In this document: piece after piece, positions 1-29,707 of the stretch | Numbering within the stretch: position 1 is the first letter of the stretch | Layout: every line of letters begins with the position of its first letter | Virus record (IMG/VR): IMGVR_UViG_3300012210_000016 | Location: 1 to 29,707 of that record | Source of the DNA: a virus | DNA length: 29,707 nucleotides | Strand: one strand, 5' to 3' | Notes under the pieces: model-generated | What the model was told of the DNA's origin: nothing | The model's database searches: none | What the model saw: the letters and a program-made list of their open reading frames with translations, nothing else | Translations under genes and position numbers: made by a program

Positions 1-123
1 TGGACCTGGTGCCGGCGCTGGCGCCGCACGCGGTGGCGTTGCGTGAGGTGTCCGGGCGTGCGGATGCGGGTTCGGTGGAGGTGTTGGTGGTGTTGGAGGA
101 GGCGCGTGCGGCCGCGGACGCCG
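1..123. repeat. Left copy of 123-base terminal inverted repeat
   Basis: Bases 1-123 are the exact reverse complement of 29585-29707. Identity ends at position 124, where this copy has C and the other copy has T. The repeat covers the visible N-terminal coding part of the two repeat-protein genes. It is either a shared segment of two paralogous genes at which assembly broke, or a genuine terminal repeat. Confidence 0.95.
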
Positions 124-539
124 CGCGGGCCGCCGCGCGGGCCGCCGCGGGGGCCGCCGCGGGGGCCGCCGCGCGGGACGCCGTGGGGGACGCCGTGGGG
201 GACGCCGTGGGGGACGCCGTGGGGGCCGCCGCGCGGGCCGCCGCGGGGGACGCCGTGGGGGACGCCGTGTGGGCCGCCGCGCGGGACGCCGCGGGGGACG
301 CCGTGGGGGACGCCGTGGGGGACGCCGTGTGGGCCGCCGTGCGGGACGCCGTGCGGGACGCCGCGCGGGCCGCCGCGTGGGCCGCCGCGCGGGACGCCGT
401 GGGGGACGCCGCGTGGGCCGCCGTGGGGGACGCCGTGGGGGACGCCGTGGGGGACGCCGCGCGGGCCAAACTCGCACCCACCGTCGACACCCTCCAGCAG
501 TCCGCCATCGACCTCTACACCCACCTCATCAACCCCTGA
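3..539 (+). CDS. Ala-rich four-residue repeat protein, 5'-truncated
   Basis: The frame is open to the left edge, so the true N-terminus lies outside the window; GTG at 9 is only the first visible start. An ordinary-looking N-terminal stretch (ALAPHAVALREVSGRAD, then an EVLVVLEEARAAA helix) leads into 29 tandem tetrapeptides of the form [D/A]-A-[A/V]-[G/R/W] at 117-464, followed by a conventional tail ending in LAPTVDTLQ...LYTHLINP. A paralogue lies at the opposite window end with the same N-terminus and a similar C-terminus. The composition suggests a long Ala-rich helix. No enzymatic motif is visible and the function is unknown. Its stop overlaps the next start (TGATG), so it heads the left operon in this window. 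Confidence 0.75.
   Translation, partial: DLVPALAPHAVALREVSGRADAGSVEVLVVLEEARAAADAARAAARAAAGAAAGAAARDAVGDAVGDAVGDAVGAAARAAAGDAVGDAVWAAARDAAGDAVGDAVGDAVWAAVRDAVRDAARAAAWAAARDAVGDAAWAAVGDAVGDAVGDAARAKLAPTVDTLQQSAIDLYTHLINP
117..464 (+). repeat. 29 tandem 12-base coding units
   Basis: Every unit fits G[A/C]C-GCC-G[C/T]G-[G/C/T]GG exactly. Only bases 2, 8 and 10 of each unit vary, and every variation changes the amino acid; the other nine bases are invariant in all 29 units. The units translate to DAVG, AAAR, AAAG, DAVW, DAAR, AAVG and related tetrapeptides. Confidence 0.95.
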
Positions 540-676
540 TGGCAGGACCGCAGTCGAAACCCCCACGCCCCCCCAAGCACCCGCCCGGTAACCAGACCGG
601 CCCACCCGGACGCGGCAGGGATACACGGCCTCCGCCGCCGCCCCGCCCACCGAAACCACCCACGGAGCAGCAATGA
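539..676 (+). CDS. Small Pro-rich protein (45 aa)
   Basis: The ATG overlaps the preceding stop (TGATG at 537-541) and the TGA overlaps the next ATG (ATGA at 673-676), so both junctions support translation by coupling. The peptide is rich in Pro, Lys and Arg, including a run of five prolines near residue 35, and is probably disordered. I see no domain. The coupling is the main evidence that it is real, because proline-rich frames are easily generated by GC-rich shadows. Confidence 0.5.
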   Translation: MAGPQSKPPRPPKHPPGNQTGPPGRGRDTRPPPPPRPPKPPTEQQ

Positions 677-1062
677 GCCAACGCCTCTCCCGGAACCAGC
701 AGACCTACCGCAACGCGATCATCAACGACATCCTCTGCACCGCGGCCATCCAGGTCGCCGAAGGCGGCACCGTCTCCGTGCGCCGCATCGGTGAAAGGCT
801 GGGAATCGCCCCGACCGGTATCTACCGGTACTTCCCCTCGTTGCAGGCGCTGACGGCGGCGACGGGGGAACTGTTCCTGGCCGAGCTCGATGATCTGGCC
901 GCGGCGGCGTCGGGCGGGGCGGAGGGTTTTTCGCGGGCGCGTGCGGCGGTGCTGGTGGAGTGGCAGCAGACCCGCCCCGCCGTATGGTCGATACTGGCTG
1001 GCCCGGGCGGTCCGTTGGCGCAGCTGGTGTCGGCCGCGCTCGCCGCCTACGCCGAGCAGTGA
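673..1062 (+). CDS. Short TetR-like HTH protein (copy 1)
   Basis: 129 aa. Residues of about 18-70 look like the TetR N-terminal DNA-binding domain: an AAIQVAEGG helix, then VRRIGERLGIAPTGIYRYFPS (helix-turn-helix with the characteristic xxYRYF motif), then a helix starting LQALTAA. The usual TetR ligand/dimer domain is mostly missing: family members are about 190-220 aa, and here only some 60 residues follow. The C-terminus (RPAVWSILAGPGGPLAQLV..AALAA) matches the second TetR-like protein at 5241-5651, so the short form is a shared architecture rather than a random truncation. GGAG lies just upstream of the ATG. It is a likely transcriptional regulator of the phage; its operator is unknown. 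Confidence 0.8.
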   Translation: MSQRLSRNQQTYRNAIINDILCTAAIQVAEGGTVSVRRIGERLGIAPTGIYRYFPSLQALTAATGELFLAELDDLAAAASGGAEGFSRARAAVLVEWQQTRPAVWSILAGPGGPLAQLVSAALAAYAEQ

Positions 1063-1064
1063 CC

Positions 1065-1313
1065 ATGGTCGCTGAGCACGGGAACTACTCGAGGTACTCC
1101 AATGGCGGATGCCGCTGCGAACGATGCAGAGCGGCGGCCCGGGACTACGCGAGGCGTCGCCGGCGGGAACGCACGAGGCTGTCGTTGATGGGGTTGCCGT
1201 CCGGGCTGACCGTGCATGGTGCCCGGGGCTACAGCAATGGCTGCAGGTGCGACGCGTGCAGGGCCGGCTCTGCCGAGCGGATCAGGAAGCGTCGAGCCGG
1301 GGAGGGAAAGTGA
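1065..1313 (+). CDS. Double CxC putative zinc-binding protein (copy 1)
   Basis: 82 aa with two copies of a motif resembling H-G-x(3)-Y-S-N-G-C-x-C-x2-C-R: YSNGGCRCERCRAA near residue 12 and GYSNGCRCDACRAG near residue 55, joined by an Arg-rich linker. Three cysteines plus a His per repeat suggest a small metal site, and the basic linker suggests nucleic-acid binding; both are inferences. A clear paralogue with the same two-repeat layout is on the opposite strand at 26424-26678. It starts two bases after the TetR-like stop and its TGA overlaps the nuclease GTG. Confidence 0.75.
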   Translation: MVAEHGNYSRYSNGGCRCERCRAAARDYARRRRRERTRLSLMGLPSGLTVHGARGYSNGCRCDACRAGSAERIRKRRAGEGK

Positions 1314-2083
1314 CCCTCCAGCGTGTCAACGCGGGTAGCGGCCATTACTACAAGATCGACGGCCACAAGGTCGACTCGGTCACCGAACTCATCCGCGGCG
1401 GCTGGCCACCCGACCTCACGCGCGCCGCCGCCGTCGCCGTCGCCGAACACGTCGCCGACCACGACGACGAGGTCGAACTCCTCCGCGACGGCACCCGCCT
1501 GGCGATGGTGGAGACGCTCGCCGGCGAACCACAACGCAAGTGGCGCACCAAACGGGACCGCGGTACCCGTGTCCACGCGGCCATCGCCCGCGGCGACCGG
1601 CACGTCTGGCCGGAGGATCTGGCCGGGTTCGAGCGTGCCTACCGTGCCTACCGGGCGGAGTGGCGGCCCCGTCCACTGTTCTGGGAGGCCACGGTCGGTT
1701 CCCGCACGCAGCGGTACGGCGGCACCCTGGACGACCTGTCGATCATCCCCGGCATGGGGGTGCAGGTCATCGACTACAAGACCGGTGACGAGGACGACCG
1801 GCCGTGGCCGGACGTGGCGTTGCAGCTGGCCGCGTACCGGCACGCGGAGTGGATCCTGGGTGCGGGCGGGGATGTGCTCGATCTGGGGTCGTTCCGTATC
1901 CGGGGTGGTCTGGTGGTGCATCTGCGGCCGGACGGCTATGACGTGCACCGGGTCGAGTGCGGCCAGGTGGTGTACCGGGATTTCCTGAATGTGGCGGCGG
2001 TGGCCCGGGCGCGCAGGGACCGGGCCGGGTCGTGGTTGTCGGTTCCCCTGCTGCCCCCCCTCCCGGACGGAGACACACCATGA
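1310..2083 (+). CDS. PD-(D/E)XK exonuclease, RecB/Cas4-like
   Basis: 257 aa, GTG start in a GTGA overlap, preceded by GGGGAGGGA. The RecB-family nuclease pattern is visible: GTRVHAA with His89, acidic Glu126, GGTLDD with Asp141, VIDYKTG with Asp155 and Lys157, and the QLAAYRHA motif with Gln172 and Tyr176. Members resect double-stranded DNA, supplying single strands for annealing. An ERF annealing protein lies two genes downstream, so together they probably form a phage recombination pair comparable to Red alpha/beta. All expected catalytic residues appear present. Confidence 0.88.
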   Translation: MTLQRVNAGSGHYYKIDGHKVDSVTELIRGGWPPDLTRAAAVAVAEHVADHDDEVELLRDGTRLAMVETLAGEPQRKWRTKRDRGTRVHAAIARGDRHVWPEDLAGFERAYRAYRAEWRPRPLFWEATVGSRTQRYGGTLDDLSIIPGMGVQVIDYKTGDEDDRPWPDVALQLAAYRHAEWILGAGGDVLDLGSFRIRGGLVVHLRPDGYDVHRVECGQVVYRDFLNVAAVARARRDRAGSWLSVPLLPPLPDGDTP

Positions 2084-2328
2084 GCGGCGAGGCGCTGAAC
2101 CGGTGCCGGCAACTCCTGATCGACATGACCGACGTCGACCACCCCGAGCAGATCCCGGGCCTGTGCCGCGAGTACGACGACCTGTACCAGCAGTTGACCG
2201 ACGCCGAGCGGACCGTGCTGGAGTTCGACGGTCCCGAGCACGACGAGGCGTTCGTCGGCTGCTCGGCGATCGGATGTGACCGCGGCTCCGGGCGTCACGT
2301 CCCCGGCTGCTCTTGGGCGGAGAAGTGA
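2080..2328 (+). CDS. Hypothetical acidic protein (82 aa)
   Basis: It lies between the nuclease and the ERF protein. Its ATG overlaps the nuclease stop (ATGA), and its own stop is followed one base later by the ERF start. The N-terminal two thirds look helical and acidic. Near the C-terminus are three cysteines in GCSAIGCDRGSGRHVPGC with a His, which could bind metal. I do not recognise a family. The operon position suggests a link to recombination, by context only. Confidence 0.75.
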   Translation: MSGEALNRCRQLLIDMTDVDHPEQIPGLCREYDDLYQQLTDAERTVLEFDGPEHDEAFVGCSAIGCDRGSGRHVPGCSWAEK

Positions 2329-2329
2329 G

Positions 2330-3112
2330 ATGACTGACGTGACCGAGTCCGTCGCACATCAGTTCGACCCCGGGGATGCTCCGCCCGTGCACGAGGCGTG
2401 GCGGCGTGTCATGGCCGACGTCGTCACCATCGACAAGGGCGGGTTCAACGCCGAGTTCCGGTACAAGTTCCGTGGCGTCGACCAGGTCATCGACGCCGTC
2501 GGCCCCATCCTCCGCCAGCACGGGGTCCTGGTGCTCCCCACCCACATCCACATCGCGCACCGCGACATCTCCACCAGCGGCGGGAAACCCGCCCGCGAAT
2601 GCACCGCCATCGTCACCTACACCATCGTCGGCCCCCGCGGCGACACCCTCACGGTCATGTCCGCCGGTGAGGGCATGGACCTGCAGGACAAGGGCACCGC
2701 GAAGGCCATGTCCGTCGCGTTGCGGATCCTGTTCCTCCAGGCGCTCGTCGTCCCCACCGGTGACCCCGACCCCGATCAGGGCGGCCAGTCCCCGACCCGC
2801 GCGAACAAACGCCAGCCGAGGGCCCGCGTCGAGAAGCCGGCCCCCGAACCTGTCACCGACCCCGCGTGGCTCGCCGACATGCAGGACCGCATCGGGGAGG
2901 CGCTCAACCAGGCGAACCTGACCGAGTTGTGGGCGCAGCTGATCGCCGCGAAACGCGCGGGGAAGGTGTCCACCGTGGACGCCGCCGCCCTGCAGGTTCT
3001 GTTCGGGGAGCGCGGCAAGGCCTTCAACACCGACACCACCGACACCGACACCACCGACACCGACACCGACACCGACACCGATATCGACGCTGCCATTGAG
3101 GAGGGGACGTGA
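2330..3112 (+). CDS. erf: ERF-family single-strand DNA annealing protein
   Basis: 260 aa. Typical ERF features are YKFRGVDQVIDAVGPILRQHG near residues 44-64 and, later, GEGMDLQDKGTAKAMSVALR followed by FLQALVVPTGDPDPD. ERF proteins anneal complementary single strands during phage recombination and genome circularisation. The conserved core occupies about residues 15-150. A charged linker and a helical segment follow (about 180-235), then an unusual C-terminal Thr-Asp repeat coded by an ACCGAC hexanucleotide tract. Partner nuclease at 1310-2083. Its stop overlaps the WhiB GTG. Confidence 0.9.
   Translation: MTDVTESVAHQFDPGDAPPVHEAWRRVMADVVTIDKGGFNAEFRYKFRGVDQVIDAVGPILRQHGVLVLPTHIHIAHRDISTSGGKPARECTAIVTYTIVGPRGDTLTVMSAGEGMDLQDKGTAKAMSVALRILFLQALVVPTGDPDPDQGGQSPTRANKRQPRARVEKPAPEPVTDPAWLADMQDRIGEALNQANLTELWAQLIAAKRAGKVSTVDAAALQVLFGERGKAFNTDTTDTDTTDTDTDTDTDIDAAIEEGT
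3029..3083 (+). repeat. ACCGAC-type hexanucleotide tract in erf
   Basis: A short tandem repeat of mostly ACCGAC units with a few ACC interruptions encodes the acidic (Thr-Asp)n stretch near the ERF C-terminus. Tracts like this can change length by slippage in steps that keep the frame. Confidence 0.85.
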
Positions 3113-3504
3113 GTCAACGGAGAACCCCCACCGCCGTCGAGGTCCGCGCCGTCCTGTTCGACGACCGGTTCCGCGCCGCCTGGTCCGCTGCGGCGGACCC
3201 CGAGTGGCGTCGGAAGGCCCGCTGCCGTAGCCACGACCCGGAGATGTTCTTCCCCGACCCGAAGGGATCGTCGCTCGACGCGCTCGCGGTCTGCGGTGTC
3301 TGCCCCGTCCGGGCGGTGTGTCTCCGCGACGTGCTGCGCCGCGGTGAACGCCTCGACGGGATCTGGGGCGGCACCCGCCCCGCCGAACGAGACGCCATGC
3401 TGATCGCCTGGCCGCGTCTGCGCTCCGGCCGGTCACCCGAACCGCCGCGCGGGCGGCCACCTGCCCGCGTCACCCGCCGCTCCCGCCCCGGGCGGCGACC
3501 GTGA
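3109..3504 (+). CDS. whiB: WhiB-family iron-sulfur transcription regulator
   Basis: 131 aa, GTG start in a GTGA overlap. Four cysteines, Cys39, Cys62, Cys65 and Cys71, give the C-x22-C-x2-C-x5-C arrangement that binds a [4Fe-4S] cluster, followed by the GIWGG turn (84-88) and TRPAER. The tail is Arg/Pro rich. WhiB proteins are essentially confined to Actinomycetota and their phages, where they bind the primary sigma factor region 4 and alter promoter choice, so this supports the host assignment. In phages they may redirect host transcription. Confidence 0.92.
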   Translation: MSQRRTPTAVEVRAVLFDDRFRAAWSAAADPEWRRKARCRSHDPEMFFPDPKGSSLDALAVCGVCPVRAVCLRDVLRRGERLDGIWGGTRPAERDAMLIAWPRLRSGRSPEPPRGRPPARVTRRSRPGRRP

Positions 3505-3800
3505 CCGCCATCAGCGCAGGACAGCTCACCGTGTGGGTACTGGCCTGCGCCGTGCTCGGCGGCGGGCTGCTCCTGGCCGCGCACCTCGCCTGGTCCGAAA
3601 CCCCCGGCCGGCACCGCGGGACCCTCCGCACCGTCGACATCGCCGCGCACGCCACCCGCCCCTCACACGCCGCCCGGCTCGAGGAGGAGTTCCGCGGCAT
3701 CCTCACCGCACGCACCCTGTACGACCCGTACGGCTACCCCACCGAGTTCGGCACCCACCCCGAACCCACCCCGACCGGGAGACCCCATGACCGTCTATGA
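3501..3800 (+). CDS. Single-pass membrane protein (99 aa)
   Basis: GTG start overlapping the WhiB stop. One hydrophobic helix, about residues 8-27 (LTVWVLACAVLGGGLLLAAH), is followed by a basic then acidic region and a Pro-rich end. The topology looks like an N-terminal anchor with a soluble tail. It overlaps the next gene by 14 bases. No family is recognised and the role is unknown. Confidence 0.7.
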   Translation: MTAISAGQLTVWVLACAVLGGGLLLAAHLAWSETPGRHRGTLRTVDIAAHATRPSHAARLEEEFRGILTARTLYDPYGYPTEFGTHPEPTPTGRPHDRL

Positions 3801-4953
3801 CGTGACCGCGCTCGGCGCGGCCGGTGACGGTGTCACCGACGACTACACGGTGATCCAGTCCGCGCTCACCCTGGCCGCACCGGGCGACACCGTCGTCCTG
3901 CCCCGCAAACACCGCGTCTCGGCGCCGCTCGTCCTCGCCACCCCCAACGTCACCCTGAGGGGCGTGTGGGCGCCACGCTGGGCCTACGACACGCCGCAGT
4001 CGAACTACGTGAAACCGTTCTTCGGGTCGTTCACCGGCGACGCGGTGGTCCGGGTGGAGGCGAACGGGTGCCGTATCCAGGATCTGCTCGTCGACGGCGT
4101 CAACGCGACCGGCCCGTCCGGGGTCGCCGTCGACGGCGTCGAGATCGGCGGCGGTGTCCACGACACGCTGCTGGAGCGGGTCGGCCTGTACAACCTGACC
4201 GGTGCCGGTCTCCTGGCCCTCGAGGCCGCCGCGGTCGTCGCGGTCGACGTGTCCGCGAACACCTGCCGCGGATCGGGGGCGTTCGTCCTCGAGGTGACCG
4301 ATTCGCTGTTCACCCGTTGCCTGGCCGTGGCGAACGCAGGGTGCGGGTTCGTGCTCACGAACCCGTCGGACGTGAAACTGACTGACTGCATGTCGGTGTT
4401 CAACGACGCCCACGGGTTCCAGGCCACCGGCACCAACGGGTCTTTACAGTTCGCGAATTGCAGTACGGACCGTAACGACATGGCCGGGTTCGCGATGTTC
4501 TGCGGCGGCGCGAGTGACGCGCACGCCATCACGTTGACGGGGTGCTATGCGCGGCGTGACGTGCAGAAAGGCTTCCACGTCGGCGGGGCGGCGGGGGCGA
4601 GGCATGTGCCGGTGCTGATGTCCGCGTGCGCCACCCACGTCGCGAAGGACGACGCCGGAGGCGGCACCAACGGGCCGCTGTACGGTCTGGTCGTGGACTA
4701 CGGGCGCGCGGTGCAGCTCGCCGCCTGCTCGATGCAGGGCGCCACGCAGGGGCTGCTGGAGACCAACGGCGCCGTCACCCGCTACGGGCCCGACACGCTG
4801 TTCAACACCGGCACCGGCAGCGCGGCGGTGTGGGACACCCAGTCCGTGACCCGCTACTCCGCGCCCGGCGGGCAGGGGAAGGCGTTCGTGCAGGGCGGCG
4901 CGTACAAGTACACGGGTGCGGCCGGCACGACCAGCACGGTGGCTCCGTCATGA
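3787..4953 (+). CDS. Pectate-lyase-3-like right-handed beta-helix protein
   Basis: 388 aa. The N-terminus (YDVTALGAAGDGVTDDYTVIQ, then PGDTVVLPRKHRVSAPL) is the typical entry to the pectate_lyase_3/tailspike beta-helix fold. The rest consists of short turn-strand repeats such as DLLVDGVNATG, TDSLFTRCLAVANAGCGF and LTDCMSVFNDAHGF. Such proteins bind or cut polysaccharides and often serve as phage receptor-binding proteins or depolymerases, but no catalytic residues can be assigned here. It lies in the recombination/regulator operon rather than the tail operon, which is unusual. Leu220 (4444-4446) is encoded by TTA, a very rare codon in this window and the codon read by the tRNA at 28030-28134. 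Confidence 0.82.
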   Translation: MTVYDVTALGAAGDGVTDDYTVIQSALTLAAPGDTVVLPRKHRVSAPLVLATPNVTLRGVWAPRWAYDTPQSNYVKPFFGSFTGDAVVRVEANGCRIQDLLVDGVNATGPSGVAVDGVEIGGGVHDTLLERVGLYNLTGAGLLALEAAAVVAVDVSANTCRGSGAFVLEVTDSLFTRCLAVANAGCGFVLTNPSDVKLTDCMSVFNDAHGFQATGTNGSLQFANCSTDRNDMAGFAMFCGGASDAHAITLTGCYARRDVQKGFHVGGAAGARHVPVLMSACATHVAKDDAGGGTNGPLYGLVVDYGRAVQLAACSMQGATQGLLETNGAVTRYGPDTLFNTGTGSAAVWDTQSVTRYSAPGGQGKAFVQGGAYKYTGAAGTTSTVAPS

Positions 4954-5042
4954 CCCGCGAGGAAGCCGCGATCGTCACGGCGTACACCGGTGTCCTGTCG
5001 CTCGTCGTCGACGCTGTGCCCGGTCCGGGGGTGTCGTCGTGA
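4950..5042 (+). CDS. Very short ORF beginning MTREEAAIVTAYTGVL (30 aa)
   Basis: The ATG overlaps the preceding stop (ATGA) and its own stop overlaps the next GTG, so it is embedded in the coupled operon. The first 16 residues resemble the start of a small phage protein family with an EEAAIVTAYTG opening, whose members, as I remember them, are longer. The remainder here is short and unrelated, so this may be a decayed or minimal version. Confidence 0.5.
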   Translation: MTREEAAIVTAYTGVLSLVVDAVPGPGVSS

Positions 5043-5239
5043 AGCGGGCGGACTGGGTCCACGGTGACCTGCGCGGCAGCCGCGCCCGGCGGGCCCGCCG
5101 CAGCCAGTTGGTGGCGCTCGAGGCCGCGCTCGGCGCCTCCTACGAGGCGCTCCTGGAGGACGTCGAGGCCTACCTGGACGGGTTCCTCCCCCCGGGCTGG
5201 ATCGCCGACCTCGCCGACCTCCCCGACAGGGGGGTGTGA
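5039..5239 (+). CDS. Hypothetical protein (66 aa)
   Basis: GTG start in a GTGA overlap; stop one base before the second TetR-like gene. The N-terminal 20 residues are Arg-rich. A predicted helix (LVALEAALGASYEALLEDVEAYLDG) follows, then a hydrophobic FLPPGWIADLADLP segment. It could be a small DNA-binding or partner protein, but no family is recognised. Confidence 0.65.
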   Translation: MKRADWVHGDLRGSRARRARRSQLVALEAALGASYEALLEDVEAYLDGFLPPGWIADLADLPDRGV

Positions 5240-5240
5240 C

Positions 5241-5651
5241 GTGGCGATCAGCAGGTCACGGGGACTGCTGCCCGACGGACGCACCCGCATGCAACGCGAC
5301 CGTGACCGGCGCACCGCCGAGATCCTCGAGACCGGTGTTGACATGGTGCGGGGCGGTGAGCAGCCCACCATGCGGGGCATCGCCGCCCGCATGGGCATGA
5401 CCGCCCCGGCGTTGATGCGGTACGTCCCCGACGCCGCCGAGTTGCGGCGCCGGGTCGCGGCCACGGTGATGGACGACCTCGGGGTGTACGCGGTGGAGCA
5501 GTTCGGGCAGGACACCGACGCGACCCGCACCGTGGCGCTCGGCGAGTGGTACCTGGCGCGTCCGGCGGAGTGGCTGATCCTGTGCGAGCCGGGTGGGCCG
5601 TGCGCCGACCTGGTGGCTGCGGCCCTCGCCGCGACCGGGGGCGAGCAGTGA
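5241..5651 (+). CDS. Short TetR-like HTH protein (copy 2)
   Basis: 136 aa from GTG 5241, one base after the upstream stop; longer starts would overlap the previous gene heavily. After a basic N-terminus (about 25 residues) comes a TetR-type HTH: IAARMGMTAPALMRYVPDAAEL at about 56-77, preceded by EILETGVDMVRGG. The C-terminus (EWYLARPAEWLILCEPGGPCADLVAAALAA) clearly matches copy 1 at 673-1062. It shares the shortened ligand domain with copy 1. The canonical Tyr-Arg-Tyr-Phe is replaced by MRYV, so DNA recognition probably differs. It likely regulates phage genes. Confidence 0.78.
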   Translation: MAISRSRGLLPDGRTRMQRDRDRRTAEILETGVDMVRGGEQPTMRGIAARMGMTAPALMRYVPDAAELRRRVAATVMDDLGVYAVEQFGQDTDATRTVALGEWYLARPAEWLILCEPGGPCADLVAAALAATGGEQ

Positions 5652-5854
5652 ACCACAACCTTTTGAAGTCCGCCGGGGCGAGAGTGTGGCGCACCCGCCG
5701 GAACACGTACAGCATCCTGCTTCCCAACGAGTGGCACGCGGCGTGCTGTCGCGGATGCGGCTGGATGCGCGACAGGTCGTCGTGGTCCTCGGCGATTCTG
5801 CTGGCCGACGAGCACGCACGGTTCGACTGCGCCGAGCTCAGGTGGTCGGCGTGA
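5648..5854 (+). CDS. Hypothetical small protein with CCRGC motif (68 aa)
   Basis: GTG start overlapping the TetR-like stop; its TGA overlaps the next ATG (TGATG). It contains ACCRGCGWM in the middle and a further Cys and His toward the end, so a metal site is possible. The N-terminus is basic. No family is recognised; the context is simply the distal part of the left operon. Confidence 0.65.
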   Translation: MNHNLLKSAGARVWRTRRNTYSILLPNEWHAACCRGCGWMRDRSSWSSAILLADEHARFDCAELRWSA

Positions 5855-6267
5855 TGCGGCCGGCAGGGTGGGCGGCGTTGTCCCTGCTCGGCGTGGCCGT
5901 GTTCGCGGTGACCCTGGCCGCTCCGGTGGCGCTCGCTGCCGGTGTAGGTCGTCAGGCCGTGGCGTGGTCTCGCGTCGATGAGCTGACGGCGGGGACGGCC
6001 CGGTCGGCGTGCCGGTCGGAGATCGAGCACGACGCCGCCCAGCGCGCCACCGACGTCGGGGCGCAGTACCCGACCGTGACCGTGACGGTGTCGGCGGTGG
6101 AGGTGTTCGACCCTGAGCGGACGCAGTACGGGTGGTCGGTGGACGGGGCGATGACGTTCACCGTGTCGGGCGGGTTCCTCGCGGTGCCGACCCGTGTGGC
6201 GGTTTCGTGTGATGTGTCGGGTACCGAGTCCGCGCCGGTCGCGGTCGTCGGCGCAGGCGCGGGGTAG
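5854..6267 (+). CDS. Secreted or membrane-anchored protein (137 aa)
   Basis: ATG 5854 overlaps the upstream stop by one base; GTG 5851 is a possible alternative. The N-terminus has a signal or anchor: MRPAGWAALSLLGVAVFAV, continuing hydrophobic to about residue 30. The exported part has two Cys (CRSEIEHD and SCDVSG) that could form a disulfide, and beta-like segments such as TVTVTVSAVEVFD. It is the last gene of the left operon and is followed by the convergent terminator. Function unknown. Confidence 0.7.
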   Translation: MRPAGWAALSLLGVAVFAVTLAAPVALAAGVGRQAVAWSRVDELTAGTARSACRSEIEHDAAQRATDVGAQYPTVTVTVSAVEVFDPERTQYGWSVDGAMTFTVSGGFLAVPTRVAVSCDVSGTESAPVAVVGAGAG

Positions 6268-6475
6268 CGATACAGCGAGGAGTAGCCGCCCGCACCGTGG
6301 GTGGTGAATGATCGACGGACCCCACTCCGGTTGCTGCCAAGGGGCGTGGCCGAGGGTGATGTGGACGGGGCCCCCGCGAGTAGTGTGCGCGGGGGCCCCG
6401 CGCTGCACATCGTAGGTGCAGCCAGCAGAAGAGTGCCCCGTAGGTGAGGTAGATACCCGCCCACCGCGAGATCAC
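6158..6475 (-). CDS. Possible small membrane protein, overlapping the convergence region
   Basis: A GTG at 6475 overlaps the stop of the leftward gene 6472-6618 (GTGA), and the first 20 residues (ISRWAGIYLTYGALFCWLHL) look like a membrane helix. However, the frame runs through the 6367-6399 hairpin and over 100 bases into the opposing gene, where the translation is Arg/Pro/His-rich like a shadow. The N-terminal part may be real; the full-length product is doubtful. Confidence 0.25.
   Translation of the reverse strand: MISRWAGIYLTYGALFCWLHLRCAARGPRAHYSRGPRPHHPRPRPLAATGVGSVDHSPPTVRAATPRCIATPRLRRRPRPARTRYPTHHTKPPHGSAPRGTRPTR
6367..6399. terminator. Bidirectional hairpin at convergence point
   Basis: Perfect 12-bp stem GGGGCCCCCGCG / CGCGGGGGCCCC with a 9-base loop, in the gap between the rightward and leftward operons. 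There is no T-run on either side, as is common in high-GC actinobacterial genomes. Confidence 0.8.
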
Positions 6476-6618
6476 GGCCCCGCCTCTTTCCGGTGACCGC
6501 ACCTCGAGCAGGCGGGCCAGGTGTCCCACCGGTAGTAGTGCCCGTGCAGGCGGCACCGCTCGAGGCGTTCCCGGACTATCGCAGGGTGCTTCTGGCCTGC
6601 GGTGACAATGCAGGACAT
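6472..6618 (-). CDS. Small Cys/His zinc-ribbon-like protein (48 aa)
   Basis: Start chosen at ATG 6618 (MSCIVTAGQKHPA), preceded by a GGGGG stretch; an upstream in-frame ATG would overlap the next gene. The C-terminal half has CRLHGHYYRWDTWPACSRCG: Cys, two His and a CxxC that fit a zinc finger. It is the last clear gene of the leftward tail operon. Function unknown. Confidence 0.6.
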   Translation of the reverse strand: MSCIVTAGQKHPAIVRERLERCRLHGHYYRWDTWPACSRCGHRKEAGP

Positions 6619-6659
6619 TGATTTCACCCCCGGGAAATCGCCGAACGTGAGCGGGGAAA

Positions 6660-6878
6660 CTACGCCAGCTCGCGGAACTGGCTCGAAAGCCACGACGCAT
6701 CCATCATCCCCACGAGGAACGCGCTCGTCGTGTTGACGTTGTAATGCACGCCGACGAGCGCACCGGACGGCACGTCGATCTCCAGCACATCCACCCGGAT
6801 GTCGAGGTCCAACGCGCCCGTCGTGTTGGCCAGCAGCCGCGTCTTCATCTTCAGCGTGCTGGTGGGAGTGACGGGCAC
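6660..6878 (-). CDS. Hypothetical tail-end operon protein (72 aa)
   Basis: GTG start with AGGAGCG upstream. A mainly beta-pattern sequence (LDLDIRVDVLEIDVPSGALVGVHYNVN) suggests a small structural domain. It directly follows the tail proteins with a short gap, so a minor virion or adsorption role is possible, from position only. Confidence 0.65.
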   Translation of the reverse strand: MPVTPTSTLKMKTRLLANTTGALDLDIRVDVLEIDVPSGALVGVHYNVNTTSAFLVGMMDASWLSSQFRELA

Positions 6879-6886
6879 GGGCGCTC

Positions 6887-7387
6887 CTAGAGTGCGATGG
6901 CTTCCGGGTAGTCGTCCGAGCTCCCCATCTCGATGCAGGACCAGTACGCGTTGTGCGTGGACGACGCGAGAACCGTCAGGGTCGCCCCCGCGCCCGGCGT
7001 ACCCGTCAGCGCCAGCACCCGGCCAGTGATGTCCGAGGGCCCGGTGTTCGCCACGAAGTGCTCGATCAGCGCCTGATAGCCCTCACCGGTCGTCTGTGCC
7101 CGGAACGACGCGTTGGCCATGCGCACCGTGCCGGACACGTTGGTGTCGCGGATCTGGAACCGCATGTCGCTGCTCGCCGTTCCGGCGCTCATCCGGAACC
7201 GGGCGGTCAGCAGGTAGGCGCGGCCCGCGCGGTAGGTCGCCGAGGGGCTGGTGCCGATGTTGGAGATGACCTGCTCGGTGCTCGCCGGGATCGCCGATGA
7301 GGCGCTCGTCGCGGTGACGGTCCACAGCTTGCGCGGCACCATGTCGACCGCTTGGAGCTTCACACCGGCGATGAAGGTGGCAACCAT
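6887..7387 (-). CDS. Putative minor tail/virion protein (166 aa)
   Basis: The ATG overlaps the stop of the large minor tail gene (TAATG). The sequence begins MVATFIAGVKLQAVDMVPR and is Ser/Thr/Ala rich with alternating beta segments (YRAGRAYLLTARFRM, MRFQIRDTNVSGT), ending in a compact domain around NAYWSCIEMGSSDDYPEA. This looks like a beta-sandwich distal tail or fibre component in actinobacterial siphophages. No catalytic motif. Confidence 0.7.
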   Translation of the reverse strand: MVATFIAGVKLQAVDMVPRKLWTVTATSASSAIPASTEQVISNIGTSPSATYRAGRAYLLTARFRMSAGTASSDMRFQIRDTNVSGTVRMANASFRAQTTGEGYQALIEHFVANTGPSDITGRVLALTGTPGAGATLTVLASSTHNAYWSCIEMGSSDDYPEAIAL

Positions 7388-9708
7388 TATCCGTACCCCA
7401 AGGTGCTCGGCGCCCACAGTTTCACGACCGCGCCGACAGCAACATCGGCAGGCAGCCCCGGGGCGGCAATGGTGAACTCCTGATAACCCACCTGATCGGA
7501 CACCGCCGTCGCGGTGACCTTCCGGCCCCCCACCGACAGGACCAGGTTCGTCGTCTGCCCGCCCGGGGTGGTCATCGACCACGTGTTCGACGCGTCCGAA
7601 CTGTCCGTCACCCGCAACGCGAGGGCTCCCGCGCTCGCCGCCGTCGTGACGAGCGACGCCCCGTCGGCCACGTCCAGGACGAGGGTTCCCTGCGACGCGA
7701 ACGAGCTCGTGGCGTCGTCGAGCACGGGCACGTTCCACGGCGCGTACGGCGAACAGTTCAACGTCGCCGTCCACAGCATGTTCGAGAGCGACTCCGACCA
7801 GCCGTTCACGCGCAGCTCCACCGTCTCCGACGGATGCTCCACCGCCCACACCGACACGCCGGTGACGTCGATGCGGTGCGACGGCAGGACCGCGAGCCAG
7901 TCCGCGGCGCGTGCCGGGTTACGGCGGAAGTCGATGCTGATCTGCGGATACCGGTACCCGTCGACCGTCCCCAGGTGCACCAGCCACGCCGCGTAGCCCT
8001 CGGTGGACTGGTCGTAGGGGACGTTGATGTTCGACACGCTGCTCTCGTACCGGTCGATCGCCGCCGTCCCCAACGGCCCCGACACCTGTTCGTACGTGGC
8101 GGACGACCCGCCCTGCCGGGTGGCGGTGACCCTGTTCACCACGTTCTGGTCGTCGTCGTCGGGTGCGATCGGCGGTACGAGTTCACTGACGCCGATCGTC
8201 ATCTCGGGAGCCCTGTTCACTATCAACGACGAGTTGCGGAAGTGGAGGCCGGCGGAGAGGCCGTCGAAGAGGAACCCGAAGTCGACGTCCTCACATTCCC
8301 TGAGCAGGTCGATGAGGGACTGTTCCTGCTGTTCACCCATGTTCGTGAACGACTCGTCGGTACCCACGTAGGTGAGGCCGTTCTCGTTGCACAGCCGTTC
8401 CGCGCGATGTGACGGGCGTTCACTTGTCCAGCCGCGGTACGGGTCGTCGTCCTGCACGTGGTCGTACACGTCCCACATGACGATGTGACCCATGCTCACT
8501 CCGTCGAGGTTCGCCGACCGGGGAGTGGACACCGTTCGCGGTGAACCGACGGTTCCGGCGAACGGTGTTCCCGTCCCGACCGCCCCCGACGTGGAGATCT
8601 CGGCGTCGAAGATGACGAGCTGCCAGTCGACGTTCCCCCCCGTCTGCCGCGACATGAACCTGACCGACATGGGCCCGTTGACCATCTGCCCGATGGCCCC
8701 GGTGTTCAGCGTCTGAGTCTGCGCCAACACCGACGAGTTGTCGTAGCCGTTCACGACCACGTTCGACGGCGACGACCCCTGCATGACGATGTCCCACCGG
8801 GAGATGGTGCCGCCGATCATGTCCACCGACATCAGCGTCGTGTCGGCGGCCCGCTGGGAGGGGATGTTGATGAGGAAGTCGACCTGCCACCGGTTCGCGA
8901 ACGACCCGGACACGACACCGGACAGGTACCCGGCGGAGGTGAACGTGAGCACGCTCCCCGACCCGGGCAACTGCGAGTAGGCGCCGAGCGACGCCCCCTC
9001 GAAGTACATGCGCTTCCCGCCGGTCACGCCGGTCGCGAGGAGGGTGGTGCCGCCGACGTCCTCGAGGGGCCAGTACGAACGCAGGTACCCGGAGTCGTCG
9101 TTGACGATCTCCCGGTACAGCGACGACACCGACGGCAGGGTGCCGTGCTGCAGGCGGCGCATCACCCCGGCTGCCCGGACGGTGACGACGGCCCAGTCGC
9201 CGGTGGTGTCCCACTCCGGTTGCAGCGACCACGAGTACCCCTGGAACCGGGTCCGTTTCCCCGTGTTCGACCCGTCGAGGGAGATGGACACCCGCACGGG
9301 GATGTTCAGCCGCACGTTCGGGTACGAGCTGGACTGCGGCCCGCGGCTGTAGGTGCCCGCCCGGTTGTCGAGCTTGAACGTGCACCCTGCCGGTTGTGCC
9401 TGGTTGACGGCGTCGGATCGGCCCATCGGGGAGATGTTGATGGCCTCGCCGGAGCCGAGGAGCACGTCGGTGGTGATGTCGGTCCAGGTCCATGATGCGT
9501 CGGTGAGTGCGAGGTTCGCGGCGGGTGCCCATTCGACGACGAGGCGGGCGTTGGGGTAGAGCGCGGTGAACCCGGCGACGGTGGGCAGGAACGGGACACC
9601 ACCGGCGGGGCCTTGTGCGGCGCGTTGGGCGGAGGGGAGTCCGTTGTTGCGGGCGGCCCATTGGGCGTAGCGGGGCGCGAGTCTCCCCGTCCCGGACCTA
9701 CCCGGCAC
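7387..9708 (-). CDS. Large minor tail protein with LamG-like domain
   Basis: 773 aa, GTG start after a strong AGGAGGG. The N-terminal 200 residues resemble the tail-tip/baseplate proteins that follow the tape measure in actinophages (AINISPMGRSDAVNQAQPAGCTFKLDNRAGTY region). Residues of about 205-390 look like a concanavalin/LamG insertion: SGYLRSYWPLEDVGGTTL, WQVDFLINIPS, and SVRFMSRQ..WQLVIFDAE. This is probably a carbohydrate-binding module. The C-terminal region is again beta-rich. It follows the tape measure and one small tail gene, so it likely forms the tail tip that contacts the host surface. Confidence 0.85.
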   Translation of the reverse strand: MPGRSGTGRLAPRYAQWAARNNGLPSAQRAAQGPAGGVPFLPTVAGFTALYPNARLVVEWAPAANLALTDASWTWTDITTDVLLGSGEAINISPMGRSDAVNQAQPAGCTFKLDNRAGTYSRGPQSSSYPNVRLNIPVRVSISLDGSNTGKRTRFQGYSWSLQPEWDTTGDWAVVTVRAAGVMRRLQHGTLPSVSSLYREIVNDDSGYLRSYWPLEDVGGTTLLATGVTGGKRMYFEGASLGAYSQLPGSGSVLTFTSAGYLSGVVSGSFANRWQVDFLINIPSQRAADTTLMSVDMIGGTISRWDIVMQGSSPSNVVVNGYDNSSVLAQTQTLNTGAIGQMVNGPMSVRFMSRQTGGNVDWQLVIFDAEISTSGAVGTGTPFAGTVGSPRTVSTPRSANLDGVSMGHIVMWDVYDHVQDDDPYRGWTSERPSHRAERLCNENGLTYVGTDESFTNMGEQQEQSLIDLLRECEDVDFGFLFDGLSAGLHFRNSSLIVNRAPEMTIGVSELVPPIAPDDDDQNVVNRVTATRQGGSSATYEQVSGPLGTAAIDRYESSVSNINVPYDQSTEGYAAWLVHLGTVDGYRYPQISIDFRRNPARAADWLAVLPSHRIDVTGVSVWAVEHPSETVELRVNGWSESLSNMLWTATLNCSPYAPWNVPVLDDATSSFASQGTLVLDVADGASLVTTAASAGALALRVTDSSDASNTWSMTTPGGQTTNLVLSVGGRKVTATAVSDQVGYQEFTIAAPGLPADVAVGAVVKLWAPSTLGYG

Positions 9709-9751
9709 CGTCCCTCCTCTTTTTCGTCACGCCCGATAAAATTTGTATGAC

Positions 9752-10234
9752 CTATTCATCCCATACGATCCAGGTTCGCATGTCCGCCGCCGTGGTCGGC
9801 GTCGTCGCGCGCACCCGCAGGAACTTCGAGATGGCGACGAGGGGCCGCTCGTCGGGCATCCACTGGTACACGTAGTTCATCGCCGACGGAGACTCCGCCG
9901 ACGTCGAGGAGATCGACACCGCGTCGAACACCCGCGACGCCGTCGTCGAGCCCTCCGACGTCGACGTGTACCCGGTCGCCGACGTGCCCAGCGTCACCAG
10001 GGACGGGGGGATGTTCGGGTCCAGCGGCTGCACCCCCGCCGCGACGTGCGCCGTCACCGTGGCCGCCACGTCGGTCTGGATCAGCTCGAACACGGCGTCG
10101 GCGCCCGGCGGGTCGTCGATGCTGTAGCCCCACGAGATGAGCTGGATCATGCGCGTCGACGGCGTCGCAATCTGCAGCATGGTCCTGATGGCGGTGCCGG
10201 TGGTGACCGACGCCTGCGCGGCGGTGGTCGGCAT
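9752..10234 (-). CDS. Tail protein between tape measure and tail tip (160 aa)
   Basis: ATG 10234 has only a weak upstream purine motif. Sequence features are TRMIQLISWGYSIDDPPGADAVFELIQTDVAATVTAHVAAG and YVYQWMPDERPLVAISKFLRVRATTP, a beta-rich pattern. A gene of this size and position is commonly found in actinobacterial siphophages between tape measure and minor tail protein, so a distal-tail structural role is likely. The exact family is uncertain. Confidence 0.7.
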   Translation of the reverse strand: MPTTAAQASVTTGTAIRTMLQIATPSTRMIQLISWGYSIDDPPGADAVFELIQTDVAATVTAHVAAGVQPLDPNIPPSLVTLGTSATGYTSTSEGSTTASRVFDAVSISSTSAESPSAMNYVYQWMPDERPLVAISKFLRVRATTPTTAADMRTWIVWDE

Positions 10235-10280
10235 CGGACCGTTCCACGTCTTATACCTGTGAATGGTGATCGCCCCCTTT

Positions 10281-12407
10281 TCAGGCTGTCAGGTACTGCG
10301 CCTTGATCCGGATCAACCCGGCCTGCATCGCCTTCTGGAAATACGTCGCGAACATCGAGTCCACGTTCCCGGTGAACTCCACGACCGTCTTCACCGGGCC
10401 CGCCGCCGGCGGTGCCTGCTCGAGCAGTGCCCGTGTCGCGCCGGCGGGGGTCACCGACGCCCCGTACGGGAGCCGGACGACCTCGGGGCCCTGCTCGCCG
10501 ACGAGGACCTCGGCCGACCCGGGTACGCCGCCTTCTGCGGCGTGCGCGATGCCGCGTTTGCGTGGCCGCATGACCGTCGACTCGGCCGCGACGACACCAC
10601 CCGTGGCCATGCCGGACACCTTCGCGGATCCGACCTGCACGATGTTGATGGTGACGGTCTTGTAGTTGGGGATCTTCTTCACCGCAGCGGCGACGTTGTT
10701 CGACGCGTTGATCGCGGCGCCCGTGCCGTTGACCGCGACGGTCGCGGTGTACTTCTTCGCGAACGCCTTGCCTGCGTTCGACGCCTTGTTGATGTTCCCC
10801 GTCGTTCCCGCCGCCCCGGTCTCGGCGACGGTCGCCTGGTACTTCTTCGCGAACTTCGCCCCCGCCGCCTGCGCCTGCTGGAACGCCCTCTCCAACGCGT
10901 CGATCTGCGGCTTCGTCAACCCGGCCGCCTCGAGGGTGGCGCGCATCGCGGGGGTCAGGTGCCCGTCGAACGTTCCGGCGGCGTCGTTGACGGCGCCCTG
11001 CAACCCGATCGCGGCCTGAGCCACGTCCAGCAGCGCCGACTTGGCCTCTTCGCTGTTGGCGCCGTTGTTCTTGACGGCCTCGTTGTACTTGTCCTGGGCG
11101 TCCTTGAGCCGGTTCTGTGCCTCGATCAACGCGAACGTGGGGTCGGTCTGCGCCCGGAGCACATCAGCCATCCCCTGCAACGACGTCTTCGCGCCCTCCG
11201 CCTGATCCGCCACACCCTTGATGGACGCCTCGAGCTGCGACATCGTGTCCCGCGCCGCCTCATACCCCGCGCTCGCCGCCTCCGCCGCCGTCCGCGTCGC
11301 ATCCGCGATCTGATCCGTCGCGAGCTTGAACGCCCCACCCGTCTTCTGATACGCCCCCGCCAACGGCGAGATCACATCCAGCCACGACTGGTGCTCGGTG
11401 ATGATCGACGGCAGCACCCCCAGGATGGCGTTCATCACCGTGCCGTACGCCGACGCCAGGAACGCCAGCGACTTCCCGACCGCCACGATCGTCCCGTTCA
11501 GCACCCCGAACGCCACGTTCAGCCCGGCCGCCGCCTCCGGACCCACGTTGGACAGATCCTCGAACACCGACTTGATCGCCTCACCCGTGCCCTTCAAACC
11601 CTCGGTGAGCTGGGTCAGCACGGGGCCGCCCGCGCCGGACAGCATGTCGGCCAGCCCGGCGGACACGTCGTTCAAAATCGACCCGAACGCGTCCGCGAGA
11701 GGCGTGACCCACGTCGCCGCAGCGTTGAAGAAACGCTGGATGTTCCCACCGGCCTGGATGAACGCGTGGTCGATCACGTCCACGGCCTGCAGGAACGGCC
11801 CCACGAACACGTCAGCCTTCAACGTCAGTGACTTGCGGATGTCGGCGCCGAGCTGGTTGGTCGCCGACACGATCGCCGGGTTGTTCTTCACCAGCATGAA
11901 CCCGCCGACGACACCGCCGATCCCGGCGCCGCCGATCACCGCCCCCGAGATCGCTGCCGCCAGCAACGGGGCCCCCGCCGCCGCAGCGATCCCCAGACCC
12001 CCGTACACGGCGGTCTTGATCACCCCGGGGATGCCGTCGAACGCGTCCTGGAAGCCCTTCACCGCGGACTCGCCGACGTCGGCGCCGAGTTTCGCGCCGA
12101 CCTCCGCGCCCTTCAGGGTGTCCTTGATGCCCTTCGACGCCTCACGCCCGAACGACTGCCCGCCGTCACGGCCGGGTTTGTCGAGCTTGATCTTCGAGAC
12201 CGCGCCCTCGGCCTCCCGGACGAACGACTCCCCGCCGTCCTTGCCGGCCTTGTCGAAGTGGAGGGTGCGTTTCACTCCGGCCTCGGCTTCGCGGCCGAAC
12301 CCTTCACCGGCGTCCTTCCCGGCGGTCTGGGCCTTGGCGCGGACGTCGTTGAAGACGGTGCCGGTGTTGTCCTTGGCGACGACAACGATCTCTACCCTGT
12401 TGGCCAC
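10281..12407 (-). CDS. Tail tape measure protein
   Basis: 708 aa, GTG start overlapping the frameshifted chaperone ORF by 16 bases. The N-terminus (RVEIVVVAKDNTGTVFNDV) is typical of tape measures. Residues 30-97 hold three repeats resembling G-[K/R]-D-x-G-[E/Q]-x-F-x-R-E-A. A long hydrophobic Gly/Ala stretch is at about 125-175, then extended helical regions, with a C-terminal SMFATYFQKAMQAGLIRIKAQ helix. It sets tail length; at about 1.5 A per residue it would give roughly 100 nm. The length and position after the G/GT genes identify a siphovirus-type tail. Confidence 0.93.
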   Translation of the reverse strand: MANRVEIVVVAKDNTGTVFNDVRAKAQTAGKDAGEGFGREAEAGVKRTLHFDKAGKDGGESFVREAEGAVSKIKLDKPGRDGGQSFGREASKGIKDTLKGAEVGAKLGADVGESAVKGFQDAFDGIPGVIKTAVYGGLGIAAAAGAPLLAAAISGAVIGGAGIGGVVGGFMLVKNNPAIVSATNQLGADIRKSLTLKADVFVGPFLQAVDVIDHAFIQAGGNIQRFFNAAATWVTPLADAFGSILNDVSAGLADMLSGAGGPVLTQLTEGLKGTGEAIKSVFEDLSNVGPEAAAGLNVAFGVLNGTIVAVGKSLAFLASAYGTVMNAILGVLPSIITEHQSWLDVISPLAGAYQKTGGAFKLATDQIADATRTAAEAASAGYEAARDTMSQLEASIKGVADQAEGAKTSLQGMADVLRAQTDPTFALIEAQNRLKDAQDKYNEAVKNNGANSEEAKSALLDVAQAAIGLQGAVNDAAGTFDGHLTPAMRATLEAAGLTKPQIDALERAFQQAQAAGAKFAKKYQATVAETGAAGTTGNINKASNAGKAFAKKYTATVAVNGTGAAINASNNVAAAVKKIPNYKTVTINIVQVGSAKVSGMATGGVVAAESTVMRPRKRGIAHAAEGGVPGSAEVLVGEQGPEVVRLPYGASVTPAGATRALLEQAPPAAGPVKTVVEFTGNVDSMFATYFQKAMQAGLIRIKAQYLTA

Positions 12408-12652
12408 GGCACCTCCATCTCGTCCTTGTCGGTCCTGCCCAGGCGTTCCAGCTCGAGCAACTCGAACAGGTCGGACTCCTCGGCGTACAGCACGCTGGGC
12501 AGCACACCGAACCGTTCACACAGGCCGAGGATCCATTCGGCGTCGGTCAGCTCGGCGGGCTTTCCGGCAACGGCTCCCTGGGGAGTGACACCTCCATCCG
12601 GGGTTCCGGGCCCGTACCGTTTCCAGGCGGCGATACGGGCGGCGAGGGAGGG
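12392..12652 (-). CDS. -1 frame extension of tail assembly chaperone (T part)
   Basis: This frame encodes LAARIAAWKRYG, then an acidic helical domain (LTDAEWILGLCERFGVLPSVLYAEESDLFELLELERLGR), and ends inside the tape measure start. It lacks its own convincing start and lies in the -1 frame relative to the G gene. Fusion from 12975 to 12392 gives 194 residues. Candidate slip points are CCCTCCC at 12646-12652 and TGGAAAC at 12619-12625; neither is a perfect X-XXY-YYZ heptamer, so the exact site is not settled and the start coordinate used here is provisional. Known parallel: lambda G/GT. Confidence 0.7.
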   Translation of the reverse strand, partial: PSLAARIAAWKRYGPGTPDGGVTPQGAVAGKPAELTDAEWILGLCERFGVLPSVLYAEESDLFELLELERLGRTDKDEMEVPWPTG

Positions 12653-12975
12653 TCCACGGCGCCGGTCCCCGTGGACTTGCCGAACCAGGCGGAGAGGATG
12701 CGGCGGATCTCCTCGAGGGGGAGTTCGCGGATGGCGTCGACGGTGATCGGTGCGATGCCGCCGAGTTCGTCCTCGAGGTTCCACTCGGTGATGTGGTCGA
12801 CGAGAGCGTCGATGTCGGCGTCGATGCTCACGCGCGCGGTGGCGCTGTCCTCCTTGTCCTGCAGTTCGCGTAGTGCGCCGAGCGTGCAGGGGCGTGCGGT
12901 GATTTCGAGGCCGTGTAGTGGGTCGTCCTGGGCGAACACGAGTTTGTAGCGTTTGGTTCCCGGTCGATATCCCAT
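12547..12975 (-). CDS. Tail assembly chaperone (G-like)
   Basis: 142 aa from ATG 12975 (MGYRPGTKRYKLVFAQDDPLHG). The core has a beta start (KLVFA...LEITARP), then helices (LGALRELQDKEDS..., DALVDHITEWNLEDELG, RELPLEEIRRILSAWFG). This is the pattern of the chaperone encoded between tail tube and tape measure. The last 30 residues in this frame are Pro/Gly-rich and probably replaced in the frameshifted form by the T domain. It assists tail tube/tape measure assembly and is not normally retained in virions. Confidence 0.85.
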   Translation of the reverse strand: MGYRPGTKRYKLVFAQDDPLHGLEITARPCTLGALRELQDKEDSATARVSIDADIDALVDHITEWNLEDELGGIAPITVDAIRELPLEEIRRILSAWFGKSTGTGAVDPPSPPVSPPGNGTGPEPRMEVSLPREPLPESPPS

Positions 12976-12983
12976 GATGTCCT

Positions 12984-13391
12984 CTACGCCCAGGTCGGTA
13001 CGGTGCCGTCGGCGAGGGAGCCGGGTGCGGTCCAGGTGAGTTCGCCGGACGCGGCGCGGGTCAGGTTGTAGTCGGTGAAGATGCACTCGGACGCGAGCGT
13101 GTTCCCGGACACGGCGATCGTCACGGTGCGCAGCACGCTGGTGGACGGGACGGTCTTGAACACGTCGTGGGACAGGCCCGACGCGTCGTTGAACACGCCG
13201 TTGGGCTGCACGGTGAAGTCGGCGAGGAGCAGGAGTCGTTCCATCGCGGACTTGTCGATGCCGGTGACGTCCTGAACGGCGCGGGGCGTGGCGAACTGGA
13301 GGTTGGTGACGTCGTTCTTGATGGCGCGCGGGGTTCCGCCTGAATCGTCCACACTGAATGTGGTCCACCCCAAGCCGCTCTCTTTTGCCAC
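12984..13391 (-). CDS. Tail tube-like protein (short copy, 135 aa)
   Basis: GTG start after AAGGGA. The N-terminus MAKESGLGWTTFSVDD, then DVTGIDKSAMERLLLLADF, is shared in pattern with the 248-aa protein at 14374-15120 (MAKQSGLG...DVTSIDKSAMER). The fold appears to be the tail-tube beta barrel (VFNDASGLSHDVFKTV, RTVTIAVSGNTLASECIFTDYNLTR). It lies immediately upstream of the chaperone, the usual place for the major tail protein, so this copy is the better candidate for the main tube subunit. Confidence 0.78.
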   Translation of the reverse strand: MAKESGLGWTTFSVDDSGGTPRAIKNDVTNLQFATPRAVQDVTGIDKSAMERLLLLADFTVQPNGVFNDASGLSHDVFKTVPSTSVLRTVTIAVSGNTLASECIFTDYNLTRAASGELTWTAPGSLADGTVPTWA

Positions 13392-13405
13392 AGTATTTCC
13401 CTTTC

Positions 13406-13525
13406 TTACGGAGTGATGGAAGGATCAACCGACGTAGGGGTCGGATGCACCGGCGGCGGATGCGGACCCGGGTTCCCCCACCCACACCCCAGCAGCAAAC
13501 CCACCCCGAACACGAACCCCAGCAC
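13406..13525 (-). CDS. Tiny Pro-rich lipoprotein-like peptide (39 aa)
   Basis: Read from GTG 13525, with GAGG upstream. A hydrophobic start contains LLLG-Cys14, a good lipobox, followed by a Pro/Gly-rich tail (GNPGPHPPPVHPTP). A rare CTG start at 13540 would add two Arg and make a better signal peptide, in CTGA overlap with the upstream stop. The architecture recalls an Rz1-like Pro-rich lipoprotein, but an actinobacterial relevance is speculative. Confidence 0.4.
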   Translation of the reverse strand: MLGFVFGVGLLLGCGWGNPGPHPPPVHPTPTSVDPSITP

Positions 13526-13536
13526 CGCGACCCGCC

Positions 13537-13746
13537 TCAGCCGGTCGAACCGGTGTCGACCAGGGACGGCGACGGACTCGGCGACGGCGACACGGGCACC
13601 TGGAACGGGGACGTCGTGATCAGCGGCGCCGGGATCCCCGCCGCGCCGAGCGAGAACACCCCCAGGCACAGGCCCGCCCCGAACCCGACCGCACCGACGA
13701 CGAACACCCACACAACCACCACCCAGTCGACCTGCGGGCGTCTCAT
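13537..13746 (-). CDS. Small membrane protein in tail operon (69 aa)
   Basis: The ATG overlaps the stop of the upstream gene (ATGA). A basic MRRPQVDW start is followed by a long hydrophobic segment, about residues 9-46, enough for one or two membrane passes. A Ser-Pro repeat (SPSPSPS) and a short polar end follow. It sits between neck/tail genes, where membrane proteins are unexpected. Possible roles are a moron, a holin-like protein or an i-spanin-like partner of the neighbouring lipobox peptide; none is proved. Confidence 0.65.
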   Translation of the reverse strand: MRRPQVDWVVVVWVFVVGAVGFGAGLCLGVFSLGAAGIPAPLITTSPFQVPVSPSPSPSPSLVDTGSTG

Positions 13747-14204
13747 CAGCCACGCTCCACCACCAGCGCGACCTTCGCCTGATGCTCGGCGAAGTCCTCC
13801 ACCCAGTCCTGCGGACGCGAATGCACATACGGGGTGGTGCCGAACGGGTTCCCCCGCCGGTCACCGTCACGCACCACGAACAGCTCGGGGCGCCCGACGC
13901 GGATACGGTGGTCGGCCGCGCGAAAACAGGTCTGCCCTTGCGCGAACGTGAACAGCACACGGCCGTCGTCGGTGCGTGACTCCACGAACCGGCGCCCGGA
14001 GTGGCGCCGCACGTAGTCGGCGCGCTGGTCGTCGGGGGCGAACGCGGACTGCCACCCGTTGAGGTAGTCGCAGCAGTCGACCTCCACACACGTCGCCGGC
14101 CGCCAATGCGTCGACAGGGGGGCGACGATCCCGTACGTCTTGTATGCCGTGGCGGGGGCCCGGAACTGGCCGGGGAGGGCGGGGGTGGTGTTGGTGACGA
14201 TCAT
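13746..14204 (-). CDS. Conserved phage protein of neck/tail region (152 aa)
   Basis: Starts MIVTNTTPALPGQFRAPATA and contains ATCVEVDCCDYLNGWQ, SGRRFVESRTDDGRVLFTFAQGQTCF, GRPELFVVRDGDRRGNP and DWVEDFAEHQ. I recall very similar sequences in actinobacteriophages, always without an assigned function. Four Cys in two clusters could bind metal. Both junctions are 4-base ATGA-type overlaps with its neighbours, so it belongs to the structural operon. The role is unknown; a minor virion component is plausible. Confidence 0.75.
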   Translation of the reverse strand: MIVTNTTPALPGQFRAPATAYKTYGIVAPLSTHWRPATCVEVDCCDYLNGWQSAFAPDDQRADYVRRHSGRRFVESRTDDGRVLFTFAQGQTCFRAADHRIRVGRPELFVVRDGDRRGNPFGTTPYVHSRPQDWVEDFAEHQAKVALVVERG

Positions 14205-14374
14205 GACGTCCTCCTGGGGCCCAGCTCGGCGGCGGCCTCTCGGGCCTGCCGCGCCACCTCCGACCGCAATGAGGGATCGCCCGGCTGTCGCGTCTGCGCG
14301 TCGACCCAGTCCAGGAGTTCTCCCAACCGCTCTATGGCGGCGGCGGTGATGGCATCCTTGGCCTGTTCGTCCAT
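14201..14374 (-). CDS. Small helical protein (57 aa)
   Basis: The ATG overlaps the stop of the long tail-tube gene (ATGA), and its stop overlaps the next ATG. It is almost entirely helical and charged (IERLGELLDWVDAQT, SEVARQAREAAAELG). No family is recognised. Tight coupling between two structural genes is the evidence that it is translated. Confidence 0.7.
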   Translation of the reverse strand: MDEQAKDAITAAAIERLGELLDWVDAQTRQPGDPSLRSEVARQAREAAAELGPRRTS

Positions 14375-15120
14375 CAGAAGACCACTCCTGCGAGTTCGTT
14401 CTTCACGAGCACCACGGAGAACGTGGCCACCGTGAACGTGCCCGTCGTGATCACCCGCACGTAGCGGCGAATGGTGCTGGTGTTGACGATCGCGATGCGC
14501 TCGGAGGCGGGCGCCGCCGACACGGTGGTGAACAGCAACGACGGGGAGATGTCCGCGAACGTCGCGTTGTCCGCCGAGTCCTGGATCTTCACCGCCACGC
14601 TCGTGCCCGTGAACGCCGTCACCTGCAGATAGGCCTGACCCCCGAACGACAACGACCCGCCCGTGTCGAACCCGGACGCCGGCGACGTCGCCGTGGTGTC
14701 CGTCCGCAACCCGGCGGTGAGCTGCACACCCCATTCGAGGCCGTACGCGTTGGCGAGGGCCTGGACGGCGAAGGTGAAGGCGCCGTCGTTGCCGCGGGTG
14801 CCGTCGTAGTTGACCTGCTTGGCGACCATGCACGCGGCCGGGGACCCGATCGCGGTGCCGCGTGCGTAGGTGAGGATCGTGTCCGTGTACGGGAGGGCCT
14901 TCAGTACGGGGTGGGCGCGTCCGGCGGCGGGGTTGTAGAAGGCGGAGAACTCGATGGCGCCGTCGCGCTGGCCGCCGATGCGTTCCATCGCGGACTTGTC
15001 GATGGAGGTGACGTCGAGGAGGGCGGGGCCGCCGTGGATGGATCCGAGCGACCCGATGTCCCCGGACAGGTTGTAGCCGCCCACGTAGCAGTTATCGCCC
15101 AGCCCTGATTGCTTGGCCAT
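14374..15120 (-). CDS. Tail tube-like protein (long copy, 248 aa)
   Basis: ATG after a strong AGGAGGGGAG. The first 150 residues share the MAK[Q/E]SGLG start and DVTSIDKSAMERI motif with the 135-aa protein at 12984-13391, followed by tube-like strands (AIEFSAFYNPAAG, TDTILTYARG). Residues of about 150-248 form an extra beta domain (LQVTAFTGTSVAVKIQDSADNATFADIS) of the type appended to major tail proteins as a surface-exposed Ig/carbohydrate-binding-like module. It may be the true major tail protein, with the short copy as a minor form, or the reverse. Confidence 0.78.
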   Translation of the reverse strand: MAKQSGLGDNCYVGGYNLSGDIGSLGSIHGGPALLDVTSIDKSAMERIGGQRDGAIEFSAFYNPAAGRAHPVLKALPYTDTILTYARGTAIGSPAACMVAKQVNYDGTRGNDGAFTFAVQALANAYGLEWGVQLTAGLRTDTTATSPASGFDTGGSLSFGGQAYLQVTAFTGTSVAVKIQDSADNATFADISPSLLFTTVSAAPASERIAIVNTSTIRRYVRVITTGTFTVATFSVVLVKNELAGVVF

Positions 15121-15132
15121 TCGTCTCCCCTC

Positions 15133-15588
15133 CTATTCCGCTTGGGACCAGACATCGTTGACGATTATCGGAAGAGTGATGTCGAAGATGCGGTAGTTGA
15201 CGTTGTCCTGATTCACATACCCGGCGTTCGCCGACAACGGCGTCCCTTCCGCCCCGAGCAGATCAATCTGCCGGACGTTCGCTGCGAGGGTGAAGTCCCC
15301 CGAATAGGCGGTGTAGAGGGCGTCCAACGCGGCGATGAGTGAAGGGTCGATGAGGTCTTCGGGATCGTTCACGAAGTTCTGCATCAACCGGACCGTGAAC
15401 TCCAACCTGGCCGACGTCGAGTCCAGCCCCGAGGACGCGACCGGGTAGATACCGGATGCCCAGATCGAACACGACAGGCCCTGTCCGGGGGCGGACTTGG
15501 GTTCGTGCCGGTTGACCCGCTGGAAATGTCCGCTCGCCCAGGCGTGCGATTCGATGTGGTCGAGAATCGTCAGAATGTCGAGGGCCAT
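15133..15588 (-). CDS. Tail terminator/completion-like protein (151 aa)
   Basis: The ATG overlaps the HK97-gp10-like stop (ATGA). It starts MALDILTILDHIESHAWASG and contains FTVRLMQNFVNDPEDLIDPSLIAALDALYTAYSGDF, FTLAANVRQIDLLG and FDITLPIIVNDVW. The arrangement, and its position between the gp10-like protein and tail tube, fit the tail terminator that closes the tail and joins it to the neck. No enzymatic motif is expected. Confidence 0.78.
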   Translation of the reverse strand: MALDILTILDHIESHAWASGHFQRVNRHEPKSAPGQGLSCSIWASGIYPVASSGLDSTSARLEFTVRLMQNFVNDPEDLIDPSLIAALDALYTAYSGDFTLAANVRQIDLLGAEGTPLSANAGYVNQDNVNYRIFDITLPIIVNDVWSQAE

Positions 15589-15971
15589 CAGTTCATCCGT
15601 CCGATGAACGGCCGCAGCGTGGCCTCGGCGATCTTGCGGGCCTCGGCGTCCAGCACCTGCCGCATCCGCCGGAACGTGGAGTAGCCCTTGAACCGCGTCT
15701 TGGGGAAGTTGCGGGACCCCACTCCCTCCAGCCACGGCCCGTACACGATCCGACCCCCGTCGTTGACACGTGAGGAGCCGCCGCCGTGCTGCACCTGGAT
15801 CTTCGACTGGTACCGGCCCGTCGGGTGCCGCAGCACCCTGGGTAGCTCGGCGTCGACGTGGTGCTTGCCCTCGTTCGCCACATCCTCCTGGATCTGGCGC
15901 ACGGCCTGCTTCACGGCGAGGTCGGCGCGGCCGTCGAAGAACGGCCCGGACACGTTGACCGGCATCCTCAC
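15588..15971 (-). CDS. HK97 gp10-like head-tail joining protein (127 aa)
   Basis: Start set at GTG 15971 because it makes a GTGA overlap with the upstream stop; ATG 15965 is an alternative. It includes DGRADLAVKQAVRQIQEDVANEG and a basic C-terminal region (RMRQVLDAEARKIAEATLRPFIGRM). This is the pattern of gp10/HK97-type neck proteins that prepare the head for tail attachment. The gene order (connector, gp10-like, terminator, tail tube) supports the call. Confidence 0.8.
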   Translation of the reverse strand: MRMPVNVSGPFFDGRADLAVKQAVRQIQEDVANEGKHHVDAELPRVLRHPTGRYQSKIQVQHGGGSSRVNDGGRIVYGPWLEGVGSRNFPKTRFKGYSTFRRMRQVLDAEARKIAEATLRPFIGRMN

Positions 15972-17014
15972 ACCGCCCTGTGGCGGGCCTTGCGGCCCAA
16001 CGCGGTGACGGCCCGGTCACGGATGCCACCCAGGCCGAGCTCGCGGTACTCGATGCTCGTCGCCAGGCTGCCGGACCGGCCCGGGGCGTACCCGCTCGAT
16101 TCCTGCATGAGGGAGTCGAGGGCCTCGGCGAGCGCGGCCTGCTTCAGCAGCGGGGGCCGCTTCCACCGCTCGACGGTCGCCCCGGTGAGGTGCGTGGCCG
16201 CGGTCGACCCGCAGGCGCCGCGCTCGACGACCAACGTGCGGGGCGCATAGATCGGCACCCCGGTCAGATGGGAGGCCAGCACGGTGCCGTCGAACGCCCG
16301 GATGACCGTCACCGTCGACCCCGTCACCGACTCCACGAACATCCGCTCCGTACCCACCGAGATCGTCTCGCCCTGCACCAACCCGGCCGCGGTGATCGCG
16401 TTGTCCGACTTGAGGGTCTGCAACCCGGCGGCGAGCGTGAGGCCGGTGTCGACCCAGGCCCGTTCGGTGACGAGCATGACCTCGTCGTCGACCCGCATGA
16501 GCGCGCCCACGCCGACCGCCACGCTGGTGGCGGCGTCGACGTCGACGCCGAGCTCGGTGGCGTCGAGGGCCTCAGCGGTGGTGCCGGCAGAAGCCCAGTC
16601 GTCGGTGTAGCCGACGGTGCCGGTGACGGCGATGGACCGTTGCGGGGTGTTCCCCGCGTCGAACGACGATGAGGTGCCCAGGTTGATCTCGAGGCGGTCG
16701 TAGGGGGGGCCGTCGTTGACGGGCTCGAGGTAGTAGTCGCCCGGGTCGAGGGCGACGCCGCCGGTGGTGACGGCGGTGACGTTGGCGAACTCGTTGTGGT
16801 CGAACCACACCCGGCTGGAGGAGTTGTTCCGGTCGGGCCACGGGAAGTAGCGGGTGCCGACGCGGGGATAGAAGACGCGGTGCAGGTAGCCCTCGACGGT
16901 GCGGCTGCCAGCTTCGATGGCGCGGTCGACCACGCTGTTGTTGCGGGTGGTCTCGTAGAAGTCGAGGGCCTGTTTGACCTCTTCGCGCCACGCATAGCAG
17001 ACGGTGGTGATCAT
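15968..17014 (-). CDS. Head-tail adaptor with inserted beta domain (348 aa)
   Basis: The N-terminal 60 residues (VKQALDFYETTRNNSVVDRAIEAGSRTVEGYL) are helical as in gp6/gp15-type connectors, and the C-terminal region again has helices (LLKQAALAEALDSLMQ). Between them, about residues 150-275, lie two related beta motifs: ALMRVDDEVMLVTERAWVDT and GTERMFVESVTGS..VIRAFDGT...HLTG. The total length is well above the common 100-200 aa adaptor. It probably docks below the portal; the insertion could be a neck decoration. Confidence 0.8.
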   Translation of the reverse strand: MITTVCYAWREEVKQALDFYETTRNNSVVDRAIEAGSRTVEGYLHRVFYPRVGTRYFPWPDRNNSSSRVWFDHNEFANVTAVTTGGVALDPGDYYLEPVNDGPPYDRLEINLGTSSSFDAGNTPQRSIAVTGTVGYTDDWASAGTTAEALDATELGVDVDAATSVAVGVGALMRVDDEVMLVTERAWVDTGLTLAAGLQTLKSDNAITAAGLVQGETISVGTERMFVESVTGSTVTVIRAFDGTVLASHLTGVPIYAPRTLVVERGACGSTAATHLTGATVERWKRPPLLKQAALAEALDSLMQESSGYAPGRSGSLATSIEYRELGLGGIRDRAVTALGRKARHRAV

Positions 17015-17133
17015 GCGGCACGTTCCATCGCGTCGAGGTGGGCGCTGACGGCGTGGCACAGCCCGACCGCTCGGGTGAGCCAGGTGAGGCCGTGGGTGTG
17101 CATCCACTCGTCGATCAGTATCAGCCGGTTCAT
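17011..17133 (-). CDS. Small helical protein (40 aa)
   Basis: The ATG and stop are both in 4-base ATGA overlaps with the neighbouring genes. One amphipathic helix (LILIDEWMHTHGLTWLTRAVGLCHAVSAHLDAM) covers most of it, with several His. No family is recognised; the coupling supports translation. Confidence 0.6.
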   Translation of the reverse strand: MNRLILIDEWMHTHGLTWLTRAVGLCHAVSAHLDAMERAA

Positions 17134-17423
17134 CGCGGCTTCACCGCCCGTAGTTCGACCGGTGCGCCCTGGCTGCCGGCCCGGTTGTCGGCCTCGAGGC
17201 GGCACACCAGCGCGGACTCGCACCAGTCGATGACGCGGTAGGTGGCCTGCCCGTACAGGTCGATCAGGTCAGGCTCGTGGATCTTCACCCCGTTGGGGTC
17301 CATGAGCCGCAGGAACGACAACGACACGAGGATCAGCGGCGGCACCGACGTGAGCACGGTGTGCCCATCCGGGTCTATCAGGACCGACACGGGTCCCGCG
17401 TCGGCCAGGTCGTAGCTGCTCAC
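17130..17423 (-). CDS. Putative neck/accessory structural protein (97 aa)
   Basis: GTG start following a hairpin region. A beta-type sequence, VSVLIDPDGHTVLTSVPPLILVSLSFLRL, then ATYRVIDWCESALVCRLEADN, suggests a compact domain. It heads the connector sub-operon. No named family is recognised; a head-associated or neck role is inferred from position. Confidence 0.65.
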   Translation of the reverse strand: MSSYDLADAGPVSVLIDPDGHTVLTSVPPLILVSLSFLRLMDPNGVKIHEPDLIDLYGQATYRVIDWCESALVCRLEADNRAGSQGAPVELRAVKPR

Positions 17424-17445
17424 CCTCGACTCGCTTCCTGTCCTA

Positions 17446-17464
17446 GACCCCCGTGCCGGGGGTC
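17446..17464 (-). terminator. Small perfect hairpin upstream of neck sub-operon
   Basis: GACCCCCG-TGC-CGGGGGTC, an 8-bp stem with a 3-base loop, directly downstream (leftward) of the gene at 17564-17938. Likely a factor-independent terminator without T-run. Confidence 0.55.
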
Positions 17465-17488
17465 GGGAGAGCTGTGTTCAGTTGTGGG

Positions 17489-17526
17489 GTGCGGCGGTTC
17501 GCCGCCCATTTAGCTCGCCGCCGCAC
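17489..17526 (-). terminator. Two mutually exclusive hairpins
   Basis: An outer pairing GTGCGGCGG (17489-17497) with CCGCCGCAC (17518-17526) competes with an inner GGCGG-TTCG-CCGCC hairpin (17493-17506). Either may act as terminator or attenuator for the downstream neck genes. Confidence 0.4.
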
Positions 17527-17563
17527 CGTGACGGACGGGGGTCCGTAACCGGCATCGTACGAC

Positions 17564-17938
17564 TCAGGAGCCGGTCCAGGCGACGATCAGCAATTCGGCG
17601 CCGAGCGGAACCGCGAGCCCGGCCGTGGTCTGTACCGTGACAGCGGCGGCAGTCTTCACCGTCACGGCCGTGGTGACGGTCCCGATGATGGTGGCGCCCT
17701 GCTGCACGGCGACCTCATAGCTGGCGGTGGGCATCGGTTTGGACCAGGTGAGGGTCTGCGTGTTGGTGCCGCCGAGGATGATCGCGGGCAGGGTGAGGCG
17801 GCCGATGCGGTGGGTGGCGTTGCCGAACTCGGCAACCATGTCCAACACCTGGGTGGTGAGACGCTCGAGGGCCGCGTCGAACTTTTTCGAGTACCGGCGG
17901 TCGAGTTCGGCGTAGAGCGACGACGACGAACCCGACAC
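17564..17938 (-). CDS. Head-accessory protein with N-terminal helix (124 aa)
   Basis: GTG start after AGGAGG. The N-terminal 45 residues look helical (LYAELDRRYSKKFDAALERLTTQVLDMVAEFG) and could trimerise. The remainder is Thr/Ala/Val-rich beta sequence (ATIIGTVTTAVTVKTAAAVTV). Coil plus beta tail suggests a small fibre or decoration protein. It is isolated by hairpins on both sides, unlike the overlapping genes around it. Confidence 0.65.
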   Translation of the reverse strand: MSGSSSSLYAELDRRYSKKFDAALERLTTQVLDMVAEFGNATHRIGRLTLPAIILGGTNTQTLTWSKPMPTASYEVAVQQGATIIGTVTTAVTVKTAAAVTVQTTAGLAVPLGAELLIVAWTGS

Positions 17939-18031
17939 GGCGGCCTCCTGTTTGGACCGTTACGCCCTTGCAGGTGAGGGTAGCCGCGCGCCGCTGCGAC
18001 ACGCTCGGGTTCGGGTGTGCCAAGACGTGAC

Positions 18032-18064
18032 AGCGGCCCCCGGGAATCGCCACCGGGGGCCGCT
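18032..18064 (-). terminator. 12-bp stem hairpin
   Basis: AGCGGCCCCCGG / CCGGGGGCCGCT with a 9-base loop, perfect. It is the hairpin closest to the start of the gene at 17564-17938. Confidence 0.7.
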
Positions 18065-18146
18065 CGGAGCCCCGGCTCTACCGTCAACAACCACGGAGAC
18101 GACAGGAGCCTCGGGAACCACCACCGAGTCTACCCGTGGGTGGGGT

Positions 18147-18180
18147 GGGCGGCCCCCCGCCTGGCGTCAAGGGGCCGCCC
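18147..18180 (-). terminator. 10-bp stem hairpin
   Basis: GGGCGGCCCC / GGGGCCGCCC with a 14-base loop, perfect. Middle of three hairpins in this gap. Confidence 0.6.
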
Positions 18181-18228
18181 TGTGACCCCTCCACGGAATC
18201 ACCCGCAGCCTACCCCCGGGAATAGGGA

Positions 18229-18256
18229 ACGCCCCCCGGTTGGGATCGGGGGGCGT
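18229..18256 (-). terminator. 10-bp stem hairpin after the 78-aa gene
   Basis: ACGCCCCCCG / CGGGGGGCGT with an 8-base loop, perfect. Lies about 28 bases after the stop at 18284, the usual terminator position. Confidence 0.7.
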
Positions 18257-18283
18257 CGCCAACACACACGAACCGGCCACAGC

Positions 18284-18520
18284 CTACCCCGACCACCGGT
18301 AGTCCCCCACCGGACAATCCAGCTCCCCGTCACCGTTCGACACCAGCGGCCACCCGTCGTACGGACACACCACCGGCGGCTGCGAATCCTCCCACGCCTT
18401 GCGTTCGGCGTTGCCCAGCAGGATCTGATGCAACGCCTCCCACCCGCCACCGGACGGGCCGCCGGACGGATCGGCGGGGAACACATCCCTGCCCGGGAAA
18501 ACGTTCACACCTGGGTACAC
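18284..18520 (-). CDS. Small protein with C-terminal Cys motif (78 aa)
   Basis: GTG 18520 lies just after the fibre gene stop; GTG 18508 is an alternative. The N-terminus is Pro/Gly-rich with repeated [D/N]VFP. The middle is helical (WEALHQILLGNAERKAWED) and the end has VVCPYDGWPLVSNGDGELDCPVGDYRW. The CPYDG...CPVG pattern looks like a reduced zinc ribbon and is common in small actinophage head-region proteins as I remember them. Function unknown. Confidence 0.65.
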   Translation of the reverse strand: MYPGVNVFPGRDVFPADPSGGPSGGGWEALHQILLGNAERKAWEDSQPPVVCPYDGWPLVSNGDGELDCPVGDYRWSG

Positions 18521-18521
18521 G

Positions 18522-19172
18522 TCAGGTCCAGGTGCCCGGGGTCCCAGATACCGAACACAGGTGCCAGACGCCGGCAGAGTCCAGCACCACGTCCCCCGCC
18601 GCCCACGTCCCGGTGGTCGGCGCCCCGCTGGTGGCCTTGAACCCGCAGAACTTGACCGCCGCGAGCCCGTTCTTCCCACCCAGGCTGGCGACACCGGTCG
18701 CCGGGTCCAGGGTGTGGACCGCCGCGCCGAACGTCGACGCCGCGAAGATCACCTGACCGATCAGATGCAGCAGCGCCGCACCCGACTCGAGGCGCATGTA
18801 GTTCTGCTGGGTGCCGTTGAACGCCGCCCCGGACCACACCGACAGGAAGATGTCCGACCCGGTGCCCTCCAGGTCGAGGTTCGACCCGTTGGTGCGGAAC
18901 CGGTACGCCTTCCCCGCCCCCGACTGGATCGTCTCGTTACCGGTCACGGTCACGTCACCGGTGACGGTGCCGCCTGTGAGCGCGAGCGCCCCCACATCGG
19001 CGGCGGTGAGCCCGTCAGCGGTCGCCTGTGCGGCCGAGGCCGCGACCTCGGCGTCGTCGGCCGTGTCCTGCGCCGACGCGATCCCCGCCTCCATGTGGGA
19101 CAGACGGGCGGCGGACACGGGGGTGCCGCCCGCGGATCCGTTGACCCAGTCCTGCTCGTCGTATGCGGCCAC
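18522..19172 (-). CDS. Head fibre/decoration-like protein (216 aa)
   Basis: GTG start overlapping the upstream stop (TAGTG). The N-terminus DEQDWVNGSAGGTPVSAARLSHMEAGI is typical of phage fibre-like proteins, followed by a helical segment (AQDTADDAEVAASAAQATADG) and LALTGGTVTGDVTVTG, a classic fibre repeat. The rest is beta-rich with RFRTNGSNLDLEG and a C-terminal GTPGTWT. It is encoded near the capsid rather than the tail tip, so a capsid-surface fibre is the best guess; it may bind polysaccharide. Confidence 0.75.
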   Translation of the reverse strand: MAAYDEQDWVNGSAGGTPVSAARLSHMEAGIASAQDTADDAEVAASAAQATADGLTAADVGALALTGGTVTGDVTVTGNETIQSGAGKAYRFRTNGSNLDLEGTGSDIFLSVWSGAAFNGTQQNYMRLESGAALLHLIGQVIFAASTFGAAVHTLDPATGVASLGGKNGLAAVKFCGFKATSGAPTTGTWAAGDVVLDSAGVWHLCSVSGTPGTWT

Positions 19173-19363
19173 TATTCGGCCGCGGCGTCGGTGGTCTTGC
19201 GGGTGCGGCTGGCGCGCTTCGCCGGTGCCGGGGTCTCGGGCTCGGCGGCCTGTTCGTCGGCGGGCGCCTCGACGATCTCGTTGCCCTGCTCGTCGACCGC
19301 AGCCGGCATCGTGTCGGGCTGGTGCACGTCGGTGACCTGGCCGTGCCGGTTGATGCTCGCCAT
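19172..19363 (-). CDS. Small acidic protein with basic tail (63 aa)
   Basis: ATG 19363 (MASINRHGQVTDVHQPD). The middle is Glu/Ala/Pro-rich and disordered-looking, ending in KRASRTRKTTDAAAE. Short proteins of this kind are frequent next to capsid genes in actinophages. No function can be given. It is the first gene after the long hairpin-rich gap. Confidence 0.6.
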   Translation of the reverse strand: MASINRHGQVTDVHQPDTMPAAVDEQGNEIVEAPADEQAAEPETPAPAKRASRTRKTTDAAAE

Positions 19364-19456
19364 CACACTCTGCCTTCCCGTCGAGGAGCGCCCCACGCCG
19401 GTCACGGACCGGGTAGCCGCTCCCGGCGGGGGCATCGTCCACGGTAACGGCCCGGG

Positions 19457-19485
19457 CGGGGCGGCGCACGGGATGCGCGGCCCCG
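19457..19485 (-). terminator. 12-bp hairpin with one mismatch
   Basis: CGGGGCGGCGCA / TGCGCGGCCCCG, with one G-G mismatch and loop CGGGA. Second-role possibility: RNA stability element ahead of the gene at 19363. Confidence 0.5.
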
Positions 19486-19570
19486 AGGTGGGCCCTCTCG
19501 ACGCCATCTCCCGAGCAGGTTGACCGGCGTCACTTCCCCACCCGGGGCCGCAGAGGGACTGTACCGGGGT

Positions 19571-19642
19571 TTCCCCCTGCCGGGCCGGGAGCGCCGCTGG
19601 CGAGAACGGCAAGCTCGACCGGGCGCACCCCGGCAGGGGGAA
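19571..19642. repeat. 14-bp inverted repeat with 44-base spacer
   Basis: TTCCCCCTGCCGGG at 19571-19584 is the exact reverse complement of 19629-19642. The spacer is long for a simple terminator; it could fold further, or the arms could be a protein-binding site. Confidence 0.6.
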
Positions 19643-19773
19643 GAACCGGCAGGGGCCCGGACGCGTCACCACCGACCCGTCCGGCCCCCTCTACCCAGCA
19701 ACCCACCGTCGCCACCGGGATCCGCCGCGGCCCCGGGAGCCCACCCAACGTAGCCGCCGCGGCCCAGGAAAGA

Positions 19774-19808
19774 CCAGGCCCCCCGCACGGTCGAAACGGG
19801 GGGCCTGG
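19774..19808 (-). terminator. 12-bp perfect hairpin after head-decoration gene
   Basis: CCAGGCCCCCCG / CGGGGGGCCTGG with an 11-base loop, about 48 bases after the stop at 19856. Good terminator candidate. Confidence 0.75.
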
Positions 19809-19855
19809 CGTGCACGAAAACGGACGGAGAACGTGCCGCCCGGAGTGTAGCCCGG

Positions 19856-20383
19856 TCAGGCGTTCGCCGACCCCGGGGACAGCAGGTTCCCCAGGTTCGT
19901 GGGCTTCCGCTGCACGTGCAGGTCACGCAGGATGTACAGCACCGCACCGAGCTGCGCCCCGGCCGATCCGGTGTCGGCGATGTTCACGGACACCCACGCG
20001 TAGCCGTCGGCGAGGTCGTCGGCCTCGATCTCGAACACGAAGATGCCCTGCAACTGGGCCGACCCGGTGAGGGTGACGGTCTGCGAGGCGGCCTGGGTGG
20101 TCTTGACCCACGCCTCGTCGTTGTCGAGGGCGGCTTCGGTCTTGCCGTAGTAGTGGTCGATCGTCGCGAGGTTGCTGGTGGTGCCACCGGACGACAGGGT
20201 GTGCTGCTGGAAGGTGAGCACCGGGTCGTCAGTGCCGGACCCGGCGCCCTTGTACACGACGATCGTGATGCCACCGGCGTCCTGCAGGTTGACGCGCTTG
20301 CCGGTGCCGGCGCCGGCGTTGGTGTCGTAGGGGGCGATGCCGGTGCCGAGGTCGATGATGCGGCCGAGGGCTTCCATTGCCAT
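19856..20383 (-). CDS. Head decoration/structural protein (175 aa)
   Basis: ATG after GGAGAGAAG. The sequence starts MAMEALGRIIDLGTGIAPYDTNAG and includes RVNLQDAGGITIVVYKGAGSGTDDPVLTFQQHT, VTLTGSAQLQGIFVFEIEADDL and AGAQLGAVLYILRDLHVQRKP. This resembles a virion protein encoded beside the capsid in several actinophages (beta-barrel decoration type). No enzymatic motif. It stands alone between gaps rather than in an overlapping operon. Confidence 0.7.
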   Translation of the reverse strand: MAMEALGRIIDLGTGIAPYDTNAGAGTGKRVNLQDAGGITIVVYKGAGSGTDDPVLTFQQHTLSSGGTTSNLATIDHYYGKTEAALDNDEAWVKTTQAASQTVTLTGSAQLQGIFVFEIEADDLADGYAWVSVNIADTGSAGAQLGAVLYILRDLHVQRKPTNLGNLLSPGSANA

Positions 20384-20478
20384 GTCTGCTTCTCTCCGCC
20401 CGGGGCGTTACTGCCGGGCTACTGGGGTTCGGCCTACGACCGGGGTGGACCGGGAGCGGCCTAGAGACGTGGGTCGGT

Positions 20479-20649
20479 TCAGGGGGGTGGGGTGCGGCGC
20501 CACGGCAGGTTGACCATCGACGCGAGGTAGCCGCCGACGACGAGGTGTCCGGCGAGGAACGCCAGACCGAGCGCGACGATGTTGATCTCGTGGAAGGTGA
20601 CGCCGAACGCGGCGAGGGCGAACAGGACGAGCGCGATGAGTGCGAGCAT
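20479..20649 (-). CDS. Small two-helix membrane protein (56 aa)
   Basis: The ATG is preceded by AGGAGG at good distance. Two hydrophobic segments, LALIALVLFALAAFGVTF and IVALGLAFLAGHLVVGGYLA, are separated by HEIN, and the protein ends NLPWRRTPPP. It lies between capsid-operon and decoration-gene transcription signals. A membrane protein here is unexpected for structural genes; it may be a moron or holin-like. The gene is clearly coding: strong RBS and two uninterrupted helices. Confidence 0.72.
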   Translation of the reverse strand: MLALIALVLFALAAFGVTFHEINIVALGLAFLAGHLVVGGYLASMVNLPWRRTPPP

Positions 20650-20674
20650 GGTGTGCCTCCTGTTCTGTGGTGTG

Positions 20675-20709
20675 CCCTCCGCTCGGGGGCCGCAACCTCC
20701 GAGCGAGGG
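20675..20709 (-). terminator. Hairpin after capsid sub-operon
   Basis: CCCTCCGCTCGG / CCGAGCGAGGG, 11 pairs with one bulged C and a 12-base loop, 10 bases after the stop at 20719. Likely terminator of the terminase-capsid transcript. Confidence 0.65.
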
Positions 20710-20718
20710 CGGTGACGG

Positions 20719-20937
20719 TTACGGCTGGCGGATGACGCGCTCGCCGTTCCCGATCCGGTCCATCAGCGCGGCGAGCGCATCGAGGGCTTCCTGCTGGGTG
20801 TCGTGCTCGCTGAAGTAGTTCGCGTTGGTGCCGCCCGACAGGACGCGGTACTTACCGCCGGCCGCTGCGACTGACCACTTGGTGTCGTTGCTGTTGAACG
20901 ATCCGTCGGCGTACTGGACCCAGGTCACCCAGCTCAT
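20719..20937 (-). CDS. Hypothetical protein after capsid gene (72 aa)
   Basis: The ATG overlaps the capsid stop (ATGA). The sequence MSWVTWVQYADGSFNSNDTKW, then AGGKYRVLSGG, is beta-like, followed by a helix (TQQEALDALAALMDRIGNG). It may be a small DNA-mimic or decoration protein; no family is recognised. Coupling to the capsid suggests a head role. Confidence 0.65.
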   Translation of the reverse strand: MSWVTWVQYADGSFNSNDTKWSVAAAGGKYRVLSGGTNANYFSEHDTQQEALDALAALMDRIGNGERVIRQP

Positions 20938-22289
20938 CAGGCCGCCAGCACAACGTACGGGCTGAGCGTCGCGCCGCCGTTGGCCGGAGTCAGCGGCGAC
21001 GCCATCCACGGGCGGCCGTCGACACGCTCGGTCAGCATGAACGCCGTCTTGTTCGACGAGAACTTGAAGTGCGGCGACGACGACATGGTGATCGCCTGCC
21101 GGTCACCCACGAGGTACTGCTTGAAGTCGACGAACATGATGTCGCCTCGGGCGCCGAGCGCGCCGACCTTCTCGGTCACGTACAGCGGGCGGCCGAGCAG
21201 GCTCATGGTCGGCGCGCCGATCAGGCCGTTCGTCAGCCACAGCGGCGGCGCCACGAACGTGGTGGTCGAGTCGCCGGTCGGCATCACCAGCTGGAGCAAC
21301 TGGGCAACGACGTCGGGCGAGCACACCCACACCGCGCTGTTCAGCGAGGAGGGCAGCATCCGCGTGTACATGCTGACGATGTCGGCGGCCTTGACCTTGT
21401 TCGCGGTGGGCCGAGTGACGGCGATGGCACCGGTGCCCTTCTGCACGCCCAACGGCTGCCCCACGCCGTTGCCGGTCAGGAACGCGAGGTCCTCACCGAA
21501 CGCCAACGCCGACGGCATCACCGCGTTGAAGAACCCCGTGAACGCCGGGGCGTCCGCGATCAACTGGTTCGGGGCCTCGCTGTACGCGGTGAGCGTCGAG
21601 TTCTCCAGCGTCACCTTCCCGAAGCTGCCCTGCGACTCGGTGGCCGCCGCACCCTCCGCCGTCCAGTACGTCACCACACCACCGAACACCGAACCGACGT
21701 GCGTGGTCTCGTCCACCGCCGGAACGTCCAGCGTCAGGGAGTTCATCGGGATCACCGTCGCCAGCGGCCGGACCACCGAGTTCTCCAGCACGTTCATCAG
21801 CAGATCCGAACGCATCTCCTCCGGGATCAGCGCACCGCCCGCATCCGGCACGGTGCTCGAGTAGGAGTTCTGGATCTGTCCGGCCTTGTCGGCGAGCACG
21901 TCCAGCTCACGCCCCCGGGCCTGGGGGATCATCTGGCCCTTGGCGTGCCAGTTCGCCTGGACGAACTCCGCCGCGCTGGAGTAGATGCCGTCCAGTGATG
22001 CGCCGGGGGCGGTCGGGGAGTATGCCGCCCCCTGCCTGTGGGTGGCGGACCCGTGGAACGTGGCCCTGCTGGGGGTGGCGCCCTGTTCGCGCTGGTCCTT
22101 CAGGAAGTTCTGGAGACCGACGGCGACCTGTTCCTCGATCTGCCGGTTCAGGTCGTCGTTCTTCGCCATGAACCCCTTGGCGTAGGCCGCCGCGACTTCC
22201 TGCCAGTCGTCGCCGGTCAGGGTGGCGGCGTCGGTGGAGGCGAGGAACTTCCCGAGGTCGGCCGGGTTCTCCGGCAGGGTGATCGTCAC
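20937..22289 (-). CDS. HK97-family major capsid protein
   Basis: 450 aa from GTG 22289 (GTGA overlap with the protease; GGAG upstream). The N-terminal 120 residues are helical/acidic (EVAAAYAKGFMAKNDDLNRQIEEQ) and probably the scaffolding delta domain removed by the protease. The HK97 fold follows: GGALIPEEMRSDLLMNVLENSVVRPLATVIPM, AEGAAATESQGSFGKVTLE, AFGEDLAFLTGNGVGQPLGV, and PLYVTEKVG...MFVDFKQYLVGDRQ near the end. It forms the icosahedral shell. Confidence 0.95.
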   Translation of the reverse strand: MTITLPENPADLGKFLASTDAATLTGDDWQEVAAAYAKGFMAKNDDLNRQIEEQVAVGLQNFLKDQREQGATPSRATFHGSATHRQGAAYSPTAPGASLDGIYSSAAEFVQANWHAKGQMIPQARGRELDVLADKAGQIQNSYSSTVPDAGGALIPEEMRSDLLMNVLENSVVRPLATVIPMNSLTLDVPAVDETTHVGSVFGGVVTYWTAEGAAATESQGSFGKVTLENSTLTAYSEAPNQLIADAPAFTGFFNAVMPSALAFGEDLAFLTGNGVGQPLGVQKGTGAIAVTRPTANKVKAADIVSMYTRMLPSSLNSAVWVCSPDVVAQLLQLVMPTGDSTTTFVAPPLWLTNGLIGAPTMSLLGRPLYVTEKVGALGARGDIMFVDFKQYLVGDRQAITMSSSPHFKFSSNKTAFMLTERVDGRPWMASPLTPANGGATLSPYVVLAA

Positions 22290-23041
22290 CGTTGTGCTCC
22301 GTTCTCGAATGCCTTTTCCAGGAGAGCCAGCACAGAGACGGGCTCGGGCACTGCGGCTTGAGGCACCGGTTCGACCGGCGCGGGGATGGGGTCGGGTGAT
22401 CGGGCCGGGATGGGGTCGACCACAGGTGTGGACGTCTTCCCCTGGAATCGTGACAGATCGAACGACGCAGCGACAGGAACCTGTCCCCCGACACGATCCG
22501 CCAGGCCGGCAGCGACCGCCTCGTCGGCCCCGTACCACGTCTCCGCGCGCATCCGGGCACGCCACGTCTCGGCATCGTCGCCACGCTCGGCGTACACCGA
22601 CGCGATGTTCGCCGACACCTGATCCAGCCGGGTCGACATCGCCGCCATGTCGGTGGCGTCCCCGATGCACAGGCCCCACGCGTCGTGGATCATCAACTCC
22701 GAGTTCTTCGACATGACGACCTCGTTGGCGCCCATCAACAGGAAACTCGCCGCGCTCGCCGCGATCCCGTCGACCACGGCCGTCACCTTCCCCGGGTAGG
22801 CGCGCAGCGAGTTCAGCATCGCCAGGCCCTCGAACACGTCACCCCCCGGCGAGTTGACGTGCAACTCGAAGTCGCGGCCACCGAACCCCATCAGCTCCCC
22901 CACGAAGTCCGCTGCGGTCACACCCCAGTAGGCGGAGATCTCGTCGTACAGGTACAGCACGTCGGGGGTGGTGTCGGTGGCGGCGACGGGCCCGAAACGG
23001 GTCTGGCCGGCGACGAGGTTGAACAGCCTGCGGTTCCTCAT
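22286..23041 (-). CDS. ClpP-like prohead maturation protease
   Basis: 251 aa. ClpP-type serine protease features are NSPGGDVFEGL (oxyanion/handle region, about 63-74), GIAASAAS with catalytic Ser96, ELMIHDAWG with His119, and GLADRVGG with Asp182. The tail is Pro-rich and ends in a short helix (LALLEKAFENG). It cleaves scaffold or capsid N-termini during head maturation. The gene sits between portal and capsid with GTGA/ATGA overlaps on both sides, the standard order. Confidence 0.92.
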   Translation of the reverse strand: MRNRRLFNLVAGQTRFGPVAATDTTPDVLYLYDEISAYWGVTAADFVGELMGFGGRDFELHVNSPGGDVFEGLAMLNSLRAYPGKVTAVVDGIAASAASFLLMGANEVVMSKNSELMIHDAWGLCIGDATDMAAMSTRLDQVSANIASVYAERGDDAETWRARMRAETWYGADEAVAAGLADRVGGQVPVAASFDLSRFQGKTSTPVVDPIPARSPDPIPAPVEPVPQAAVPEPVSVLALLEKAFENGAQR

Positions 23042-24339
23042 CGGGCCGCCTCCCTACGTGTGCGGTTGAGCAGGGCGGCGAGCTGCGCATCGGTCGGCGG
23101 TGCGGGGTTCGCGAACGGGACGGGTTCCGGGGGCGCGGTCCAGGCGATCGGGGGCAGCCCGAACGCGGCGAGGGTCTCCTCCGCGTCGAACCCGACGTTC
23201 ACCAGGGCGACGACGGCGGTCACGGTGGAGTCACGGTCGGCGTTCTCCTGCTCCGGATCCGGCGGCATCGGGTTGTCGTGGCAGAACTCCACACCCTTGC
23301 CCAGGTCCCCGAACAGGCGCAGCAGCGAACCGTTCAACGCCTGCTCGATGCGTTCCAAGCGGGGCTCGAGCGACCAGGAGGCGAAGTCCTGCGCCGCCGC
23401 CACCGCATTCGCACGGTTCACGTCATCGGACTGGCCGAGCATGTGCTTGTGGACCCGGTAGGCCTCACGGATCAGATCCCGCGACAGGTTCCGCAGGTTC
23501 GCGAACTCCATGTCCTTCATCGACGACGTACCACCGTCGACGTACTCGATGCCGTTCTCGAGGATCCCGATGCGGTGCGCGTTCTCGACGCCTCGGTGCC
23601 GCTCGTTGATCTGCATCGCGAGGTTGTTCAGCTCGGTGTCGCCGAGCGCGTTCGGGACTTTCAGCCAGCCGCCCATGCGGGCGGAGTTTCGGAAGAACGC
23701 GAGGTTGAACCGGCCCGCGGCCTTCACCGACTCCAGGTCCACGAGCAGGGACCGCACCGGCGAGATACCGCGGAACGGGTTCGCGGGGTCGGGGGTCTGG
23801 ATGTGGATGACCTGCTCGAGGCCGAACGGCGTGAGTGACCCGTCGGTCGGCTCCCGGTACTTCCAGCCGACGAGGCGCCCCTGCTTGTCGACGTCCTCCA
23901 CCATCCGGTCGGCGCGGACCGGCCACAGTTCGACGGGCATCTTCCCGGCGTACTCGACGATCCAGAAGCCCTCGCCGACGACCTCGATGGACTGCTGGGT
24001 CCGCTCGACGAGTTCGTTGCGGGTCATGAGCGGGTTCGGGTTGTTGAGGAGGTTGAGTGCGGGGTGGGTGACGACTTCCTGCCGGTTGTCGTCCCCCGTG
24101 CTCGCTGCCCGCCGATCGGTGGTGGTGCGGTACAGGTGCCAGCCGACCCGCGCCGTGGACGTGGCCAACAGATCGACGACCGAGTACAGGGTCCCGACCG
24201 ACCCCATGATCTCCAGCGACCCCGTGGGGCGCGACGACCCGAAGCTGTAGCCGCCCAACGTGGGGGCGGCGTACGCGACGGGCTGCTTGGCGAAGATGCC
24301 GTAGGTGAGCGCGTTGAACACCGCCCCGAGACGGCTCAT
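23038..24339 (-). CDS. Portal protein (HK97 type)
   Basis: 433 aa from ATG 24339 (MSRLGAVFNALTYG), which overlaps the stop of the 51-aa gene. Portal hallmarks are SVVDLLATSTARVGWHLYR, HPALNLLNNPNPLMTRNELVERTQQ, GEGFWIVEY, VIHIQTPDPANPFRGISPV, AARMGGWL-type loops (NSARMGGWLKVP), and the LGQSDDVNRANAVAAAQDFASWSLEPRLERIEQAL helix. It forms the dodecameric vertex for packaging and tail attachment. The C-terminus is Pro-rich then helical. Confidence 0.94.
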   Translation of the reverse strand: MSRLGAVFNALTYGIFAKQPVAYAAPTLGGYSFGSSRPTGSLEIMGSVGTLYSVVDLLATSTARVGWHLYRTTTDRRAASTGDDNRQEVVTHPALNLLNNPNPLMTRNELVERTQQSIEVVGEGFWIVEYAGKMPVELWPVRADRMVEDVDKQGRLVGWKYREPTDGSLTPFGLEQVIHIQTPDPANPFRGISPVRSLLVDLESVKAAGRFNLAFFRNSARMGGWLKVPNALGDTELNNLAMQINERHRGVENAHRIGILENGIEYVDGGTSSMKDMEFANLRNLSRDLIREAYRVHKHMLGQSDDVNRANAVAAAQDFASWSLEPRLERIEQALNGSLLRLFGDLGKGVEFCHDNPMPPDPEQENADRDSTVTAVVALVNVGFDAEETLAAFGLPPIAWTAPPEPVPFANPAPPTDAQLAALLNRTRREAAR

Positions 24340-24491
24340 GGGATCTCGTACAGGGAACGCCTGGCCCGGACCCACCTACTGCGTGGCGGCTCCCCGGCCG
24401 GGGTGATGTCGACCCACATCCACTCCGGGTCGGGCTCCGGGAGGTCGTCCATGTCGAACAGGCGGCGGATGGTGTCGCCGGATCCGGTCAT
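24336..24491 (-). CDS. Small protein between terminase and portal (51 aa)
   Basis: The ATG overlaps the terminase stop (ATGA at 24488-24491), and its TGA overlaps the portal ATG (24336-24339). The sequence is acidic with Trp (EPDPEWMWVDITPAGE) and a basic end (SRWVRARRSLYEIP). No family is recognised. Perfect coupling on both sides supports translation. Confidence 0.68.
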   Translation of the reverse strand: MTGSGDTIRRLFDMDDLPEPDPEWMWVDITPAGEPPRSRWVRARRSLYEIP

Positions 24492-25831
24492 CCGATCCAC
24501 CTCACCTTGTACTCGCCCCGAAGATCACGATCAGCGACAAGATACCGCGCCGCATCACAACCATGATCGTTCTCTTTGACCGGTTCCTCTTTCTTCCCCT
24601 CGTTGTTGGCGTGTTGCTTCCACACGTAACCGGGGATCTCCTGCTCCGTGCAGGTCGGCAGACCCCGCTCGGCGAGGTCCCCGTCCCTGTCCCGGCACGC
24701 CCCCCGCACCACGTACAGCCGCGGCCGCCCGTCCCCCGCCAGACGAAGACGCTGCTGGAAAGCCGTGATGCCGTTCAGGACGTCCTTGTTCGCCGCAGTC
24801 GTGGGGATACCGACCGTGCGGGAGAACAGCTCGCGGCCGGCGGCGTCCCAGTCCGCGAGGATCTTGTCCGGCCGCGGCTCCACCCAGCGGCGGTTGCCGC
24901 GGCGGTCCTTGGGGGCGACCTCGTCGAGGACAGCCTCGGCGTGCTGGTCGGCGGTGCGTTGGGTGCGGTACGTCTCGGCGTACAGCCACAACCTGCCGTC
25001 CGGGTCCTCGGCCCAGCGTTGCACCACGGTGGGGTTGGTGAACCCGAAGTCGATGGACCAGAACCGGCGCCACTGAGCGCTGCCGGCCGGCAGGGCGTCG
25101 ACGAGGTGGACCGCAGGGTCCCACTCCTCGTAGATGGCGCCCTCCGCGGCGACCCACCGGCCGTGCCGCAGCCGCTGCAACCGCACCCCGGTCAGATTGT
25201 CCAGGCGCCCGATGTACACCGCGCCCCGCTCGGTCAACGTGCCGTCAGCGTCGAACAGCATCGGGTTGTCCTCATGCCGCGAATGCAGCATCGTCGTCAC
25301 ACCCGAATCGGCGCGCTGCTTCAACCAATGCGTCGGCGCGTCCGGGTTACAGTCCGCGAGGATCTGCTGATACGGCACCACCCCGTTACGCAACCGGGTC
25401 GTGATCGCCTCCCAGTCATCGACGACCAGCTCGGTGGCCTCCGCCACGTACACGACGTCGTACTCCGACGACATGATCTTCGTCGGCTTGTCCATGCCGC
25501 CGACGTTGATCGTCGACCCGTTCGCGTACTGGTACTGCGCCGGTTTCCGCTTGGATCCGCCGTACCAGACCACCGCCCCGGTCGCGACGAGCTCGGCGAC
25601 GACCCACTTGTCGAACGTGACCAGGCTGGTGGAGGTGAGCGACACCGAGGTCTTGCGGACGATCAGCCCGGCCGCGCCCGGGTATTTCAGCATGATCAGG
25701 TTGAGTTTCTCCAGCGCCGACCTCGATTTGCCGGTGCCGGCGGGTCCGGCGAGGAGCACTTCGTCGTCGCGGCAGGTCAGTACCGTTCGCGCGGCGCCGC
25801 GCGGGGCGTAGCGGTGGAGGAGGGTGGTCAC
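24488..25831 (-). CDS. terL: Terminase large subunit
   Basis: 447 aa from GTG 25831. ATPase: Walker A GPAGTGKS (29-36), Walker B DVVYVAEA with Glu131 (125-132), coupling motif ILADCNP (157-163). RNase-H-like nuclease: WSIDFGF with Asp261, ILADWD with Asp327, NDHGCDAARY with Asp422/Asp426. It cuts and pumps DNA into the head. It is slightly short but complete. No small subunit is recognisable upstream, where membrane and Cys/His proteins are encoded instead. Confidence 0.95.
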   Translation of the reverse strand: MTTLLHRYAPRGAARTVLTCRDDEVLLAGPAGTGKSRSALEKLNLIMLKYPGAAGLIVRKTSVSLTSTSLVTFDKWVVAELVATGAVVWYGGSKRKPAQYQYANGSTINVGGMDKPTKIMSSEYDVVYVAEATELVVDDWEAITTRLRNGVVPYQQILADCNPDAPTHWLKQRADSGVTTMLHSRHEDNPMLFDADGTLTERGAVYIGRLDNLTGVRLQRLRHGRWVAAEGAIYEEWDPAVHLVDALPAGSAQWRRFWSIDFGFTNPTVVQRWAEDPDGRLWLYAETYRTQRTADQHAEAVLDEVAPKDRRGNRRWVEPRPDKILADWDAAGRELFSRTVGIPTTAANKDVLNGITAFQQRLRLAGDGRPRLYVVRGACRDRDGDLAERGLPTCTEQEIPGYVWKQHANNEGKKEEPVKENDHGCDAARYLVADRDLRGEYKVRWIG

Positions 25832-25857
25832 GTCCTGATGATGCGGCAGATGGAAGT

Positions 25858-25889
25858 GGCGTGGCCCCCGCCGCTACGGGGGCCACGCC
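25858..25889 (-). terminator. 13-bp perfect hairpin upstream of terL
   Basis: GGCGTGGCCCCCG / CGGGGGCCACGCC with a 6-base loop. It separates the small-gene operon (ending at 25965) from the head operon, suggesting terL has its own promoter or depends on antitermination. Confidence 0.8.
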
Positions 25890-25964
25890 GTACCCGATCG
25901 CCGCACCTAGCGCCGAAGGGGTGGTCTCAGGTCAGGGACAGACACCGGTAGGTCTCGGGGTCCG

Positions 25965-26303
25965 TCAGCCGCACCTCGTCGACGGTGGGGGCGGTACCGG
26001 GTTCGCCGCACGTCGCGCGTCGGCCGCAGCACGCACGCGCTGGTACCGCATCAACGCTGCGCGCCCCGATCCTGGATCGGTGGCGAACGCGGCGACGAGG
26101 TCGTCGAGCGCTCGCCGGTCCTCGGCCGCCGCGTCGGAGCGGGCCGCTGTCGACTCGTTCGCGGATTCGGCGTACCGGGCCTGGCACTGGGTGAGGCGTG
26201 CGTTGTCGACGTAGTTCCACGCCCCCGCCACCAGGGCGGCGATGGCGATGACCTTGAATGCGAAGTCGACCCAGGGTCGTCCGGCCCAGCGGATCAGCGC
26301 CAC
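25965..26303 (-). CDS. Membrane-anchored coiled-coil protein (112 aa)
   Basis: GTG with AGGAGG upstream, overlapping the previous gene. One membrane helix lies at about residues 12-30 (DFAFKVIAIAALVAGAWNYV), then a long helical region rich in Arg/Glu/Ala, ending in PVPPPPSTRCG. Type-II anchor plus coil is the shape of an i-spanin/Rz-like protein, but lysis function is only inferred. Confidence 0.7.
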   Translation of the reverse strand: MALIRWAGRPWVDFAFKVIAIAALVAGAWNYVDNARLTQCQARYAESANESTAARSDAAAEDRRALDDLVAAFATDPGSGRAALMRYQRVRAAADARRAANPVPPPPSTRCG

Positions 26304-26434
26304 GGTGCCTCCTGACGTCGACGGGTACGGTAGCGCTCGGCGGCGGCGATGACCGCGCCCAGGACGCGGCCCACAGCGATGATGGTGGCGGTCCAGAACG
26401 CGACCTGCACCCAGTACGGGCAGTCACCCAGCAT
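26294..26434 (-). CDS. Small membrane protein (46 aa)
   Basis: ATG 26434 overlaps the stop of the CxC gene by 11 bases; its stop overlaps the next GTG. One hydrophobic helix (VQVAFWTATIIAVGRVLGAVIAA) is followed by a basic tail (RYRTRRRQEAPWR). It could be holin-like given adjacent genes, but this is not certain. Confidence 0.6.
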   Translation of the reverse strand: MLGDCPYWVQVAFWTATIIAVGRVLGAVIAAAERYRTRRRQEAPWR

Positions 26435-26678
26435 CCGACACCACCACCTGGCGGCGCGACGCCATGTAGGCGATGTGCGCACTGCGGCACACCTGGCATT
26501 TGCAGCCGTTGCTGTAACCCCACCGGCCGTGCACGCCCACACCGGAGGGTTCCCCGCACAGGGAACGCCACGTCGCTGCCCGTCGACGTTCCCGCATGTA
26601 CGCGGCTGCCGCTGCCCGGCATTCGTCGCAACGGCAGCGGCAGTTGACGTATGTCGAGCGGAGTCCGTGTGCCGTCAC
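26424..26678 (-). CDS. Double CxC putative zinc-binding protein (copy 2)
   Basis: 84 aa, GTG start in a GTGA overlap. Two repeats, YVNCRCRCDECRAA and HGRWGYSNGCKCQVCRSA, with an Arg-rich linker (YMRERRRA). It is paralogous to the left-arm protein at 1065-1313: both have HG, Y-x-N, CxC, CxxCR and an L-x-G-x-P-S-G-x-x-VHG junction. Probable small metal-binding, possibly nucleic-acid-binding protein; role unknown. Confidence 0.75.
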   Translation of the reverse strand: MTAHGLRSTYVNCRCRCDECRAAAAAYMRERRRAATWRSLCGEPSGVGVHGRWGYSNGCKCQVCRSAHIAYMASRRQVVVSDAG

Positions 26679-26956
26679 TGGCCGCCACCTCCGTTGGGCG
26701 CCGTGGTCTCGACGCGCGGGCCCTCAGCGTCACCCGATCCGCCACCCCACGGCAACCTGGGCGGGTTGAGCGCGACGTAGGCGCCGGGGATGACACCCCA
26801 GATCGCCGCGGGGATCTCGTCGCCCCTCAGGAAGGTGGCGATCATGTAGGTGCACCACATGCCGGTGATGACGAGCATGATGAGGTTGCGGAGCCATTGC
26901 GGCACGGTCACCGCCTTTGTTGTGCTGGGTGGGGGGATCACCCCCTGCACCATCAT
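26675..26956 (-). CDS. Two-helix membrane protein, holin candidate (93 aa)
   Basis: Start at ATG 26956 chosen for the ATGA overlap; internal starts exist at 26953 and at GTGs near the VTVPQW sequence. Two hydrophobic segments (LRNLIMLVITGMWCTYMIATFL and AAIWGVIPGAYVAL) are followed by a Gly/Pro-rich polar tail. The topology fits a small class-II holin, and peptidase-like and membrane genes lie nearby, but no family is confirmed. Confidence 0.65.
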   Translation of the reverse strand: MMVQGVIPPPSTTKAVTVPQWLRNLIMLVITGMWCTYMIATFLRGDEIPAAIWGVIPGAYVALNPPRLPWGGGSGDAEGPRVETTAPNGGGGQ

Positions 26957-27156
26957 GCCTGCCCGGCGCGTGTCTGGCGCATCAGCCGCGCGGGCTCGGA
27001 CAGCGCGGAGTCCTGCTCGGCGAGGATCGCGGCACGGGCCTCGCGCGCCGCTCGGCGCCACGGTTCCTGGAAGCCGTCAGGGATGAGGTGCCATGCCACG
27101 CATTTCGTGTCGAGATAGGTGCGGCGGATGAGGTCAGCCAGGTCGTCATCATTCAC
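26953..27156 (-). CDS. Hypothetical helical protein (67 aa)
   Basis: GTG 27156 overlaps the Excalibur gene stop. Charged helices (DDDLADLIRRTYLD, EPWRRAAREARAAILAEQDSALSEPARLMRQ) and one conserved-looking CVAWHLIPDGFQEPW. No family is recognised. Part of the coupled small-gene operon. Confidence 0.65.
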   Translation of the reverse strand: MNDDDLADLIRRTYLDTKCVAWHLIPDGFQEPWRRAAREARAAILAEQDSALSEPARLMRQTRAGQA

Positions 27157-27445
27157 AGGCGGTCCCGTCACTGTCGCGGTCCAGCCGGGTCCGATACCCC
27201 GGCTCACCCGCGTACAACGGGGCGGCGCCGGCGGCACGGGCGGCGGCACAGTCCGTGTAGTGGGTGTACCCGTCGTCGTCACCCCGCGTGTCGGCGGGCG
27301 GGGGCGTCGGCGAACCCGGTCCGGTCGTGGCCGGACCCGGGCTGCCCACTGGCGGTGTGGTGTCGTCGAGCCTGGCCACGGTGCCCGCCCCGCCGCAGCA
27401 GAACGCGGCGAACAGAACCACGGCAGCGACCGTGAGGCCCCTCAT
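27149..27445 (-). CDS. Secreted Excalibur-domain protein (98 aa)
   Basis: Signal-like N-terminus MRGLTVAAVVLFAAFCCGG, possibly lipidated at the Cys pair, then a Pro/Gly/Thr linker. The C-terminal Excalibur domain is YTDCAAARAAGAAPLYAGEP...LDRDSDGTACE. The D-x-D-x-D-G-x-A-C-E loop is the calcium-binding-like motif found in extracellular proteins, frequently attached to cell-wall or nuclease domains. Here it stands alone. Likely exported and wall-associated. Confidence 0.85.
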   Translation of the reverse strand: MRGLTVAAVVLFAAFCCGGAGTVARLDDTTPPVGSPGPATTGPGSPTPPPADTRGDDDGYTHYTDCAAARAAGAAPLYAGEPGYRTRLDRDSDGTACE

Positions 27446-27460
27446 TCGATGGCCCGCTCG

Positions 27461-27646
27461 TCAGTCACGCTCGGCCTCGTCCCACCAGCGGTGATGCGAC
27501 ACCCACCCCGGCCCATGCCCATGACGGTCATGATCACCCTCATGACCGGCCGGACGCTCACAGTGCATGACCTGCGACACCCAGTCCGTCCCGAACGTCC
27601 GCTCGTTGCCGCACGGCGGCGGCCCGGGTCTCAGGTCCGCGCTCAC
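27461..27646 (-). CDS. Small Cys/His-rich protein (61 aa, copy A)
   Basis: GTG 27646 chosen because it forms a GTGA overlap; GTG 27658 would add four residues. Contains CGNERTFGT, then HCERPAGHEGDHDRHGHG and HHRWWDEAE. The C...C-x2-P-x-GH-x4-H pattern is shared with the next gene upstream and suggests metal binding. Confidence 0.62.
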   Translation of the reverse strand: MSADLRPGPPPCGNERTFGTDWVSQVMHCERPAGHEGDHDRHGHGPGWVSHHRWWDEAERD

Positions 27647-27849
27647 GCCGGCCACCACCGGTGATCGCCGTCACGGCACTGCGGCACGTCCGGATGGATA
27701 CCGGCCGCGTGGCCGCGTGGGAGCCCACAGGTCCACGTCCGGTACGTGCCCTTCGAGGAGAGGGTGCCTCCGCTGTAGCCGGGCTGGTCCTCCCACGTGG
27801 TCGAGTTCCGGCACAGCCCGTCGTCGGGTTCGGGGGTGGTCATCCCCAT
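27643..27849 (-). CDS. Small Cys/His-rich protein (68 aa, copy B)
   Basis: ATG 27849, overlapping the upstream stop. Contains GLCRNSTTWEDQPG, TWTCGLPRGHAAGIH and CRDGDHRWW. The C-x2-P-x-GH-x4-H and HRWW elements match its neighbour at 27461-27646, so the two are probably tandem duplicates. Function unknown. Confidence 0.62.
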   Translation of the reverse strand: MGMTTPEPDDGLCRNSTTWEDQPGYSGGTLSSKGTYRTWTCGLPRGHAAGIHPDVPQCRDGDHRWWPA

Positions 27850-27989
27850 CCGTCCCTGCGCTGGTCGTCGCGCTTCTCCACGGACACACCCTTGACCGGC
27901 TTGTTCTTCTTGTCCTTCGCGACGGTCTTCTTCACCTTCGCCGCGTTCTCGTCCGCCGCGTTGTCCTTGTTGCCCTTACCCCACGCCAT
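27840..27989 (-). CDS. Lys-rich small protein (49 aa)
   Basis: ATG 27989 with GGAG upstream; stop overlapping the next gene. Mixed-charge, highly Lys-rich (KVKKTVAKDKKNKPVKG), with WGKGNKDNAADE at the start. It is probably disordered and may bind nucleic acid. First gene after the tRNA. Confidence 0.65.
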   Translation of the reverse strand: MAWGKGNKDNAADENAAKVKKTVAKDKKNKPVKGVSVEKRDDQRRDGWG

Positions 27990-28029
27990 GCGTGTCTCCG
28001 TCCGTCACGTCCACGATGAACCCTTCACG

Positions 28030-28134
28030 TCCCCCGGGTGGGACTCGAACCCACAAACCGTCCCTACTGCATGTCAGCATTCAGGACTGAATCCACTTTT
28101 AAGGTGGCTGCGTCTGCCATTCCGCCACCGGGGG
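28030..28134 (-). tRNA. tRNA-Leu (anticodon UAA)
   Basis: Perfect 7-bp acceptor (CCCCCGG / CCGGGGG), a 3-bp D stem (GCG/CGC) with TGGCGGAATGGCAGACGC, anticodon loop CTTAAAA (anticodon UAA), and T arm GTGGG-TTCGAGT-CCCAC. The discriminator base is A, as in tRNA-Leu. CCA is not encoded. The variable region is 37 bases (28055-28091), longer than normal for Leu; it can pair GTCC/GGAC with an inner TGC/GCA. The anticodon stem has one mismatch at its outer pair. It decodes UUA, extremely rare in high-GC genomes. Confidence 0.88.
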
Positions 28135-28144
28135 ATACCGCGCC

Positions 28145-28834
28145 CTACAGACCGTTCACCTTCAGCACCGACGGGATGATCGACACCCCGTACCCCGCCA
28201 GCTCCTCCTCGCTGTCGACCGTCGCCACGGTGGCGCCGTTGGCCTTCAACGCGGCGAACTGCTTCGGGGTCAGGTGCTGGAGGACACCCCCGCCGAGCGG
28301 CTTCCACACGTCGTCGCGGGACCTGAGCTTCACCAACTGCATGACGTCCTCCTGCTCGCTCGAGACCGGCCGTGCCGGCAGGGGTGGGGTGGTGGAGGGG
28401 AACCGTTCGGGCCACACCTGGCGGATGAGTGTCCACGTGCGGCCGGTGCGGTTGCCGAGGAGTTCGAGGTGCCAGTGGTAGTCCCCGGACGGGCCCTGCC
28501 GGGTGCCGTCCCAGTCGTACTGGGAGCCGTTGGTGTTGACGAAGTCGATACGGCTGGTGTCGTAGTCCGACCGCAGCACCTTGAGTACGCGGCGTTCGAC
28601 GTCGCTGTCGGGGGTGGCCATGACGTCGATGGCGGTCACCACACCGTAGGGGGCGGACGGTTTCCACGGGGTGTGGCCGCCCTGCTTCTTCAGGTGGTCC
28701 TGGTTGCCGATGCTGTACCAGGTGATGCCGAGCGCGTCGAGGTCACGGCCGCAGGACACCAACGCGGGGGCGAGGGTCCAGTCGACGCGGAGGCTGTCGC
28801 TGGGTCTGACCACGGTCCCCGAGTAGGCGCCCAT
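28145..28834 (-). CDS. M15/VanY-like zinc peptidase, possible endolysin
   Basis: 229 aa. Residues of about 40-125 carry a pattern like the M15 metallopeptidases: QGGHTPW with His54, then VTAIDV with Asp70, then DYHWHLEL with His120/His122. These would ligate zinc, although the spacing of the first motif (SxHxxGxAxD) is stretched. M15 enzymes cut peptide cross-links in peptidoglycan. The C-terminal 70 residues (MQLVKLRSRDDVWKPLGGG...LTPKQFAALKANG) form a separate unknown domain. This is the only lysin candidate in the window; it ends 10 bases before the tRNA. Confidence 0.6.
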   Translation of the reverse strand: MGAYSGTVVRPSDSLRVDWTLAPALVSCGRDLDALGITWYSIGNQDHLKKQGGHTPWKPSAPYGVVTAIDVMATPDSDVERRVLKVLRSDYDTSRIDFVNTNGSQYDWDGTRQGPSGDYHWHLELLGNRTGRTWTLIRQVWPERFPSTTPPLPARPVSSEQEDVMQLVKLRSRDDVWKPLGGGVLQHLTPKQFAALKANGATVATVDSEEELAGYGVSIIPSVLKVNGL

Positions 28835-28953
28835 CAGATTCCTTCGTCCCTGGGTCCGCTGTCGCTCATCCGTACGACGCCGCGGTAGTGGATGCCGTGG
28901 ATGTCGGAGAAGTGGGCCAGGCCGGCCGGGAACCGCTCGTCGTCGTCGCTCAT
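28834..28953 (-). CDS. Small acidic protein (39 aa)
   Basis: ATG and TGA lie in 4-base overlaps with both neighbours. The sequence is MSDDDERFPAGLAHFSDIHG followed by IHYRGVVRMSDSG. No family is recognised; supported only by coupling and a credible start. Confidence 0.55.
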   Translation of the reverse strand: MSDDDERFPAGLAHFSDIHGIHYRGVVRMSDSGPRDEGI

Positions 28954-29117
28954 CGTTTCCCCTCGCACCATTTCCGGTCCCCCGCCTTACCGTGCGGGTG
29001 CTCGGCGTGCTTGCTGCTGTTCGAACACTGCTTGACGGTGGTGTTGCCGGCGAGTGCGTCCTGGGCCTGGTCGAAGTGCTCACCGAACCCAGGCGGCTCA
29101 TGGTCGGTGCGACTCAT
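28950..29117 (-). CDS. Small Cys/His protein (55 aa)
   Basis: ATG 29117 overlaps the preceding gene by 20 bases; the stop overlaps the next ATG (ATGA). It contains EHFDQAQDALAGN (helical), then QCSNSSKHAEHPHGKAG and KWCEGKR: two Cys and three His could hold a metal. No family is recognised. Confidence 0.6.
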   Translation of the reverse strand: MSRTDHEPPGFGEHFDQAQDALAGNTTVKQCSNSSKHAEHPHGKAGDRKWCEGKR

Positions 29118-29268
29118 GCGGGCCTCCCTGCTCGGCGGCGTCGTGGTCGCGACCGGCGACGATCAGCCATTGGCCGCAGTGGCATGTGTGGGTGCGCTCC
29201 CAGTGCGCGGTGCACTGGTGCAGGCCGTCATCGTCGTCTTCGGCGTCGGTCCATACGTGTCCGCACAT
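29098..29268 (-). CDS. Zinc-ribbon-like protein (56 aa)
   Basis: ATG 29268 preceded by GGAGG. MCGHVWTDAEDDDDG followed by HQCTAHWERTHTCHCGQW gives Cys2, His4, a HxC pair, and a HTCHCG cluster, a likely zinc-binding fold common among tiny actinophage proteins. Function unknown. Confidence 0.68.
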   Translation of the reverse strand: MCGHVWTDAEDDDDGLHQCTAHWERTHTCHCGQWLIVAGRDHDAAEQGGPHESHRP

Positions 29269-29288
29269 CAGTCGTGGCCTCCGTCCGT

Positions 29289-29705
29289 TCAGGGGTTGAT
29301 GAGTCGGTGGTAGAGGTGGGTGGCGGAGTCCTGGAGGGTGTGGACGGTGGGTGCGAGTGCGGCCCCCGCGGCGGCCCGCGCGGCGTCCCGCGCGGCGGCC
29401 CGCGCGGCGCCCCCCACGGCGTCCCCCGCGGCGCCCCCCACGGCGTCCCCCGCGGCGGCCCGCGCGGCGGCCCCCACGGCGTCCCCCGCGGCGGCCCGCG
29501 CGGCGGCCCCCGCGGCGTCCCACGCGGCGGCCCACGCGGCGCCCCCCACGGCGGCCCCCGCGGCGGCCCCCGCGGCGGCCCCCACGGCGTCCGCGGCCGC
29601 ACGCGCCTCCTCCAACACCACCAACACCTCCACCGAACCCGCATCCGCACGCCCGGACACCTCACGCAACGCCACCGCGTGCGGCGCCAGCGCCGGCACC
29701 AGGTC
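29289..29705 (-). CDS. Ala-rich four-residue repeat protein, truncated paralogue
   Basis: The frame is open to the right edge, so its true start lies outside the window (first visible GTG is at 29699). The N-terminus is identical to the left paralogue. It is followed by 19 tetrapeptide units at 29364-29591 and a C-terminus LAPTVHTLQDS...LYHRLINP, similar but not identical to the left copy. The units include GAA[W/G/R] types absent from the left tract. No enzymatic motif; probably a long helix. It heads the leftward transcription in this window. Confidence 0.75.
   Translation of the reverse strand, partial: DLVPALAPHAVALREVSGRADAGSVEVLVVLEEARAAADAVGAAAGAAAGAAVGGAAWAAAWDAAGAAARAAAGDAVGAAARAAAGDAVGGAAGDAVGGAARAAARDAARAAAGAALAPTVHTLQDSATHLYHRLINP
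29364..29591 (-). repeat. 19 tandem 12-base coding units
   Basis: Read leftward, every unit fits G[A/C/G]C-GCC-G[C/T]G-[G/C/T]GG. Only the same three positions as in the left tract vary, with no synonymous change among the units. Confidence 0.95.
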
Positions 29706-29707
29706 CA
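29585..29707. repeat. Right copy of 123-base terminal inverted repeat
   Basis: Exact reverse complement of bases 1-123. It extends from the right edge through the first repeat unit of the right paralogue. Confidence 0.95.

Follow-up and report, generated by a model that had tools for sequence, protein, structure and literature searches.

Within a 29,707-nt viral contig (IMG/VR record IMGVR_UViG_3300012210_000016, positions 1 to 29,707, this whole stretch being referred to as the window), a tRNA-Leu gene with a UAA anticodon is accompanied by a single in-frame TTA codon among all called genes. In Streptomyces, the decoding of UUA serves as a developmental switch, one that mobile elements with a UUA tRNA of their own could override. 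An earlier note on this DNA had paired the tRNA with the TTA codon, surmising that the phage might thereby free one protein from host control. The locus thus raises the question of whether the tRNA is genuine, whether the lone TTA codon accounts for it and, if not, what the phage may gain from carrying it.

Results

A tRNA-Leu(UAA) gene with an enlarged variable region

The gene lies on the minus strand at 28030..28134 (105 nt), where Rfam family RF00005 gave a match of 47.8 bits (gathering threshold 29, E 7.7e-9) covering model positions 1-71, i.e. the full model. Its UAA anticodon sits within the 7-nt loop CTTAAAA; the acceptor stem (CCCCCGG/CCGGGGG) is paired at 7 of 7 positions, rendering the coordinates exact, and the T stem at 5 of 5. 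All acceptor, D and T pairs are intact, as are four pairs of the anticodon stem, which is topped by a G27-A43 mismatch, and the energy of the cloverleaf is -42.8 vs. -44.0 kcal/mol for the minimum free energy fold. A73 is present and CCA is not encoded; A73 and a D arm that we read by hand as leucine-type appear to agree with leucine identity. Based on the Rfam match, the UAA loop, the intact stems, the cloverleaf energy and covariation with relatives (see below), 28030-28134 is a real tRNA gene with a UAA anticodon, as the earlier note had called it. ARAGORN with default settings reported no tRNA at this position in the window, and its intron mode reported a tRNA-Leu(taa) there with a wrong "intron", a failure attributable to the 37 nt that separate the anticodon stem from the T stem. 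The intron that this mode proposes for the anticodon loop was rejected because the CCAC/GTGG stem, read without a gap, shows covariation with CCGC/GCGG in relatives.

These 37 nt constitute the variable region (28055..28091, minus strand), comprising a 4-nt linker, a 5-bp stem (GTCCT/GGGAC), a 3x3 internal loop, a 3-bp stem (TGC/GCA) and a 5-nt linker, with a fold of -12.2 kcal/mol that 2% of mononucleotide shuffles reached. CTTAAAA and GGTTCGA lie 45 nt apart in the window tRNA vs. 21-25 nt in 80 other viral tRNA-Leu(UAA) genes among the matches listed, making its variable region about 20 nt longer than theirs; this comparison set, picked by DNA pattern and numbering at least 80 members, provides comparisons rather than frequencies. 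The region is class II in kind, but its length falls outside that of ordinary class II variable arms, being too long. The mismatch is likewise unusual, G27-A43 occurring in 1 of 65 distinct viral tRNA-Leu(UAA) genes among the matches listed. A targeted search for long-arm versions yielded four matches, two of which (L166 and L188) looked genuine when read.

Relatives on Streptomyces mobile elements

The anticodon arm with the mismatch, GACNCAGCCNCCTTAAAAGNGGA (GCCnC-CTTAAAA-GnGGA), was present in 3 of 84,980 species genomes, all of them Streptomyces, as well as in 6 viral contigs and in plasmids of S. platensis and S. janthinus; among 393 Streptomyces genomes it was found in 2, one of which had already been counted in the three species genomes. 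The three Streptomyces host genomes also carry a normal bldA-type tRNA. Contexts that we read for the mobile-type tRNA were prophage- or plasmid-like, with methylases, WhiB, helicase and HTH genes. Judging from these sequences, the tRNA-Leu(UAA) with the mismatch is a rare, mobile type tied to Streptomyces mobile elements. In the literature that we found, there was no description of the tRNA-Leu(UAA) genes of Streptomyces mobile elements as a group.

Ten relatives of the window tRNA, from Streptomyces plasmids and prophages (L183, L189, L190 and L197-L203), have the G27-A43 mismatch in common with it, along with the anticodon-arm pattern, the D arm and the T arm. They differ in the variable region, which is approximately 5-6 nt in eight and 14-16 nt in two, vs. 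37 nt in the window tRNA and in L188. Across the window tRNA and these relatives, 99.1% of pair cells were standard and nine pairs were changed on both sides; none of 500 shuffles scored as high, and slid structures paired in 31-47% of cells. Related sequences may exceed such shuffles even where no structure exists; here, however, the slid controls and the tRNA model point the same way. The compensating stem changes show that the folded tRNA is maintained. Changes found in the window tRNA itself are compensated in three stems (acceptor, anticodon and T), an argument against a relic in decay. The same phage lineage yielded no relative carrying this tRNA, so that selection on the window copy is inferred from the wider relatives; a tRNA match of any kind was seen for 5 of 35 terminase relatives, none of which has a UUA-reading tRNA at the corresponding place.

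The likeness to known tRNAs is partial. Streptomyces bldA shares with the window tRNA the UAA anticodon, the leucine-type D loop, A73 and the codon read, being 74% identical over aligned positions, but its anticodon stem is perfect and its variable arm normal, in contrast to the G27-A43 mismatch and 37-nt region here. The tRNA-Leu of Gordonia phage GodonK (codon UUA) is likewise a phage-encoded tRNA-Leu(UAA) and is 82% identical over aligned positions; unlike the window tRNA, it displays a perfect anticodon stem (GCCGA/TCGGT) and a variable arm of normal size.

Several additional features emerged from these comparisons: 1) the eight mobile-element UAA tRNAs with variable loops of about 5-6 nt (L190, L197, L198, L199, L200, L201, L202 and L203) have no class II arm; 2) the tRNA-Leu genes of actinophages Zooman, Tomas and Phabba also measure merely 74-78 nt; 3) the Streptomyces aculeolatus genome holds two different mobile-type tRNA-Leu(UAA) genes (L207 and L210) 10 kb apart on one contig, with its bldA-type tRNA elsewhere in the genome; 4) in two Streptomyces plasmids (L189 at 2999-5235 and L190 at 58-2432), the genes after tRNA-Leu(UAA) are an HTH gene and one with a NERD domain, the latter holding TTA codons; and 5) one terminase relative (L059, 1501-1594) harbors a gene that resembles a tRNA, has an enlarged anticodon-arm region and may be a further odd phage tRNA.

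TTA use and the beta-helix gene

In-frame TTA occurs once in the 49 called genes of the window (8598 codons), at codon 220 (4444-4446) of a right-handed beta-helix/minor tail-like gene (3787..4953, plus strand; PF13229, phrog_11699), as the earlier note had counted; these counts come from a simple gene caller that treats TTA as neutral, and the few further TTAs lie solely in reading frames rejected as genes. The density is 0.12 per 1000 codons in the window, 0.09-0.10 in six tRNA-bearing Streptomyces elements (10-11 TTAs in 108,724 codons by hand sums, the doubtful one being the tRNA itself read as an ORF in L219) and 0.09 in 19 terminase relatives with a GC content of at least 66% (9 in 99,223 codons, also hand sums), nearly all of the latter being without a detected tRNA, with L025 and L053 in records that have other tRNA matches. 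TTA use is therefore the same in tRNA carriers and non-carriers, and codon compensation based on the TTA count was rejected since TTA is not enriched in carriers. We also rejected TTA depletion as a sign of avoidance: compared with 1 TTA observed, 8.4 would be expected from the A/G ratio at all third positions, but only 2.4 from the CTA and GTA boxes, NTA codons being low in general.

Nor is the codon conserved. In relatives of the beta-helix gene from six phages, the position was never TTA, with Met, Gly or Leu (CTG) instead, and a pattern scan for a close viral relative of the gene found none. As for a TTA gene common to the carriers, TTA recurred solely in the NERD genes of two plasmids, at different codons; the TTA genes of the other carriers were unrelated regulators or had no known function. 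With parity in TTA density and a non-conserved TTA leucine, the simple pairing of the tRNA with the beta-helix TTA is not supported: the tRNA and the lone TTA codon of the earlier reading were confirmed, the functional link between them was not.

TTG is used 79 times in the window, at 9.2 per 1000 codons vs. 1.4 in Streptomyces phage Dagobah and 2.6-5.2 in the tRNA-bearing Streptomyces elements, a level atypical of the Streptomyces elements compared. It is also several-fold above that of most GC-rich relatives. Smith and others are said to have dealt in 2013 with codon use in Streptomyces phages, which would be relevant here.

Phage, host and gene neighborhood

To place the phage we relied on the terminase large subunit (24488..25831, minus strand, phrog_2), whose nearest matches were Thermobifida phage P1312 (58%) and Dagobah (54%); the portal and capsid were nearest to Dagobah (41% and 38%, respectively), and the beta-helix relatives were mostly from Streptomyces phages. 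The host is likely a streptomycete or near relative, judging from these similarities. The tRNA is flanked by two minus-strand genes that lie 155 nt apart, a small lysine-rich ORF directly downstream (27840..27989) and a gene directly upstream (28145..28834) without a Pfam or PHROGs match. A promoter scan upstream of the tRNA recognized none, no integrase was seen among the annotated window genes, and the 27000-29707 stretch had no DNA match to phage records.

The contig ends (1-349 and 29359-29707) form an inverted repeat, 90% identical over 349 nt and made up of 12-bp GC-rich tandem units, and reflect either genuine terminal inverted repeats or an assembly that broke off within a repeat. With both ends consisting of this repeat, the 29.7-kb metagenomic contig is probably incomplete, and the missing genes could use TTA. 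At each end the repeats would encode an alanine-rich repeat protein.

Discussion

Our preferred reading, to which we give an even chance, is that the gene is a phage tRNA-Leu(UAA) of a rare type, its arm enlarged, and is kept as a spare reader of UUA, and perhaps UUG, rather than in answer to the demand of a single TTA codon. We surmise that it would be transcribed together with the flanking minus-strand genes, that host enzymes would add CCA and leucine, and that it may then read UUA, and possibly UUG, as a spare; the likeliest benefit would be continued translation when the host UUA tRNA is scarce or cut. Phage tRNAs standing in for cleaved host tRNAs are a documented precedent (PMC11555353, PMC10264068). 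Against this proposal, the tRNA could function less well owing to the G27-A43 mismatch and its 37-nt variable region, the same tRNA was not seen in a relative of the same lineage, and no promoter was recognized upstream.

An unlikely alternative is that the phage relies on the tRNA to translate one or more TTA genes of its own, the beta-helix gene or others beyond the contig, independently of host bldA. In Streptomyces, bldA is developmentally regulated and required for UUA (PMC4255298, PMC2000904), and a dependence of phage CW39 on bldA through its TTA genes has been proposed (PMC13350457). One TTA gene is indeed present, the carriers and the tRNA type are linked to Streptomyces, TTA could occur in genes missing from the contig, and host genes could likewise be affected by an added UUA tRNA. 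This proposal is countered by the equal TTA density of carriers and non-carriers, by the lack of conservation of the TTA leucine in beta-helix relatives and by the position of the codon, 220 of 388, which is not close to the gene start. The identity of the host matters here because control by bldA may well be limited to Streptomycineae (PMC4255298), and a Streptomyces host is putative. Escape of phage or host from bldA control is possible, resting on that putative host and on genes beyond the contig.

We rate slightly lower the proposal that the enlarged arm is itself a means of escape, the tRNA replacing a host tRNA-Leu that a defence nuclease cuts in its variable region while its own rebuilt arm stays uncut. 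The change in the variable region from approximately 5 to 37 nt among close relatives, with conservation of the remainder, is consistent with such a role, as are the reported resistance of T5 tRNA-Tyr to retron-Eco7 owing to its distinctive variable loop and the cutting of tRNA-Tyr in its variable loop by a Septu system (PMC13096335). The T5 tRNA-Tyr that evades retron-Eco7 resembles the window tRNA in its unusual variable loop and can replace the host tRNA (PMC11555353, PMC13096335), but its function has been demonstrated experimentally, for another amino acid and another host. However, our analysis identified no nuclease that cuts actinobacterial tRNA-Leu variable arms; in addition, variable arms tolerate drift, and a change in length needs no such selection on its own.

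More speculatively, Streptomyces phages and plasmids may share a mobile tRNA-Leu(UAA) whose arm has been repeatedly deleted or enlarged in response to tRNA-cutting defences, with UUA decoding outside of bldA as a side effect; we consider this doubtful. If it were true, developmental genes of the host that contain TTA could be turned on by infection or carriage. The build of the window tRNA is missed by a standard finder and its relatives include leucine tRNAs without a variable arm, so that the group may be under-annotated. Such a group would serve to probe how the variable arm is recognized by LeuRS and by tRNA-cutting defences.

It is rather improbable that the tRNA chiefly reads UUG. Bacterial tRNA-Leu(UAA) with a modified U34 can read UUG, and TTG is unusually frequent for the GC content of this phage, as evidenced by the TTG rates given above; on the other hand, actinobacterial hosts normally own a tRNA-Leu(CAA), and TTG is low in the other carriers. 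Least probable of all is a decaying or non-functional relic, for instance the remnant of a recombination site, as the rarity of the mismatch, the long variable region and the ARAGORN miss might suggest, since the stems are intact apart from that mismatch, the window-specific changes are compensated on both sides, the mismatch is common to ten relatives and the annotated genes showed no integrase.

Elsewhere, the window encodes a WhiB-like regulator (PF02467; 3109-3504) and a TetR-type protein (673-1062) beside ERF and exonuclease genes, and, near the head genes at 27149-27445, a small protein that looks secreted and has an Excalibur calcium-binding domain.
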